NCBI GenBank assembly: GCA_013373635.1
Contig: JABXHN010000016.1
Location: forward strand, 62,001-126,000
DNA: 64,000 bases
Direction: 5' to 3'
From: Flavobacteriaceae bacterium
Lineage (GTDB): Bacteria > Bacteroidota > Bacteroidia > Flavobacteriales > Flavobacteriaceae
In this document: positions 1-64,000 of the stretch, in pieces
How the letters are laid out: every line of letters starts with the position of its first letter
Position numbering within the stretch: the first letter of the stretch is position 1
The notes under the pieces: generated by a model
The model's input: the letters and a program-made list of their open reading frames with translations, nothing else
The model's database searches: none
What the model was told of the DNA's origin: nothing
Position numbers and translations under genes: made by a program

Positions 1-1023
1 GGTAGACGTCTTAGTTTAGATTTAGCAGATGTGGAAGCATTAAAAAAGGCTATTCCAGAAATTAAAGACATCGCTCCTAGAAATGCTCAAGGTAATTTTG
101 GTACTTCTTCCTCAAGAGTTGTCCATGGTCCAAAGAACGGTCAGTATACCATTTATGCAGACTATCCTGATTTTGCTAATATTATGGCAATGGAAATCTA
201 TGATGGTGGTCGATTCATCAATCATGAGGATATTGAGCAAAGCAGAAAAGTATGTGTGCTTGGAGAGCGATCAAAAGCTGAATTATTTGATGAAGATGAA
301 GATCCGATTGGAGCCTATGTTAAAATTGACGATGTGTATTTTCAGGTGATAGGTGTCAATAAATACAACAATTCAATAAACTTTAATAACGATAGTGATA
401 TCTATATTCCATTTAGCACCTTTAAAAAACTCTATAATACAGGTGAAAAAGTAGGGTATTTTATCGTAGCAGCTTATGATGATGCTGATGTAGTGCAAGT
501 AGAAAAAGATGTTAAAGCTACGTTGAAACGAAGACACCGAGTGTCTCCTGATGATGAACGTGCTTTTGGAGGTTTTAATCTTGGAGAAATTTTTAATCGT
601 TTTATGGGATTTGCAGAAGGGATGACCTTTTTGTCATTGATTGTTGGAATTGCAACTATTTTGGCGGGAGTGATCGGAATTGGAAATATCTTATTGATTT
701 CAGTTAAAGAACGAACCAAGGAAATAGGTGTTCGCAGAGCCTTAGGAGCGACTCCAGGTGAGGTGAAGACCTTGATTATACTAGAATCAATATTTTTAAC
801 AGTTGTAGCTGGAATCTTTGGAATTGTACTTGGAGCAATGGTCCTCAATGCTGTAGGTGCCATGACTGAAGGTGGAGATTTCCCCTATGCCAACCCTACA
901 GTCCCCATACCCTATGTATTAGGAGCTATGGCAATAATGATATTACTGGGAACTTTAATTGGAATGATACCCGCTCAAAGAGCAGTTAGTATCAAACCTA
1001 TTGATGCCTTAAGAGAAGAATAA
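1..1023 (+). CDS. MacB-like ABC transporter permease, C-terminal part
   Basis: Permease of a MacB/FtsX-type exporter. The reading frame is open from base 1, so the GTG at 31 is not the true start; the N-terminal membrane segment and any ATPase lie outside the window. The visible part is a periplasmic MacB-type core of about 200 residues, then an FtsX domain with three membrane segments and the typical cytoplasmic stretch KERTKEIGVRRALGAT. It is followed after 43 bp by a membrane-fusion protein and then a TolC-like channel, which suggests a tripartite pump exporting a peptide, lipid or small molecule from the periplasm. The substrate cannot be read from the sequence. Confidence 0.88.
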   Translation, partial: GRRLSLDLADVEALKKAIPEIKDIAPRNAQGNFGTSSSRVVHGPKNGQYTIYADYPDFANIMAMEIYDGGRFINHEDIEQSRKVCVLGERSKAELFDEDEDPIGAYVKIDDVYFQVIGVNKYNNSINFNNDSDIYIPFSTFKKLYNTGEKVGYFIVAAYDDADVVQVEKDVKATLKRRHRVSPDDERAFGGFNLGEIFNRFMGFAEGMTFLSLIVGIATILAGVIGIGNILLISVKERTKEIGVRRALGATPGEVKTLIILESIFLTVVAGIFGIVLGAMVLNAVGAMTEGGDFPYANPTVPIPYVLGAMAIMILLGTLIGMIPAQRAVSIKPIDALREE

Positions 1024-1066
1024 AAATAAACAAGAACAAAAGTACCTTTATAAATAATAAATAAAA

Positions 1067-2206
1067 ATGAAAAAAGTTTTAAAATACGCAGGGATTACGA
1101 TTGGATCAATTGCCATCTTATGGGCAGCTGCCTTTTTTATCAAATCCAATTCAAAATCAGCCATTGTTTATGAAACGACACAGGCTTTTATTTCTGATGT
1201 TGAAAGAAAAACAGTAGCTACTGGAAAAGTTATTCCTGAGGACGAAGTAGAAATCAAACCTCAAATCTCTGGAATTATCGATGAAATATTTCTTGATGAA
1301 GGGGTTCAAGTTAAAGCAGGAGATCTGATTGCTAGAGTTAAGGTTGTTCCAAATGAACAAACCTTAAACCAAGCATTGATGCGTGTAAAATCTAGTGAGG
1401 TTAACTTAGCTAATGCTGAAATCGAATTTGATCGCAACAAAAAACTATACGAAAAAAAGGTAATTTCTACTCAGGAATACCTTTCACAAAAGCTCAGCTA
1501 TGATCAAGCAGTCTTAACCTTAGAGGATGCTAAATCAAATTATGAAATCATCAAATTAGGTTCTACTGGAGGTTCTTCAACAGCTAATACCAATATTAGA
1601 GCGACTATTGCAGGAACCATTCTTGAAATTCCAGTAAAAGAGGGAGATCAGGTAATTCTTTCCAATACTTTTAATGCAGGTACTACTATTGCAACAATTG
1701 CAGATATGAACCATATGATATTTGAAGGTAAAGTCGATGAAGGTGAAGTTGGTAAACTCAAAGAGGGAATGCCTCTTGATATCAGTCTAGGAGCCTTAGA
1801 AGATGTCAACTTAAAAGCAACATTGCGTTTTATTGCTCCAAAAGGAGTTGAAGAACAAGGTGCTGTAAAGTTTAAAATTGAAGGTGATGTAGAAATAGAT
1901 GGCGATAATTTTATCAGAGCTGGTTATTCTGCTAACGCATCATTGGTTTTAGAACGTAAGGAAGGAATTTTAGTAATTCCAGAAGCGGTATTGCAATTTG
2001 ATAAGAAAACAGACAAGCCATTTGTTGAGGTGGAGACAGAAGATCAGAAATTTGAACGCAGAGATGTAGAAATTGGAATTTCTGATGGTTTAAAAGTTGA
2101 AATCATTTCTGGAGTTACCGAGGATGATAAAATCAAAGTGTGGAATAAGACAGAGCCTTTAAAAATAGGTGATGAAGAAGAGGAAGAAGAAGATAAAGAT
2201 AATTAA
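1067..2206 (+). CDS. HlyD/MacA-family periplasmic adaptor subunit
   Basis: Membrane-fusion protein linking the inner-membrane permease to the outer-membrane channel. One N-terminal membrane anchor (about residues 6-25) precedes a lipoyl/barrel-sandwich half motif (VEIKPQISGIIDEIF), a helical hairpin at about 100-160, the second lipoyl half (IRATIAGTILEIPVKEGDQV) and beta-barrel domains. The length of 379 residues is normal for MacA-like adaptors. The C-terminus ends in a very acidic tail (GDEEEEEEDKDN), which is probably flexible. It sits between the MacB-like permease and the TolC-like gene in one operon. The family is clear; the substrate is unknown. Confidence 0.9.
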   Translation: MKKVLKYAGITIGSIAILWAAAFFIKSNSKSAIVYETTQAFISDVERKTVATGKVIPEDEVEIKPQISGIIDEIFLDEGVQVKAGDLIARVKVVPNEQTLNQALMRVKSSEVNLANAEIEFDRNKKLYEKKVISTQEYLSQKLSYDQAVLTLEDAKSNYEIIKLGSTGGSSTANTNIRATIAGTILEIPVKEGDQVILSNTFNAGTTIATIADMNHMIFEGKVDEGEVGKLKEGMPLDISLGALEDVNLKATLRFIAPKGVEEQGAVKFKIEGDVEIDGDNFIRAGYSANASLVLERKEGILVIPEAVLQFDKKTDKPFVEVETEDQKFERRDVEIGISDGLKVEIISGVTEDDKIKVWNKTEPLKIGDEEEEEEDKDN

Positions 2207-2224
2207 TTGCATAAACTCAATAAA

Positions 2225-3568
2225 ATGACAAATAGAGTTAAAATATTTAGCATCATCTGCTTATTAACTACTACTATTACATTCGCTCAAAAGAAATGGA
2301 CTCTTGAAGAATGTATCGTGTACGCAGAGGAAAACAACTTGAGTTTAGCACAGTTTGAACTTGATTATGAAAATTCATCTTTAGAAAAATTAGATGCTAT
2401 TGGTAATTTCTTGCCTAGCTTAAACGCATCGATGAGTACTTCGGGAAATACGGGTTTGGCATTAGATCCTACGACAAATACCCTTGTGAGTAAAACCATA
2501 CTTTCAGCAGGTGGAGATCTATCAGCATCTATGACCATTTTCGATGGACTAAGGAATCAAAATAGACTCAGAAGAGCCCAGATGAGTCAATTAGCTTCTC
2601 AATACCGATTGGATAACCTTAAAGACGATATCAGATTAGCAGTTGCAAATGCTTATTTGCAAATTCTATCTTCAAAAGAAGCCTTTAATGTGGTTCAAGC
2701 TCAGTTAATGATCTCTATGCAGGATTTAGAGCGCTCTAAAGCGCTTAACACCTCAGGAGTCGTTCCATTGGGTGATGTGTTAGAGATCGAAGCTCAGGTA
2801 GCTTCTCAAGAGCAGCAATTGGTTAATGCAGCAAATAACGTATTGATTTCAAAAATAGGTTTAGCACAATTATTACAAATTACCGACTATGATAATTTTG
2901 ATGTTGCTGATACGATTGTTGAGATCACTGAGAGTGATATTTTAAATCACAGTCCTAAAGAGATTTACAACAAAGCTCTGGCCTTTAGATCTGATATTAA
3001 ATTAGCGGAAGTCAATGTCGATATCGCTAAAAAGGATTTAGATATTGCTAAGGGATCTCGTTCTCCTAGTATAGGAGCTTTTATCAATTACAACACTCGA
3101 TACTCTGATCAGAATTTCGATCCATTAACTGGTGATTTAATTTCATTAAGAGAACAGCTATATTCCAATGATGGTATTTCGTATGGAGCTCGTATGAGTA
3201 TTCCAATCTTTAACCGTTTTAGTGTTCAAAACTCTGTTAAAAGATCGGAAATCAATGTGCTAAAATCCAAATTACAACTCAATCAACAGAAGCTAGATTT
3301 AGAATCCAATGTCAATCAAGCCTATGCTGATGTTGAAGGGAATTACAAATCGTTTGTTGCTGCAGAAAAAGCACTTAAGGCTAGACAGACTGCTTTTATT
3401 TATTCAAAAGAGCGTTTTGATGTGGGTCTTATGAATGCTTTTGATTTTTCTCAGGCTCAATCTAGAGTCGATAATGCACAGGCAGAATACATTCGATCCA
3501 AGTACAATTATATCTTTAAATTAAAAGTCTTAGAGTACTATTATGGATTACCTTTGTCCATGGATTAA
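2225..3568 (+). CDS. TolC-family outer membrane efflux protein
   Basis: Outer-membrane channel of the tripartite pump. The ORF track starts at a TTG (2207) immediately after the previous stop; I prefer the ATG at 2225 because it gives a clean signal peptide, MTNRVKIFSIICLL...FAQ, with cleavage near residue 22. The mature protein shows two TolC-like repeats rich in long coiled helices and ends in a segment common in Bacteroidota members (FKLKVLEYYYGLPL). It is about 447 residues, a normal size. It lies 18 bp after the adaptor gene, so the three genes form one transport operon. Confidence 0.9.
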   Translation: MTNRVKIFSIICLLTTTITFAQKKWTLEECIVYAEENNLSLAQFELDYENSSLEKLDAIGNFLPSLNASMSTSGNTGLALDPTTNTLVSKTILSAGGDLSASMTIFDGLRNQNRLRRAQMSQLASQYRLDNLKDDIRLAVANAYLQILSSKEAFNVVQAQLMISMQDLERSKALNTSGVVPLGDVLEIEAQVASQEQQLVNAANNVLISKIGLAQLLQITDYDNFDVADTIVEITESDILNHSPKEIYNKALAFRSDIKLAEVNVDIAKKDLDIAKGSRSPSIGAFINYNTRYSDQNFDPLTGDLISLREQLYSNDGISYGARMSIPIFNRFSVQNSVKRSEINVLKSKLQLNQQKLDLESNVNQAYADVEGNYKSFVAAEKALKARQTAFIYSKERFDVGLMNAFDFSQAQSRVDNAQAEYIRSKYNYIFKLKVLEYYYGLPLSMD

Positions 3569-3581
3569 TTATTAGATTTTA

Positions 3582-4259
3582 ATGATTTTAAATATTGAAA
3601 CTTCTACGACTAATTGCTCCGTATCTATTGCTGATAAGGGGCAATTAATCGTTTTAAAAGAGCTCAATTCAAAAGAATATTCTCATGCAGAACAGTTGCA
3701 TCTCTTTATAGAAGAGGTGATTGAAGAGGCTGGAATTCACAAAGAGGATTTAAGTGCGATTGCTGTGAGTAAGGGGCCTGGATCTTATACAGGTCTTCGA
3801 ATAGGTGTCTCTGCAGCTAAGGGACTTTGTTTTGCATTAGATCTACCGCTCATCAGTGTGTCTACACTTCAAGCGATGGCAAAACAAGTCAAAGCAGTTG
3901 ATGATGAACTCATTGTATCCCTATTAGACGCTAGAAGAGATGAGGTGTATATGAGTGCTTACGACTCGGAATTCAATGTCAAAAGCCCAGTTGAAGCTAA
4001 AGTGATTGAAAGTGATAGCTTTGATCGATTTAAGGATGTTTCAAAGGTCTATTTTATAGGTCCAGGTGCTGAAAAATGTGAACGCATATCACAAATGCAA
4101 AATGCGATCTATCTCAAAGAGGCAGTTCCATCTGCAAGGGAAATGGTATTCCTTTCTTGGAATAAATTCCAAAAAGATGACTTTGAAGATGTCGCTTACT
4201 TTGAGCCTTTTTATCTCAAAGACTTTGTAGTGACTACCAAAAAGAAAAAAACAGCTTAA
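3582..4259 (+). CDS. tsaB: tRNA threonylcarbamoyladenosine biosynthesis protein TsaB
   Basis: Partner of TsaD in making t6A at position 37 of ANN-decoding tRNAs. It has the ASKHA fold with the N-terminal phosphate loop (ILNIETSTTNCSVSI) and the family signature SKGPGSYTGLRIGVSAAKGL at about residues 64-83. The 225-residue length fits TsaB, which is shorter than TsaD and lacks its metal-binding His pair. It starts 13 bp after the TolC-like gene and may be co-transcribed with the pump. Its stop codon shares the palindrome TTAA with the stop of the convergent mscS gene. Confidence 0.93.
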   Translation: MILNIETSTTNCSVSIADKGQLIVLKELNSKEYSHAEQLHLFIEEVIEEAGIHKEDLSAIAVSKGPGSYTGLRIGVSAAKGLCFALDLPLISVSTLQAMAKQVKAVDDELIVSLLDARRDEVYMSAYDSEFNVKSPVEAKVIESDSFDRFKDVSKVYFIGPGAEKCERISQMQNAIYLKEAVPSAREMVFLSWNKFQKDDFEDVAYFEPFYLKDFVVTTKKKKTA

Positions 4260-5095
4260 TCGATAGCGTGAACCACTCGTTGTGGGAATGGAATCTCAAT
4301 ACCTTCCTCGTCAAATCTGCCTTTAAGATTTTCTAGCATATCGAAGTGAGCTGCCCAAAAGTCTTCGTTTTTAGCCCAAAAACGCAAGGATAGATCAACT
4401 GAACTATCACCTAAGTTTGCAACAAAAACAGCTGGTTCAGGATCGTTTAAGATACGCTCGTCTTTCTCGCAGAGTTCGAGTAGTATTTCCTTAGCTTTTT
4501 TAATATTGGAACTGTATCCAATCCCTACTTCAATTTTATCTCTTCGCAAGTCTTCAGCGTTGTAATTGACTATGGTGTGATTGGAAAGGTCACCGTTTGG
4601 AATGATTGCTGATTGATTACCGAAGGTGTTGATCTTGGTTGTAAAAATGGTAATTTCTTTTACAGTACCACTGACACCTTGTGCCTCTATATAATCACCA
4701 ACTTTAAATGGTTTGAATACTAAGATAAGTACTCCACCTGCGAAATTTGAAAGAGATCCTTGTAGTGCTAATCCAACTGCTAAACCAGCGGCACCAACTA
4801 CTGCAACTAGTGAAGATGATTGAACTCCAAGTTGTGTAATCACTAAAACAAAGAGTACTCCTTTGAGTGAAATATTAATAAAACTAGCTAAAAAAGTTTC
4901 AAGAGTTTCATCGTAATCTTTTCGATCGAAAAATCGCTTAACGATTCTATTGATAAAACGTACGACATACATTCCGACAAAAAATATCAGTGCAGCTTTA
5001 ATAAGATTAGGACCTATTTCTAAAGCCAGTAAATAGGCTTGTTCTAAAAACTGTTTTAATTTGCTGGGTTCTAAATACGATTGAATCTGTTCCAT
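4256..5095 (-). CDS. Small-conductance mechanosensitive channel, MscS family
   Basis: Inner-membrane channel that opens under membrane tension after osmotic downshock. It has an N-terminal hydrophobic region with three predicted membrane helices, and the Gly/Ala-rich pore helix VVGAAGLAVGLALQGSLSNFAGGV at about 97-120 followed by KPFKVGDYIEAQG, the hallmark of the MscS beta domain. The cytoplasmic alpha/beta domain ends near VHAID. At 279 residues it is close to E. coli MscS (286), so it is a minimal-type member. It stands alone between convergent tsaB and the upstream NifU-type gene. Confidence 0.92.
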   Translation of the reverse strand: MEQIQSYLEPSKLKQFLEQAYLLALEIGPNLIKAALIFFVGMYVVRFINRIVKRFFDRKDYDETLETFLASFINISLKGVLFVLVITQLGVQSSSLVAVVGAAGLAVGLALQGSLSNFAGGVLILVFKPFKVGDYIEAQGVSGTVKEITIFTTKINTFGNQSAIIPNGDLSNHTIVNYNAEDLRRDKIEVGIGYSSNIKKAKEILLELCEKDERILNDPEPAVFVANLGDSSVDLSLRFWAKNEDFWAAHFDMLENLKGRFDEEGIEIPFPQRVVHAID

Positions 5096-5154
5096 AAAAT
5101 ACTTGTTTAGAGCTTAAAAATACTTAAAAATATGATATGAGTATTAAATGAAAA

Positions 5155-6024
5155 TTATCCGTTAATGGCAACCACTTCAGAGATTTGATCACCGAGTATA
5201 TTCTTTAACATTCCCTCAATTCCATTTTTGAGGGTTATAGTTGAAGAAGGACATCCACTACAAGCACCTTGAAGAATAACACTAACGACTTTAGTATCGG
5301 TATCGTAATTGCTAAAGACAATATTTCCCCCATCACTTGCTACTGCAGGTTTTACTTCTTTGTCGATAATGTCAAAGATTTGTCTGCTAATATCATCCAT
5401 TTGATCAACTGCTCTTAGTTGTGCAGCTTCTTCAACAGCTTGTTTTCCACTAGCGATAAACGCTCTTATGAGTTCTCGAAGCTCCGTGGTAACATCTTCC
5501 CAATTAGCGATGTCGTATTTGGTGATGGAAACATAGTTGACATCCATGAAAATTTCTTTTACATAGGGAAGCATGAATAATTCTTTCGCTAGGGGAGCCT
5601 CTTTAGCTTCATCGATATTCTTGTATTCAAATACAGAAGGTACAATCGGTTTGTTAGCTACGAACTTCATCGTTGCTGGGTTAGGTGTATTTTCTATATA
5701 AACGGTTATGGCTTGTTTTGCAGCTGATTCTTCAACTACAACAATTTCACCAGAATTTAAATAATCTTCTAATTGTTCTTTAACTTCTTCTTGTACGTCT
5801 TCCCATTCAACCATGTCAAACTTTTGAATTCCAATAAAAGTCGAAGAGAGGTAAACTGCCTTTACGAATGGCAAAAAGAATAATTGTTTTGCCAAAGGAG
5901 AATTCACAGCTTCATCGATATTGTTGAATTCGTAATTCTTATTAGGAGATATAAACCCTGTAGACTCAAACTTTACAATGCTTGGGTGTTTGGTTGGAAC
6001 GATAGTTATATTGTGTTTTTTCAT
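5155..6024 (-). CDS. NifU-family Fe-S scaffold with two N-terminal Nfu domains
   Basis: Iron-sulfur carrier or scaffold. Residues about 3-88 and 106-190 are two clearly related Nfu_N domains: compare NSPLAKQLFFLPFVKAVYL with EAPLAKELFMLPYVKEIFM, each followed by a W-E-D-V motif. The C-terminal NifU-like domain carries the cluster ligands in GACSGCPSSTITLKNGIEGML. The first repeat is less conserved around the NPxxxKF motif (HPSIVKF against NPATMKF). A TAnnTTTG promoter lies 15 bp upstream of the ATG. It probably delivers Fe-S clusters to targets such as LipA or NqrF, both encoded in this window, but that is inference. Confidence 0.9.
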   Translation of the reverse strand: MKKHNITIVPTKHPSIVKFESTGFISPNKNYEFNNIDEAVNSPLAKQLFFLPFVKAVYLSSTFIGIQKFDMVEWEDVQEEVKEQLEDYLNSGEIVVVEESAAKQAITVYIENTPNPATMKFVANKPIVPSVFEYKNIDEAKEAPLAKELFMLPYVKEIFMDVNYVSITKYDIANWEDVTTELRELIRAFIASGKQAVEEAAQLRAVDQMDDISRQIFDIIDKEVKPAVASDGGNIVFSNYDTDTKVVSVILQGACSGCPSSTITLKNGIEGMLKNILGDQISEVVAING

Positions 6025-6038
6025 GATCTAATTTTGTG

Positions 6039-6046
6039 CAAAATTA
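6039..6046 (-). promoter_or_regulatory. -7 promoter element of the nifU-like gene
   Basis: TAATTTTG on the minus strand matches the Bacteroidota -7 consensus TAnnTTTG, 14 bp before the ATG. No clear -33 TTG is seen at the usual spacing. Confidence 0.5.
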
Positions 6047-6099
6047 CAAACAATTCACTGAATAGACTCTTAAAGAATCCCCAAAATCAAAGAATCGAT

Positions 6100-6107
6100 T
6101 ATCTTTG
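6100..6107 (+). promoter_or_regulatory. -7 promoter element of the gamma carbonic anhydrase gene
   Basis: TATCTTTG matches TAnnTTTG, 17 bp before the ATG at 6125, in the divergent spacer shared with the NifU-like gene. Confidence 0.5.
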
Positions 6108-6124
6108 TATCAGAATAGAAGATT

Positions 6125-6637
6125 ATGATTGTCAAATCACTTTTAGAAAAAACACCTCAGTGGGGAAGTGAATGTTTCTTTGCAGAAAACGCAGTCCTTA
6201 TTGGAGATCTTGAAATGGGTGACCAATGCTCGGTATGGTACAATGCTGTCATAAGAGCTGATGTCAATTTCATACGTATGGGTAACAAGGTCAATGTGCA
6301 AGATGGAGCAGTGATTCACTGTACTTATCAAAAGTATCCTACCATCATCGGAAACAATGTATCGATTGGTCACAATGCTTTGGTGCACGGATGTACGATC
6401 AAAGACAATGTACTCATCGGAATGGGTAGTATCGTTATGGATGACTGTGTGGTAGAAGAAAATTCAATTATCGCTGCAGGAGCAGTTCTCACAAAAGGCA
6501 CTCATGTTCCATCAGGTTCGGTCTTTGCTGGAGTTCCTGCAAAAAAAATAAAAGATATTGATGAGAATCTTTCCAAAGGAGAAATTCAGCGTATCGCAGA
6601 CAATTATATCAAGTATTCAAGCTGGTATCAACAATAA
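6125..6637 (+). CDS. Gamma-class carbonic anhydrase family protein
   Basis: Left-handed beta-helix protein built of hexapeptide repeats, forming trimers in this family. Putative metal ligands are present: His in GAVIHCTY and the two His in SIGHNALVHGCTI, the arrangement of gamma carbonic anhydrases (CaiE/YrdA/PaaY group). Members hydrate CO2 or have unproven activity, so the reaction is likely but not certain. The length of 170 residues is typical. fabD follows after 19 bp and is probably in the same operon; bicarbonate supply next to fatty-acid synthesis is suggestive only. Confidence 0.88.
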   Translation: MIVKSLLEKTPQWGSECFFAENAVLIGDLEMGDQCSVWYNAVIRADVNFIRMGNKVNVQDGAVIHCTYQKYPTIIGNNVSIGHNALVHGCTIKDNVLIGMGSIVMDDCVVEENSIIAAGAVLTKGTHVPSGSVFAGVPAKKIKDIDENLSKGEIQRIADNYIKYSSWYQQ

Positions 6638-6656
6638 ATAAAACCAACATAACTAC

Positions 6657-7541
6657 ATGAAAGCATATGTATTTCCAGGTCAGGGAGCTCAATTTCCAGG
6701 AATGGCCAAAGATCTTTACGAAAACTACGATATCGCAAAGGCGATGTTTGAAAAAGCCAATGAAATTTTAGGATTTTCAATTACTGATGTGATGTTTGAA
6801 GGCAGTAAGGAAGATCTTCAACAAACCAAAGTAACGCAACCTGCTATTTTTCTTCACTCTGTAGTACTAAGTGCTATTTTAGGAGAACGTTTTAAGCCAG
6901 ATATGGTTGCTGGACATTCATTGGGAGAGTTCTCAGCTTTAGTAGCTAACAAAACATTGGTTTTTGAAGATGCTCTTAAGCTCGTTTATCAAAGAGCCTT
7001 AGCAATGCAAGCTGCTTGTGAAGCAACTAAGGGAACCATGGCTGCGGTATTAGGACTAGAAGATAAAGTTGTTGAAGAGGTTTGTGAAGCGACTACTGGA
7101 GTGGTGGTTGCAGCAAATTATAACTGTCCAGGTCAATTAGTGATCTCTGGAGCCATCGATCCAGTTACTCAGGCCTGTGAATCTTTAAAAGAAGCTGGTG
7201 CTCGTAGAGCGCTCTTATTACCTGTAGGTGGAGCATTTCATTCACCACTTATGGAACCTGCAAGAGAAGATTTAGCAAAAGCCATAGCAGAGACAGAGTT
7301 TCATACGCCTATTTGTCCAGTATATCAAAACACAGTAGCAGCTGCAGTATCTGATCCAAATCAAATTAAAGAGAATTTAATTGCTCAGCTTACAGCTCCC
7401 GTAAAATGGACTCAGTCAGTTCGAGCGATGATTACTGATGGAGCTAGTGAATTTATCGAAGTAGGACCTGGTAAAGTACTTCAGGGATTGGTTAAAAAAA
7501 TCAATTCTGAAGCTGAGGCTTCATCTGCTACTTTAGAATAG
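6657..7541 (+). CDS. fabD: Malonyl-CoA:ACP transacylase FabD
   Basis: Transfers malonyl from CoA to acyl carrier protein in type II fatty-acid synthesis. The start motif FPGQGAQFPGM, the nucleophile elbow GHSLGEFSA (Ser88), the malonyl-carboxylate Arg (YQRALAMQ, Arg114) and catalytic His196 in GGAFHSPLM are all present. The length of 294 residues is slightly below E. coli FabD (309). It follows the gamma carbonic anhydrase gene and its 3' end overlaps the convergent NRAMP-like gene by 9 bp. It is the direct consumer of malonyl-CoA made by AccD or by the malonate module near 20-22 kb. Confidence 0.96.
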   Translation: MKAYVFPGQGAQFPGMAKDLYENYDIAKAMFEKANEILGFSITDVMFEGSKEDLQQTKVTQPAIFLHSVVLSAILGERFKPDMVAGHSLGEFSALVANKTLVFEDALKLVYQRALAMQAACEATKGTMAAVLGLEDKVVEEVCEATTGVVVAANYNCPGQLVISGAIDPVTQACESLKEAGARRALLLPVGGAFHSPLMEPAREDLAKAIAETEFHTPICPVYQNTVAAAVSDPNQIKENLIAQLTAPVKWTQSVRAMITDGASEFIEVGPGKVLQGLVKKINSEAEASSATLE

Positions 7542-8780
7542 CAATACATAGAAATAATAGAGCGCAAAAAGCGACAAAAATACAATACCTGCATAACTCA
7601 ATCGTTGCAATCCTTTGCTCGGTCTAAGTTCTGTGGGTATTTTTTTATCAATGACCAAAGAGTGATTTAGGAGACCTATACCAGGAGCCATCATAAAGGA
7701 TACAAAAGTGGCCAATGCTACCAAGAACCCCATATTAGCACCAAAGAAATAGACTACTGAAAAACTTACGATCATATGTACCACAAAAAATACATTTAGT
7801 AAGGATTTTTTAGGTGTTTTGCGATTTAAAAATAAGAATTTGACTGTGTCTACACTAATTCTTGCTAGGGCATCATGCGCTGTCATACAGGAGCTAAACA
7901 TGGTAGCAAAGGCAGCTAGTGCAATAAAGAAATAAGCCCAGTCTCCTATATGTTGAGTGAATAAAGTAATAAGTTGATCGGCAAAGACCACAGAGCTTCC
8001 ACTCATTTCATTTCCGGTTCCAAAAAGGGTAAGCCATCCAATAACCAAAAAGAAAAGAGAAAGAACAGCTGTTAGAATATACCCAAATTTAAATTCTGAT
8101 AGTGCCTCTTTAAGTGTTTCTTCTTTGTTGAGTTTTAGCTTTTCAATACTCCAAAGACTAACCCAGCTTGATGCTTCTACTGCTGTAGGCATCCAGCCCA
8201 TCAGCGATATTAAAAACAAGATCCCCGCTTCATTTAAAAAGGAAGGAGCTTCAAAATTGGATACCATCGGAGCTGGCCCTTTGTAAATAACCATGATAGT
8301 GGTAACAAAGAGTGATATAAACAAGAGTAAAACTATAAGTTTTAAACTTTGTTCTAAAAAGTAATAACGACCTATAATAAGTGCCAAAGTCACAAAGGCA
8401 AATAATCCAAAGGTAACCTCTAACATATGATCTCCGAGTAAAGGGAAGAGTCGAATAAGAAGTCCTGCTGTCACCGTATAAAGTGCTGCTAAAATGGTAA
8501 GGGCACTCATTATCGTTGCTAGTGTATATACCCAGAGATATCCTTTTCCTTTATCTAAATATCCTTCTAAAAGTGACTTTTTAGTGATGTTGGTAAAGCG
8601 TATTCCAAATTCAAAGAAGGGGTATTTAAATAAATTAGCAAGTAAAATAGGAATGACCATGATCCAGCCATAAGCGGCACCTGCCTTAGTAGATAGTACT
8701 AAATGAGAGGTTCCTATTGCCATAGAGGCAAATAAAATACCAGGACCAAGTCGTTTAATAAAGGTTTGTAGACTTCCCAT
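7533..8780 (-). CDS. NRAMP-related transporter lacking the DPGN motif
   Basis: Polytopic membrane protein of 415 residues with about 11 membrane segments and the NRAMP opening IKRLGPGILFASMAIG. In canonical NRAMP Mn/Fe transporters the first helix has DPGN for metal binding; here the equivalent stretch reads AIGTSHLVLST. The helix-6 region reads LMGWMPTAVEASSWVS instead of the usual MPHNLYLHS. The fold therefore looks NRAMP-like, but the metal site is changed and the substrate is uncertain. It is last in a minus-strand run after rpe and ypdA (38 bp from ypdA), which may be one transcript. Automated annotation would call it a divalent metal transporter. Confidence 0.75.
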   Translation of the reverse strand: MGSLQTFIKRLGPGILFASMAIGTSHLVLSTKAGAAYGWIMVIPILLANLFKYPFFEFGIRFTNITKKSLLEGYLDKGKGYLWVYTLATIMSALTILAALYTVTAGLLIRLFPLLGDHMLEVTFGLFAFVTLALIIGRYYFLEQSLKLIVLLLFISLFVTTIMVIYKGPAPMVSNFEAPSFLNEAGILFLISLMGWMPTAVEASSWVSLWSIEKLKLNKEETLKEALSEFKFGYILTAVLSLFFLVIGWLTLFGTGNEMSGSSVVFADQLITLFTQHIGDWAYFFIALAAFATMFSSCMTAHDALARISVDTVKFLFLNRKTPKKSLLNVFFVVHMIVSFSVVYFFGANMGFLVALATFVSFMMAPGIGLLNHSLVIDKKIPTELRPSKGLQRLSYAGIVFLSLFALYYFYVLLF

Positions 8781-8818
8781 AAATCAGTTTGTTTGATATG
8801 GGACTCAATTTAAGGAAA

Positions 8819-9775
8819 TTAACTTAAAATACGACTGACAATCTTTTGAGCGTGATCTCTTGAATTTTCGATAAACCACTTATGTGTCTCCATTCCACCA
8901 CAGATCACTCCAGCTAAAAACAATCCAGGAATGTTTGTTTCCATTGTCGATGGATCGTATGAAGGTTTAAGGTTTGACCCTTCTAGGTTGATTTGGGCCA
9001 TTTTTAAAAATTCAAAGTCTGGCAAATAACCAGTCATGGCAATTACAAAATCATTTTCGATTGTCTTAGGACTTCCATTTTCAAGGAAACTGATTTGATC
9101 AGGAGTAATCTCTGATACCTCAGCATTGTAATATGCCTTGATACTTCCTTCTTCAATTCTATTGAGAATATCGGGTCTTACCCAGTATTTAACTCTAGGT
9201 CCCACTTCAGGACCTCTGATGATAAGAGTAACTTCAGCTCCTTTGCGATAACAAGCAAGTGCAGCATCGATTGCAGAATTACTTGCACCGACAACCGCAA
9301 CTTTTTGATTGGAGTAGAGGTGGGCTTCTTTAAAGTAATGAGTCACCTTATTGAGCTCTTCGCCAGGAACATTCATCAGATTTGGAATGTCAAAAAAACC
9401 TGTAGCAATCACTACATTTTTAGCTTTGTAAGATTCTTTAGTCGTTTGAATGATAAAATTGTCCTCTTGTTTTTCAAGATGTACTACCTTTTCAAAAAGC
9501 TGAGGGGTGATTCCTCTTGATTCAACGACTCTTCTGTAATATTCCAAAGCTTCGTTTCTCTTAGGTTTAGATTCGATACTACAAAAAGGTATTTGATCTA
9601 ATTCTAATCGATCAGAGGAGGAAAAGAATTGCATCCCTAAGGGATAGTTGTATAGTGAATTCACTAAACACCCTTTATCGACCAAGATATAATCTAGGCC
9701 TTTGTGTTTAGCTTCTATGGCACAAGAAATTCCAATGGGTCCAGCTCCTATGATAAATAGATCAGTTGATCGCAT
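8819..9775 (-). CDS. ypdA: YpdA-family bacillithiol-disulfide reductase (putative)
   Basis: FAD/NADPH pyridine-nucleotide oxidoreductase. It has the FAD motif IIGAGPIGISCAIEAK at the N-terminus, the family stretch YPLGMQFFSSSDRLE, a second Rossmann motif (VAVVGASNSAIDAAL) for NADPH, and the C-terminal FAD motif NIPGLFLAGVICGG. There is no CxxC redox pair, which separates it from thioredoxin reductase and fits YpdA, reported to reduce oxidised bacillithiol. Its ATG overlaps the rpe stop (TAATG), so translation is probably coupled. No bsh biosynthesis gene is in this window. Confidence 0.85.
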   Translation of the reverse strand: MRSTDLFIIGAGPIGISCAIEAKHKGLDYILVDKGCLVNSLYNYPLGMQFFSSSDRLELDQIPFCSIESKPKRNEALEYYRRVVESRGITPQLFEKVVHLEKQEDNFIIQTTKESYKAKNVVIATGFFDIPNLMNVPGEELNKVTHYFKEAHLYSNQKVAVVGASNSAIDAALACYRKGAEVTLIIRGPEVGPRVKYWVRPDILNRIEEGSIKAYYNAEVSEITPDQISFLENGSPKTIENDFVIAMTGYLPDFEFLKMAQINLEGSNLKPSYDPSTMETNIPGLFLAGVICGGMETHKWFIENSRDHAQKIVSRILS

Positions 9776-10431
9776 TATCCCATGATGATTTTAAGTTCTG
9801 AAATGGTCTTTTTAGGATCTTCACTTTTAAATACAAAGCTTCCAGCAACTAGAGCATCAGCACCCGCTTCGATCAAATCAGCTGCATTGTTAGAATTCAC
9901 TCCACCATCGATTTCAATTAGGGTATTTGCACCTTTTTTATCGATCAGTGCTTTTAGTGCTCTTACTTTATCGTAAGTGTTTTCAATGAATTTTTGACCT
10001 CCAAAACCAGGGTTAACACTCATGATTAAAACCAAGTCAATATCGCAAATCACATCCTCTAAAAGGTTGATATTCGTATGTGGATTCAGGGATACACCTG
10101 CTTTCATACCGGCATCTTTAATCCCTTGGATAGTTCTGTGTAAATGAGGGCAAGCTTCGTAGTGAACTGTAAGAATATCGGAACCAAGTTTAGCAAAGGT
10201 TTCGATATAACGATCAGGATCAACGATCATTAAATGAACGTCGAGTGTTTTTTTAGCATGCTTATTAATTGCAGCAAGAACAGGCATTCCAAAAGAAATA
10301 TTTGGAACGAATACACCGTCCATGACATCGATATGAAACCAATCGGCATCACTTTCGTTAACCATTTTGATATCGCGTTCTAAATTTGCAAAATCTGCTG
10401 CTAATAAAGATGGGGCTAAAATTTTACTCAT
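9775..10431 (-). CDS. rpe: Ribulose-phosphate 3-epimerase
   Basis: Interconverts ribulose 5-phosphate and xylulose 5-phosphate in the pentose phosphate pathway. TIM-barrel motifs are present: ILAPSLLAADFANL, HIDVMDGVFVPNISFG, LDVHLMI, SVNPGFGGQKFI and EIDGGVN. The ORF track begins at a TTG at 10452, but that triplet lies inside the promoter element TACCTTTG; the ATG at 10431 gives the expected start MSKILAPS and about 218 residues. The stop overlaps the ypdA start. Confidence 0.95.
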   Translation of the reverse strand: MSKILAPSLLAADFANLERDIKMVNESDADWFHIDVMDGVFVPNISFGMPVLAAINKHAKKTLDVHLMIVDPDRYIETFAKLGSDILTVHYEACPHLHRTIQGIKDAGMKAGVSLNPHTNINLLEDVICDIDLVLIMSVNPGFGGQKFIENTYDKVRALKALIDKKGANTLIEIDGGVNSNNAADLIEAGADALVAGSFVFKSEDPKKTISELKIIMG

Positions 10432-10449
10432 GAGTCTGAATTGTTTTGG

Positions 10450-10457
10450 CAAAGGTA
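10450..10457 (-). promoter_or_regulatory. -7 promoter element of rpe
   Basis: TACCTTTG on the minus strand, 18 bp before the ATG at 10431, with a TTG (10480-10482) 22 bp further upstream as a fitting -33 element. The track's TTG start for rpe falls within this element. Confidence 0.6.
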
Positions 10458-10467
10458 TGAAACTAAT

Positions 10468-10923
10468 CTAGAAGTTCCTCAATTGTCGGTTGGCTTCGTA
10501 TAAGGTGATGGCTACAGCATTCGCAAGATTTAAGGATCGAATACGATCACTTAATAAGGGAATGCCATAAGTGTGTTCTTTGTAAGATTCTAAAAGGTCC
10601 TTGTCAAGACCACTGGATTCTTTTCCAAAGATGAGGTAGGTATCCTCATTAAAAGGAATCTCAGTATAGGTTTTTGAACCGTGAGAAGACATAAGTGCCA
10701 TTGATGTTGGTTGATTCACCTGCATAAAATCATCAAAGGATTCATAGATATGAAGATCAATGTGTGGCCAATAGTCTAAACCAGCTCGTTTTAATCGACT
10801 GTCATCGATTTCAAAACCAAAGGGTTTTACAAGGTGTAAACGCGCATTCCCTCCAAGACACAACCTGCCTATATTCCCAGTGTTATTGGGAATTTCAGGA
10901 TGGACTAGAACAATGTTTAGCAT
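10468..10923 (-). CDS. trmL: tRNA (cytidine(34)-2'-O)-methyltransferase TrmL
   Basis: SPOUT methyltransferase that methylates the wobble-position ribose of certain leucine tRNAs. Seen: the N-terminal MLNIVLVHPEIPNNTGNIGRLC, the knot motif FGKESSGL and the C-terminal SDRIRSLNLANAVAI. The length of 151 residues is typical of this single-domain enzyme. It starts 12 bp after the sigma factor stop and is probably co-transcribed with it. Confidence 0.93.
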   Translation of the reverse strand: MLNIVLVHPEIPNNTGNIGRLCLGGNARLHLVKPFGFEIDDSRLKRAGLDYWPHIDLHIYESFDDFMQVNQPTSMALMSSHGSKTYTEIPFNEDTYLIFGKESSGLDKDLLESYKEHTYGIPLLSDRIRSLNLANAVAITLYEANRQLRNF

Positions 10924-10935
10924 TGATTAGATCGC

Positions 10936-11799
10936 TTATCCTAAGTAGGTCTTTAAGATTTTAGATCGAGACGTGTGCTTTAATCTACGGATTGCTTTTT
11001 CCTTGATTTGACGAACACGCTCACGAGTAAGGTCAAAAGTTTCTCCAATCTCTTCAAGAGTCATGGAGTGTTGACCTGCAAGACCAAAGTAAAGACGTAT
11101 CACATCAGCTTCTCTAGGAGTCAATGTTTCTAATGATCGCTCAATCTCAGTTCTTAGCGAATCGTGTAAGAGTTCTTTATCAGGGTTTGGTGATTCACCA
11201 GAGCGCAATACATCGTATAGGTTGGAATCTTCACCGTCGATAAGAGGAGCATCCATAGAGACGTGACGACCTGAATTTTTCAAGGATTGTTTTACATCCT
11301 CAACGGTCATATCCAATTCCTTCGCAATTTCTTGAGCTGAAGGTGGTCTTTCATGAGCTTGCTCTAAGAAAGCATAAGCCTTATTAATCTTATTGATCGA
11401 TCCAATTTTGTTAAGAGGTAAACGAACAATACGCGATTGTTCAGCCAATGCTTGTAAGATCGATTGGCGAATCCACCATACCGCATAAGAGATGAATTTA
11501 AATCCACGAGTCTCATCAAAACGCTGAGCTGCTTTAATGAGTCCAAGATTTCCTTCGTTGATCAAATCAGGAAGTGTTAATCCTTGATTTTGATATTGTT
11601 TAGCTACCGATACCACAAAACGAAGGTTCGCTTTGGTAAGCTTTTCTAGAGCGATTTGGTCTCCTGCTTTGATGCGTTGAGCCAATTCTACTTCTTCTTC
11701 TGCGGTGATTAAGTCCACCTTTCCAATTTCCTGTAAGTATTTGTCTAATGAAGCGGTTTCTCTATTAGTAACCTGTTTGGTAATCTTGAGTTGTCTCAT
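10936..11799 (-). CDS. rpoD: Primary-type RNA polymerase sigma factor (RpoD/SigA)
   Basis: Sigma-70 of 287 residues without region 1.1, the form typical of Bacteroidota. Region 1.2 ([15 protein letters not shown]), region 2 ([32 protein letters not shown]), region 3 and the helix-turn-helix of region 4 ([26 protein letters not shown]) are all seen. This is probably the factor that reads the TAnnTTTG elements found across the window. trmL follows closely. No TAnnTTTG match is visible in the 150 bp upstream, so its own promoter is unclear. Confidence 0.94.
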
Positions 11800-11900
11800 A
11801 AATGGGGTTTAATTACAATGCCCTCTGTAAAGGCGTACATTATATTATACGTAAGAAAACTAAAAAGGTTACATTTTATTATTAAAAAAATATCAATTTA

Positions 11901-11936
11901 TAAAAAAAGCCCAATCCTAAGATTGAGCTTTTTGTT
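11901..11936 (-). terminator. Rho-independent terminator after pnp
   Basis: Inverted repeat AGCCCAATC / GATTGAGCT with a CTAA loop (one G-U pair) and an A-run on its left, which reads as a T-run on the minus strand just past the pnp stop. A weaker T-run lies on the other side, so some bidirectional use is possible. Confidence 0.75.
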
Positions 11937-11952
11937 TTCAGAGCAGTTGAGA

Positions 11953-14166
11953 TTAGTTTTTATCTCTTCTGTTATCTCGTCTATTGTCTCTTTTATTATT
12001 GTCTCTTCTGTCGTTATCTCTCGGTTTAGGAGGTTGATAACCTTCAGGTTTTGGCAACAATGCTTTTCTAGAAACTTTGTCTTTTTTAGTTCTAGGATCA
12101 ACTCCAAAGTATTTTACATCAAATACATCACCCATATTGACAACGTCCGTTACATTTTCTGTACGTTCCCAAGCGAGTTCAGATACGTGAAGTAATACTT
12201 CATTTCCTGGAGCCTCAAGATACTCAACAACAGCACCAAAATCTAAGATCTTGATTACTTTAACTTCGTATACCGATCCTACTTCTGGTTTAAAGCTAAT
12301 CGAAGCGATTTTTGCAAGTACTGCATCAATTCCTTCTTGACTTGTTCCAAGGATTTCAACAATTCCTTCTTCAGTCACAGGATCTTCATTGATCACAATG
12401 GTACATCCAGTTTCCTTTTGAAGTTCTTGAATCACTTTTCCACCAGGTCCGATTAAAGCACCGATATATTCGTTCGCGATACGCTCAGTAACCATTTTAG
12501 GAGCGTGTCCTTTTACATCTGCATTTGGTGTGTCAATAGTTTCAGTGATTTTAGAGAGAATGTGTAATCGTCCTTCTCTTGCTTGTTTTAAAGCATTCAC
12601 TAAGATTTCATATGAAAGACCTTTTACTTTGATATCCATTTGACATGCAGTAATACCATCAGCAGTACCCGTAACTTTAAAGTCCATATCACCTAAGTGA
12701 TCTTCATCTCCTAAGATATCAGAAAGAACGGCATAAGCACCTGAATCAGCATCAGAAATCAATCCCATTGCAATACCAGATACTGGTTTTTTCATTTGAA
12801 CCCCAGCATCCATAAGTGCCATAGTTCCAGCACAAACAGTAGCCATTGAAGAAGAACCATTTGATTCTAAGATTTCAGAAACCACACGAACAGTGTAAGG
12901 ACAGTTGTCTGGAATCATACCTTTCAATGCTCTTTGAGCAAGGTTTCCATGTCCAACCTCTCTTCTTGAAGTACCTCTAATTGGTCTTGCTTCTCCAGTT
13001 GAGAAAGGAGGGAAGTTATAGTGTAGGTAGAATGTTTCTTCTCCTTCGAATGAAGGCATATCGATTTGGTTTGCTTCTCTAGAAGTACCAAGGGTTACAG
13101 TAGCTAATGCTTGAGTTTCCCCACGAGTAAAGATAGAAGAACCGTGAGTTGAAGGTAAGTAATCAACTTCACACCAGATTGGTCTGATTTCAGTAGTCTT
13201 ACGACCATCTAAACGAAGACCTTCCTTAAGTGTTAAATCACGAATAGCATTCTTTTCAGCTTTGTGGTAGTACTTTGAAATTAAACCACCTTTTTCCTCT
13301 AATTCTTCTTCAGAGAACGAAGCTTTTACCTCGTCTTTGATAGCTGAAAAAGCAGCAGAACGTTCGTGTTTTGCAGAACCAGCTTTAGCAATTGCGTATA
13401 CTTTGTCGTATGCAAGTTCTTTAACTCTAGCTTCTAAAGCTTCATCTTCTTCAGCTGGAGTGTATTCTCTGGTTTCTTTCTTTCCAAATGCCTCAGCTAA
13501 TGCCACCTGTGCAGCACATTGAACTTTGATAGCTTCATGTGCAAATTGAATTGCCTCAGCCATTTCTTCCTCACTGATCTCTTTCATTTCACCTTCCACC
13601 ATCATCACAGAATCAGCAGATGCTCCGATGACCATATCGATATCAGACTCTCCTAATTGAGCGAGGGTAGGGTTGATGATAAATTCACCATTGATACGAC
13701 CAACTCTTACTTCAGAGATTGGAGTTTCAAAAGGAATGTCTGAAAGTTGAATAGCAGCAGAAGCAGCTAATCCAGCCATAGCATCAGGCATTACATTTTC
13801 GTCATGAGACATCAATTGAATCATCACCTGAGTTTCAGCGTGGTAGTCTTTTGGAAATAATGGACGTAATACACGATCCACTAAGCGCATGGTTAATACT
13901 TCTCCATCAGATGGACGCGCTTCTCTTTTGAAGAATCCTCCTGGATATCTTCCAGCAGCAGCAAATTTTTCTCTGTAGTCTACTGTAAGTGGTAAGAAAT
14001 CCACATCAGCTTGATCGTAATTAGAAACTACAGTACAAAGTAGCATACAGTTACCAGAACGAACCACGACAGAACCGTGCGCTTGTTTGGCTAATTTTCC
14101 AGTTTCGATAGAAATCTCTCTACCGTCACCTAGGTCAATGACCTCTTTAAATACTTTTGGTATCAT
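11953..14166 (-). CDS. pnp: Polynucleotide phosphorylase
   Basis: Phosphorolytic 3'-5' exoribonuclease of mRNA decay. It contains two RNase PH domains (about 10-235 and 315-550) separated by a helical domain, then a KH domain ([21 protein letters not shown]) and an S1 domain ([20 protein letters not shown]). At 737 residues it is slightly longer than E. coli PNPase (711). It ends in an Arg/Asp/Asn-rich repeat tail ([18 protein letters not shown]), probably disordered and RNA-binding. It lies downstream of rpsO as in many bacteria, but a strong terminator between them implies a separate promoter. No perfect promoter match was found in the 157 bp spacer. Confidence 0.97.
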
Positions 14167-14292
14167 AAAATAGATTTAAGTCTTATAAGTAAGACTGTGT
14201 TAAACAATGGTCATCAGTAGGATTACTGATCTTGTTGTGTTGTGTGTGTTCGACCAATGAAAAACTAAAGTGTCAGCTTTAAAAAAAAAAGC

Positions 14293-14317
14293 AAAAAAAG
14301 GGAAGCATTGCTTCCCC
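14293..14317 (-). terminator. Rho-independent terminator after rpsO
   Basis: Perfect stem GGGAAGC / GCTTCCC with a 3-base loop, followed on the minus strand by a run of seven Ts, starting 7 bp past the rpsO stop. It separates rpsO from pnp. Confidence 0.85.
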
Positions 14318-14323
14318 TTTAAC

Positions 14324-14593
14324 TTATTTACGAATATTCAATTCTTTAATTAACTCACGATATCTAACGATATCATTGTTTTTTAAGTAATCGAGTAAAC
14401 TTCTACGTTTACCTACTAATTTTACTAATGAACGCTCTGTGTTAAAATCTTTACGATTGTTTTTTAAGTGCCCAGTTAAGTGGTTAATTCTGTAAGTAAA
14501 AAGAGCAATTTGCCCTTCAGTGTTACCTGTGTTTGATTCGCTTCCGCCGTATTGTTTAAAAATTTCGGCTTTCTTTTCTTTTGATAAATACAT
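14324..14593 (-). CDS. rpsO: 30S ribosomal protein S15
   Basis: Small-subunit protein binding 16S rRNA helices 20-22. I chose the ATG at 14593, giving MYLSKEKKAEIFKQYG and 89 residues, the standard S15 length; the track's longer form adds a 15-residue leader unlike the family. Motifs include NTGNTEGQIALFTYRINHLTGHLKNNRKDF, LVGKRRSLLDYLK and the C-terminal YRELIKELNIRK. It has its own promoter element upstream and terminator downstream. Confidence 0.96.
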   Translation of the reverse strand: MYLSKEKKAEIFKQYGGSESNTGNTEGQIALFTYRINHLTGHLKNNRKDFNTERSLVKLVGKRRSLLDYLKNNDIVRYRELIKELNIRK

Positions 14594-14646
14594 TCCAATA
14601 TTATTTAAATGATTATTATGTATGTGATTGATTTTCAATCAGGCTG

Positions 14647-14654
14647 CAAATATA
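14647..14654 (-). promoter_or_regulatory. -7 promoter element of rpsO
   Basis: TATATTTG on the minus strand, about 53 bp upstream of the chosen rpsO ATG. The leader of roughly 45 bases would leave room for S15 autoregulation, which is known in other bacteria but not shown here. Confidence 0.45.
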
Positions 14655-14664
14655 AAATAAAATT

Positions 14665-15525
14665 TTAGTTACGCAGCGGATTATTCTGAATTAAATCAAT
14701 ATAAAGGTTGATGTTCTTTTTAAGATTTGATCGATGTGATATAAAATCCAAGAAACCGTGTTCTAATAAGAACTCAGAAGTTTGAAATCCTTCTGGAAGA
14801 TCTTGACCAGTAGCTTCTTTAACCACTCGAGGTCCAGCAAATCCTATTAAAGCACCAGGCTCAGAAATATTGATATCTCCGAGCATAGCGTAAGAGGCTG
14901 TTGTACCACCAGTTGTAGGATCGGTACACAAGGATATATAAGGGAGTTGAGCTTCCGCTAATTGAGCAAGTTTTGCAGAAGTTTTTGCAAGTTGCATTAA
15001 CGAAATAGCCGCTTCCATCATACGAGCACCACCAGATTTTGATATCATTACAAATGGTAGTTTTTTCTTGATAGCGTAATCAATACCTCTTGCAATTTTT
15101 TCACCTACTACAGAACCCATAGATCCTCCAATAAAACCAAAATCCATACAACAAACTACTAGGTCTTTTCCTTGAGACTTTCCGACTGCAGTTCTAACAG
15201 CGTCTTTGAGACCTGTTTTTTTCTGGGCAGCTTTTAAACGTTCGTCGTATTTTTTGGTATCTACGAATTTTAATGGATCCTTAGATGTGATATTTTTATC
15301 TAATTCCTTGTATGTATTGTCATCGAAAAGAATTTCAAAATACTCTTTAGAGCCAATTCTAACGTGATAATCATCCTCTGGACTCACATAAAAGTTTTTT
15401 GCAAGTGCGTCAGATTCAACTATTTTGCCCGTTGGAGATCGGTACCATAAGCCTTTAGGAGTGTCCTTTTTTTGCTCGGTAGCCGTTTGAATTCCTTTTT
15501 CTGTTCTTTTAAACCATGCAGCCAT
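14665..15525 (-). CDS. accD: Acetyl-CoA carboxylase carboxyltransferase subunit beta
   Basis: Beta subunit of the carboxyltransferase that makes malonyl-CoA. The crotonase-like core is well conserved: [63 protein letters not shown] and [21 protein letters not shown]. The N-terminal zinc ribbon, four cysteines in E. coli AccD, is present only as a shape: the matching stretches read YRSPTGKI and YVSPEDDYH with no cysteine. Length is 286 residues. accA and biotin carboxylase genes are elsewhere. It is 33 bp downstream of fbaA, on the same strand. Confidence 0.95.
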
Positions 15526-15558
15526 ATAACTATATCTTTTAAAAGATAAAGATAGTAT

Positions 15559-16626
15559 TTATAATGTATTTACATTATTTAAATCTTCAAAAGCTTGCTT
15601 TAAACGAGCTACAAAAGTCTTTTCACCTTCTCTTAACCAAACTCTTGGATCGTAGTATTTTTTGTTTGGTTGATCTTCTCCTTCTGGATTTCCAATTTGA
15701 GATTGTAAGTAGTCTTTTTTGTCTTGGATAAAGTCTCTAACACCAGTTAAGAACCCGTATTGAAGATCAGTGTCGATGTTCATTTTGATTACTCCGTATC
15801 CAATAGACTCTCTTATTTCTTCTAAAGTAGATCCAGAACCACCGTGGAATACAAAATCGATATGATTTTCTTCAACACCGTATTTCTCAGTGATGTACTC
15901 TTGAGAGTTTTTTAAGATTTTTGGAGTTAGTTTAACGTTTCCAGGTTTGTAAACACCGTGAACATTACCAAATGCAGCAGCGATTGTAAAACGAGGGCTT
16001 ACTTTTGAAAGCTCTTCATAGGCGTATGCTACCTCTTCTGGTTGTGTGTATAATTTTGAAGCATCAACATCAGAATTGTCAACTCCATCTTCTTCACCTC
16101 CAGTGATTCCGAGTTCAATTTCTAAAGTCATATCCATTTTACTCATTCTCGCTAAGTATTCTTTACAGATAGCGATATTTTCTTCTAATGGCTCTTCAGA
16201 TAAGTCAATCATGTGTGAAGAGAACAATGGAGCTCCAGTAGCTTCGAAATGCTCTTCAGATGCTGTTAATAAACCATCGATCCATGGTAATAATTTTTTA
16301 GCACAGTGGTCTGTGTGTAAAATAACAGGTACTCCGTATGCTTTAGCTAATTGGTGTACGTGTTTTGCACCTGCTATTGCTCCTTGAATAGCAGCATTTT
16401 GGTTTTCATTTGAAAGCCCTTTTCCAGCGTTAAATTGAGCACCTCCATTTGAGAATTGAATAATAACTGGGGCGTTGAGTTCTGCAGCAGTTTCTAAAAC
16501 ACCGTTAATAGTGTTTGATCCTGTTACGTTGACTGCTGGTAAAGCAAATCCTTTTTCTTTAGCGTAATTAAAAATTTCTTGTACTTGATCACCGGTCGCA
16601 ACACCAGGTTTAATATTATGCGCCAT
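15559..16626 (-). CDS. fbaA: Class II fructose-bisphosphate aldolase
   Basis: Zinc-dependent aldolase of glycolysis and gluconeogenesis. Seen: the metal and catalytic site VPVILHTDHCAKK, the loop LEIELGITGGEEDGVDN, IAAAFGNVHGVYKPG and FVFHGGSGST. The 355-residue length matches the class IIA (E. coli FbaA) group. It has a promoter element upstream and accD follows after 33 bp, so the two are probably co-transcribed, linking carbon flow to fatty-acid synthesis. Confidence 0.97.
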   Translation of the reverse strand: MAHNIKPGVATGDQVQEIFNYAKEKGFALPAVNVTGSNTINGVLETAAELNAPVIIQFSNGGAQFNAGKGLSNENQNAAIQGAIAGAKHVHQLAKAYGVPVILHTDHCAKKLLPWIDGLLTASEEHFEATGAPLFSSHMIDLSEEPLEENIAICKEYLARMSKMDMTLEIELGITGGEEDGVDNSDVDASKLYTQPEEVAYAYEELSKVSPRFTIAAAFGNVHGVYKPGNVKLTPKILKNSQEYITEKYGVEENHIDFVFHGGSGSTLEEIRESIGYGVIKMNIDTDLQYGFLTGVRDFIQDKKDYLQSQIGNPEGEDQPNKKYYDPRVWLREGEKTFVARLKQAFEDLNNVNTL

Positions 16627-16655
16627 GATAATGGTTTTGGTTATTAATAGTGGCG

Positions 16656-16663
16656 CAAAAATA
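16656..16663 (-). promoter_or_regulatory. -7 promoter element of fbaA
   Basis: TATTTTTG on the minus strand, 29 bp before the fbaA ATG, in the short spacer after tamL. Confidence 0.5.
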
Positions 16664-16677
16664 CGAATAATTCTAGA

Positions 16678-19146
16678 CTAAAAAGGATAATTTATCCCTA
16701 TGTTTATTATGGAATTCGCAAAATTAAAGCTTCTAAACCAGCGATTTCCTAAAGATCTAGATGGATCGTAGGTTTTAAAACCTAAATCAACTCTAAACAC
16801 GAAATAATCGAAATCGTATCGAATTCCAAAACCACTACCTAATGCGATGTCTTTAAGTGACTTAAATCCGTCAAAGGTACTCTGTGGGTCTTCGATTTGA
16901 TCGTATACATTCCATATATTTCCAGCATCTGCGAAGAGCGCTGCTTTGATGTTTCCAGCCAGTGGGAATCGGTATTCTAAATTGAAAGCCAATTTGAAAT
17001 TCGCTTCGTTAAAGTCATTTTGATTTTTGGATGATCCAGGTCCTAATTCATAGGCATTCCATGCTCTTATGTCGTTGGATCCACCTGCAAAATAGGATCG
17101 AGTAAAGGGTACAGAAGAAGAATTTCCATATGGAATAGCGATACCTGCAAAACTTCTAAAAGCAATCATACGATCCTCACCTGTTCTCCAGTGTTTTATA
17201 AAGTCAATTTCTGTTTTAAAATACTGTGAAAAAGGCACACCTGCTATAACATAAGTGCCTGATTCGTTTTGATTGACGTTTAAATTTCTAGAGAGTATAG
17301 CTAAGAGGTTCCCTGCAGACTCAAACTTGAGTCTCAATTGATAGAAATTAGGGTCGGTAATCCCTTTAGAATTGTTTTTTGTTAGGGTGTAATACGAGGA
17401 TGCAATTAGGTTGTTTTCAGTCAATCTTTTTTGTCGTTCTGCAATAGAATTGATTTCTTTATAATCCTCAGATTGTGGATCTTCACTTCTTAAAAATTGA
17501 TTGATAAAACCTTCTGTTCCCTCTGGATTACTGAGTTGAATTCCTTCAGTACCCGATTCAAAATAGGATTTGTATCGATCGTTAGTGCTGTAATTGACTG
17601 CGGTATTATTTAATCGCTCAAAAGTATTTTGGTACACCGCAAAGAAGCGACTGGGGTTGAGGTTTTGAATGTATTGAACATCGATTAGAGAAAGACTGTG
17701 TTTTACAGCTTCTTCTTTTGACCAATTGAATCCATAGGTAGCATTGAAAGTCTGTTTGTCTAAACCGATATTTGACTGAATACTCCTACCCAAACTCAAT
17801 CGTGTTTTGGGAAGCATATAGGTTGGAATCCAGGACTTGATGTTGATGATTGGAAACCAAAGCGAGGGAATGTTTAAATTGAAATCCAACCCAAATTCAG
17901 AAACGTAATCCTTGGATGATACTGCAGCATCACCTAAAAGCCCTATCGATCCTCTAGCAGATACGCTGAGTAGTTCAGCTCCTTTAAAGACGTTTCTAGC
18001 GATGAGTGAACTGCTGAATGCTAGGCCTAATTTTTGAATGTTCGAATGAGTGACGTCTAAACTTGATTCTGAGGTGTATTTGTCTTTTGAATTTAAAAAG
18101 ATAGAGGTTTCAAGATCTCTAGTATCCACCTGTTCCTTAAAACTGATACTTGGATATTTAAAGGTACTTAAATTGGATATTTGACGATAGGTTCTCTGGC
18201 GATCGAGTTCTCTATACAGGCTGTCTTTTTTGAAATAGATAGCATCAGTAATGACTTTTGGCTTGTATTTTAAAGGAGCTGAATAGAAAATTTTATAGTT
18301 TAAATAATTTAATGAATCCATCTTTTGATCGATTTCAGGAAGGACATCCACGTATACTTTAACCTGATCAATACGGTGTTTTTGAAAAGCCTTGATAGGA
18401 GTTCCATCAACCCCAATTCCCTTTGGATTTTCTATTTTCATCAAAACCTCTAATGAGGGATCGAATTCTGCTAAGGTGTCTCTTGTTATCGAATAACGAA
18501 TAGCAGTTGGTTGAAAATTGTAAACCCCATTGTTTTTAAACCACTGAGTGATTCTATTTTGTTCTTCTTTAAAATTATTGAGTTTAAAAGTTTCTCCCTT
18601 TTGAATATAGCTCTTTGAAGGATCATTGTTGTAAATCGAGTCGATGAGTTTAGAAGCAAAATCAGTAGCCGTGCTGTCTATTTTAAAGGAGTGTCCTAAG
18701 CTGACTATATAGCGAACTTTCGCCTTTTTCTTTTTTTTGTGTTTTAGGATACTGTCTTTTATTTTGGCTTTGAAATACCCCTGAGCTTCAAAGAAAGATT
18801 TGAGCTTTATTTTCGATTGTTCTATATCTTTTGGGTTAACGACAACAACAGGTTCTCCAACCTTAGCCAACCAAGATTTTTTAACTCCTTTAGAGTCACT
18901 AGGAGCAATTTGATATAGAAATAATTTTAATGGATAGGTAAAAATTCGTGTATTTGGCTTTGGACTTACCAGAGATTGGATGCTATCGGTCTTACTTCTT
19001 TTACCATTGAGATATATTTGGTTTTCGAGTAGTAAATACTCGTCATCAGCTAGAGTTTTGAGTGGATTACATGAGAAAAAGCTCAAAACTAGCAAGATAA
19101 AGCTTAGTTTTGTAAGAAAGAATGATGTCGTAGTCGTCCTATTCAT
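16678..19146 (-). CDS. tamL: TamL-type outer-membrane assembly lipoprotein (BamA/TamA superfamily)
   Basis: Omp85-family barrel protein. The N-terminus is a lipoprotein signal, LVLSFFSCNPLKTL, typical of Bacteroidota TamL, which replaces TamA as partner of TamB. POTRA-like domains fill roughly residues 60-400 and the C-terminal half is a 16-strand surface-antigen barrel ending in IINIGINYPF. Substrate segments such as RSYFAGGSNDIRAW match the conserved Omp85 loop region. The length of 822 residues is normal for TamL. No tamB is seen here. The promoter element lies only 5 bp before the ATG. It is divergent from the SpoU-type methyltransferase gene, 23 bp away. Confidence 0.88.
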   Translation of the reverse strand: MNRTTTTSFFLTKLSFILLVLSFFSCNPLKTLADDEYLLLENQIYLNGKRSKTDSIQSLVSPKPNTRIFTYPLKLFLYQIAPSDSKGVKKSWLAKVGEPVVVVNPKDIEQSKIKLKSFFEAQGYFKAKIKDSILKHKKKKKAKVRYIVSLGHSFKIDSTATDFASKLIDSIYNNDPSKSYIQKGETFKLNNFKEEQNRITQWFKNNGVYNFQPTAIRYSITRDTLAEFDPSLEVLMKIENPKGIGVDGTPIKAFQKHRIDQVKVYVDVLPEIDQKMDSLNYLNYKIFYSAPLKYKPKVITDAIYFKKDSLYRELDRQRTYRQISNLSTFKYPSISFKEQVDTRDLETSIFLNSKDKYTSESSLDVTHSNIQKLGLAFSSSLIARNVFKGAELLSVSARGSIGLLGDAAVSSKDYVSEFGLDFNLNIPSLWFPIINIKSWIPTYMLPKTRLSLGRSIQSNIGLDKQTFNATYGFNWSKEEAVKHSLSLIDVQYIQNLNPSRFFAVYQNTFERLNNTAVNYSTNDRYKSYFESGTEGIQLSNPEGTEGFINQFLRSEDPQSEDYKEINSIAERQKRLTENNLIASSYYTLTKNNSKGITDPNFYQLRLKFESAGNLLAILSRNLNVNQNESGTYVIAGVPFSQYFKTEIDFIKHWRTGEDRMIAFRSFAGIAIPYGNSSSVPFTRSYFAGGSNDIRAWNAYELGPGSSKNQNDFNEANFKLAFNLEYRFPLAGNIKAALFADAGNIWNVYDQIEDPQSTFDGFKSLKDIALGSGFGIRYDFDYFVFRVDLGFKTYDPSRSLGNRWFRSFNFANSIINIGINYPF

Positions 19147-19151
19147 GAATT

Positions 19152-19159
19152 CAAAATTA
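19152..19159 (-). promoter_or_regulatory. -7 promoter element of tamL, start-proximal
   Basis: TAATTTTG on the minus strand with only 5 bp to the tamL ATG, which would place the transcription start at or next to the start codon. Confidence 0.5.
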
Positions 19160-19169
19160 CACTATTTGG

Positions 19170-19892
19170 ATGGTTGTAAAAAGTAATATAAAACTTATAA
19201 AGAGTCTTCAGCAAAAAAAATATAGATACGAGCATCAATTGTTTGTAGTTGAAGGCAAAAAATCTGTTGAGGAACTCTTAGAATCCGACCTTGAATGCTA
19301 CGGTGTATTTCATACTGCAGATAATAATCTCATTGATTCACATCCAAAAGCAGAAGTTGTCAGTACAAAAGAACTTGCTCAAATGAGTAGTTTGAAAACA
19401 CCTCCTGGAATTTTAGGTGTTTTTCATTTTCCAAAGCCTTCAACTCCTGTTTTTGAAGATTGGTCCCTTGTATTAGACGATATTAGAGATCCTGGAAACC
19501 TAGGAACTATTATTCGATTGTGTGATTGGTTTGGAATTCGACAACTCATTTGTTCAAAGCAGACGGTTGATTGTTACAATCCAAAAACACTTCAGGCTAC
19601 GATGGGTTCCATCTCAAGAGTTCAGATACATTATCAAGATATCAAAGAATTTCTAGCTCAATCGGATCTTCCAATTTATGGAGCATTTATGGATGGCAAT
19701 TCTATCTACAAAGTAAAATTGCCTCAAAAAGGAATTCTTATCATGGGAAATGAGGCTAATGGAATTAGTGAAGATATCGAAAACTTAATGAGCCACCGCA
19801 TCAGTATTCCTTCGTATGGAGATTCTTCTACAGAAAGTCTTAATGTCGCTATGGCGACAGGAATCTTACTCAATGAGATCAGAAGATCATAG
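19170..19892 (+). CDS. TrmH/SpoU-family RNA 2'-O-ribose methyltransferase
   Basis: SPOUT methyltransferase acting on rRNA or tRNA. An N-terminal L30e-like substrate-binding domain (YEHQLFVVEGKKSVEELL) is followed by the catalytic knot: VLDDIRDPGNLGTIIRLCDWFG, ILIMGNEANGIS and ISIPSYGDSSTESLNVAMATGIL, the three SpoU motifs. Length is 240 residues. The exact nucleotide target cannot be decided. It is divergent from tamL. No perfect TAnnTTTG element is visible upstream. Confidence 0.92.
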   Translation: MVVKSNIKLIKSLQQKKYRYEHQLFVVEGKKSVEELLESDLECYGVFHTADNNLIDSHPKAEVVSTKELAQMSSLKTPPGILGVFHFPKPSTPVFEDWSLVLDDIRDPGNLGTIIRLCDWFGIRQLICSKQTVDCYNPKTLQATMGSISRVQIHYQDIKEFLAQSDLPIYGAFMDGNSIYKVKLPQKGILIMGNEANGISEDIENLMSHRISIPSYGDSSTESLNVAMATGILLNEIRRS

Positions 19893-19986
19893 TTGATTTG
19901 AAATTTTATGTTTTGAAATCTATTTTATTGTGTATATATTACTCAATAATTTTAGAACAAAGTATTACCATACAACTGACTAATCA

Positions 19987-21468
19987 ATGATTGAACTTAT
20001 TGAACGCGCTAAAGATTTTTTAGACCGCAGAGCATTAGTAGACCCAAATGGAGAACTATCTTACAGAGAATTGCTTGAAAAATCTGCACAAATTGCTACA
20101 CATTTACTAGATGGTAAGAAGGACTTAAATGAAGCCCGAATAGGTTTTATTGTTGATCCATCATTGGATTATACAATTCTTCAATGGGGTATATGGAGAG
20201 CTGGAGGAATTGCTGTTCCACTATGTGTTAAACATCCTTATGATTCAATTTTGTACACGGTAGAAGATGCTGAAATTTCTAAAGTAGTTTATCACAATGA
20301 TTTTTATAAATTGATCAAACCTTTAGAAGATGGTACTTCTGTTGAATTAATTTCGATCGATTCAATAGAATCCAAGACGGTTCCACTTCCAGATGTTGAA
20401 ATGAATCGCAAAGCGATGATTCTATATACCAGTGGGACTACTGGTAAACCAAAAGGAGTGGTGACCTCTCATCTCAATATCAATTGTCAAATTAAAAGCT
20501 TGGTCACTTCATGGGAGTGGTCACAGGAAGATTATATAATAAATGTATTACCACTTCATCATGTTCACGGAATCATCAATGTAATGAGTTGTGCTCTCTA
20601 CAGTGGTGCTTGTAATGAATTTTTACCCAAGTTTAGTGAAGAGGCTATCTTTGATCGCTTTAAAAGAGGAAGTTGTAATCTCTTTATGGCAGTACCCACC
20701 ATCTATTACAAATTGATTCATTACTATCAATCATTGAGTAGTGAGGAGCAATCTGAAATTTCTGCAGCATTAAAAGAGTTTCGATTGATGGTGTCTGGTT
20801 CAGCTGCATTACCTGTTAAAACATTGGAAGAGTGGAGAACAATCAGCGGCCATACGCTTTTGGAGCGCTATGGAATGACAGAAATGGGAATGGCGATTTC
20901 AAATCCCTATAAAGGAAAACGTAAGCCAGGTTATATTGGACAAGCATTGAGCGGAGTGACCGTTCGTTTAGCTGATGAAAACGATCAGGAAATTACTGAT
21001 GGAGGTCAGGGAGAAATACAGATTAAAGGAGCAAATGTGTTTGTTGAATACTATAATAGGCCTGAAGCAACTGCTGAAACTTTTGTAGATGGTTGGTTTA
21101 AAACTGGTGACATCGCTGTTTTTGAAGATGGAGCCTATCGAATCTTAGGACGAAATTCGGTAGATATCATTAAATCTGGAGGATATAAAATATCAGCTCT
21201 TGAAATAGAGGAGGTTCTCAGAAAACACCCTGCTGTAAAAGATTGCGGAGTGGTTGGGATTCCTGATGAAGAATGGGGTGAACTTATTGGTGCCAGTTTG
21301 ATCTTAGCAGATCAATCAGTTTCAATCGATTCAGTAAAAAAATGGATGAAAGACAAAATAGCCGCTTATAAATTGCCTAGAAAATACATTGTTCAGGAGG
21401 ATTTACCTAGAAACGTTATGGGTAAGGTGACTAAAAAAGAACTTCAAAAAATATTAGCTGAGTCATGA
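19987..21468 (+). CDS. matB: Malonyl-CoA synthetase (MatB-like acyl-CoA ligase)
   Basis: Adenylate-forming ligase, 493 residues. Motifs: the P-loop YTSGTTGKPKG at 147-157, LLERYGMTEMGMAISNPYKG, which closely resembles the malonyl-CoA synthetase signature, GWFKTGDIA, the hinge GRNSVDIIKSGGYKIS and the catalytic Lys480 in NVMGKVTKKEL. Malonate specificity is inferred from this motif and above all from the context: its stop overlaps madL (ATGA) and madL overlaps madM, the malonate transporter genes. The likely reaction is malonate + ATP + CoA to malonyl-CoA. No malonyl-CoA decarboxylase is nearby, so the product may feed FabD. No clear promoter element in the 94 bp upstream. Confidence 0.85.
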   Translation: MIELIERAKDFLDRRALVDPNGELSYRELLEKSAQIATHLLDGKKDLNEARIGFIVDPSLDYTILQWGIWRAGGIAVPLCVKHPYDSILYTVEDAEISKVVYHNDFYKLIKPLEDGTSVELISIDSIESKTVPLPDVEMNRKAMILYTSGTTGKPKGVVTSHLNINCQIKSLVTSWEWSQEDYIINVLPLHHVHGIINVMSCALYSGACNEFLPKFSEEAIFDRFKRGSCNLFMAVPTIYYKLIHYYQSLSSEEQSEISAALKEFRLMVSGSAALPVKTLEEWRTISGHTLLERYGMTEMGMAISNPYKGKRKPGYIGQALSGVTVRLADENDQEITDGGQGEIQIKGANVFVEYYNRPEATAETFVDGWFKTGDIAVFEDGAYRILGRNSVDIIKSGGYKISALEIEEVLRKHPAVKDCGVVGIPDEEWGELIGASLILADQSVSIDSVKKWMKDKIAAYKLPRKYIVQEDLPRNVMGKVTKKELQKILAES

Positions 21469-21845
21469 AAATATACGGAGTAGCCTTATTGGTTTTTTGT
21501 TTTTTAATCGGTAAGTATTTGGGAGGATTACTCGCTGAATTAATCGGTATATCTGGAGATGTTGGAGGGGTTGGATTTGCGATGTTACTTCTGATGTTTG
21601 CCAATGGATTTTTAAAACGTTTTAGTTGGTACGAAGTTCAAACTAAAGCAGGAGTTTTGTTTTGGAGTAGTATGTATATTCCTGTAATTGTCGCTATGGC
21701 AGCTACCAGAAATGTACACGCTGCTATCTCTGGAGGCTGGACTGCTTTAATAGCTGGAGTAGCAGTAACTCTTGTAGGTTTTATGCTCGTACCGCTGCTT
21801 TCAAAAATAAGAACTACTAAACAAGAATCAGATGGAACTATTTAA
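21465..21845 (+). CDS. madL: Malonate transporter subunit MadL
   Basis: Small integral membrane protein of 126 residues with about four membrane segments. It opens MKIYGVALLVFCFLIGKYLGGLLAELIG and contains GDVGGVGFAMLLLMFANGFL, features of MadL in malonate-using bacteria. It acts with MadM as a sodium-dependent malonate uptake system in characterised Malonomonas. Its ATG overlaps the synthetase stop by 4 bp and its 3' end overlaps madM by 14 bp, so the three products are probably made together. Confidence 0.85.
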   Translation: MKIYGVALLVFCFLIGKYLGGLLAELIGISGDVGGVGFAMLLLMFANGFLKRFSWYEVQTKAGVLFWSSMYIPVIVAMAATRNVHAAISGGWTALIAGVAVTLVGFMLVPLLSKIRTTKQESDGTI

Positions 21846-22578
21846 AGAATTAATATCCAAGAATGGGCTCTTGTTTGCTTTTCTGTTAGTAGGGCTTATT
21901 CTAGGCGCTTCACAACTGCTTTCTAAACATTTGTTTAAAGGCAGAATACCCGCTGCAGCAATTGCGATCATTGGAGCCTTGATTTTAGCTTTTTTTGGTG
22001 CTGATAAAGGCTTAGCGAATATTGAAATATTTGCAGGATTAGCAGTTTTAGGTGGATCAATGTTTCGAGACTTCACCGTTGTCGCTACAGCTATGGGGGC
22101 TGAAATCGAAAAAATTAAACAAGCAGGATTGGCAGGTATACTTTCATTGTTTATTGGAGTCTCCTTTTCATTTGTAATTGGAGTCATCATTGCTTACGCT
22201 ATGGGATATACTGATGTAAAAGACCTAACTGCTATTGGAGCAGGGGCTTGTACTTATATTGTTGGACCGATAACCGGAACTGCAATTGGAGCGAGTTCGG
22301 ATGTGATTGCACTGGGAATTACTGCTGGGGTAGTTAAGACCATTGTCACAACTTTATTAACTCCACTGGTTGCGAAACAAATCAAATTGACGACTCCACA
22401 TGCTGCAATGGTGTTCGGAGGTCTTATAGGAACAACAAGTGGTGTTACTGCTGGATTGGCGGCTACAGATAAGGAATTGGTTCCCTATGGTGCTTTTACT
22501 GCGACCTTCTATACGGGTTTAGGATGTCTGCTTTGCCCATCAATTTTTTACTATCTATTGATGCAGCTATTGGGCTAA
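21832..22578 (+). CDS. madM: Malonate transporter subunit MadM
   Basis: Integral membrane protein of 248 residues with about eight hydrophobic segments. Glycine-rich family stretches include IFAGLAVLGGSMFRDFTVVATAMGAE, TAIGAGACTYIVGPITGTAIGASSDVIALGI and MVFGGLIGTTSGVTAGLAATDKELVPYGAFTATFYTGLGCLL. This matches MadM, partner of MadL. It ends flush against the convergent porT gene (TAATTA carries both stops) with no terminator. Confidence 0.87.
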   Translation: MELFKELISKNGLLFAFLLVGLILGASQLLSKHLFKGRIPAAAIAIIGALILAFFGADKGLANIEIFAGLAVLGGSMFRDFTVVATAMGAEIEKIKQAGLAGILSLFIGVSFSFVIGVIIAYAMGYTDVKDLTAIGAGACTYIVGPITGTAIGASSDVIALGITAGVVKTIVTTLLTPLVAKQIKLTTPHAAMVFGGLIGTTSGVTAGLAATDKELVPYGAFTATFYTGLGCLLCPSIFYYLLMQLLG

Positions 22579-23316
22579 TTATTCAAAAGTCAATACGATG
22601 AATAAACCTCTAGTATGAGCAGAACTAATCTGATCTGAGTAATTTCTGATTTCTTTAGTCTTTGGTATTGATAAGTCATCGTGTACCATTTCATCGACAA
22701 GTCCAAATATTCCTCTAATAGAGGGGGTGAATTTAAAATAGGGAAGGTAGAATTCAACTCCCACACCAATTTCGTAATTATAAGTAAGGCTTTTTAATCT
22801 GAATACACCACTTTCGATAGAATCAGGAGAATTCTGATTACTACTCATATTGTAAGAAAGAGAAGGTCCGCCAATTACAAAGGGTCTCCAGTTTCCGATA
22901 CGTTTTGCTCCGTATTTGATTAAAAATGGGAAGTTTAAGAAGGTCGATTTTACCGATCGAAGTGGATCTCCAGCTGATAGGTCAATCGGAAAATACAAAT
23001 CTCTTTTGGTACTGTATAGTCCTGGTTCAAATCGAAGATCAAAATTATCGTTTAGTCTGAGTTCTCCCACTAATCCAACCAAAAAACCGTTGCTGGTTTC
23101 TACTTGAACACTTTCAAATCCTCCATTAGCAGTTGTTGGATAGGTGTCGCTGTAGTTAAATTTGAAATTGTAGGCATTTCCTCCTAAATAATAACCCCAG
23201 TTGAATTTTTTATAATCATCAGTTGGGATATTTTCAACCGGGTTGACATTGAATTGTCCATAAACACTAGTGCTTAAAAACAGTAAAAGGAGATATGTTA
23301 GGTTGCGATTTCTCAT
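22579..23316 (-). CDS. porT: PorT/SprT-type outer-membrane protein of type IX secretion
   Basis: Secreted beta-barrel protein of 245 residues. It has a signal peptide ([20 protein letters not shown]) and an antiparallel barrel with the pattern FNWGYYLGGNAYNFKFNY, GYFLVGLVGELRLNDNFDLRFEPGLYSTKRDLYFP-like segments and a C-terminal GLFIVLTFE. PorT-family proteins are needed for T9SS secretion and gliding in Bacteroidota. Location directly after ubiE, with overlapping stop and start (TAATG), matches my recollection of sprT in Flavobacterium. Other PorT-like barrels have different roles, so the T9SS assignment is probable rather than proven. Confidence 0.78.
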   Translation of the reverse strand: MRNRNLTYLLLLFLSTSVYGQFNVNPVENIPTDDYKKFNWGYYLGGNAYNFKFNYSDTYPTTANGGFESVQVETSNGFLVGLVGELRLNDNFDLRFEPGLYSTKRDLYFPIDLSAGDPLRSVKSTFLNFPFLIKYGAKRIGNWRPFVIGGPSLSYNMSSNQNSPDSIESGVFRLKSLTYNYEIGVGVEFYLPYFKFTPSIRGIFGLVDEMVHDDLSIPKTKEIRNYSDQISSAHTRGLFIVLTFE

Positions 23317-24047
23317 TAATTTTTAGATGCGATATAAATACTTGCTACTCCAAATGTTTGAGGTTTATTCTCTACAGCTATAAACCCTATTTTTTCTAAA
23401 ATATTGTTGAATGCCTTTCCGTGTGGAAATTTTGCAGCAGAATCAGACAGATATTTATAGGCTACTTTGTCCTTTGAAAATAATTTTCCAATAAGAGGAA
23501 GAATCATTTTAGTGTAGAAGTAATAACCTTGTTTAAATGGAAATTTTTCAGGCACCGATGTTTCCAATACCACAAACTGTCCTCCTGGTTTTAAAACTCT
23601 GAGGATTTCACTAAGACCTAATTCAAGGTTTTCAAAATTACGAACTCCAAATGCAACTGTAATCGCATCAAATGTGTCATTTTCAAAGGGAAGATTTTCG
23701 CTATCCCCAACTACCATTTCTATGGTCTGATCCAATCCTAAATCAGCTACTTTGTTTCGACCGATTTCGAGCATTCCTTTTGAAATATCGAGTCCTGTTA
23801 TTTTTGTGGCACCCGTTTTAACTAATGAGATTGCTAAATCACCAGTACCTGTAGCAATATCTAATGCGTTTTTAGGTGATGATTTTGAGATGATTTTCAC
23901 AACCTTCTTTCTCCAAGAAACATCAATACCAAAAGAAATAACACGATTTAAGTGATCGTAATTTCCAGCGATCGTATCAAACATGCTTGTAACTTGTTGT
24001 TTTTTACTCTCCTTGGAGTCTTTGTAAGGGGTAACAGGATTACTCAT
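23316..24047 (-). CDS. ubiE: Demethylmenaquinone methyltransferase
   Basis: SAM-dependent C-methyltransferase making menaquinone (MenG activity; Bacteroidota use menaquinone). Motifs: [31 protein letters not shown] motif [71 protein letters not shown] and the C-terminal SIYIASK. Length is 243 residues, usual for UbiE/MenG. A promoter element lies 15 bp upstream and porT is translationally coupled downstream. The quinone made is the acceptor for the Nqr complex encoded at 33-39 kb. Confidence 0.94.
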
Positions 24048-24062
24048 CTAAAAAATTTTTGA

Positions 24063-24070
24063 CAAAGATA
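24063..24070 (-). promoter_or_regulatory. -7 promoter element of ubiE-porT
   Basis: TATCTTTG on the minus strand, 15 bp before the ubiE ATG. Confidence 0.5.
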
Positions 24071-24149
24071 GGTGATGTACTTTGAATCTTAAGTATCGTA
24101 CTCAAAATGTTTAATACAATAGGTTGCTTTAAATACTGTCAAAATTATG

Positions 24150-24157
24150 TAAATTTG
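24150..24157 (+). promoter_or_regulatory. Promoter of trkA-trkH
   Basis: TAAATTTG with a TTG (24124-24126) 23 bp upstream, matching the TTG/TAnnTTTG pair. The leader to the trkA ATG would be about 60 bases. Confidence 0.55.
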
Positions 24158-24222
24158 TAGTTGAATTCTTTCATCAAAGGTTATATTTATGATGTGAAAA
24201 TGAATTCATTAGAAGTGTTCTT

Positions 24223-25572
24223 ATGAAAATATTAATAGCTGGAGCCGGGGAAGTAGGTTATCATTTAGCAAAATTTCTCTCAGTTGAATCTCAAAATATC
24301 ACGCTGATCGATGTCGATGAAGATCGCTTGCATTACGCTGATAAACATTTGGATATCAAAACAATGAAGGGAGATTCTACTTCGATAAGTCTTCTCAAAG
24401 ATGCTCAAGTAGATCAAACGGATCTGACTATTGCAGTTACTGCATCTGAAACCACCAATTTGACCACCTGTTTCATCGCTAAACAATTAGGATGCGAAAA
24501 GACTATTGCTCGAATTTCCAATCCGGAATTTATTGATTCTGATGCAGAAATAGATTTCAAGAAGATGGGTGTAGATGAATTAATCTCTCCTGAAAAGCTT
24601 GCAGCAAATGAAATCAAATTACTTCTTGCTCAGTCTGCTTTTAACGACACTTTTGAATTTGAAGATGGAAAGTTGAATCTGGTAGGATTGTGTTTAAATG
24701 AAGACGCTCCATTTATTGGAAAGACGGTAGAAGAAGCAGCTTCTATCTTTCCTGAAGTACATTACAACCCTGTAGCAATTAAACGAAAAGGGACTCAATA
24801 TTCGATTATCCCCAAGAGCGAAACTCAATATAAAATAGAAGACCAAGTATATTTTATAACCTCTAAAGAAGGGGTTGAAGAACTCTATAAAATGACTGGT
24901 ACAGTTGCAGAAGAGATTAAAAATGTAATGATCTTAGGGGGGTCTAAAGTAGGACAAAAGACGGCAACTGATCTTTGTTCCATGAAATTCAATGTAAAAA
25001 TCATTGAGAAAAATGAAAAGAAGGCTGATGATTTAGCAGATCGATTCCCGAATGCGCTTTTAGTGAAGGGAGATGGTTCCAATGTAGAGCTTTTAAAAGA
25101 AGAAAGCCTTGAGGCTATGGATGCCTTTATTGCGGTGACTGGTAACTCTGAAACCAATATCATGTCTTGCTTGGTTGCTAAGAGTAAAAATGTAAAGAAA
25201 ACTATCGCTCTTGTTGAGAATATGGATTATTTTCATTTATCTCAGTCCATCGGTATCGATACGCTGATCAATAAGAAGTTGATTGCGGCTAATGAAATAT
25301 TTAGATATGTTCGTAAGGGTGAGGTTGTGGCACTTACTAGACTGAATAACCTCGATGCTGAAATTTTAGAATTTGCAGTGACTTCAAATTCTGCTGTTTC
25401 TAATGAATACCTAAGAGATATCAACCTTCCTAAATTTTCAATAATAGGTGGAGTCATTCGTGCTGAGGAAGGGATTATTCCAGGATCTGATTTTAAAATA
25501 CTCGCTGGTGATAAAGTAATTGTATGTTGTTTACCTTCTGCAATTAGAAAGACAGAAAAACTCTTTTTATAA
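24223..25572 (+). CDS. trkA: Trk system potassium regulatory subunit TrkA
   Basis: Cytoplasmic NAD(H)-binding gating subunit of the Trk K+ uptake system. It holds two tandem RCK units: TrkA-N1 (MKILIAGAGEVGYHLAKFLS) with a TrkA-C domain, then TrkA-N2 (MILGGSKVGQKTATDLC) with a second TrkA-C to the end. The 449-residue length matches E. coli TrkA (458). Its stop overlaps the trkH start (TAATG), so the two are coupled. Confidence 0.95.
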   Translation: MKILIAGAGEVGYHLAKFLSVESQNITLIDVDEDRLHYADKHLDIKTMKGDSTSISLLKDAQVDQTDLTIAVTASETTNLTTCFIAKQLGCEKTIARISNPEFIDSDAEIDFKKMGVDELISPEKLAANEIKLLLAQSAFNDTFEFEDGKLNLVGLCLNEDAPFIGKTVEEAASIFPEVHYNPVAIKRKGTQYSIIPKSETQYKIEDQVYFITSKEGVEELYKMTGTVAEEIKNVMILGGSKVGQKTATDLCSMKFNVKIIEKNEKKADDLADRFPNALLVKGDGSNVELLKEESLEAMDAFIAVTGNSETNIMSCLVAKSKNVKKTIALVENMDYFHLSQSIGIDTLINKKLIAANEIFRYVRKGEVVALTRLNNLDAEILEFAVTSNSAVSNEYLRDINLPKFSIIGGVIRAEEGIIPGSDFKILAGDKVIVCCLPSAIRKTEKLFL

Positions 25573-27062
25573 TGCGATTTAATCGTAAAATAGTAATCCA
25601 TCTCTTAGGCGTTTTAATGCTTTTTAATGGATTTTTTATGCTCATTGCGGCACTAGCTTCTGCCTATTACAAAGATGGGGTCACCCTTGAGATTTCTTTT
25701 TCGGCTATTGTAACCATGTTAATTGGTTTGGTAGCGATGTTCTTTACGAGGAATTATTCCAATAATCTTAAAGCTAAGGAAGGTTATATGGTAGTAACTA
25801 TGGGGTGGATTGTGATGACCTTCTCAGGAATGCTTCCTTACTTAACTTCAGGAGCCATTCCATCGGTTACAAATGCTTTTTTTGAAACGATGTCTGGTTA
25901 TACTACTACTGGTGCTTCTATTATGAATGATATTGAAATCATGCCAAAAGGAATCTTATTGTGGAGGTCACTAACGCACTGGATAGGAGGTATGGGGATT
26001 ATCGTTTTAGCGATTGCAATTCTTCCGCTGTTGGGAATAGGGGGAATGCAGCTTTTTTCAGCAGAATCTCCAGGTCCATCGGCAGATAAATTACACCCGA
26101 GAATTACCGATACGGCGAAGCGACTTTGGTTGATTTACGTCGGATATACCGTAGCCGAAACCATACTTTTGAATTTATCAGGTATGTCCTTATTCGATGC
26201 GATTAACCATTCGATGTCTACTCTATCAACAGGTGGGTTTTCAACTAAAAATGCATCCTTAGCCTATTGGAACTCGAATCCACTAATTGAATACATTGTG
26301 ATTCTTTTTATGTTTTTAGCGGGATCTAACTTTGTGCTCAGTTATTTTGCATTCAAAGGTAAAGTGGCTAAGGTTCTCAGAGATGAGGAGTTTAGATGGT
26401 ATGGTATGTTTATTCTTGGATTTACATTACTGGCTTTCCTTATTATTATTTTTCAGACCAATCAAGATGTAAGCGACTATTTCCCAATGGTTCTTGGCTT
26501 TGAAGAACACGCTTTTAGACACAGTTTGTTTCAAGTTTTAGCAGTAGTGACTACCACTGGATTTGTAACCGCAGATTTTACAGCTTGGACTCCTTTTATA
26601 ACGATTATGTTCTTTGCTCTGATGTTCTTAGGAGGATCTGCAGGGTCAACCGCCGGAGGAATTAAAGTAGTACGCCATTTACTCATTATTAAAAACGGTC
26701 TATTGGAATTCAAAAGAACTCTTCATCCAAACGCCGTAATCCCGGTTCGTTATAATAACAAATCAGTAAAGGAGCATATCGTTTACAATATCATCGCATT
26801 CTTTGTCCTGTATATGTTGCTCTTTATTGTTGGTGCAGGAGTATTGGGAGCATTGGGATTGGATTTTGTTTCAGCACTTGGGGCTTCTGCTACATCTTTG
26901 GGAAATGTCGGTCCAGGTTTTGGAATTGTCAATCCGCTCTCTAATTTTGAATCGCTACCGATGTTAGCTAAATGGTGGTGTTCGTTTTTGATGTTGTTGG
27001 GAAGACTTGAGCTCTTTACAGTGATGATTATCTTTACACCTTATTTCTGGAAGAAAATATAA
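25572..27062 (+). CDS. trkH: Trk potassium transporter membrane subunit TrkH
   Basis: Pore-forming subunit with four MPM repeats; filter-like stretches include MSGYTTTGASIM, STLSTGGFSTKN, VVTTTGFVTADF and SATSLGNVGPGFG. Conserved GGSAGSTAGGIKVVR lies before the fourth repeat. Length is 496 residues. It follows trkA with a 1-bp overlap and a bidirectional terminator comes 30 bp later. Together they take up K+ using the proton or sodium gradient and ATP-dependent gating. Confidence 0.95.
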   Translation: MRFNRKIVIHLLGVLMLFNGFFMLIAALASAYYKDGVTLEISFSAIVTMLIGLVAMFFTRNYSNNLKAKEGYMVVTMGWIVMTFSGMLPYLTSGAIPSVTNAFFETMSGYTTTGASIMNDIEIMPKGILLWRSLTHWIGGMGIIVLAIAILPLLGIGGMQLFSAESPGPSADKLHPRITDTAKRLWLIYVGYTVAETILLNLSGMSLFDAINHSMSTLSTGGFSTKNASLAYWNSNPLIEYIVILFMFLAGSNFVLSYFAFKGKVAKVLRDEEFRWYGMFILGFTLLAFLIIIFQTNQDVSDYFPMVLGFEEHAFRHSLFQVLAVVTTTGFVTADFTAWTPFITIMFFALMFLGGSAGSTAGGIKVVRHLLIIKNGLLEFKRTLHPNAVIPVRYNNKSVKEHIVYNIIAFFVLYMLLFIVGAGVLGALGLDFVSALGASATSLGNVGPGFGIVNPLSNFESLPMLAKWWCSFLMLLGRLELFTVMIIFTPYFWKKI

Positions 27063-27084
27063 ATCTATTTAGTTTGTAGATGAA

Positions 27085-27115
27085 TAAAAAAAGGCAGCTA
27101 TTAGCTGCCTTTTAT
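27085..27115. terminator. Bidirectional terminator between trkH and aspartate aminotransferase gene
   Basis: Perfect 9-bp stem AAGGCAGCT / AGCTGCCTT with a 3-base loop, an A-run to the left and TTTT to the right, between convergent genes. Confidence 0.85.
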
Positions 27116-27135
27116 AATTTATTCAAAATTGAGTT

Positions 27136-28326
27136 TTAACTCAATGCTTTTTTGATTCTTGCAATCGCTTCTTTTAATTCTGCTTCAGAGGCAGCATAAG
27201 AGATACGAATACAGTTTGGATTTCCAAATGCTTCACCAGTAACTGTAGCAACATTCGCTTTTTCTAATAAGAATAAGGAGAAATCTGATGCATTGTTAAT
27301 TTGCATACCGTCGATAGTTTTACCAAAGAATGATGAAATATCAGGGAATACATAAAAAGCACCTTCTGGTATATTGAGGTTAAATCCTTCGATTTCACCA
27401 AGTAATCCCAATACAAGATCTCTTCTTTTGTGGAATTCATCAATCATGTATTGAATTTTCTCTTTTGGAGCTTCTAGAGCAGCAATTGTAGCTCTTTGAG
27501 CAATTGAGTTTGCTCCTGAAGTAACTTGACCTTGAAATTTATTAGTAGCTTTAGCAATCCATGCTGGAGCACCGATAAATCCGATACGCCATCCTGTCAT
27601 TGCAAATGCTTTCGATACACCGTTTACGGTGATCGTTCTGTCGTACATGCCTTCTATTGCAGCGATACTTACATGACCTCCTGTAAAGTTGATGTGTTCG
27701 TAGATCTCATCAGATACCACAAAAATCCCTGGGTGGTTTCTTAAAACTGCGGCTAGGGATTCTAACTCCTCTTTTGAATAAACAGATCCAGAAGGATTAC
27801 ATGGAGATGAGAACCAAAGCATTTTAGTCTTAGGTGTGATTGCATCCTCTAACTGTTGAGCTGTCATTTTAAAGTCTGTGTCAATAGAAGTTGGAACTTC
27901 GACAGGAACTCCACCAGCCAATTTTACAATATCGCTATATGATACCCAATAAGGTGCAGGAAGTACTACTTCGTCACCCTCGTTAATCATCGCCATTGCT
28001 ACGTTTGCAAGTGATTGTTTTGCTCCAGTTGAAACTACAATTTGATCTAATCCGTAGTCTAAGTTGTTGTCTCTCTTAAATTTGTTAGCAATTGCTTGTT
28101 TAAGATCAGCATACCCATCTACAGGAGAATAAGAACTGTAGTTCTGATCGATTGCTTCTTTAGCAGCTTCCTTTATAAAATCAGGAATGTTGAAGTCTGG
28201 TTCGCCGAGACTGAGTCCTATAATGTCTCTTCCCTCTGCTTTTAATTCTCTAGCTTTTGCTGCCATCGCCAAGGTAGCAGAAGTAGCCATGTTGTTGATT
28301 CTTTCCGATAAAAAATCTGTACTCAT
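27136..28326 (-). CDS. Class I PLP aminotransferase, aspartate type
   Basis: Fold-type I aminotransferase of the 1-gamma/aspartate-prephenate group, 396 residues. Seen: GLSLGEPDFNIPDFIKEAAKEAI, STGAKQSLANVAMAMI, the stretch WFSSPCNPSGSVYSKEEL, VVSDEIYEHINF and the PLP lysine in TVNGVSKAFAMTGWRIGFIGAP. It probably moves amino groups between aspartate and 2-oxoglutarate. A second, more distant class I aminotransferase is at 58167. It begins 11 bp after the desaturase stop, so the two may be co-transcribed. Confidence 0.92.
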   Translation of the reverse strand: MSTDFLSERINNMATSATLAMAAKARELKAEGRDIIGLSLGEPDFNIPDFIKEAAKEAIDQNYSSYSPVDGYADLKQAIANKFKRDNNLDYGLDQIVVSTGAKQSLANVAMAMINEGDEVVLPAPYWVSYSDIVKLAGGVPVEVPTSIDTDFKMTAQQLEDAITPKTKMLWFSSPCNPSGSVYSKEELESLAAVLRNHPGIFVVSDEIYEHINFTGGHVSIAAIEGMYDRTITVNGVSKAFAMTGWRIGFIGAPAWIAKATNKFQGQVTSGANSIAQRATIAALEAPKEKIQYMIDEFHKRRDLVLGLLGEIEGFNLNIPEGAFYVFPDISSFFGKTIDGMQINNASDFSLFLLEKANVATVTGEAFGNPNCIRISYAASEAELKEAIARIKKALS

Positions 28327-28336
28327 AAGATTGGTT

Positions 28337-29437
28337 CTAAAATTGTAATTCTGGTTTTTTCCCTAAAGACTTTAAGTGTCTAAAGTGCGAAATTATAGCT
28401 TTTCTTGTAGTTTTATACTCATTGTATGGCAAATTGAACTCTTTTGCTGTTTCTTTAACAATTTTTGAAATTTTTGTGTAATGTATGTGACTGATATTCG
28501 GAAAGATGTGGTGTTCAACTTGGTGATTTAAACCTCCAGTATACCAATTCATCAAACGATTTTTTCTCGCAAAATTTACAGTAGTATGTAATTGATGAAT
28601 GGCCCAAGTGTTCTCCATTTTTCCTTCTTCATTCGGAAGAGGGGTTTCTGCTTGATCAACTACGTGAGCTAATTGAAACACTACTGATAAAATGAGTCCT
28701 GCAACATAATGCATGGTGAAGAAACCAATAAGAACTTTGTACCATGCAATATCTAAAACAAGCATCGGTATCACAATCCAAATTCCAAAATAGATCAGTT
28801 TTGTAATTAAAAGTACCGACCAATTAATAGCAGGTTTTGGAAATGAACCATAGGCTAATTTTTTCTTGGTATAACGATACATCTGCATAAAGTCTGTAGA
28901 GATAGCCCAGTTGAATGTAAGTAATCCGTAAAGGAATATAGAGTAGAGGTGTTGAAATTTGTGATGTTTTCTCCACTGATCGTGCTCAGTAAATCTCAGT
29001 ATTCGACCAGCTTCTAAATCCTCATCATGATTGTGAATGTTCGTATAGGTATGGTGAAGTACATTGTGTTGTACTTGCCAATTGTATACATTTCCAGCTA
29101 AGATGTAGATACTCCCTCCCATAAGGTTATTGACCCATTTCTTAGAAGAATAAGCTCCGTGATTTCCATCGTGCATCACATTCATACCAACACCAGCCAT
29201 TCCAATTCCGATTACTACCGTGAGAAGTAAATTTAACCAGTTAGGAAGATCCATGCTGAGTATTACAAAATAGGGAGCTAAGAAAATCCCAAACATAATC
29301 ACTGTTTTAAAGTGAAGTGCTAAAGTTCCTGTTTTTTTTAAATTGTTGGATTGAAAGTATTCGTTGACCCTTTTGTTAAGCGTTCTAAAGAACTGTTGAG
29401 GATCTTTTCTGGAAAATCGTACGGATTGTTGTGACAT
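28337..29437 (-). CDS. Front-end-type fatty acid desaturase
   Basis: Membrane di-iron desaturase. Three histidine boxes are present: HDGNHG (about residue 100), HNVLHHTYTN and the C-terminal QVEHHIFP. The Gln in the last box is the mark of front-end (delta-5/delta-6 type) enzymes acting on acyl-CoA or acyl-lipid. No fused cytochrome b5 domain. I prefer the ATG at 29437 (MSQQSVRFSRKDPQQFF) since the track's TTG at 29461 lies inside the promoter motif. About 366 residues. It probably adjusts membrane fluidity; the double-bond position is not determinable. Confidence 0.88.
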   Translation of the reverse strand: MSQQSVRFSRKDPQQFFRTLNKRVNEYFQSNNLKKTGTLALHFKTVIMFGIFLAPYFVILSMDLPNWLNLLLTVVIGIGMAGVGMNVMHDGNHGAYSSKKWVNNLMGGSIYILAGNVYNWQVQHNVLHHTYTNIHNHDEDLEAGRILRFTEHDQWRKHHKFQHLYSIFLYGLLTFNWAISTDFMQMYRYTKKKLAYGSFPKPAINWSVLLITKLIYFGIWIVIPMLVLDIAWYKVLIGFFTMHYVAGLILSVVFQLAHVVDQAETPLPNEEGKMENTWAIHQLHTTVNFARKNRLMNWYTGGLNHQVEHHIFPNISHIHYTKISKIVKETAKEFNLPYNEYKTTRKAIISHFRHLKSLGKKPELQF

Positions 29438-29458
29438 ATGTAGAGTAGAAATTTCTTG

Positions 29459-29466
29459 CAAAGATA
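29459..29466 (-). promoter_or_regulatory. -7 promoter element of the desaturase gene
   Basis: TATCTTTG on the minus strand, 21 bp before the ATG at 29437. Its TTG is the upstream start proposed by the ORF track, which argues against that start. Confidence 0.5.
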
Positions 29467-29529
29467 AGGGAAGCGTAAGACTTCGATAGTTAAAATTTTA
29501 AAAAAAATGGAAAATACAACTACTTTAGA

Positions 29530-29537
29530 TACTTTTG
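29530..29537 (+). promoter_or_regulatory. -7 promoter element of rsmG
   Basis: TACTTTTG, 15 bp before the rsmG ATG. Confidence 0.5.
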
Positions 29538-29552
29538 TACAAAGTTTAAACT

Positions 29553-30182
29553 ATGGATGTCCATCTTATTACCAACTATTTTCCAGATCTAAGTCCAGCT
29601 CAGATTGAACAGTTTTCTAAACTCGAGGAACTTTATAAAGATTGGAATCTCAAAATTAATGTAGTGTCCAGAAAGGATATTGATGAATTGTATTTAAGAC
29701 ATGTATTGCACTCTTTGGCAATTGCAAAATTTATCCAATTTAAACCGGGTTCAAAAATATTGGATGTAGGTACAGGTGGAGGTTTTCCTGGGATACCCTT
29801 GGCGATAATGTTTCCACAGGTACAGTTTACTTTAGTGGATTCCATCGGTAAAAAAATCAAGGTGGTTGAGGAAGTTGTTGAAGGTTTAGGACTGACCAAT
29901 GTGGTATCCAAACACCAACGAGTTGAAGAAGAAAAAGAGCAGTTTGATTTTGTGGTTTCCAGAGCGGTGGCTGCAATGCCAACCTTTATGCGTTGGATTA
30001 AGGGGAGGATATCAAAAAAATCCAATCACGATATCAGAAACGGAGTACTCTATCTAAAAGGAGGAGATCTAGAAGAAGAGCTCAAGGATTATACAACTAT
30101 TGAGATTTATGACTTAAAAGATTTTTATACAGAAGAATTTTTTGACACTAAGAAGTTGGTTTACCTGCCTAAAAAGCAATAA
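29553..30182 (+). CDS. rsmG: 16S rRNA (guanine(527)-N7)-methyltransferase RsmG
   Basis: Methylates G527 of 16S rRNA near the decoding site; loss in other bacteria gives low-level streptomycin resistance. Motifs: YKDWNLKINVVSRKDIDELYLRHVLHSLAI, the SAM site KILDVGTGGGFPGIPLAIMFP and FDFVVSRAVAAMPTF. The 209-residue length is typical. It is single and ends at a strong terminator. Confidence 0.95.
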   Translation: MDVHLITNYFPDLSPAQIEQFSKLEELYKDWNLKINVVSRKDIDELYLRHVLHSLAIAKFIQFKPGSKILDVGTGGGFPGIPLAIMFPQVQFTLVDSIGKKIKVVEEVVEGLGLTNVVSKHQRVEEEKEQFDFVVSRAVAAMPTFMRWIKGRISKKSNHDIRNGVLYLKGGDLEEELKDYTTIEIYDLKDFYTEEFFDTKKLVYLPKKQ

Positions 30183-30206
30183 TTCTATTTTGTAATGTGA
30201 AAAGAT

Positions 30207-30234
30207 AAGGGGGAGTCATTGACTCCCCCTTTTT
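30207..30234. terminator. Bidirectional terminator between rsmG and pruA
   Basis: Long G/C-rich inverted repeat AAGGGGGAGTCA / TGACTCCCCCTT with a minimal loop and T-run, between convergent genes. Confidence 0.87.
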
Positions 30235-30254
30235 AATGTGTAGAATCGTTCCAA

Positions 30255-31883
30255 TTAGTTTCCTAAAAATGGATATCTGTAATCAGAAGGAGTGTCAAAA
30301 GTCTCCTTAATTAATCGAGGTGATACCCAACGGAGTAGGTTTTGAGCAGAACCAGCTTTGTCGTTCGTTCCTGAAGCTCTTGCACCTCCAAATGGTTGTT
30401 GTCCTACAACGGCTCCAGTTGGTTTGTCATTGATGTAGAAGTTACCTGCTGAATTTTGTAATGCAACTGTTGCCTCAGTAATCGCATAGCGGTCTTTCGC
30501 TAGAACAGCTCCTGTCAGTGCGTAAATAGAGGTGTTGTCAACGAGTTTTAAGGTATCTGACCAATCTTCATCCTTATAGACATAAATTGTTACTACAGGT
30601 CCAAAAAGTTCTGTTTCCATAGTGGTGTACTTTGGATCCTTTGTAAGGATGGCAGTTGGTTCGATAAAGTATCCTTTTGATTTGTCGTAACCGCCGCCGG
30701 CGATGATTTCAACATCCTTATCATTTTTTGCTGCCTCTATATAAGAAGCTAATTTGTCAAATGCACCTTCGTGAATGACAGCAGTGACAAAGTTACTCAT
30801 GTCTTCTGGTGATCCAGGTTTGTTGATCGAAGCCATGTCATTTTTTAAATACTCGAGTATTTCATCCGCTTTAGAAGATGGTATGTATACTCTAGAAGCA
30901 GCACTACATTTTTGACCTTGAAGTTCGAACGCTCCTCTGACAATTGCAGTTGCTACTTGTTTAGAATCAGCAGATGGATGAGAAATAATAAAATCTTTAC
31001 CACCGGTTTCCCCTACAATTCGAGGATAGGTTTTATATGTCTGAATATTGTTCCCAATCTGTGTCCACAGTGATTTGAAGACCTGAGTAGAGCCAGTAAA
31101 GTGAATACCTGCAAAATCTGGATGAGACAATATTGTTTCTGTAACCATAACAGGATCTCCATAAATCACATTGATCACTCCATCTGGAAGTCCAGCTTCC
31201 TTGAAAATATCAACAATTACTTTAGCAGAATAAATTTGAGAATCTGAAGGTTTCCAAACCACAACATTTCCCATCATGGCTGCAGAAGCAGGAAGATTTC
31301 CGGCGATTGCAGTAAAGTTGAATGGAGTGATGGCGTATACAAATCCTTCCAATGGTCTGTATTCTACACGATTCCAAATACCGTCAGATGAAATTGGCTG
31401 ATCGCTGTATATTTGTTGCATAAAGCTAACATTGAATCTCAAGAAATCGATAAACTCACAAGCTGCGTCAATTTCTGCTTGATGAATTGTTTTTGATTGA
31501 GCAATCATCGTTGCCGCATTGATTTTATAGCGATACTTTTTAGAAATTAAATCAGCAGCTTTTAAAAATACGGCTGCTCTTTGTTCCCATGGAGTATTAG
31601 CCCATTTGCTTCTGTTTTCAAGTGCGTTTTCGATCGCATCTTGAACGTGCTTTTTCTCAGCTAAATGATAAGTTCCTACTTGGTGCTTGTGATCGTGAGG
31701 AGGTGATAGGGGTTTGGTATTCCCGGTTCGAACTTCCTCAGATCCTATATACATTGGAATATCAACAGTACTGTTAAACATACTTGTGTATTCACGGAGG
31801 ACTTCTTCACGCTCCAAACTTCCAGGTGCATATGATTTTACAGCCTCATTTACTGGAGTTGGTACATTGAAAAATGCATTCAT
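30255..31883 (-). CDS. pruA: L-glutamate gamma-semialdehyde (P5C) dehydrogenase
   Basis: NAD-dependent aldehyde dehydrogenase finishing proline breakdown to glutamate. It is monofunctional (542 residues), without the proline dehydrogenase domain fused in PutA. Motifs: YAITPFNFTAIAGNLPASAAMMGN, VWKPSD, the glutamate in RIVGETGGKDF and the nucleophile in LQGQKCSAASRVYIP, with FGGARASGTNDKAG near the end. This matches the P5CDH1 subfamily. A proline dehydrogenase gene is not in the window. Confidence 0.95.
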   Translation of the reverse strand: MNAFFNVPTPVNEAVKSYAPGSLEREEVLREYTSMFNSTVDIPMYIGSEEVRTGNTKPLSPPHDHKHQVGTYHLAEKKHVQDAIENALENRSKWANTPWEQRAAVFLKAADLISKKYRYKINAATMIAQSKTIHQAEIDAACEFIDFLRFNVSFMQQIYSDQPISSDGIWNRVEYRPLEGFVYAITPFNFTAIAGNLPASAAMMGNVVVWKPSDSQIYSAKVIVDIFKEAGLPDGVINVIYGDPVMVTETILSHPDFAGIHFTGSTQVFKSLWTQIGNNIQTYKTYPRIVGETGGKDFIISHPSADSKQVATAIVRGAFELQGQKCSAASRVYIPSSKADEILEYLKNDMASINKPGSPEDMSNFVTAVIHEGAFDKLASYIEAAKNDKDVEIIAGGGYDKSKGYFIEPTAILTKDPKYTTMETELFGPVVTIYVYKDEDWSDTLKLVDNTSIYALTGAVLAKDRYAITEATVALQNSAGNFYINDKPTGAVVGQQPFGGARASGTNDKAGSAQNLLRWVSPRLIKETFDTPSDYRYPFLGN

Positions 31884-31915
31884 AGTTTAGTGTATTTAAG
31901 AGGATTATTGTTGGT

Positions 31916-31923
31916 CAAAGATA
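31916..31923 (-). promoter_or_regulatory. -7 promoter element of pruA
   Basis: TATCTTTG on the minus strand, 32 bp before the pruA ATG. Confidence 0.45.
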
Positions 31924-31954
31924 CAAAAGTGAAATAGAAAAACATGGCGATTCA

Positions 31955-33208
31955 CTAGTTTTCTATTTGCTGGGAATTTGCGATTCCAATACCTACTAAT
32001 CGGTCGTAAATTGATCCGAATCTACGGTAGTAAACTAATATGTGATATTGGTTTTCAGTTACGTGAAAATTTCCGCTGATCAGATTGTCTATTCTTTGAT
32101 TTTTTTTGTCAACTGCTATGTATTTGTAATTGTAGAACCCTTGTTTGAGTAAGAGACTCGCCTGATAGCGATTGATGTCTTTGTTAAAATTCATTTTGGT
32201 TTCATCACTCCAATTGTAATTGTTGAATTTTCCGCTGAGATAAATTTGTTTTATCTCATTGTTGATTGGAGGTTCTAGACTAAAGTGAACCCAAGTGTAA
32301 TCGGCTTCGATACTTGGATTTGTTCCTTGTGTGGTGTTAATTCTAAAATCTCCATTGATATCTGGAAAATAGGTGTAGGGCAATTGCGCTCTTGATCTAT
32401 TGCCATATAGCCAGTGCTCGTATATGTCAGCAAGTTCAATTTTAGCGATAGTACCTTGAGCTGCTCTAATGTCTTTGGTGTCAAAATTGAGGTATTCATT
32501 ACCAGCGTTAAAACTAGCTTCATTTGAATATCTAAAAACCAATTCATTCCCTTTGTTGTATTGAGGGTATAGATATCTAATGGTGCTATTCCAATCGTAA
32601 TTCTGCATCAACGCAATCTGGATCTCTTTCTTGGGATTAGCCGTGTTTAAATTCTCTGTAAAAATTGAAAACTCTATATTTTGTTTAGTGTTCATGCTTT
32701 CAAAATCTCTATTTCGCTTTACTTGAGCCGAAACTTTAGAAAGATTCTCAAACACTATAAACCTTCTTGAAAACATTAAGTCATCATAAGAGTCGTAAAT
32801 TTCAATCATGTAATTTCCACTTACTTTTAAGCTTAAATCAGCATTGGGAATTGTCAATTGATAATTGGAATATTGAACTAAAGTATTATAGGAATTGTTG
32901 TAATTTCTAATACGTTGATTGTCATTTCCATTTAGGTATTCGCTCTTTAAAAGTTTTGAAGGAGACCAATCGTAATTACAGTGAATAATTCTGTAGTAGT
33001 AATCACTTTCATCAGCTTTTAGATCATCGAAACTCAAAAAAAAAGGTTCGCCTAATCGAACAATTGGAAATTGATCGTCTGAGGCTCCTTTAAAAATAAT
33101 GGTACGCAGGTATTGAGGAGGTTCCTTTTCAATTAGTTCTTGAGCATTAACTATCTGAAATACAGATAATAACAAGATAAAATTGATTAAAACATACTTT
33201 TTTATCAT
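31955..33208 (-). CDS. DUF5103 protein, type IX secretion plug
   Basis: Secreted protein of 417 residues with a signal peptide (FILLLSVFQIVNAQ). It begins PPQYLRTIIFKGASDDQFPIVRLGEPFFLSFDDL, has YYYRIIHCNYDWSPSKLLKSEYLNG and later immunoglobulin-like beta segments (LSGKFNNYNWSDETKMNFN, then QASLLLKQGFYNYKYI). These are features of DUF5103, the periplasmic Plug that seals the SprA translocon of the T9SS. Function is taken from family knowledge. It stands alone, divergent from nqrA; a near match to the promoter motif (one mismatch) lies at 33214-33221. Confidence 0.85.
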   Translation of the reverse strand: MIKKYVLINFILLLSVFQIVNAQELIEKEPPQYLRTIIFKGASDDQFPIVRLGEPFFLSFDDLKADESDYYYRIIHCNYDWSPSKLLKSEYLNGNDNQRIRNYNNSYNTLVQYSNYQLTIPNADLSLKVSGNYMIEIYDSYDDLMFSRRFIVFENLSKVSAQVKRNRDFESMNTKQNIEFSIFTENLNTANPKKEIQIALMQNYDWNSTIRYLYPQYNKGNELVFRYSNEASFNAGNEYLNFDTKDIRAAQGTIAKIELADIYEHWLYGNRSRAQLPYTYFPDINGDFRINTTQGTNPSIEADYTWVHFSLEPPINNEIKQIYLSGKFNNYNWSDETKMNFNKDINRYQASLLLKQGFYNYKYIAVDKKNQRIDNLISGNFHVTENQYHILVYYRRFGSIYDRLVGIGIANSQQIEN

Positions 33209-33300
33209 GAGTTAAAGATAGTATTTTTGTTAGATTTTATAAATGAAAATATTGCGAAAAATTTAATTGTTAATTATTATGAATACTCTCAATTTAGTCA

Positions 33301-33308
33301 TAAATTTG
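33301..33308 (+). promoter_or_regulatory. -7 promoter element of the nqr operon
   Basis: TAAATTTG, 40 bp before the nqrA ATG. Confidence 0.5.
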
Positions 33309-33348
33309 CATCAATTTTTTAAAGAAATTAACTAAAGGTCTACATAAT

Positions 33349-34701
33349 ATGTCTACAGACATTCGAATCAAAAAAGGATTAGACATTAATCTTGTAGGAG
33401 CCGCTCAAAAAGAGACTAGTATTCTCAAAGACAGTGACTCGTATCAGATTAATCTAGATGACTTCCACGGAATTGTTCCAAAATTACTTCTCAAACAATG
33501 TGAAAAAGTTAAAGCAGGTCAAGGGTTGTTTTTTAACAAAGACAATGAAGAGATGCTATTTGTTTCTCCTGTAAGTGGAGTGATTGACGAAATTAAAAGA
33601 GGGGCAAGAAGAAGAGTATTAACTATCACCATCAAAGCTGATGGAACTGATTCTACTGAAAAACTTCAAACGGTAAATCTTGAAAATGACAGTGCTGATC
33701 AAATTAAGAAAGCATTGTTAGCTGGTGGTTGTTGGCCGTTTATCAAACAACGTCCTTACGATATAATCGCAAATCCAGCTGATACTCCTAAGGGTATATT
33801 TATTTCTGGATTGGATACAGCTCCATTGGCTGCTGATTTAGATTATACACTCGCAGGAAGTGAAAAATACTTGCAAGCTGCAGTTACCGCACTTGGTAAA
33901 TTAACTTCTGGTTCAGTTCACATTTCTGTTAAAGGAAGTTCCTCAGTTCTTGCAGGTTTAGAAGGTGTTCAATTACATACTGTTTCTGGACCACATCCTG
34001 CTGGACTCGTTGGAACGCTTATCAATAAAGTAGATCCTATTAATAAAGGAGAACGCGTTTGGACTGTGAATGCTGCTGATTTAGAAATTATCGGTAAGCT
34101 TTTATTAGAAGGTGAGTTTGACGGTTCAAGAACTATAGCAGTTGCTGGATCTGGAGTTTCAAAACCATCATATGTTCGCGTTAAATTAGGAGCAGAAATC
34201 AAAACTGTTTTAGATGCAGCTGGTGGATTGACTGATGAAAATGTCAGAGTAATCAATGGAAATGTTCTTACAGGAACAGGTGTTGCTTCATTCAGATACC
34301 TTAGATTTTACAACAATTCTGTCACGGTAATTCCAGAAGGGAATGATTACGAACTTTTTGGATGGGCGAAACCAGTTTCAAATAAAGTATCTATTACAAG
34401 AGCCCTAACCTTATCGTGGTTAAACAAGCGCAAAAAATACAATCTCAATACCAATACAAACGGGGAGCACAGGGCATTTGTGCTCACAGGTCAGTACGAG
34501 CAAGTATTTCCATTGGATATTTATCCAATGCAACTGCTGAAGTCTTGTATGATTAAAGATCTCGATGAGATGGAGCAGTTAGGATTATACGAAGTAGCTC
34601 CTGAGGATTTTGCGCTTACAGAATTTGTGTGTGTTTCAAAGCAACCACACCAAAAAATTATTAGAGAAGCATTGGATTTATTACATAAAGAAATCGGATA
34701 A
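33349..34701 (+). CDS. nqrA: Na+-translocating NADH:quinone reductase subunit A
   Basis: Cytoplasmic peripheral subunit of the sodium-pumping NADH dehydrogenase. It opens IRIKKGLDINLVGAAQ, carries HGIVPKLLLKQCEKVKAGQGLFFNKDNE and VSPVSGVIDEIKRGARRRVL, and later GPHPAGLVGTLINKVDPINKGERVWTVNA, all typical NqrA. It is 450 residues, as in other members. First gene of the operon nqrABCDEF. The complex oxidises NADH, reduces menaquinone and exports Na+. Confidence 0.97.
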   Translation: MSTDIRIKKGLDINLVGAAQKETSILKDSDSYQINLDDFHGIVPKLLLKQCEKVKAGQGLFFNKDNEEMLFVSPVSGVIDEIKRGARRRVLTITIKADGTDSTEKLQTVNLENDSADQIKKALLAGGCWPFIKQRPYDIIANPADTPKGIFISGLDTAPLAADLDYTLAGSEKYLQAAVTALGKLTSGSVHISVKGSSSVLAGLEGVQLHTVSGPHPAGLVGTLINKVDPINKGERVWTVNAADLEIIGKLLLEGEFDGSRTIAVAGSGVSKPSYVRVKLGAEIKTVLDAAGGLTDENVRVINGNVLTGTGVASFRYLRFYNNSVTVIPEGNDYELFGWAKPVSNKVSITRALTLSWLNKRKKYNLNTNTNGEHRAFVLTGQYEQVFPLDIYPMQLLKSCMIKDLDEMEQLGLYEVAPEDFALTEFVCVSKQPHQKIIREALDLLHKEIG

Positions 34702-34702
34702 A

Positions 34703-35920
34703 ATGAGTTTAAAAAACAAGTTACACCTATTAAAGGAAAAGTACAGCGATAAAAAGTATGCTCCAGCATTTAATGCACTTCATACCTTTTTATATACTCC
34801 AAATGAAACAACGCATTCAGGAGCCCATGTTCGTGCTGTAGACGATCTAAAAAGAACGATGAATACCGTAATCACAGCTTTGATTCCGATATTGATTTTT
34901 AGTTTCTTTAATGCTGGTTACCAACACTATTCAGCAATTAATGGATTTCCATCAGACTTTAGTGTTCTTGAACACTTTTTGACCTTAGACAACTTCTTAG
35001 TTGGACTTGTTACCATCCTTCCACTCGTTGTAATTTCTTACGGAGTAGGATTGGGTGTTGAGTTTTTGTTTGCAGTCATCAAAGGTCACGAGGTAGAAGA
35101 GGGTTATTTGGTTACAGGAATGTTAGTTCCTTTGATTATTCCTGTCGACACACCATTATGGATGTTAGCGATTGCGGTAATTTTTGGAGTTGTGATAGGT
35201 AAAGAGGTTTTTGGTGGTACAGGGATGAATATCCTAAACCCAGCACTTACCATTAGAGCATTTTTATTCTTCTCATATCCAACATGGATGAGTGGGGATA
35301 AGGTTTGGGTTCACCAGGCGGTTGAACGCGCTGGGACTGCAGATGCTATTTCTGGAGAAACTATATTAGGTTCTCTTGCACAGGGAGCTGATTATTCTTA
35401 TTCAGTATCAGATATGTTCTTTGGATTTATTCCAGGATCAGTTGGAGAGACTTCAACCTTCTTAATTTTATTAGGAGGTTTGTTCTTAATCTTTACTAAG
35501 ATTGGATCTTGGAGAATTATGCTAAGTGCTGTAATCGGAGCACTTGTAATGGGATTGATCTTTAACGGCGTTGTTGATGCTGGTTGGATACACTCCAGTT
35601 CTAAATTTTATCATTTAATGAGCCTACCTTACTGGCAACATTTAATAGTTGGAGGATTGGCATTCGGTATCGTTTATATGGCAACTGATCCAGTTACTGC
35701 TGCTCAAACTGAAAAAGGTAAGTGGTACTACGGATTTTTGATCGGATTTATTTCTGTGATGATTCGTGTATTCAACCCAGCTTATCCAGAAGGAGTATTC
35801 TTGGCGATTCTTCTTATGAACGTCTTTGCTCCAACTATTGATCACTATGTGGTTAGAGGAAATGTGAAAAGACGTTTAAAACGTACTAAAAAATCAATTG
35901 CTAACCTTGAAACTGTTTAA
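34703..35920 (+). CDS. nqrB: Na+-translocating NADH:quinone reductase subunit B
   Basis: Integral membrane subunit holding riboflavin and a covalent FMN. The ATG at 34703, just after the nqrA stop, gives MSLKNKLHLLKEKYSDKKY and 405 residues; the track's longer start at 34610 overlaps nqrA and is not supported. About ten membrane segments. The covalent FMN site is probably Thr220 in ADAISGETILGSL; the usual motif reads SGAT, so Glu replaces Ala here. GGTGMNILNPALTIRAFLFF and DPVTAAQTEKGKWYYGFLIG are conserved. Confidence 0.96.
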   Translation: MSLKNKLHLLKEKYSDKKYAPAFNALHTFLYTPNETTHSGAHVRAVDDLKRTMNTVITALIPILIFSFFNAGYQHYSAINGFPSDFSVLEHFLTLDNFLVGLVTILPLVVISYGVGLGVEFLFAVIKGHEVEEGYLVTGMLVPLIIPVDTPLWMLAIAVIFGVVIGKEVFGGTGMNILNPALTIRAFLFFSYPTWMSGDKVWVHQAVERAGTADAISGETILGSLAQGADYSYSVSDMFFGFIPGSVGETSTFLILLGGLFLIFTKIGSWRIMLSAVIGALVMGLIFNGVVDAGWIHSSSKFYHLMSLPYWQHLIVGGLAFGIVYMATDPVTAAQTEKGKWYYGFLIGFISVMIRVFNPAYPEGVFLAILLMNVFAPTIDHYVVRGNVKRRLKRTKKSIANLETV

Positions 35921-35922
35921 CA

Positions 35923-36669
35923 ATGGCAATTAATACAGATAAAAATTCATATACTTTTATTTTCGCAATCATCATGGTTGTGGTTGTAGGAGCCTTATTA
36001 GCTTTTGTTTCTTCTTCTTTAAGCGGAACCATAAGTGAAAACATTCGATTAGAAAAACAACAAAACATCCTCTATGCGATGGGTGTTAATAATAACGACG
36101 AGGGAAGCGTTGAGTTTATTTCAACCTCTGAGGTGGCTCAAGTTTTTAATCAGTACATCAAAAAGCAATTAGTAATCGAAGGTGATCAAATCACTGAAGA
36201 CAAGGAAGCTTTTTTGATCGATTTAAAGAAAGAAGCAGAGCGAGCTAAAAATGGTGAAGCGCGTCGTTTACCTGTTTTTATTGGAGAAAAAGAGGGTAAG
36301 ACCTTCTACGTTCTTCCAATGTTAGGTAAAGGACTTTGGGACGCTATTTGGGGTTATGTTGCCTTAGATGACAAATTGGTGATTCAAGGAGTCTTCTTTG
36401 ATCACAAGGGAGAAACTCCTGGTCTTGGAGCTAACATCAAGCAGCGTTTCTTTATGGATGACTTTACAGGAGAATCTATTTTGAAAAACAATGACATTGT
36501 TGGGGTTAAAGTTATCAAAGGAAATAACGACCCACTAAACAATGATAAATTAGACAATGAAGTTGATGCGCTTGCAGGAGCGACTATTACTGGTAATGGT
36601 CTTTCAGCGATGCTTTCAGACAGCTTTAAGTTATACGAGAATTATTTAAACAGCATTTTAGTACAATAA
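35923..36669 (+). CDS. nqrC: Na+-translocating NADH:quinone reductase subunit C
   Basis: Single-pass subunit (membrane segment about residues 11-31) with a periplasmic FMN-binding domain. The covalent FMN site is Thr223 in EVDALAGATITGNGLSAM, matching the D-x-x-x-GAT-x-T target of the ApbE flavin transferase encoded at the operon end. Also conserved: GKGLWDAIWGYVALDD and HKGETPGLGANI. Length is 248 residues. It starts 2 bp after nqrB. Confidence 0.97.
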   Translation: MAINTDKNSYTFIFAIIMVVVVGALLAFVSSSLSGTISENIRLEKQQNILYAMGVNNNDEGSVEFISTSEVAQVFNQYIKKQLVIEGDQITEDKEAFLIDLKKEAERAKNGEARRLPVFIGEKEGKTFYVLPMLGKGLWDAIWGYVALDDKLVIQGVFFDHKGETPGLGANIKQRFFMDDFTGESILKNNDIVGVKVIKGNNDPLNNDKLDNEVDALAGATITGNGLSAMLSDSFKLYENYLNSILVQ

Positions 36670-36673
36670 GATT

Positions 36674-37321
36674 ATGGGATTACTATCTAAAAAAGATGCA
36701 GCCTTAATTAAAGATCCATTATTTGACAATAACCCGATTACAATTCAGGTATTGGGGATCTGTTCAGCGCTTGCCATCACAGCAGAATTAAAGGCGTCTA
36801 TCGTAATGGGGTTGTCAGTACTTTTCGTTTTAGGAATGGGTAATGTGGTGATCTCACTGATGAGAAACATCATACCATCTAAAATTAGAATTATTGTTCA
36901 ATTGGTTGTTGTAGCGGCGCTTGTAATTATTGTGGACCAAGTTTTAAAAGCATTCGCTTATGAGCTTAGTAAAACCCTTTCAGTCTTTGTTGGTCTGATT
37001 ATAACCAACTGTATTATCATGGGGCGTTTTGAGGCATTTGCTCTTGGTAATGGACCTTGGAAAGCTTTCTTAGACGGAATTGGAAATGCTGGAGGATATG
37101 CTATTATATTAGTGATTATTGGATTCTTTAGAGAACTCTTAGGGTCTGGAACACTTTTAGGATTTCAAGTTTTAGGAGATCCAATCGCTAAAACAGGAGT
37201 ATACGCTCTAGGATACGAGAACAACGGATTTATGTTGTTGTCTCCTATGGCTCTTATTGTAGTTGGACTTATTATTTGGGTACAACGTGCTAGAAATCCA
37301 AAACTTCAAGAATCTCACTAA
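36674..37321 (+). CDS. nqrD: Na+-translocating NADH:quinone reductase subunit D
   Basis: Six-helix membrane subunit, 215 residues. Cys30 (QVLGICSALAIT) and Cys113 (IITNCIIMGRFEAFAL) occupy the positions of the intramembrane iron-centre ligands shared with NqrE. KAFLDGIGNAGGYAIILVIIGFFRELLGSGTL is strongly conserved. It is a structural twin of NqrE in inverted topology. Confidence 0.97.
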   Translation: MGLLSKKDAALIKDPLFDNNPITIQVLGICSALAITAELKASIVMGLSVLFVLGMGNVVISLMRNIIPSKIRIIVQLVVVAALVIIVDQVLKAFAYELSKTLSVFVGLIITNCIIMGRFEAFALGNGPWKAFLDGIGNAGGYAIILVIIGFFRELLGSGTLLGFQVLGDPIAKTGVYALGYENNGFMLLSPMALIVVGLIIWVQRARNPKLQESH

Positions 37322-37331
37322 GAAATAAATT

Positions 37332-38066
37332 ATGGAACATTTAGAATTATTTTTCAAGTCTATTTTTATCGATAATATGGTATTTGCCACATTCTTAGGA
37401 ATGTGTTCTTACTTAGCTGTATCTAAAAAAGTGTCAACTGCAGTGGGATTAGGTGCTGCTGTAATCTTTGTAATGGCTGTTACAGTTCCTATGAACTGGC
37501 TTTTAGATCAATACTTATTAAGAGATGGTGCGCTTGCGTGGTTAGGACCTGAGTATGCAGATTACAACTTAGGATTTTTATCATTCATTCTCTTTATCGC
37601 GACTATTGCTACCATGGTACAATTAGTTGAAATTATTGTTGAGAAGTTTGCACCAGCATTATACAATTCATTGGGTATTTTCTTACCACTAATCGCTGTA
37701 AACTGTGCTATATTGGGAGGATCTCTCTTTATGCAATCAAGAGAAATTCCTTCTTTAGCTTTAGCATTTAATTACGGAATTAGTTCAGGTATTGGATGGT
37801 TCTTGGCAATTTTAGCAATAGCTGCGATTCGTGAAAAGATCCGATATTCAAATGTACCACCAGCACTTAGAGGGTTGGGAATTACTTTCATCCTTACAGG
37901 TCTTATGGCAATTGGATTCATGAGCTTTGGAGGAATGTTAACTGGTGATAACCCAGTACCTGAAGCTCCAGTAGAAGAGACTGCTACTGTAGTAGAAGAT
38001 AAAAAAGAAGAATTAAAAGAAGAGAAAAGAGCAGATGTTATCTCTTATAATGATTTAAATAAATAA
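37332..38066 (+). CDS. nqrE: Na+-translocating NADH:quinone reductase subunit E
   Basis: Six-helix membrane subunit pairing with NqrD. Cys25 ([10 protein letters not shown]) and Cys125 ([13 protein letters not shown]) are the expected iron-centre ligands. The core ends near residue 205 as in other NqrE proteins (about 200 residues), but this one goes on to 244 with a charged tail, [21 protein letters not shown], ending ISYNDLNK. The tail is likely soluble and its role is unknown. Confidence 0.96.
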
Positions 38067-38068
38067 GA

Positions 38069-39376
38069 ATGATTTTAGCGATAAGTACACTTACTACCAT
38101 TGTTATTACTGTAGTTGCCTTTATGGTGTTGCTACTAGTATTGGTTTCTTTATTGTTGTTTACTAAAGAAAAATTATCTCCTTCAGGACCTGTAACCATT
38201 ACCATCAACGGTGAGAAAAAGGTTGAGGTTGCTTCAGGAGGATCTCTTTTATCGACTCTTGGTGGTCAAAAGATTTTCTTGCCTTCAGCTTGTGGTGGAG
38301 GTGGTACCTGTATTCAGTGTGAGTGTCACGTTCACTCTGGTGGGGGAGAAGCACTTCCTACTGAAACACCTCACTTTTCTAAAAGAGAACTCGTTGAGGG
38401 AGCTCGTTTAGCATGTCAGGTAAAGGTGAAGCAGGATATGGATATCTCTATTCCAGAAGAAGTTTTTGGGATTAAGAAGTGGCAAGGTAAAGTAGTTCGT
38501 AACTATAATGTAGCATCTTTTATCAAGGAATTCGTAGTAGAAATTCCAGAAGATATGAACTACAAGGCTGGTGGATATATTCAAATTGAGATCCCTCAGT
38601 GTGAAATCAAATACTCGGATATTGATATTACAGCACATCCAGAAGAGCACGATACTCCAGATAAATTCAAAGCGGAGTGGGACAAATTTAACTTATGGCC
38701 TCTAGTGATGAAAAATCCTGAAACTGTAGAACGAGCTTATTCAATGGCTTCTTACCCTGCAGAGGGAAGAGAAATCATGCTTAACGTTCGTATTGCTACT
38801 CCACCGTGGGATCGCAATAAAAATGGATGGATGGATGTGAATCCTGGAGTTGCATCATCCTATATCTTCTCTCGTAAAGCTGGAGATCCTGTAACGATTT
38901 CAGGACCTTACGGTGAATTCTTTATCAATGAATCAGAAGCAGAAATGCTTTATGTTGGTGGAGGAGCTGGTATGGCACCGATGCGTTCGCATTTATACCA
39001 CCTATTCAAAACCTTAAAAACGAATAGAAAAGTGACTTATTGGTATGGAGGACGTTCTAAGAGAGAATTATTCTACATCGATCACTTTAGACAATTGGAA
39101 AATGAGTTCCCTAACTTTAAATTCTACTTAGCGCTTTCAGAGCCAATGGAAGAAGACAACTGGAAAGTTAAGGAAGATCTCGACAGCCCAGGTGACGGAT
39201 TCGTTGGATTCATTCACAATGTGGTTATCGATCAATACTTGTCAAAACACGAGACACCTGAAGATATTGAATTATACTTCTGTGGACCACCACTGATGAA
39301 CAAAGCTGTTCAAAAAATGGGTGAAGACTTTGGTCTAGCTGATGAGAATATTCGCTTCGACGATTTCGGAGGATAA
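38069..39376 (+). CDS. nqrF: Na+-translocating NADH:quinone reductase subunit F
   Basis: Electron-entry subunit: one N-terminal membrane helix, a 2Fe-2S domain with Cys75, Cys81, Cys84 and Cys116 ([21 protein letters not shown] ... ACQVKV), an FAD domain ([15 protein letters not shown]) and an NADH-binding domain ([33 protein letters not shown], ending FDDFGG). The length of 435 residues is slightly longer than V. cholerae NqrF (408). A strong terminator follows 6 bp after the stop, ending the main nqr transcript. Confidence 0.97.
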
Positions 39377-39382
39377 AACAAG

Positions 39383-39411
39383 AGCCAGTAGTTTTCTACT
39401 GGCTTTTTTTT
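39383..39411 (+). terminator. Rho-independent terminator after nqrF
   Basis: Perfect 9-bp stem AGCCAGTAG / CTACTGGCT with a TTTT loop followed by seven Ts. The T-run leads directly into the promoter element of the next gene. Confidence 0.88.
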
Positions 39412-39418
39412 AGCTTTG
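39411..39418 (+). promoter_or_regulatory. -7 promoter element of the small gene before apbE, start-proximal
   Basis: TAGCTTTG ends only 4 bp before the ATG at 39423, so the transcript would start at about the start codon. It overlaps the end of the nqrF terminator T-run. Confidence 0.5.
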
Positions 39419-39422
39419 CTTT

Positions 39423-39782
39423 ATGAAGATATTGACAGAACAGGAATTGCACAACTTAGCGATGAATTATGTGGGCAAAGAGTTAGAAGCTCAGGGCTAT
39501 GAGTTTATGGCCGTGAATTCTAAACTCAAGAAACACCCTCAATTTGTCTGTTTAAAGGATAAACAATTGCACTTTATTCTTGTGGAAGCCATCTGTTATC
39601 CTAGAAATCCTCATATAATCAATAATGATCGAGCTGAGAAAATGAGAGATCACGCTCAAAAGTTTGAAGGACTTACTTATTATGCAGCAGTAGGACTTCA
39701 CAATACTGAAGATCCGAGTTTGCCGATTTATCTCAACCAGCCCTATACGATTACCTATCCCGGTTTAAAAGAAATTAAATGA
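39423..39782 (+). CDS. Uncharacterised protein between nqrF and apbE
   Basis: Predicted soluble protein of 119 residues with no signal peptide or membrane segment. Two-part look: an N-terminal alpha segment (ELHNLAMNYVGKELEAQGYEFMAV) and a beta-rich core (LHFILVEAICYPRNPHII, FEGLTYYAAVGLHNTEDPSLPIYLNQPYTITYPGL). The pattern resembles a small restriction-endonuclease-like or NTF2-like fold, but I do not recognise a family with confidence; related flavobacterial genes are sometimes labelled as NqrF fragments, which the sequence does not support since it has no cysteine motif, FAD or NADH site. Its stop overlaps the apbE start (ATGA), so the two are translated together. A link to flavinylation or Nqr assembly is a guess. 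Confidence 0.8.
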   Translation: MKILTEQELHNLAMNYVGKELEAQGYEFMAVNSKLKKHPQFVCLKDKQLHFILVEAICYPRNPHIINNDRAEKMRDHAQKFEGLTYYAAVGLHNTEDPSLPIYLNQPYTITYPGLKEIK

Positions 39783-40792
39783 TAAGAATTCTTTACATAC
39801 TTGTATTAAGTTTTTTAGTTGTTTCATGTGGTTCAGATGTTCACATCAATAAATCTCAATTTAGAGGAGAGGCTTTTGGAACGACCTATTCGATTATCGT
39901 TACGGATAACAAATCAGTTGATTTACATTTTGAAATTGATTCGGTAATTAAAGTCGTCAATCAATCGATGTCGACCTATATTCCAAGTTCTGATATCTCA
40001 AGAATTAATCGTGGAGATACTAGAGTGCTAGTTGATCATATGTTTAGAGATGTGTTTGAATTGTCAGATCAAATTTACCAGAAGACAGGAGGTTATTTTG
40101 ACCCTACTGTTGGTGTCTTAGTCAATGCATGGGGATTTGGACCTGGAGAAAAAATGGATTTGACCGATATGAAAGTTGACAGTCTTATGCAGTATGTAGG
40201 ATACTCTAAAGTTAAATTAACCGAAGATCATCACATTGTAAAAGAACACCCTTCCATCTATTTTGACTTTAATGCTATTGCAAAGGGATATGCCATCGAT
40301 CGATTAGGGGTTGCCCTCGATCAACGTGGTCTTAAAAATTATCTAATTGAAGTTGGAGGTGAAATTGTAACAAAAGGCATTAATACTGCTTCAAATAAAG
40401 AATGGGTGGTTGGAATTGACGATCCTTTAGCTGAAGATCGTTCGAATCCGATTCGACTCATTCAACTTAAAGATCGAGCTTTAGCTTCTTCAGGTAATTA
40501 TCGCAAATTTAGAGTGGATCCTGAAACAGGAGTAAAGTATGTTCACACGATCAATGCACTAACCGGTTATACCCAAAACTCAAATGTTCTGGCTGTTAGT
40601 GTCCTTGCTGATAATTGTGCTACGGCAGATGGTTATGCTACTGCTTTTATGGCAATGGGATTAGAAAAAACCATGAACTTAGTTCAGGGAGATTCTAAAT
40701 TAGAAGCTTTTGTAGTTTATCTCGATGAGGATAATCAAACTGCTACATGGGCTTCAGAAGGCTTTAAATCGGCTTTCTTATCAAAGGAATAA
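39779..40792 (+). CDS. apbE: FAD:protein FMN transferase ApbE
   Basis: Periplasmic lipoprotein that attaches FMN to threonine in NqrB and NqrC. Lipobox LVVSC gives a lipidated Cys17. Family motifs: RGEAFGTTYSIIV, GGYFDPTVGVLVNAWGFG, FDFNAIAKGYAIDRLG, LIEVGGEIVTKG, HTINALTGYTQNSNVLAVSVLADNCATADGYATAFMAMG. Length is 337 residues. It is coupled to the small gene upstream, and its 3' end overlaps the convergent methyltransferase gene by 29 bp. Confidence 0.95.
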   Translation: MIRILYILVLSFLVVSCGSDVHINKSQFRGEAFGTTYSIIVTDNKSVDLHFEIDSVIKVVNQSMSTYIPSSDISRINRGDTRVLVDHMFRDVFELSDQIYQKTGGYFDPTVGVLVNAWGFGPGEKMDLTDMKVDSLMQYVGYSKVKLTEDHHIVKEHPSIYFDFNAIAKGYAIDRLGVALDQRGLKNYLIEVGGEIVTKGINTASNKEWVVGIDDPLAEDRSNPIRLIQLKDRALASSGNYRKFRVDPETGVKYVHTINALTGYTQNSNVLAVSVLADNCATADGYATAFMAMGLEKTMNLVQGDSKLEAFVVYLDEDNQTATWASEGFKSAFLSKE

Positions 40793-41537
40793 GTTCACTC
40801 TTAGCTAATCGATAGCGATCGATTGCTTCCTTTGAGAATTGATTGGTGTAGTCGATCATCTCCACTTCAAATCCAGCTCTTTTGAGGTATTCTGGATAGT
40901 CCAAACCATAAACTCTTAGGTGGTCATATTGACCAAATACTTTGGTGCGTTCTTTTGGATCAGTGATGGAATCATCTTCAAATGTGTGTTCTCTGTTGAG
41001 GTCTTGAGGAATTTGAACAATCCCCCATCCACCGGGTTTAAGAACCCGAAAGAGTTCTTTCATGGCTTTCTGGTGATCAGGGATGTGCTCTAATACGTGA
41101 TTGCATAGGATCACATCATAGGTATTCTCTTCAAAAGGAAGATTGCAGATATCCGCCTTGATATCAGCCAGTGGAGAATTTAAATCTGTAGTCGTATAAT
41201 CGATATTTTTCAGCTTTTTAAATCGCTTAAAAAATGCTTGTTCAGGAGCAAAGTGAAGAAGCTTTAATTCTTTTGTAAAAAAGTCTGTTTCATTTTGGAG
41301 ATAGAGCCACAGTAATCGATGGCGCTCCAATGAGAGCGTTGAAGGAGCTAGTACATTTTCTCGTTGTGTTTGATACCCATAAGGGAGAAAACTCCTAAAG
41401 CTCTTTCCGTCAATAGGATCTGTATAGCGACTCCCTTTGTAGTAGAATGCCAATAAGGGTCTTATTCCATAACTTAACTTAATAAGTAATGGTCTTGGAA
41501 TACTGTTTAAAAGAAGTTTAAATACTGATTTAATCAA
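40764..41537 (-). CDS. Class I SAM-dependent methyltransferase, target unknown
   Basis: 257-residue protein with a UbiE/type-11 methyltransferase domain at about 90-215: ADICNLPFEENTYDVILCNHVLEHIPDHQKAMKELFRVLKPGGWGIVQIP. The usual glycine-rich motif I is weak (LLHFAPEQAFFKRFKKL in its place), a form often seen in sugar- or lipid-modifying methyltransferases. The N-terminal 60 residues are basic and hydrophobic (SVFKLLLNSIPRPLLIKLSYGIRPLLAFYYKG), perhaps membrane-associated. It lies 5 bp after map in the gpmI-map run. No substrate can be named. Confidence 0.82.
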   Translation of the reverse strand: MIKSVFKLLLNSIPRPLLIKLSYGIRPLLAFYYKGSRYTDPIDGKSFRSFLPYGYQTQRENVLAPSTLSLERHRLLWLYLQNETDFFTKELKLLHFAPEQAFFKRFKKLKNIDYTTTDLNSPLADIKADICNLPFEENTYDVILCNHVLEHIPDHQKAMKELFRVLKPGGWGIVQIPQDLNREHTFEDDSITDPKERTKVFGQYDHLRVYGLDYPEYLKRAGFEVEMIDYTNQFSKEAIDRYRLAKSELIPLIRKPI

Positions 41538-41542
41538 TCTAT

Positions 41543-42349
41543 TTACTTTTTTCTAAAGGGGTCTTCTTCATCTGAAGTAATCCCTAAAGCTTCGTAAATA
41601 TAATCGAAAGTCGATAATAATTGAGGTTTTCCATTGACGATTGCCACATCGTGTTCAAAGTGTGCCGATGGTTTTTTATCTGCCGTTAGAATAGACCAAC
41701 CATCGTTAAGTTGAATGATACGATGGGTTCCCATATTGATCATTGGTTCTATAGCAACCACTTGACCTTCCATAAACTTTTTACCTCTCCCGCGTTTACC
41801 GTAGTTTGGCATTTCTGGATCTTCGTGCATGGTTCTTCCAAGACCGTGTCCAACGAGTTCACGCACTACACCATAACCAAATGATTCTGTGTATTCTTGG
41901 ATGGCATAACCAACATCACCAACGCGATTACCGAGTTTGAACTGTTCGATTCCTATATAGAGTGATTTTTTTGTGACTTCGAGAAGTTGTTTGACTTCTG
42001 GACTCACTTCTCCTACTTCAAAAGTATAGGCATGATCCCCGTAAAAACCATTTTTAAGCGCCCCACAATCGATAGAGATGATATCACCTTCTGCTAGTGG
42101 GGTGTTGTTTGGAATCCCATGTACGACTTGTTCATTAGGGCTCATACACAAGGTGTTTGGAAAGTCGTATAGGCCTAAGAATCCAGGCTCTGCACCATGA
42201 TCTCTTATAAAGCTTTCCGCCAGTGCATCGAGTTGTAAAGTGGTCACTCCTGGTTTTACTTCAGAAGCCAACATTCCTAAGGTTTTAGAAACAATTAATG
42301 CGCTTTCACGCATTAATTCTATTTCTTCTGGAGTTTTTAAGTGAATCAT
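41543..42349 (-). CDS. map: Methionine aminopeptidase type I
   Basis: Removes the initiator methionine from new proteins. Pita-bread fold ligands are present: CMSPNEQVVHGIPNNTPLAEGDIISIDCGALKNGFYGDHAYTF (two Asp), LVGHGLGRTMHEDPEMPNYG (His), VVAIEPMINMG (Glu) and the last Glu in SAHFEHDVAIV. Length is 268 residues. Its ATG overlaps the gpmI stop (TAATG). Confidence 0.96.
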   Translation of the reverse strand: MIHLKTPEEIELMRESALIVSKTLGMLASEVKPGVTTLQLDALAESFIRDHGAEPGFLGLYDFPNTLCMSPNEQVVHGIPNNTPLAEGDIISIDCGALKNGFYGDHAYTFEVGEVSPEVKQLLEVTKKSLYIGIEQFKLGNRVGDVGYAIQEYTESFGYGVVRELVGHGLGRTMHEDPEMPNYGKRGRGKKFMEGQVVAIEPMINMGTHRIIQLNDGWSILTADKKPSAHFEHDVAIVNGKPQLLSTFDYIYEALGITSDEEDPFRKK

Positions 42350-43872
42350 TAGTTGCCGATTAGTGATTTTTGAGTCATCTCTGCAGGTTGATCAACTCCT
42401 AAGATTTCAAGAATTGTAGGGGCTATATCACCTAAAACACCATCTTTAACTGGTTTTCTATCTGGATCAACTAAGATAAAAGGAACAGGATTCGTCGTAT
42501 GTGCTGTGTTTGGCGATCCATCAGGATTCACCATAGTGTCACAGTTTCCGTGATCAGCAATAACAAGAGTACTATATCCATGAGCTGAAGCAGTTTCAAT
42601 TACTGCTTGAGCACATTGATCAACAGTCTCACATGCTTTGATAGCTGCAGACATGATTCCAGTATGGCCAACCATATCAGGATTAGCAAAGTTTAAACAC
42701 ACAAAATCCGCCTCTTCTTTTTCTAATTCAGGAATAATCGCATCTCTGATGTCAAAGGCACTCATCTCTGGTTGAAGGTCATAGGTGGCTACCTTTGGAG
42801 AAGGGCATAGGATACGTTGTTCACCCTGGTATGGCTCTTCTCTTCCTCCGTTAAAGAAAAAGGTTACGTGTGGGTACTTTTCTGTTTCAGCAATTCTTAT
42901 TTGCTTTTTACCAGCATCAGCAATCACTTCTCCTAAAGTTCTTTTGATATTTTCTTTGTTGTAAACAACTTCGATTCCTTTAAAAGACTCATCATACATG
43001 GTCATCGTCACATAATACAAGTCAAGCTTATGCATATTTTGTTCGTGAAAATCTTCCTGAGAAAGTACTTGAGTCAATTCTCGACCACGATCTGTTCTAA
43101 AGTTGAAGAAGACAACGACATCACCATCTTTGATTTTTGCGTTTTCTGAATCAATTCCATTGGTATTGATGATTGGTTTTAAGAACTCATCAGTAACCTC
43201 TTCAGTATAGCTTTGTTTGATCGCTCCAATAACATCTTCGGTCTCTGTTCCAATAGCATTGACTACAGTGTCATATGCGATTTTAACACGTTCCCAACGC
43301 TTATCTCTATCCATCGCGTAATAACGACCAACAAGACTAGCTAGAGCAGCATTTTTACCTTGACAGTGTTCGATAATTTCTTCTGTGAATCCAAGTCCAG
43401 ATTTAGGATCGACATCACGACCATCGGTAAATGCGTGAATATACGATTGACCAACGCCACTCTCATAAGCAGCATCGATTAATCCTTTTAAGTGTTTGAT
43501 ATGAGAGTGAACTCCACCATCAGATAGGAGTCCTAAAAAATGAACGGGTTTATTATTTTCTTTAGCGTAAGTAAACGCTTTTTGTAAAACAGCTTCATCC
43601 TTTAAGGTTTTGTTTTCTACAGCGAGATTAATCTTAACAAGATCTTGATAAACAATTCTACCAGCACCTAGATTCATATGTCCCACTTCAGAGTTCCCCA
43701 TTTGACCTTCAGGTAAACCTACGTGCATCCCATCTGTTCGAAGATTGGCATTGGCATATTTAGAGTAAAGCCCATCGACAAATGGTGTGTTGGCTTGTGC
43801 TATTGCAGAAATTTTTGGATCAGGAGACTTCCCCCATCCATCTAATATCATTAAGATTGCTTTATTATTCAT
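42349..43872 (-). CDS. gpmI: 2,3-bisphosphoglycerate-independent phosphoglycerate mutase
   Basis: Manganese-dependent interconversion of 3- and 2-phosphoglycerate. I use the ATG at 43872 (MNNKAILMILDGWGKSPD, 507 residues); the GTG start of the track at 43908 lies beyond the promoter element. Motifs: the phosphoserine site GQMGNSEVGHMNLGAGRIVYQDL, HAFTDGRDVDPKSG, VGRYYAMDRDKRWER, FFNFRTDRGRELTQ, CLNFANPDMVGHTG and VIADHGNCDTM. Coupled to map downstream. Confidence 0.96.
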   Translation of the reverse strand: MNNKAILMILDGWGKSPDPKISAIAQANTPFVDGLYSKYANANLRTDGMHVGLPEGQMGNSEVGHMNLGAGRIVYQDLVKINLAVENKTLKDEAVLQKAFTYAKENNKPVHFLGLLSDGGVHSHIKHLKGLIDAAYESGVGQSYIHAFTDGRDVDPKSGLGFTEEIIEHCQGKNAALASLVGRYYAMDRDKRWERVKIAYDTVVNAIGTETEDVIGAIKQSYTEEVTDEFLKPIINTNGIDSENAKIKDGDVVVFFNFRTDRGRELTQVLSQEDFHEQNMHKLDLYYVTMTMYDESFKGIEVVYNKENIKRTLGEVIADAGKKQIRIAETEKYPHVTFFFNGGREEPYQGEQRILCPSPKVATYDLQPEMSAFDIRDAIIPELEKEEADFVCLNFANPDMVGHTGIMSAAIKACETVDQCAQAVIETASAHGYSTLVIADHGNCDTMVNPDGSPNTAHTTNPVPFILVDPDRKPVKDGVLGDIAPTILEILGVDQPAEMTQKSLIGN

Positions 43873-43893
43873 AATGGTGAATTGTTTATGCTG

Positions 43894-43901
43894 CAAAAAT
43901 A
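43894..43901 (-). promoter_or_regulatory. -7 promoter element of gpmI-map
   Basis: TATTTTTG on the minus strand, 21 bp before the chosen gpmI ATG. Confidence 0.5.
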
Positions 43902-43986
43902 CCACCAATTCATTAGAAACCCATAGGTTGTGATGTTTTTTAACAAATTAATAAACAAAGGGGATTTTGATTCTTAAATGAGAATT

Positions 43987-44424
43987 TTACATCAGAATTT
44001 TATGCATTATATAGTGTGGTCCATGAGGTGTGATTTCAAAGGCTGAACCCTGTTTTTCATATCCTAATTTTTCATAGAATGGTACTGCTGTTGTTCTGGC
44101 GTTCATCCATATAAGACGAACCCCTCTTTGCATGAGCCACTGCTCTGCAAAGGAAAGCAGTAGCGCTCCATAGCCCTTTTTTTGATAGTCACTTAGTACG
44201 GCCATTCCTCTTAGTTGTAGGGATTTGTGTCCTGGGTAGGGTACATAGGGAGCAAAGAAATAACTAGAAACTGCTACGAGCTTGTCATCGACAAAGCCAC
44301 CTAAATGAATGCTTCCAACTCTAGAATCGCCATCCATCTTACAGGATTCAATTGGCATGCCACGTCTGAGTTCGGCATGGCGAACGGGATAGGTTTCTTC
44401 GGCAGTGATTTGTCTAATTTTCAT
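43987..44424 (-). CDS. GNAT-family N-acetyltransferase
   Basis: Single acetyltransferase domain of about 145 residues starting MKIRQITAEETYPVRHAELRRGMP. The acetyl-CoA site is LRGMAVLSDYQKKGYGALLLSFAEQWL, followed by LIWMNARTTAVPFYEKLGYEKQG. The ATG at 44424 sits 1 bp after the pepE stop; the track's earlier start lies inside pepE. The substrate is unknown. Context with pepE hints at peptide or amino-acid handling only weakly. Confidence 0.88.
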   Translation of the reverse strand: MKIRQITAEETYPVRHAELRRGMPIESCKMDGDSRVGSIHLGGFVDDKLVAVSSYFFAPYVPYPGHKSLQLRGMAVLSDYQKKGYGALLLSFAEQWLMQRGVRLIWMNARTTAVPFYEKLGYEKQGSAFEITPHGPHYIMHKILM

Positions 44425-44425
44425 A

Positions 44426-45118
44426 TTAAAAAGGAAGTTTGTCAGTGTCAATGGGTTTTTGATCAGGCATAAATAGTTTTGCTTTATGAGGCCCTACTAA
44501 ACTAATTCTATCGCCAATCACTCTAATATAATCACCTTCGGGAATACCTAATACAGGAATTTTGTGAAAGTGTTGAAATTCAGCTATGCGATCAATTCTG
44601 CTCTCTCCATTGTGCTTTAATCCTTCGATGGGATCCATATAATGAGCATTGATATTAAAAGGAACTGCAGCAGTCGTTTCAAATGATTTGGGCATCACAA
44701 TAGGCATATCATTAGTGGTGTGCATGGTCATTCCAGCGATATTACTACCAGCACTACATCCTAGATATGGTACTCCATTTTCCATGGCTAGTCTAAGTGT
44801 ATCCATCAACTGTTGATCGTATAGTTCTTTAACTAGCACAAAAGTATTTCCGCCTCCAGTAAAGATTCCTTGAGCAGTTAACAGGGCCTTCTTTGGGTCT
44901 TGATACTCGTGTATACCCTTTACTGTAATTCCAATTTTAGCAAAAGACTGAGCAACATGTCTTGTGTAATGATCCCAACTAATTGCTCCAGGTCTAGCAA
45001 AAGGTATAAAACACAATTCATTGACTTCTTTGAAAAAGATTTTTAAATCATCGAGAAGGTATTCCAAGTGTTTTTCACCGTATAAGGTACTTGTGGAAGC
45101 TAAAAGGAGATTTTTCAT
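44426..45118 (-). CDS. pepE: Dipeptidase E (alpha-aspartyl dipeptidase)
   Basis: Serine peptidase of family S51, cutting dipeptides with N-terminal aspartate. The nucleophile lies in GVPYLGCSAGSNIAGMTMHTTNDMPI and the glycine-rich strand before it is QGIFTGGGNTFVLVKEL; ILGIPEGDYIRV follows. The length of 230 residues matches E. coli PepE (229). No signal peptide, so cytoplasmic. Followed 1 bp later by a GNAT gene. Confidence 0.92.
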   Translation of the reverse strand: MKNLLLASTSTLYGEKHLEYLLDDLKIFFKEVNELCFIPFARPGAISWDHYTRHVAQSFAKIGITVKGIHEYQDPKKALLTAQGIFTGGGNTFVLVKELYDQQLMDTLRLAMENGVPYLGCSAGSNIAGMTMHTTNDMPIVMPKSFETTAAVPFNINAHYMDPIEGLKHNGESRIDRIAEFQHFHKIPVLGIPEGDYIRVIGDRISLVGPHKAKLFMPDQKPIDTDKLPF

Positions 45119-45225
45119 AGAGACAAATTAACAAAAGTTTAGTGTTTTATTGCTAGCGATTTCTACTGTTTTGAATTTATTTTACCAATTGGAATTCGTA
45201 AATTTAAAGAACAAATCAAGATCCC

Positions 45226-45960
45226 ATGAAATTTAAATCACTCTTTTTAAGTCTTTTCTTGTTTTCAACGGTTCTTTTTGCTCAAGAAGTGGATCGTAAA
45301 CCCATTATGGGACAGGTACTGTATCGATCCAGTAATGTAGTGGATGAACAGGTCATTAATACCACTTCAGAAGAATTTACCATTACTGATCAAAATGGTC
45401 GATTTAGAATTGATGTAGCATTAGGAGACGAATTGGTGTTCATGGCTTTAAATTACGAACTAAAACACCTTATCATTACAAAAGAAATCATTGATAACAA
45501 TCGTATTGTTGTCGAAGTTAATGAAAAGGTAAACGTTCTCGATGAAGTGGTTATTTCTCCTGAAAACAGAGCGAAGTTCTTGGAACTTAAAAACGAAGAA
45601 TTTAAACAATATGTCTATGAAATTGATCGTGGAACGGAGGTAGAAAACATCGCTCAACCCATGTATTTAAGGGGGATGAAAAACGGAATAAATTTTGTAA
45701 ATATTTTTAAGGCAATCTTTAAGGAAAATGCTGACGAGAATCGTCCGAACTTCAAGCTTTCTGAAGTTTTAAGAGCGGTTTACGACGATCAGTTTTTTGT
45801 AGATAATTTGTATTTATCAGTAGATATGATTGATGATTTCTTAGGATTTTGTGATGCTCAATCTCCAGAAAAATCACTGATGTTGAAGAAAAATGAATTT
45901 GAACTGCTTCAGTTTTTAGTAGAGCAATCTCAGGCCTACTTAAGTCAAAACAATGAATAG
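45226..45960 (+). CDS. Secreted protein with CarboxypepD_reg-like domain (paralog 1)
   Basis: 244 residues with a signal peptide (SLFLSLFLFSTVLFAQ). The first half is a CarboxypepD_reg/transthyretin-like beta domain: IMGQVLYRSSNVVDEQVINTTSEEFTITDQNGRFRIDVALGDELVFMALNY, then VVEVNEKVNVLDEVVIS as in SusC/TonB-dependent plug extensions. The second half is helical and charged, ending LDFLGFCDAQSPEKSLMLKKNEFELLQFLVEQSQAYL. It is not a TonB receptor as there is no barrel. It overlaps its paralog at 45953 by 8 bp. Function unknown; likely periplasmic or outer-membrane-facing. Confidence 0.82.
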   Translation: MKFKSLFLSLFLFSTVLFAQEVDRKPIMGQVLYRSSNVVDEQVINTTSEEFTITDQNGRFRIDVALGDELVFMALNYELKHLIITKEIIDNNRIVVEVNEKVNVLDEVVISPENRAKFLELKNEEFKQYVYEIDRGTEVENIAQPMYLRGMKNGINFVNIFKAIFKENADENRPNFKLSEVLRAVYDDQFFVDNLYLSVDMIDDFLGFCDAQSPEKSLMLKKNEFELLQFLVEQSQAYLSQNNE

Positions 45961-46732
45961 TAATTTTTGGACTCTTATTTTATTAGTGCTCAGTATTCAA
46001 CTCAGTGCTCAAGAATCAGGCTTTAAGAAAATTAACGGAGTTTTGAATTCTTTATCGGGTGAAGTAAGTGGAATACACATTATTAATAAAACTAGCCAAT
46101 TAGCAACCATCAGTAATTCAAATGGATATTTTAGTATTAGTTCAAAACTCAATGATACTTTGATTATAAGAGGAGTTGGTTATCTAACAAAGCAATTAAT
46201 TATCGACTCTGAGACTTACAATAAATTTTCGATTGCAGTAGAATTGGAAGCTGAAGTTGTGCCTTTAAATGAGGTGGTTGTAATGCCTTATAATTTATCA
46301 GGTGATTTATTTGTGGATATGGAAGCAATCAGAGCAGAAGACCAAGTCAGTGAGTTTTCTCTCGGATTGCCCAACGCCAATGCGATTCCTATGAGAAAAT
46401 CACAGCGTATTTTACACGAGGCTACCACCGGTGGCGGTATTTTACCTGTAAATCCTATTCTCAATGCGATAACTGGAAGAACTAAAAAGCTTAAAAAAAT
46501 TGTAGCTGTTGATTTAAAGAATCAGCGTACCTTGCAGGTACGGTATTATTATCCGGATTCTTTGTTTGTAAACCATTTAAAGATCGACCAAGAGAAGATT
46601 CTCGATTTTATGTTTTATTGTGAAACTGATCCAGAGTTTAACTATTACGCACAAATCAAGGACAAATTTAGAATTTGGGAAATTCTTAGAGAAAAGAGCG
46701 AGCAGTACAGAGATCTAAATAATTTAAATTGA
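45953..46732 (+). CDS. Secreted protein with CarboxypepD_reg-like domain (paralog 2)
   Basis: 259 residues with a signal peptide (TLILLVLSIQLSAQ). Same plan as the preceding gene: a regulatory beta domain (INGVLNSLSGEVSGIHIINKTSQLATISNSNGYFSISSKLNDTLIIRGVGY ... VVPLNEVVVMPY) and a helical end (DSLFVNHLKIDQEKILDFMFYCETDPEFNYYAQIKDKFRIWEILREKSEQY) alignable with paralog 1. The middle carries its own insert with GGGILPVNPILNAITGRTKKLKK. Product unknown. It overlaps genes on both sides, so it is part of one operon. Confidence 0.82.
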   Translation: MNSNFWTLILLVLSIQLSAQESGFKKINGVLNSLSGEVSGIHIINKTSQLATISNSNGYFSISSKLNDTLIIRGVGYLTKQLIIDSETYNKFSIAVELEAEVVPLNEVVVMPYNLSGDLFVDMEAIRAEDQVSEFSLGLPNANAIPMRKSQRILHEATTGGGILPVNPILNAITGRTKKLKKIVAVDLKNQRTLQVRYYYPDSLFVNHLKIDQEKILDFMFYCETDPEFNYYAQIKDKFRIWEILREKSEQYRDLNNLN

Positions 46733-46734
46733 GT

Positions 46735-47250
46735 ATGAAGTACAATAGATTTTATAAATGGGTACTTGTGACATTAACCCTAGTGTTAATGTCATTTAGT
46801 ACTTTACATAAGTTTTATCTTAGTGTTTCTGAGATTACCTACTCAGAATCCGATCAAAAACTGCGTGTTGTCAGCAGAATTTTTATCGATGATTTAGATG
46901 CGGTGCTCTTGTCTCGATATGAAATCGATTCCAAGCTTACCACAGAGTTTGAGGATCAAATGGCACAATACTATATTGAAAAATACCTCAAGACAAAATT
47001 ACTTTTAAAAATAAATGGAGCTGTATTGGAATACAATATTTTAGGACACAAGGTCGATAACGATCAATTGGTATTCTTTATGGAGGCTGATTTTAAAGAG
47101 CTAGAGAGTTTAAAATCAATTGAAGTACAGAATGAAGTCTTGATGGATTTATTTGAAGAGCAGCAAAACATTGTACACCTTCAACTCAAAGGCAAAAAAA
47201 AGAGTTTGATGCTTATTCGTGAACGACCTTCAGGTCAGTTAAATTTTTAA
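46735..47250 (+). CDS. DUF6702-like secreted protein
   Basis: About 171 residues from the ATG at 46735; the track's TTG at 46729 overlaps the preceding stop. A hydrophobic N-terminus (WVLVTLTLVLMSFS) is followed by LHKFYLSVSEITYSESDQKLRVVSRIFIDDLDAVL, which resembles the DUF6702 family opening, and a beta-rich domain ending VHLQLKGKKKSLMLIRERPSGQLNF. The His-Lys-Phe-Tyr after the signal segment is typical of the family. Function unknown. In these bacteria it occurs with M1 peptidases, as here. Confidence 0.78.
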   Translation: MKYNRFYKWVLVTLTLVLMSFSTLHKFYLSVSEITYSESDQKLRVVSRIFIDDLDAVLLSRYEIDSKLTTEFEDQMAQYYIEKYLKTKLLLKINGAVLEYNILGHKVDNDQLVFFMEADFKELESLKSIEVQNEVLMDLFEEQQNIVHLQLKGKKKSLMLIRERPSGQLNF

Positions 47251-47311
47251 CAAAACCTTCTTTTAAACGAATTAATTAACTATTTTCAACAAAAATTATA
47301 AACCCGTACTA

Positions 47312-49630
47312 ATGAAACGACTTAACAAACTATTTTCACTTCTTTTTATCAGTGTTTCTATGGTAGTTTCTGCCCAAGAAGAAACTCCACAAAGAGAAGG
47401 AGGACATGAGAATCAAAGTAAATTCAGACAGTTGTATCAAGAGTTTGCTTCGCCAAACACATATAGATCTGCTTCTGGTGCTCCAGGTCCTGATTATTAC
47501 CAACAACAGGCTAATTACAAAATGAATATTGTTCTCGATGACAAGAATGCGAGAATCGATGGAGAAGAAACGATAACCTATATCAATAATTCTCCGGATG
47601 CATTAGAGTTTTTATGGCTTCAACTCGATCAAAACGTTAGAGCTAAGGATTCTAAGGCACCTCTTAGAAATGGTAGTGGTGTTCCTTTAGCACAACAAGC
47701 TTCAGCTTTTGCATCATCTTATATGACCGAACCATTTGATGGTGGATTTAATATTTTGTCAGTAACAGATGAGCGTGGAGCTCCTATGAGGCACACTATC
47801 AATCAAACGATGATGCGTATTGATCTCTACAGACCATTGGCTTCTGGGGAATCAGTAAGTTTTAATATTAAGTGGTGGTACAATATTCCAGATCACACTG
47901 TTAACAGAGCGCGTTCTGGTTATGAGTACTTCGCTAAAGATGGTAACAGAGCTTATGTGATTGCTCAATTCTTTCCAAGAATGGCTGTTTACAGCGATGT
48001 GGAAGGATGGCAAAACCATCAATTTTGGGGATCAGGTGAGTTTGCTTTGACCTTTGGAGACTACGAAGTAAGTATTACTGTTCCTGAAGATCACATTGTT
48101 GATGGAACTGGTGAACTTCAAAATAGAAAGCAAGTCTTTTCAAGAGAAATGATGAGTCGTTACGAACAGGCTAGCAAGTCTTATTCTGAACCTGTGATGA
48201 TCGTCACTCAAGCCGAAGTTGAGGCAAAAGAGGCGGCTCACACTTCAGACAATCCGCCTTCAAAAACAAAGACTTGGGAATTCAAGGCTCAAAATGTAAG
48301 AGATTTTGCGTTTGCATCTTCTCGAAAATTCATCTGGGATATGATGGCTGTAAAAATTGGAAATAGAGATGTGATGGCTGTTTCCATGTACCCAAAAGAA
48401 GGAAATCCACTTTGGGAAGATTGGTCTACAAAGGTTGTAGCCTCTACTTTAAAATCGTATTCTAAATACACTTTTGACTATCCGTATCCTAAGGCGATTT
48501 CAGTTCACGCGAAGAACCAAGGAATGGAATATCCAATGATATGCTGGAACTACGGACGTCCTAATGAAGATGGTACCTATTCGGATCGTACCAAGTACGG
48601 TATGATGAGTGTTATTATTCACGAGGTAGGACACAACTTTTTCCCGATGATTGTCAACTCAGACGAGCGTCAGTGGGGATGGATGGATGAAGGATTGGAT
48701 ACCTTTATGCAGTATTTAGCAGAGCAAGATTTTGGTGAAACTTATCCAGAGATCATCGCTCCAAATGAAAAGTATCCATCGCGAAGAGGAGACCCTTCAA
48801 AAATTGTACCTTATATGAAAGGAGATCAAAGTTTTATCGCTCCTATTATGTCGAATCCAGAGAACGTATATCAATTAGGACCAAATGCCTATGCAAAACC
48901 AGCTACTGCATTAAACATCCTAAGAGAAACAGTAATGGGCAGAGAACTATTTGACAAGGCGTTTAAAACTTATGCGCAGCGTTGGAAGTTTAAACACCCA
49001 ACCCCTGAAGACTTTTTCAGGACGATGGAAGATGCTTCTGCAGTGGATTTAGATTATTTCTGGAGAGGATGGTTCTATACAACTGACTATGTTGATATAG
49101 GAGTGAAAGGTGTTAAAAAATACTATGTAAGTAACGAGCCAACAAAGGCTATGAAAGAATACATGGCAGAGCGCAATCTTACAGAGGCTGATTTACCTCC
49201 TTTAGTGTATTTAGCTGAAGAAGGTTCAGAAGACTACAATGAAGATCTCAAAGGAAAGGCTCCATCTGAAACTTCTCAAACACTTAAGGAGTATATGATG
49301 GATAATATGACTGCTGAGGAAAGAGCTGCTGTAAAAGAACCTAAGTTCTTCTATGAGATTACTTTTGAAAAACCAGGTGGAATACCAATGCCACTAATCG
49401 TTTCTTATACCTACGCAGATGGTACTACAGAAGATGTGACCTATCCTGCTGAAATTTGGAGAAAAAACGACCAAGAAGTAAAACGAGTGGTATCTTCTGA
49501 CAAAGAAATCGTAAGTATTGTAGTAGATCCAAAAGCAGAAACTGCTGATATTGATACTACCAACAACAGTTGGCCAAAAGAAGAAATCAAATCTGAATTT
49601 GATGAATTCAAAGAAAATATGAAAGGATAA
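47312..49630 (+). CDS. M1-family metallopeptidase, secreted
   Basis: Gluzincin aminopeptidase-like protein, 772 residues, with a signal peptide (LFSLLFISVSMVVSAQ). Zinc site HEVGHN-X17-DE: His437, His441 and Glu460 in exact HExxHx18E spacing. The usual exopeptidase GAMEN motif is replaced by QGMEYPMICWNYG. The N-terminal beta domain (YKMNIVLDDKNARIDGEETITYINNSPDALEFLWLQLDQNVRA) and helical C-terminal region are present; the end has no T9SS sorting domain. Probably periplasmic. Last of the cassette that begins at 45226; a terminator follows. Confidence 0.92.
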   Translation: MKRLNKLFSLLFISVSMVVSAQEETPQREGGHENQSKFRQLYQEFASPNTYRSASGAPGPDYYQQQANYKMNIVLDDKNARIDGEETITYINNSPDALEFLWLQLDQNVRAKDSKAPLRNGSGVPLAQQASAFASSYMTEPFDGGFNILSVTDERGAPMRHTINQTMMRIDLYRPLASGESVSFNIKWWYNIPDHTVNRARSGYEYFAKDGNRAYVIAQFFPRMAVYSDVEGWQNHQFWGSGEFALTFGDYEVSITVPEDHIVDGTGELQNRKQVFSREMMSRYEQASKSYSEPVMIVTQAEVEAKEAAHTSDNPPSKTKTWEFKAQNVRDFAFASSRKFIWDMMAVKIGNRDVMAVSMYPKEGNPLWEDWSTKVVASTLKSYSKYTFDYPYPKAISVHAKNQGMEYPMICWNYGRPNEDGTYSDRTKYGMMSVIIHEVGHNFFPMIVNSDERQWGWMDEGLDTFMQYLAEQDFGETYPEIIAPNEKYPSRRGDPSKIVPYMKGDQSFIAPIMSNPENVYQLGPNAYAKPATALNILRETVMGRELFDKAFKTYAQRWKFKHPTPEDFFRTMEDASAVDLDYFWRGWFYTTDYVDIGVKGVKKYYVSNEPTKAMKEYMAERNLTEADLPPLVYLAEEGSEDYNEDLKGKAPSETSQTLKEYMMDNMTAEERAAVKEPKFFYEITFEKPGGIPMPLIVSYTYADGTTEDVTYPAEIWRKNDQEVKRVVSSDKEIVSIVVDPKAETADIDTTNNSWPKEEIKSEFDEFKENMKG

Positions 49631-49651
49631 TTCTAGATTATATTTTTTAAT

Positions 49652-49682
49652 GAAAGCGGTGCAAATGCATCGCTTTCTTTTT
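49652..49682 (+). terminator. Terminator after the M1 peptidase gene
   Basis: 11-bp stem GAAAGCGGTGC / GCATCGCTTTC (one G-T pair) with AAAT loop and a following T-run that merges with the tatA promoter element. Confidence 0.8.
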
Positions 49683-49689
49683 ATCTTTG
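49682..49689 (+). promoter_or_regulatory. -7 promoter element of tatA, start-proximal
   Basis: TATCTTTG ends 4 bp before the first ATG of tatA (7 bp before the second), which points to a leaderless transcript. Confidence 0.5.
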
Positions 49690-49693
49690 CCCT

Positions 49694-49978
49694 ATGATGT
49701 TAAACAGTATTCTATTTATTTCTGGTGCAGAAATCTTCTTTATCATGTTCATTGTGGTCATGGTATTTGGTGCTGATAAGATTCCTGATATTGCAAGAGG
49801 TCTTGGAAAGGGTATGAGACAACTTAAAGATGCCTCTGAGGATATCAAAAGAGAAATTTACAAAAGTGCCGATAAGCACGGAGTAGATACCTCTGTAACC
49901 AAAGACATCAAAAAGGAAATAGACGAGGTTAAAGATGGTTTAGACGATTTAACGGGATCTATTAGAAGAAAATTCTAG
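49694..49978 (+). CDS. tatA: Twin-arginine translocase subunit TatA/TatE family
   Basis: Small membrane protein, 94 residues: an N-terminal helix (FISGAEIFFIMFIVVMVFG), then the hinge and amphipathic helix GADKIPDIARGLGKGMRQLKDASEDIKREI, and a charged tail. It forms the pore for folded proteins together with TatC, which is not in this window. Two ATGs lie in tandem (49694, 49697); either could be used. Its TAG stop is shared in the palindrome CTAG with the convergent O-methyltransferase. Confidence 0.92.
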   Translation: MMLNSILFISGAEIFFIMFIVVMVFGADKIPDIARGLGKGMRQLKDASEDIKREIYKSADKHGVDTSVTKDIKKEIDEVKDGLDDLTGSIRRKF

Positions 49979-50616
49979 ATCACTCTACTCATGGTTAACC
50001 CATCTCTAATGGGTAATAAAACTGTTTCAACTCGAGGATCTGTCGCTAATTTCTTATTAAAATCCAACAAAGCTTTTGTTGTTTTATCTTTGGGACTTAA
50101 AGGCTCTACTACTTTGCCAGTCCAAAGCACATTGTCTGAAAGTATCACTGTTCCTGATTTTGACTTCTTTAATACTGCTTCAAAATAGGCGTCGTATTGC
50201 TTTTTTTCAGCATCGATAAACACCAAATCAAACTCCATATTAAATCCTGGAATCAGATCGACTGCATCTCCAATATGCTGATGAATTTGATTTCGAAAAG
50301 AACTTTTATTAAAGTATTTATTTTGAATAGACTCCAGTTCTGGATTGACATCGATCGTGTGTAATTCACCCTCTTTTTGAAGACCTTCTGCTAAACAAAG
50401 CGCAGAATACCCTGTGTAGGTCCCAATTTCTAGAATATACTTCGGATTGATGAGTTTTGAAAACAAACTGAGAACCCTTCCTTGAAAATGACCGGTGATC
50501 ATTCTGGGTTGAATCACTTTGAGATGTGTTTCTCGACTGAGTTCACTCAAGAGTTCTGGTTCCTTTTGGGAGTGCTCTACGATATAGGATTCAATGAGTT
50601 CAGGTAAAAAATGCAT
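49975..50616 (-). CDS. O-methyltransferase, caffeoyl-CoA type
   Basis: SAM-dependent O-methyltransferase family 3, 213 residues. Motifs: KYILEIGTYTGYSALCLAEGL, ELHTIDVNPE, FDLVFIDAEKKQYDAYFEAVL and SGTVILSDNVLWTGKV. Bacterial members methylate catechol-like or small-molecule hydroxyls; the physiological substrate is not known. It abuts the MFS gene upstream (stop at 50617, ATG at 50616), so they are probably one operon. Confidence 0.9.
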   Translation of the reverse strand: MHFLPELIESYIVEHSQKEPELLSELSRETHLKVIQPRMITGHFQGRVLSLFSKLINPKYILEIGTYTGYSALCLAEGLQKEGELHTIDVNPELESIQNKYFNKSSFRNQIHQHIGDAVDLIPGFNMEFDLVFIDAEKKQYDAYFEAVLKKSKSGTVILSDNVLWTGKVVEPLSPKDKTTKALLDFNKKLATDPRVETVLLPIRDGLTMSRVI

Positions 50617-51774
50617 CTAGACAGTTTTAGGGGTTTTAATCAGCAAATAACTACTTAGAATAACTACAAAGATACAAGAGCTCAGTAAACCGTAAAAGCT
50701 GTATTCTAATCCAAATTGTTCAGCGGTAAGACCGAGAATGACAGGGCCTATTAAAAATCCGCTATATCCAAAGCCTGCTACAATAGTCAGTGCTTTTGCT
50801 GCATCTATTTTTGAAGTTCTACCAGTGATTCTAAAGAGTTCAGGAACCATTACGGAGAATCCAAGTCCTATGAGTCCAAAGCCACTGATACTTATGTATA
50901 GATCGTTTACAAGTACCAGTGTATAACCTATACAGGCAACTAGTGCGCCGAGAACTAATACGCGTACCGATCCTATTTTTTGACTGATTCCATCACCAAA
51001 AAATCGACCAATGGTCATCGCTATTGAAAATCCTAGAAATCCTGCTCCAAATAGCACTGTTGGAGCAAGGGTAATATCTTTGAGGTAGAGTCCACTCCAA
51101 TCAGCTATCGCTCCTTCTGAACCCATAATTACAAAAGAGATCAATCCTAATAATAGTATGGTTTTAATGTAGGACCAATCAATTTTTTCTTTTGATTCGG
51201 CCTCTCCACTAAGACTGCTGTACTGCTTTGAAAGCCAGAAGTTGATTCCTATTGACAATAATGTGGCTATAGAAATATGTAGAACAGGATTGTTTAAGCT
51301 AGTAATTGCAAAAGTTCCTAAACCCGAGAGTGCCCCTCCCAGACTAAAAAATCCATGCATGGCTGACATAAGGTTGATTTGATCTTTTTTTTCGATGATG
51401 GTCACTAAATTATTCATCGAAATATCGAGTATCCCTTGAACAACTCCCATAGCAAAAAGCGCAATGAAAAGAGTTGTTAGAGAACCTACTACAAAGGGAA
51501 GCATATAGAGCAGAGGAAGTATTAAAACGCTTATTTTGGTTGCTTTACCGCTTCCAAATAGAGATATGATTTTAGGTACAAACCCCATAATGCTAAAAAT
51601 CCCCAATGCAAAGGCAAAAAGGGCTATTCCTAGCTCAGCCTTATTTAAATCGAGTTGTTCCTTGATATAGGGAATGTAAATAGCCCAAGTTCCGTAGAGA
51701 ATGTTCAGTGTGGTAAATACGTATGCTACTGAAAAATAGGTTCTGTTCTTGAGAATAGCTACAAGTGAATTCAT
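50617..51774 (-). CDS. Major facilitator superfamily transporter
   Basis: About 385 residues, 12 predicted membrane segments. I use the ATG at 51774 (MNSLVAILKNRTYFSVAYVF); the track's start at 51795 lies in the promoter element. Early motif LGIALFAFALGIFSIMGFVPKIISLFGSGKATKIS resembles the MFS loop 2-3 signature. The general look is that of FucP/YbjJ-like sugar or drug transporters, but the substrate cannot be told. Co-transcribed with the O-methyltransferase. Confidence 0.87.
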   Translation of the reverse strand: MNSLVAILKNRTYFSVAYVFTTLNILYGTWAIYIPYIKEQLDLNKAELGIALFAFALGIFSIMGFVPKIISLFGSGKATKISVLILPLLYMLPFVVGSLTTLFIALFAMGVVQGILDISMNNLVTIIEKKDQINLMSAMHGFFSLGGALSGLGTFAITSLNNPVLHISIATLLSIGINFWLSKQYSSLSGEAESKEKIDWSYIKTILLLGLISFVIMGSEGAIADWSGLYLKDITLAPTVLFGAGFLGFSIAMTIGRFFGDGISQKIGSVRVLVLGALVACIGYTLVLVNDLYISISGFGLIGLGFSVMVPELFRITGRTSKIDAAKALTIVAGFGYSGFLIGPVILGLTAEQFGLEYSFYGLLSSCIFVVILSSYLLIKTPKTV

Positions 51775-51792
51775 AGTCGATTTTAACAAATA

Positions 51793-51800
51793 CAAATATA
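51793..51800 (-). promoter_or_regulatory. -7 promoter element of the MFS gene
   Basis: TATATTTG on the minus strand, 18 bp before the ATG at 51774. Confidence 0.5.
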
Positions 51801-51866
51801 GACTTTAAGGATTAATTAGTGATTTTTATTCTTAGCTAAAAGATTTTATAGAAAACTATATAGTAG

Positions 51867-51874
51867 TATATTTG
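51867..51874 (+). promoter_or_regulatory. -7 promoter element of the ClpP-like gene
   Basis: TATATTTG, 21 bp before the ATG at 51896. Confidence 0.5.
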
Positions 51875-51895
51875 AAATAGATAAAATAAGTACCA

Positions 51896-52444
51896 ATGAG
51901 TAAAGCAAAAGGAAAAATTCAAGAAAAAATAGATGAGAAATTACTCGAAGAGCGCAAAGTATTTCTCTGGGGACAGGTAGATGACCATTCGGCAAAACAC
52001 GTAATTGATCGTCTTTTGTATTTGGATTTGATTTCTAATGATGAAATACAATTGATCATTAATTCTCCAGGAGGTTATGTGACCTCAGGTTTTGCGATTT
52101 ACGATACCCTAAAGTCTCTTAAGAGTCCTGTTTCAACGGTGTGTTCTGGTTTAGCAGCTTCCATGGCTTCTATCTTGTTATCAGCAGGTGAGAAGGGAAG
52201 AAGATTTATAGAGCCTCATGCACAGGTAATGATCCATCAGCCAAGTGGAGGAGCTAGAGGTCAGGCATCGAATATTGAAATCCAAGCTAGAGAGATTATC
52301 AAAACAAGAACACTTAGTGCAGAAATACTAGCGACTAACTGTAGTCAAACAGTGGACAAAGTTCTCAAAGATTTTGATAGAGACTATTGGATGAATGCTC
52401 AGGAATCAATTGAATACGGAATTGTAGATGGTGTAAAGGAATAA
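51896..52444 (+). CDS. Orphan ClpP-family serine protease
   Basis: 182 residues. Catalytic triad Ser89 (SGLAASMAS), His114 (AQVMIHQPSGG) and Asp163 (DFDRDYWMNAQESIEYGIVDG) all present. The strand for oxyanion binding reads INSPGGYVTSGFAIYDTL. It differs from standard ClpP in the shorter N-terminus with many charged residues (KAKGKIQEKIDEKLLEERKVFLWGQV) and in GLAASMAS for GQAASMGA. No clpX, clpA or tig beside it, so it is probably a second ClpP copy; whether it makes mixed rings is unknown. Confidence 0.9.
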   Translation: MSKAKGKIQEKIDEKLLEERKVFLWGQVDDHSAKHVIDRLLYLDLISNDEIQLIINSPGGYVTSGFAIYDTLKSLKSPVSTVCSGLAASMASILLSAGEKGRRFIEPHAQVMIHQPSGGARGQASNIEIQAREIIKTRTLSAEILATNCSQTVDKVLKDFDRDYWMNAQESIEYGIVDGVKE

Positions 52445-52464
52445 TATTCAGTTTTATTGAACAT

Positions 52465-52503
52465 AAAAAAAGCCTCTTAAAAATTATTAAGAGGCTTTTT
52501 TTT
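52465..52503. terminator. Bidirectional terminator between clpP-like and coiled-coil genes
   Basis: 10-bp perfect stem AGCCTCTTAA / TTAAGAGGCT with a 6-base loop, flanked by A-run and T-run, so it serves both convergent genes. Confidence 0.87.
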
Positions 52504-52518
52504 ATTCTAAATCTTCGA

Positions 52519-53298
52519 TTAAATCTTATCGAATAATTTGTGCATTTTTTCTTGCTCTTCTTCAGCTAATAGTGGATCAACAAGAATTCTTCCTGAATGC
52601 TCATCAGTGATGATTTTCTTTCTAGAAGCGATTTCTACTTGAACCTGTGGCGGAATGGTGAAGAATGAACCTCCAGAAGCACCTCTTTCGATTGCTACTA
52701 CTGCTAAACCATTTCTGGTTTTGGTTCTAATTCTTTGGTAAGCATTGATTAAACGATCTTCGATTTTAGCTTGAAATTCTTCAGATTTCTTAAGAAGTTC
52801 AGCTTCTTCTTTTTCAGTTTCAGCTAAAATACTATTAAGTTCACTTTTTTTGTGACCTAAGTGCTCCTCTCTGTTAGAAAGACGCTCCTTAGCTTGTTCA
52901 ATAGCTTCTTTTTTGTGTTCGATTTGAGCCTTGAACTCTTTGATGTTCTTTTCAGCTAATTCGATTTCTAATTCTTGGAATTCAATCTCTTTAGACAGAG
53001 AATTGTACTCTCTGTTGTTTCTTACGTTCTTTTGCTGCTCAGCATATTTCTTGATAGCAGCTTTTGAATCATCAATTAAATTCTTCTTATTAGAAATCTC
53101 AACTTTTAAAGTTTCTAAATCAGAATTTAATTTATCCAATCTAGTTTTTAATCCTGCTACTTCGTCTTCAAGATCTTCAACTTCTAAAGGAAGTTCTCCA
53201 CGAACATTTCTGATTTCGTCTATTCTCGAATCGATAAGTTGCAAATCGTACAGTGATCTTAACTTTTCTTCAACTGTAACATCTTTATTTTTTGCCAT
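52519..53298 (-). CDS. Coiled-coil protein of the C4 zinc-ribbon (CT398-like) family, cysteines lost
   Basis: 259 residues: a long antiparallel coiled coil (about 10-190, e.g. LEDEVAGLKTRLDKLNSDLETLKVEI) and a C-terminal ribbon-like end, FFTIPPQVQVEIASRKKIITDEHSGRILVDPLLAEEEQEKM. In the family the end holds two CxxC pairs; here the matching sites read GASGGSFF and ITDEHSGRIL, without any cysteine. CT398-type proteins have been linked to sigma-54 and flagellar/type III functions elsewhere; no such role follows here. It is 2 bp after the Nif3-like gene, a pairing common in Bacteroidota. Confidence 0.85.
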   Translation of the reverse strand: MAKNKDVTVEEKLRSLYDLQLIDSRIDEIRNVRGELPLEVEDLEDEVAGLKTRLDKLNSDLETLKVEISNKKNLIDDSKAAIKKYAEQQKNVRNNREYNSLSKEIEFQELEIELAEKNIKEFKAQIEHKKEAIEQAKERLSNREEHLGHKKSELNSILAETEKEEAELLKKSEEFQAKIEDRLINAYQRIRTKTRNGLAVVAIERGASGGSFFTIPPQVQVEIASRKKIITDEHSGRILVDPLLAEEEQEKMHKLFDKI

Positions 53299-53300
53299 AT

Positions 53301-54395
53301 TTAGTAATACTTAACTGGATTAGTTAGGGTCTCTGATAGAGAGGGTGCAAAATTAGGAATTTTTTTTGTAAGATACTCAACTAAAAGGTTTTTTGTAAAC
53401 TGTTCACTCTCAAAATGTCCAATATCTGCTAAAAGAATGCTTCCTTCAGCTTTAAAATAATCGTGATATTTAAGATCTGCAGTCACAAAGGCATCTGCTC
53501 CCGCTCTTTTGGCAGCCTCTATTGCAAAGGCTCCTGAACCTCCTAATACTGCTACTTTAGAGATCATTTTATCGGTATAGGCAGAGTGTTTGATGACTTC
53601 AATTCCGAATTTTCCTTTGAGCTTCGACAAGAATTGATGTTCATTAACCGGTTTTTCTAAGATTCCGATGCGACCCATTCCCACTTCCCCGTGTGAATTG
53701 TCAAGAGTGACAATATCGTATGCAACAGTTTCATAGGGGTGAGATTCGTTTAATGCGTGGATCACAGAGGCTTCTTTATCAGCAGTATATACTAATTGAA
53801 GTTGGACTTCATCGACTTTTTCAGATTGATTGTGATTGCCAAAAGTAGGATTAGAACCTTCAAGAGGAGTAAATTCTCCTTGACCCTCAGAGCTAAAGCT
53901 GCAGTTTTGATAATTTCCGATAGTCCCTGCACCGGCTTCGTATAGTGATGACTTTACAGTTTCAACACTTTCTTTTGGAATATAAGTGCTCAATTTTTTG
54001 ATCAGCCCCGTTTTTGGGATCAACACCTTTACGTCTTTGAGTTTGAGTTTTTGAGCAATAGCAGCATTCACTCCGTCATTTACATTGTCTAAAGCTGTGT
54101 GCATGCTGTAGATAGCTATATTGTTCTTGATTGCTTTAATGACAGTTTTAGAGACGTAATCAGAGGGGGTAAGTTGTTTTAAACCTCCAAAAATAATGGG
54201 GTGAAAGCTGACGATGAGGTTGCAATTTTTTTCAATAGCTTCATCTACAACCGCCTCTAAGGTGTCTAAAGTAACTAGAATCCCACTGACCTCTTCTTGG
54301 TAATCTCCAACTAAAAGCCCAACATTGTCAAAATCCTCTGCATAAGCTAAGGGAGCTAACTCTTCTAAGACCTGACATACTTCTTTTACAATCAT
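53301..54395 (-). CDS. Nif3-like dinuclear metal centre protein
   Basis: 364-residue NIF3/YqfO-type protein. Metal ligands: LIVSFHPIIFGGLK, AIYSMHTALDNVNDGVNAAIA and the C-terminal LADIGHFESEQF with His and Glu. An insert of about 130 residues in the middle (PII-like YqfO domain) explains the length over the short form (about 250). Forms a toroidal hexamer in known structures; it is often called GTP cyclohydrolase-like but its function is open. Followed by the coiled-coil gene. Confidence 0.92.
   Translation of the reverse strand: MIVKEVCQVLEELAPLAYAEDFDNVGLLVGDYQEEVSGILVTLDTLEAVVDEAIEKNCNLIVSFHPIIFGGLKQLTPSDYVSKTVIKAIKNNIAIYSMHTALDNVNDGVNAAIAQKLKLKDVKVLIPKTGLIKKLSTYIPKESVETVKSSLYEAGAGTIGNYQNCSFSSEGQGEFTPLEGSNPTFGNHNQSEKVDEVQLQLVYTADKEASVIHALNESHPYETVAYDIVTLDNSHGEVGMGRIGILEKPVNEHQFLSKLKGKFGIEVIKHSAYTDKMISKVAVLGGSGAFAIEAAKRAGADAFVTADLKYHDYFKAEGSILLADIGHFESEQFTKNLLVEYLTKKIPNFAPSLSETLTNPVKYY
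53348..53355 (-). promoter_or_regulatory. Internal promoter of the coiled-coil gene within nif3-like 3' end
   Basis: TAATTTTG on the minus strand, 49 bp before the coiled-coil gene ATG, with TTG (53378-53380) 22 bp further upstream. It lies inside the Nif3-like coding sequence. Confidence 0.4.
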
Positions 54396-54415
54396 GCTTA
54401 CTTTTTTAGGTATAA

Positions 54416-54423
54416 CAAATATA
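54416..54423 (-). promoter_or_regulatory. -7 promoter element of the Nif3-like gene
   Basis: TATATTTG on the minus strand, 20 bp before the ATG at 54395. Confidence 0.45.
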
Positions 54424-54442
54424 ATTATTATAATTTCGTCAT

Positions 54443-55432
54443 ATGAATCTAAGAACTGTATTATTATTTCCTCTGTCTTTAAAATACGCTTTTGTGGTGT
54501 TTTTTCGCAATAAGTTTTATGATTGGGGATTGTATAAAAGTCACAGTTTTATAATCCCTACAATTTGTGTGGGTAATATCTCGCTAGGAGGAACCGGAAA
54601 AACCCCTATGATTGATTTGTTGATCAATCATTTTCAGAATAAGAAGGTTGTTGTCCTCTCTAGAGGCTATGGAAGAAAATCAAAGGGGCTGATTCACGCC
54701 AATAGCAATTCTACAGCTCTACAAATAGGAGATGAGCCCAAGCAACTTCTCGATATGCATCCTGAAATCGAACTGGTGGTTTCAGAATCTAGAGTAAAGG
54801 GGATGCGGTATATTGAATCTCAAATAAAGCCTGACTTAGTACTCTTAGATGATGCCTTTCAACATCGAAGTCTTAAAGCAAAGGTCAATATTCTCTTAAC
54901 AACTTATTCAAAGCCTTATTTTAAGGATTATTATTTGCCTTTAGGTACACTAAGAGATCATAGAATCAGTGTCAAAAGAGCAGATATGCTTGTGGTTACA
55001 AAGGCTCCCAAGCAGGTGTGTTTAACGGATAAAAGTGAGTTTAAATCGCGTTTTTCAGCTGTTAAACCTGTTTATTTTGCACATATAGAATACGCTGATC
55101 ATTGTATTGGAGAAGCAAGCACACTTTCTATAGAGGAATTGAAAGATTTAAAGGTGAATTTGGTTACGGGGATTGCGAATCCAAGACCACTTCTTGATTA
55201 TTTAGTTCAAAAAGGAATTGAGGTGACTCATTTTGACTTTAAGGATCATCACCAATACACTGAAAATGATGTTGAACAGATTTGTCATAATGCAGATGTT
55301 ATTTTGACTACTCAAAAAGATTTTGTCAAACTAAAAGGTAGGTGTGACTACTTGTATTATTTAGGAATTCAACATCAGATAGAACAAGAAGATTCGTTTT
55401 TTAATTCCCTTGATCAACTATTGAATTCCTAG
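54443..55432 (+). CDS. lpxK: Tetraacyldisaccharide 4'-kinase
   Basis: Phosphorylates the lipid A disaccharide to lipid IVA at the inner membrane. An N-terminal hydrophobic helix ([17 protein letters not shown]) precedes the P-loop [20 protein letters not shown]; then [50 protein letters not shown] and [25 protein letters not shown]. Length is 329 residues. Its stop shares CTAG with the convergent lipA. The ATG is 47 bp from the Nif3-like gene on the other strand. Confidence 0.95.
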
Positions 55433-56307
55433 GTCATATGCTTTTGAGCCTTGTAGGAAGATCGAACTAAGGCAGAACTCTCTACATGTCTAAAGCCCAT
55501 TTCTAATCCTATTTCCTCGTATTTCTTAAACTGTTCTGGAGTAATGAATTCCAATACAGGTAAGTGTTTCTTTGAAGGTTGAAGATACTGACCGATGGTT
55601 ACGATATCTACTTTGGCATCCCTAAGATCTTTCATAGTTTCAATAACTTCCTGCTCTGTTTCACCAAGACCTAGCATGATTCCAGATTTAGTTCGATTAA
55701 TTCCTTGATCTTTTAAGTAACGGAGAACTTCAAGAGAACGATCATACTGTGCCTGAATACGAACGGAGCGTGTCAATCTTCGAACGGTTTCCATATTGTG
55801 AGAAACAACCTCAGGAGCAACTTTTACTATGCGATCAATTTGCTTGTGGTTGCCTTGAAAATCTGGAATAAGAGTCTCAAGTGTAGTATTGGGGTTTAGT
55901 CTTCGAATCGCTTGAACGGTTTCAGCCCATATAATTGAACCTCCATCTTTTAAATCATCGCGATCTACAGAGGTAATCACCGCATGCTTGATGTTCATGA
56001 TCTTAATCGACTGAGCAACCTTTTCAGGCTCTTCCCAATCAACTTGATCAGGTCTTCCAGTCTTTACGCCACAAAAACCACAGGAACGCGTACAGATATT
56101 TCCAAGAATCATAAAGGTGGCGGTCCCTTCACCCCAGCATTCTCCCATATTCGGGCAAGAACCGGAGGTACATATGGTATGCAAATCGTATTTATCGACT
56201 AGTCCTCTTAGTTGAGTGTATTTCTTTCCAGTTGGAAGCTTAACTCTTAACCATTTTGGTTTACCAACTTTTTTAGGCTCTTCTTTTAGTGTAATCGTAT
56301 CAGACAT
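55429..56307 (-). CDS. lipA: Lipoyl synthase
   Basis: Radical SAM enzyme that inserts two sulfurs into protein-bound octanoyl groups. Auxiliary cluster ligands are in [24 protein letters not shown], the radical SAM triad in CTRSCGFC and the terminal serine ligand in VRSSYKAQ. The length of 292 residues is typical. It follows the ECF sigma gene by 9 bp, so its expression may depend on that operon. It needs Fe-S cluster supply, for which the NifU-like protein at 5155 is a candidate. Confidence 0.96.
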
Positions 56308-56316
56308 AATTGCTTT

Positions 56317-56880
56317 TTAATCGGTATCGGTTTCAGATTGAATACTTTGAGCAAGTAATTTCTTTGCTCTTAAGAGTTTTACCTTTATAGAATTTAAAGG
56401 TTGATTGAGTTGATCAGCAATAGCAGCATATCTCATTTGTTGAAAATATCTCAAATTGATAATTTCTCTGTAATGAGGTTTTAAGTGATTGATGTGTCTA
56501 AGCAGTGTATCTAGTTGCTGCTCTTTGATCAAATCATCTTCTGCACTTGGAGCTTCATCGACTACATTTTGTGCGACAAAGTCCTCTTCAATAGAGTTAT
56601 TTGTCGGTGTATTTTTGTGTTTTCTAAGAAGATCGATTCGAATATTCTTAGAAATGGTGATGAGCCAGGTCTTAAAATTGTAGTTAGAATCAAATTTCAC
56701 AATATTATCGAAGGCTTTAGAAAAGGTTTCAATGCAAATATCTTCAGCGTCATTTTCATTTTGAAACTGATTCTGAAAATTAAATACGTCCTTCCAATAG
56801 ATATCTAAAAGGGTACTAAAGGCGAGTTGATCACCTTTTTTTGCAGCCTCGATGGTATGTAGAAGTTGATCCTCGCTCAC
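56317..56880 (-). CDS. ECF-type RNA polymerase sigma factor
   Basis: 187 residues with region 2 (YWKDVFNFQNQFQNENDAEDICIETFSKAFDNIVKFDSNYNFKTWLITISKNIRIDLLRKHK) and region 4 (LKPHYREIINLRYFQQMRYAAIADQLNQPLNSIKVKLLRAKKLL). It starts at GTG immediately after the stop of the small membrane-protein gene (TAAGTG). No anti-sigma gene of the usual FecR or ZAS type follows; lipA comes next. The adjacent small cysteine protein is a possible partner, which is inference. Confidence 0.92.
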   Translation of the reverse strand: MSEDQLLHTIEAAKKGDQLAFSTLLDIYWKDVFNFQNQFQNENDAEDICIETFSKAFDNIVKFDSNYNFKTWLITISKNIRIDLLRKHKNTPTNNSIEEDFVAQNVVDEAPSAEDDLIKEQQLDTLLRHINHLKPHYREIINLRYFQQMRYAAIADQLNQPLNSIKVKLLRAKKLLAQSIQSETDTD

Positions 56881-57078
56881 TTAAGCCTCAGCCTTTCGTT
56901 CACATTGATGATCAGGAATCTTACCACAGTAACCACAGGTAGCTCCTTCTTTGTTCAAGAAAGGGGATTGACTCGCACAGGTTCCTGCGAATTTACCGTC
57001 TTTCTTACCCCATATTTTGATTGCTATTCCGGCAAAAGCCAGTGCTAAAATGCCAATTGTCAATAAGGCTAATTTCAT
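56881..57078 (-). CDS. Small membrane protein with CxxC/HxC cysteines, before ECF sigma
   Basis: 65 residues. An N-terminal membrane helix (LALLTIGILALAFAGIAIKIWG) is followed by a basic linker and a tail with Cys34, Cys48, Cys51, His57 and Cys59 (TCASQ ... TCGYCGKIPDHQCERK). CxxC plus HxC could bind a metal or cycle as a thiol pair. It has its own promoter element and is directly joined to the ECF sigma gene. I do not know its function; in flavobacteria such genes are labelled only as membrane or secreted protein. Confidence 0.85.
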   Translation of the reverse strand: MKLALLTIGILALAFAGIAIKIWGKKDGKFAGTCASQSPFLNKEGATCGYCGKIPDHQCERKAEA

Positions 57079-57094
57079 AGTTGAAAAATTTGTA

Positions 57095-57102
57095 CAAAAT
57101 TA
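57095..57102 (-). promoter_or_regulatory. -7 promoter element of the small protein/ECF sigma/lipA operon
   Basis: TAATTTTG on the minus strand, 16 bp before the ATG at 57078, a standard-type element with no clear -33 partner. Confidence 0.5.
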
Positions 57103-57153
57103 CAAAAAAAGATTGGAATGAGTGTAGTGAAAAGGAGCGGTAAAATGAAAGGG

Positions 57154-58170
57154 CTATTTGATAATTCTAACCTCAGGTTCAAGAGTAATTGCAAATTGTT
57201 CTTGGACCTTTTTGATGATCTCCATCGCAAATTCATAGACTTCTTTTCCAGTAGCATTTCCATGATTTACTAGTACAAGTGCTTGCTTGTGATGGGAACC
57301 AACATTGCCTTTTCTTTGACCTTTAAAACCCGCCTTTTCAATAAGCCATCCAGCTGCTAGTTTAACCTGATTGTTTTCTTGAGTGTAATGAGGAATTTCT
57401 GGATAGGTCTTTTGAAGTGTATCTAATAAGTCTTTGTCAATAATCGGATTCTTAAAAAAGCTTCCTGAATTTCCTAACTCTTTTGGATTGGGAAGTTTTT
57501 CCGATCTGATTTGAATAACAGCTTCGGACACATCTTTAATATTTGGGTTTTTAATGCCCTTTACTTTTAGAACTGTTTGAATAGCTCCGTAATCAATATG
57601 GAGTTTGTGATTGTTTTTTTGAAGCTTATAAATCACCGAAGTGATAATGTAACGATTCTTGTGTTTTGATTTAAAGATGGAATCTCTATATCCAAATTCA
57701 CAATCTTTTTTGGATAGTGTTACTAGCTCATTGGTTTCTCTGTCGAGTACTTCACAAGAGTTAAAACAAGCTCCTTGTTCTACTCCATAGGCACCAATGT
57801 TTTGAATAGGGGCAGATCCTACATAGCCAGGAATGAGTGAAAGATTTTCAAGGCCACCATAGTGGTGTTCTATACACCAAAGAACAAACTCATGCCATAC
57901 TTCACCAGCCATTGCTTTGACGAAGACTTCATCATTGGTTTCATCTAAAACTTCAATTCCTTTGAGTCCCATATGAATCACCAATCGATCCAAATCATTC
58001 ATCAAGAGGAGATTGGATCCTCCACTTAATATAAAGGGGTCTTTAAATCGATCTTGATCGAGTACTTCTTTTAGAGTATCTATCGTTTGTACATAAAGGT
58101 AATTGGAAGCCTTTACATCGATTCCAAAGCTATTGAGTTCTTTTAACGATATGTTCTCTTTTAGGTTCAC
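57154..58170 (-). CDS. murB: UDP-N-acetylenolpyruvoylglucosamine reductase
   Basis: FAD enzyme forming UDP-MurNAc in peptidoglycan synthesis. Motifs: LNSFGIDVKASNYLYV, ILSGGSNLLLMND, LIPGYVGSAPIQNIGAYGVEQGA, YRDSIFKSK and the catalytic Ser in NSGSFFKNPII, with a C-terminal Glu in LEPEVRII. At 338 residues it is the type I (E. coli-like) form. Its ATG overlaps the aminotransferase stop by 4 bp (ATGA). Confidence 0.96.
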   Translation of the reverse strand: MNLKENISLKELNSFGIDVKASNYLYVQTIDTLKEVLDQDRFKDPFILSGGSNLLLMNDLDRLVIHMGLKGIEVLDETNDEVFVKAMAGEVWHEFVLWCIEHHYGGLENLSLIPGYVGSAPIQNIGAYGVEQGACFNSCEVLDRETNELVTLSKKDCEFGYRDSIFKSKHKNRYIITSVIYKLQKNNHKLHIDYGAIQTVLKVKGIKNPNIKDVSEAVIQIRSEKLPNPKELGNSGSFFKNPIIDKDLLDTLQKTYPEIPHYTQENNQVKLAAGWLIEKAGFKGQRKGNVGSHHKQALVLVNHGNATGKEVYEFAMEIIKKVQEQFAITLEPEVRIIK

Positions 58171-59360
58171 AAGGTTCTGTAGGTTTCTAATCCTTTAGCT
58201 AAGATACGCATTGCTTCTCTAAGTTTGTTTTCTTCGAGAACATAGGCGATGCGAATTTGATTTCGACCCAGTCCATGGGTAGAATAGAAACCAGCAGCAG
58301 GGGCAACCATTACCGTTTTATTGTTGAGGTTGAAATGTTCTAACATCCACTGTGCAAAATGATCAGCGTCATAGATTGGAAGTTCCACTACACAGTAAAA
58401 AGCTCCGTTAGGAATACCCACCTTAATATCGGGTATCCTTTCCAATTCCTCTATGAGAATATTTCTTCTTTTTTCGTATTCCTGTTGAATTTCTTCGTAG
58501 TAAGAATCTTCAATATCTAAAACAGATTCTGTAGCAAGTTGCGCATAAGAAGGAGGGGAGAGTCTGCATTGAGCAAATTTCATCGCTGTGTGAATCACCT
58601 CTTTATTTTTTGAGACAATACATCCTACACGAGCTCCACACATACTGTATCGTTTGGAAACAGAATCGATTAGAATCGCACATTTTTCACTTCCTTTAAT
58701 ACTGAGAATTGAGTGATGTTTGTGACCGTTGTAAACAAATTCACGATACACCTCATCGACTACTAAAAAGAGATCGTGCTCGTTTGCAAATGCTACGAGT
58801 TCTTCTAGTTCCTCTCTTGTATAGAGATAGCCTGTTGGATTGCCAGGGTTGCAAATTAAAATCGCCTTAGTTTTGGGTCGTAAAAAACGCTCCAAATACT
58901 TAATACTCGGCATTTTAAAATTGTCGTCGATTGAGGTAGTGATTGGAACTAAATTCACCAAGTTCAAGGTTGTATAACCGTAGTAATTGGCGTAAAATGG
59001 CTCAGGAACTAAAAGTTCGTCACCTGGATCAGCTATAGACCCAATAGTAAAAGTCAGTGCTTCAGATCCTCCTGTAGTGATAATGATATCACTTGGATCC
59101 AAGTCAACTTGGTGTTTTTTGTAATAATCAGCAAATTTTTGACGAAGACTTACAGAGCCTTCAGTTTTACTGTAGGATAACACATCTATGGTGTTATTTT
59201 TTACAGCATCTAGTGCTACTTTAGGTGTTGGAATATCAGGTTGACCAATATTGAGGTGAATCACTTCGATTCCATTCTCTTTAGCACGATCAGCATAGGG
59301 TACTAATTTTCGAATCGGAGATTCGGGCATATGTGACCCTTTAGTAGATATTTTAGGCAT
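58167..59360 (-). CDS. Class I PLP aminotransferase, substrate unknown
   Basis: 397 residues. Seen: VIHLNIGQPDIPTPKVALDAV, ITTGGSEALTFTIGSIADPGDELLVPEPFYANY, LICNPGNPTGYLYTREEL, FLVVDEVYREFVYNG and the PLP lysine in ILIDSVSKRYSMCGARVGCIVS. The group resembles aspartate/tyrosine aminotransferases of the If/Ib type. It is only distantly related to the one at 27136. Coupled to murB downstream and 20 bp after the DUF1573 gene. Confidence 0.9.
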   Translation of the reverse strand: MPKISTKGSHMPESPIRKLVPYADRAKENGIEVIHLNIGQPDIPTPKVALDAVKNNTIDVLSYSKTEGSVSLRQKFADYYKKHQVDLDPSDIIITTGGSEALTFTIGSIADPGDELLVPEPFYANYYGYTTLNLVNLVPITTSIDDNFKMPSIKYLERFLRPKTKAILICNPGNPTGYLYTREELEELVAFANEHDLFLVVDEVYREFVYNGHKHHSILSIKGSEKCAILIDSVSKRYSMCGARVGCIVSKNKEVIHTAMKFAQCRLSPPSYAQLATESVLDIEDSYYEEIQQEYEKRRNILIEELERIPDIKVGIPNGAFYCVVELPIYDADHFAQWMLEHFNLNNKTVMVAPAAGFYSTHGLGRNQIRIAYVLEENKLREAMRILAKGLETYRTL

Positions 59361-59380
59361 AAATATTTTAATGGTTGAAC

Positions 59381-59743
59381 TTACTCAACCCTTCCTTTGA
59401 TAATTATTTTTTTAGTTTCTCCCGCATTTGAACTCACCCATGTAGTCTTAAAAAACGGTCCTACTCTGTTGGTGTCATACTTTACTTTGATCACTCCTTC
59501 TTTTCCAGGTAGAATAGGGTCTTTTGGCTTTTCAGGTACAGTGCATCCACAACTCGATCTTACTCCAGTAATCACTAATGGGGCATCACCAGTATTGGTA
59601 AAGGTGAATGCACGTGCACCGTCAGCGCCTTTTTTGATAATTCCATAGTCAATAGTATCCTTTTGAAATTCAATTTTGGCTTGTTGGGCATTAGCAGTAA
59701 AAGCCACAAGGGCAAATCCTATAAGTAAAATGAGTTTTTTCAT
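59381..59743 (-). CDS. DUF1573 secreted protein
   Basis: 120 residues: a signal peptide (LILLIGFALVAFTANAQ) and one DUF1573 immunoglobulin-like (ASPM/SPD2/Hydin-type) domain, IDYGIIKKGADGARAFTFTNTGDAPLVITGVRSSCGCTVPEKPKDPILPGKEGVIKVKYDT. The SCGCTVP motif is the family hallmark. Very common in Bacteroidota, with unknown function in the envelope. Confidence 0.92.
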   Translation of the reverse strand: MKKLILLIGFALVAFTANAQQAKIEFQKDTIDYGIIKKGADGARAFTFTNTGDAPLVITGVRSSCGCTVPEKPKDPILPGKEGVIKVKYDTNRVGPFFKTTWVSSNAGETKKIIIKGRVE

Positions 59744-59768
59744 AACTAAACCTATTAATAATCAAGCG

Positions 59769-59776
59769 CAAAGTTA
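59769..59776 (-). promoter_or_regulatory. -7 promoter element of the DUF1573 gene
   Basis: TAACTTTG on the minus strand, 25 bp before the ATG at 59743. Confidence 0.45.
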
Positions 59777-59924
59777 ACAAATTCAACAAGCTAAGCGATT
59801 TTTATAATTAGAAAATCACGTTAAAAATCTTTAAGATTTAAAAAAAATGTGATGAATTTAAATAAATATTGCACAGATCTTATTGTTAAGCATCATTTTG
59901 GAGGGAAATTGTAGTTCATTTTTC

Positions 59925-59932
59925 TATTTTTG
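59925..59932 (+). promoter_or_regulatory. -7 promoter element of valS
   Basis: TATTTTTG, 18 bp before the ATG at 59951; TTTTG at 59896-59900 lies 24 bp upstream as a possible -33. The TTG start proposed by the ORF track is part of this element. Confidence 0.5.
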
Positions 59933-59950
59933 CAGCTATATAAATTACCT

Positions 59951-62590
59951 ATGAATATTCCATCGAAATACAACCCTCAAGAATCAGAGCAGAAGTGGTA
60001 CGATTACTGGATGAAAAACAATTATTTTCACTCCACACCAGATGAACGAACTCCCTATACAATTGTAATTCCACCACCAAATGTTACCGGAGTCCTCCAT
60101 ATGGGACATATGCTTAATAATACGATTCAAGATGTATTGATTCGACGTGCGCGTTTAAAAGGACTCAATGCTTGTTGGGTTCCTGGTACGGATCACGCAT
60201 CTATTGCTACAGAAGCAAAGGTTGTAGCTCGATTAAAAGAACAAGGAGTTGAAAAGTCTGATCTTACTAGAGAAGAATTTTTAAAACACGCATGGCAGTG
60301 GAAAGAAGAATACGGAGGCGTAATTCTTGAACAACTCAAAAAGTTGGGATGTTCTTGTGATTGGGATCGCACCGCTTTTACCATGGATCAACATATGTCT
60401 GATTCGGTAATTGAAGTGTTTGTTGACTTGTTTAACAAGGGACAAATATACAGAGGATATCGAATGGTTAACTGGGATCCCCAGGCCTTGACAACGCTTT
60501 CTGACGAAGAGGTAATTTATGAAGAAAAGCAAGGTAATTTGTACTATGTTGCTTATCAAATAGTAGATTCTAATGAGACGATCACCATTGCAACGACTCG
60601 TCCAGAGACAATTCTTGGTGATACTGCTATATGTATTCACCCACAAGATGAGCGTTATTCAAAACTAAAAGGAAAGAAGGTAATCGTTCCAATTGCAAAT
60701 CGAGAAATTCCAATCATTGAGGATGAGTATGTAGATATGGAATTTGGAACAGGATGTTTAAAAATTACTCCTGCTCATGATATTAACGATTACGGTATTG
60801 GACAAAAACATCAATTAGAAACCATAGATATCTTTAATGCAGATGCTACTTTAAATAGCTTTGGATTAGAATTTGAGGGGATGGATCGTTTTGAAGCTCG
60901 AAAGGCAGTTGCTCAAAGGCTCGAAGAATTGGGAGTTTTAATCAAGAAAGAGTCTCACATACACAAGGTAGGAACCTCTGAACGCACCAAGGCAGTTATT
61001 GAGCCTAGGCTTTCTGATCAGTGGTTCTTAAGAATGGAAGATCTGGTAAAACCAGCTATAGATGCTGTATTGAAAGACGAGGAAGTAAAACTCTTCCCTT
61101 CCAAATTTAACAACACCTATCGCAACTGGGTAGAGAATATTCGCGATTGGAATATCTCTAGGCAACTCTGGTGGGGCCAACAGATTCCGGCATACTATTA
61201 CGGAGATGGACAGGATGATTTTGTGGTTGCTCAAACTGCTGAAAAGGCCTTAGAGCTCGCTAGAGCAAAATCATCGAACAATGACTTAAAGGCTTCGGAC
61301 CTCAGACAAGATGCAGATGTTCTCGACACTTGGTTTTCTTCATGGTTATGGCCTATGAGTGTATTCAATGGAATACTCGAACCTGACAATAAAGAATTTA
61401 ACTATTACTATCCTACTAATGATTTGGTAACAGGACCAGATATTTTATTCTTTTGGGTGATTCGAATGATTATCGCTGGATATGAGTTTAAAGGTGAAAA
61501 ACCATTCTCTAATGTGTATTTGACAGGACTTGTTCGTGATTCGCAGCGAAGAAAAATGTCGAAGTCTCTCGGAAATTCACCAGATGCTTTAAAACTCATC
61601 GAGGATTACGGAGCAGATGGAGTTAGAGTTGGATTACTCCTCAGTTCTGCAGCGGGTAATGATTTGATGTTCGATGAGAGTCTTTGTAATCAAGGAAAGA
61701 ATTTTGCAAATAAAATTTGGAATGGATTTAGATTGGTTCAATCTTGGGAGGTAGATGACCAAATTCCTCAACCTGAGGCCGCAGCCTTAGCGATTGAATG
61801 GTACAAGGCCAAGTTTAATCAAACCTTGGAACAGATCGAAGATCACTATTCTAAATACAGAATATCAGATGCACTGATGGCTACTTACAAGCTCATCTGG
61901 GATGATTATTCATCTTGGTTATTGGAACTTGTGAAACCTGCATATCAGCAGCCAATCGATAAAAAGACCTATGATGCTATAGTTGAGCTACTCGAAGGAA
62001 ATTTAAAGCTGTTACATCCATTTATGCCATTTTTAACTGAAGAGGTTTGGCAATACATCAAAGAACGTCAAGAAGATGGAGCGCTGATTGTAGCACAATG
62101 GCCAGAAGGAGGAGACTATGATCAAGACTTGATAGCCTCTTTTGAAATTGCAACTGAGATTATCTCTGGAATTCGTACGATTCGCAAAGAAAAGAATATT
62201 CCAAACAAGGATACATTAGAACTATTTGTTATGGAGGCAGATGCTGGGTATGATGCTAGATGGGATTCAGTTCTTGAAAAAATGGGAAATTTGAGTTCAC
62301 TTCAAAAAACAGTAGCTCCAATTGACGCAGCCTTAAGTTTTAGAGTGAAGTCAACTGAATTCTTTATTCCTATTGGTGATGCTATCGATGTTGAGGCTGA
62401 ATTAGAAAAAATTGAAAAGGAACTATCGTATACAGAAGGATTTTTAAATTCTGTACGTAAGAAACTTTCTAATGAACGCTTTGTGTCTAATGCACCAGAG
62501 CAGGTTATAGCTATAGAACGCCAAAAAGAAGCTGATGCACTTGCAAAGATTGAAACCTTAAAGCTAAGTAGGTCTAATTTGAAAAAATAA
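59951..62590 (+). CDS. valS: Valyl-tRNA synthetase
   Basis: Class I synthetase, about 879 residues from the ATG at 59951 ([20 protein letters not shown]). The HIGH motif is [17 protein letters not shown], the editing domain includes [20 protein letters not shown], and KMSKS lies in [24 protein letters not shown]. The tRNA-anticodon and C-terminal coiled-coil arm ([45 protein letters not shown]) are complete. It is followed 46 bp later by the sterol-desaturase-family gene. Confidence 0.97.
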
Positions 62591-62636
62591 GAAACTAAAT
62601 CACAGAATTTCATATATTTAAGCAAATGAAATTCTT

Positions 62637-63902
62637 ATGGCTTCTTATGCTCAGGCACTTTTTATCGCCATTCCATTTTTTATCCTTCTCATGTTTGTTG
62701 AGATTGGATATGGAATTCTAAAGAAACGTCAAACCTATAGTGTAGTTGATACTATTTCCTCCTTGAGTTCAGGGATCACTAATTCTATTAAGAACCTACT
62801 AGGTCTAGGTTTAATTATTCTCTCGTATCCCTATTTATTTGAAAAATTAGCACTTTTTCAACTTGAAGATCAGTGGTGGGTATGGGCATTAGCATTTGTG
62901 TTTATTGATTTTGCAGGATATTGGAGTCATCGTATTAGTCACAGTATTAATCTATTTTGGAATGATCATATTATTCACCACTCGAGTGAAAACTACAATT
63001 TAGCCTGTGCACTTAGACAGCCTATATCAGATTTACTGCGTTATTACCCCTTATTATTACTTCCAGCTGCGATTGTAGGGGTTCCACACCATATTATAGC
63101 CTTTATCGCACCCATACATCTCTTTTTGCAGTTTTGGTATCACACAGTTCATATAGGGAAATTGGGTTTTTTAGAATACATCATCATTACCCCCTCACAG
63201 CACCGAGTACACCATGCGATCAACGCTCCATATATCGATAAGAATTTAGGACAAATTTTCTCTGTATGGGACCGCATCTTTGGAACTTTTCAGGAAGAAC
63301 TAGAAGATGAAGTTCCTCAGTATGGCGTATTAAAACCCGTTAGAACCTGGAATCCTATTCGAATTAATTTCTTGCACTTATGGCAGCTAGCTAAGGATGC
63401 ATACAGAGCACAATCGTTTTGGGACAAGCTTCGAATTTGGTTGATGCCCACAGGGTGGAGACCTTCTGATGTAGCTAAAAAGTATCCATTAAGCCTTATT
63501 GAAGATGTATATGGATTTGAGCGATACGATACCCGCACCTCTGTTAATTTTCAAATCTATGCAGTTTTTCAGATGGTATCAGTTTTGGGACTTTTTCTAA
63601 TGATGATTTATGGTTTTGAAAACTTGAGTTCTTCTGAGATACTGCTTTTTAGTTTGTATTTGGGGGTTAGTATCTACGGATACAGTGATTTATTAGACCT
63701 CAGATTCAGTGGATTTGTGATCGAATTAATTCGAACTGGGTTTGGTCTTTGGCTCTTGGGAAATTTAGAGCATTGGGAAGGACTCTACAATCTATTTGTT
63801 CCCTTTCATACTGTATTAGTGGGATATCTAATTGTGACACTAGTAGGAACGATCTACGTGACTTCCGTTGAATTTCCAAAGTCTAAGAGTGTTTTAGTCT
63901 AA
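62637..63902 (+). CDS. Sterol desaturase/fatty acid hydroxylase family membrane protein
   Basis: 421 residues. The di-iron histidine motifs are HRISHSINLFWNDHIIHHSSENYN at about 100-123, and WYHTVHIGKLGFLEYIIITPSQHRVHHAIN. The N-terminal half has about four membrane segments, and an extra C-terminal part of about 150 residues has three more, a layout like alkylglycerol monooxygenase (TMEM195) rather than the short bacterial hydroxylases. The reaction cannot be told; hydroxylation or desaturation of a lipid is likely. Its stop overlaps the next gene on the minus strand by 9 bp. Confidence 0.88.
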   Translation: MASYAQALFIAIPFFILLMFVEIGYGILKKRQTYSVVDTISSLSSGITNSIKNLLGLGLIILSYPYLFEKLALFQLEDQWWVWALAFVFIDFAGYWSHRISHSINLFWNDHIIHHSSENYNLACALRQPISDLLRYYPLLLLPAAIVGVPHHIIAFIAPIHLFLQFWYHTVHIGKLGFLEYIIITPSQHRVHHAINAPYIDKNLGQIFSVWDRIFGTFQEELEDEVPQYGVLKPVRTWNPIRINFLHLWQLAKDAYRAQSFWDKLRIWLMPTGWRPSDVAKKYPLSLIEDVYGFERYDTRTSVNFQIYAVFQMVSVLGLFLMMIYGFENLSSSEILLFSLYLGVSIYGYSDLLDLRFSGFVIELIRTGFGLWLLGNLEHWEGLYNLFVPFHTVLVGYLIVTLVGTIYVTSVEFPKSKSVLV

Positions 63903-64000
63903 ACCTTCTTCTTTGTCGTTCGTTGTAGCGATAATCGATTTAGCACCTACTACCTTTTGACCTAATTGAACGGCTACTAGTGCATCTAGAGGTAAAAAGA
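63894..64000 (-). CDS. C-terminal fragment of an unidentified minus-strand gene
   Basis: Open from the right edge to a TAA at 63894-63896; the 34 visible residues are FLPLDALVAVQLGQKVVGAKS followed by IIATTNDKEEGLD. It is not in the ORF track because it is cut by the window. Too little is visible to name it. It overlaps the sterol-desaturase-family gene by 9 bp, convergent. Confidence 0.65.
   Translation of the reverse strand, partial: FLPLDALVAVQLGQKVVGAKSIIATTNDKEEGLD

Follow-up and report, generated by a model that had tools for sequence, protein, structure and literature searches.

The stretch of DNA analysed here (the window, 64,000 nucleotides of the genome of a marine-type member of the Flavobacteriaceae) contains a real, conserved and compact operon of three overlapping genes, matB-madL-madM, which is probably a transferable unit for scavenging malonate: its products would import the acid and activate it to malonyl-CoA, which would then be used in fatty-acid synthesis. 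A natural matB-madL-madM operon that lacks a decarboxylase and carries a divergent ligase is new, and represents a modest variant of known malonate-utilisation systems.

The gene trio and its products

The first gene (19987..21468, forward strand) encodes a matB-like acyl-CoA (malonyl-CoA) ligase of 493 aa with domains PF00501 and PF13193. It is followed on the same strand by madL (21465..21845, 126 aa; PF03817, TIGR00807) and madM (21832..22578, 248 aa; PF03818, TIGR00808), for the small and large subunits of a malonate transporter. The ligase gene and madL overlap by 4 bp (ATGA), and madL and madM by 14 bp; both the three overlapping reading frames and their overlaps are exactly as a preliminary description of this DNA had placed them. 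The module is flanked on the left by a gene for a SpoU-type RNA methyltransferase (19170..19892, forward strand; PF00588) and on the right by an outer-membrane beta-barrel gene (22579..23316, reverse strand; PF13568), both outside it. The GC content of the trio (0.37–0.41) is near that of the window (0.37) and so does not point to a recent arrival from elsewhere, and promoter and terminator patterns are no commoner than in shuffled sequence.

MadL scores 142 bits against PF03817 and 126.7 bits against TIGR00807 (curated equivalog cut-off 113.45), and MadM scores 334 bits against PF03818 and 302.5 bits against TIGR00808 (cut-off 236.3); with both subunits above their equivalog cut-offs, and above those of Pfam too, and their genes adjacent, the pair is identified as a MadL/MadM malonate transporter. 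MadLM is a family of importers, and we infer for the present pair the direction and ion coupling of the characterised family, by which it would carry malonate into the cell in symport with Na+. The AlphaFold model of MadM, built from 33 sequences, is weak (pLDDT 78, pTM 0.69); compared with the PDB, this low-confidence model produced no significant match (best E 0.21) and no fold class was assigned. Kinship of MadM with LrgB (E. coli YohK) was considered and is unsupported, at an hhalign probability of 0.6% against a single sequence.

When the ligase was compared with proteins of solved structure, the best five sequence matches were all MatB (1e-76 to 1e-73, 252–262 bits), the nearest being those of R. 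palustris and S. coelicolor, and the next class was oxalate-CoA ligase (5e-53, 184 bits). Its AlphaFold model (mean pLDDT 88) likewise has 4fuq, MatB of Rhodopseudomonas palustris, as top PDB match. Identity to characterised MatBs is 31–32%, and the score against the NCBIfam malonyl-CoA synthase model PRK07514 is 355 bits, below the curated cut-off of 558, whereas the MatBs found beside madLM in Paracoccus, Nocardiopsis and a Kordiimonadaceae metagenome-assembled genome (MAG) reach 739–803 bits. MatB is the best available guess for this protein rather than a formal membership, and by sequence the ligase and its orthologues form a separate, coherent group apart from the canonical MatBs.

Residues of the ligase were compared in an alignment of 70 sequences, comprising the window's ligase and 69 neighbouring orthologues. 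The RYGMTE and SNPY stretches noted in the preliminary description are found at residues 294–299 and 305–308, and R294, the arginine of ERYGMTE, is invariant in 70 of 70. Residue 242 is Lys in 69 of the 70 (motif PTIY-x-K), where the Paracoccus, Nocardiopsis and Kordiimonadaceae proteins, RpMatB and ScMatB have Arg (PT-x-Y-x-R). We take this Arg to be R236 of S. coelicolor MatB, which presumably binds the free carboxylate, a role that Lys 242 could fill; human ACSF3, we assume, has Lys at the same site. A possible resemblance of the ligase to mitochondrial ACSF3 would add an evolutionary link; ACSF3 has no entry among the PDB matches listed for the ligase. K480 (LPRNVMGKV), invariant in alignment A4, aligns with the catalytic K488 of RpMatB, and the K488A substitution in that enzyme blocks adenylation (PMC5479551). 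Malonate is the predicted substrate of the ligase, which would join it to CoA, with conversion of ATP to AMP and PPi, to yield malonyl-CoA.

Distribution and mobility of the unit

The 80 named loci nearest to the window's MadM, a set that favours close relatives of the query, include 67 with strict matB-madL-madM order; nearly all are from Bacteroidota, and recurrence of the same order in so many loci argues that the arrangement is not due to chance. In three further loci matB lies upstream at a distance of a few hundred bp, another three have a secreted esterase-like gene separating matB from madL, and the remainder are broken, lie at contig edges or belong to other types. Apart from the trio itself, no gene family recurs in more than 8 of the neighbourhoods of the nearest MadM loci, and the operon has no conserved neighbour that encodes a regulator or an enzyme releasing malonate. 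The pairwise divergence of the ligase follows that of MadM (r = 0.73 over 56 loci, with 0 of 999 permutations as high), from which we conclude that the two travel together. Three loci that have no adjacent ligase match (L062, L061 and L090) have an orthologous ligase elsewhere in the assembly.

The presence of the unit is sporadic. Counts at the curated cut-off, each of which includes the window's own genome, gave MadM in 2 of 60 near relatives, which both share the genus of the window, in 8 of 400 Flavobacteriaceae and in 6 of 396 genomes from a phylum-wide sample; in all six of the latter, which have a true MadM, the genes for an acyl-CoA ligase, MadL and MadM are consecutive. The cultured species Maribacter stanieri and Algoriphagus aquaeductus are among the carriers. 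In eight congeneric genomes the SpoU-methyltransferase and outer-membrane-protein genes directly abut with nothing between them, in a gene order otherwise conserved with the window, one of the eight (L106) ending at a contig edge. The adjacency of the flanks in these congeners indicates that the module entered as one piece of 2.6 kb, its loss as one piece being less likely, and the trio behaves as a self-contained insert. The ligase tree, in which many deep forks are weak, intermixes Flavobacteriaceae, Cyclobacteriaceae, Saprospiraceae and Lewinellaceae, and the sole close partner of the window's ligase is that of a congener (G004); sequence relationships of this kind suggest transfer of the unit between families.

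Several loci depart from the common arrangement. In three MAGs (L059:1763-3169, L060:6014-7621 and L077:945-2507) matB and madL are separated by a gene for a secreted-looking protein with an esterase (BD-FAE) and a GDSL hydrolase domain, which might release malonate from malonyl esters. At L062:6006-7589 a peptide-amidase-like gene lies ahead of madLM in the place of matB; the idea that the amidases next to madLM in L062 and L041 act as malonamidases was rejected, their nearest solved relatives being a peptide amidase and amidases of GatA type or other kinds. In a Kordiimonadaceae MAG (L087:7627-10290) a canonical MatB lies downstream of MadLM and malonyl-CoA decarboxylase is not detectable, and a MatB-like ligase is likewise downstream of MadLM in a Cyclobacteriaceae MAG (L065:241-2812). 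A search of the literature on malonate growth in genera carrying the unit returned nothing useful.

Decarboxylases and comparison with known systems

The window's genome is 99.9% complete by the tool's figure. Malonyl-CoA decarboxylase (MCD, PF05292) was not found in it or in 20 other MadM-bearing Bacteroidota genomes, while the positive control for this search, Nocardiopsis, did return an MCD; the alpha subunit of malonate decarboxylase (PF16957) was not found in the same genome or in 22 others (23 in total). The preliminary description had observed that no decarboxylase gene is nearby and had called for a full-genome search for matA and mdc. For the two families searched (PF05292 and PF16957) the observation holds genome-wide, with neither an MCD nor an mdc alpha homologue coming to light.

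Malonate import and ligation to CoA are also combined in the rhizobial matABC system (MCD, malonyl-CoA synthetase and the MatC carrier), which differs from the present operon in its transporter family and its decarboxylase. Closer in layout is the matA-matB-madL-madM locus of Paracoccus (L110, NZ_CP034811.1), in which malonyl-CoA synthase is directly upstream of madL and madM as it is here, but with malonyl-CoA decarboxylase in front and a GntR regulator on each side; its MatB is canonical, scoring 769 bits where the window's ligase scores 355 against the cut-off of 558 (PRK07514). In Nocardiopsis (L070) MatB adjoins MadLM as well, with the decarboxylase fused to the ligase: at L070:4561-7569 of N. 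xinjiangensis, a single gene of 1002 aa comprising malonyl-CoA decarboxylase and malonyl-CoA synthase adjoins madLM. The two-subunit transporter is shared with the madLM-mdc and Malonomonas mad operons (Azospirillum L109, Cupriavidus L111, Bradyrhizobium L113), where MadLM feeds malonate decarboxylase, the enzyme for which the window's genome has no alpha-subunit homologue. Among proteobacterial plasmid loci, mdc lies beside madLM in four and matA-matB-madL-madM occurs in one. On the Rhodobacter capsulatus plasmid pRCB133 (L112:391-7576), a malonate decarboxylase operon lies beside biotin-transport genes and also holds a short AMP-binding protein and a biotin/lipoyl-domain protein. Both functions of the present operon have been combined in E. 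coli by engineering, where MatB and MadLM supply malonyl-CoA or fluoromalonyl-CoA from the imported acid (PMC12303837, PMC9428585); that system was built by hand from characterised genes, whereas here a natural operon has a divergent ligase. The preliminary description had called the combination of MadLM and MatB without malonate decarboxylase little studied, which is true of the natural MatA-less form with its divergent ligase and not of the MatB-MadLM pairing itself, seen in Paracoccus, Nocardiopsis and engineered E. coli.

The fate of malonyl-CoA

FabD, malonyl-CoA:ACP transacylase, is encoded inside the window, as had been reported (6657..7541, forward strand; TIGR00128 331 bits, cut-off 260.9), and accD, for the carboxyltransferase beta subunit of acetyl-CoA carboxylase (14665..15525, reverse strand; TIGR00515 341.5 bits, cut-off 317.45), lies 4 kb from the trio, with accA elsewhere in the genome. 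Judged by these two subunits, which were the ones searched, acetyl-CoA carboxylase is probably retained, and with both present the malonate route can only supplement it. The preliminary description had proposed that imported malonate could bypass acetyl-CoA carboxylase: malonate import and activation by the trio are supported, but a bypass of the carboxylase is too strong a claim in view of accD and accA. In the route that we favour, malonyl-CoA made from malonate would add to the supply from acetyl-CoA carboxylase, fatty-acid synthesis would draw on the malonyl group once FabD had transferred it to acyl carrier protein, and CO2 would be lost at the ordinary ketosynthase condensation. Such a fate of malonyl-CoA, which we infer, is workable in engineered E. 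coli: in a strain lacking biotin synthesis, MatB and the importer MatC provide the malonyl-CoA that goes into fatty acids; the combination of MatB and an importer of malonate takes the place of the biotin-dependent malonyl-CoA supply and increases fatty-acid titres; and MadLM can be the importer alongside MatB (PMC12303837).

Import and activation might instead serve carbon and energy supply, malonyl-CoA being converted to acetyl-CoA for central metabolism by an enzyme other than MCD, for example a biotin-dependent acyl-CoA carboxylase in reverse or a side activity of a ketosynthase. Among the Proteobacteria and Actinobacteria that were examined, most MadLM operons are linked to decarboxylation, and the genome does encode a carboxyltransferase of 542 aa (L122) related to methylmalonyl-CoA decarboxylase and acyl-CoA carboxylases. 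Yet this protein falls far under the decarboxylase model (347 bits against a cut-off of 998.8) and is unlinked to the operon, and neither MCD nor malonate decarboxylase is present in 21 Bacteroidota genomes, so that we regard this use as unlikely. Somewhat less probable again is that the operon really handles methylmalonate, or some other small dicarboxylate, with the product passing through methylmalonyl-CoA mutase to succinyl-CoA. A two-subunit mutase is encoded in the genome, the ligase comes from a divergent branch whose acid-pocket region has Lys in place of Arg, S. coelicolor MatB was crystallised with methylmalonyl-CoA (3nyq), and ACSF3 also accepts methylmalonate, though less well (PMC8770830). 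Against this, MadL and MadM both exceed the cut-offs for malonate-transporter equivalogs, and no recurrent neighbour of the trio points to a mutase or epimerase partner. A role in detoxification would fit an accessory trait that is sporadically present and inserted as a self-contained piece, but the operon's own importer would be hard to reconcile with that purpose unless the transporter exports, and MadLM is generally known, and was used in PMC12303837, as an importer; we consider it very improbable.

A broader and more tentative proposal is that Bacteroidota possess a minimal operon for malonate salvage that moves horizontally, whose divergent ligase is a separate branch of malonyl-CoA synthetases, and which would channel environmental malonate directly into fatty acids, sparing acetyl-CoA carboxylase; it would be nature's equivalent of the bypass engineered with MatB and an importer. 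If malonate is indeed the substrate, the small unit would offer malonyl-CoA engineering a natural importer and activator in compact form, MadLM would not be bound to decarboxylation, contrary to the hint from its usual gene neighbours, and for a set of aquatic and soil Bacteroidota malonate could be a lipid precursor available ready-made.
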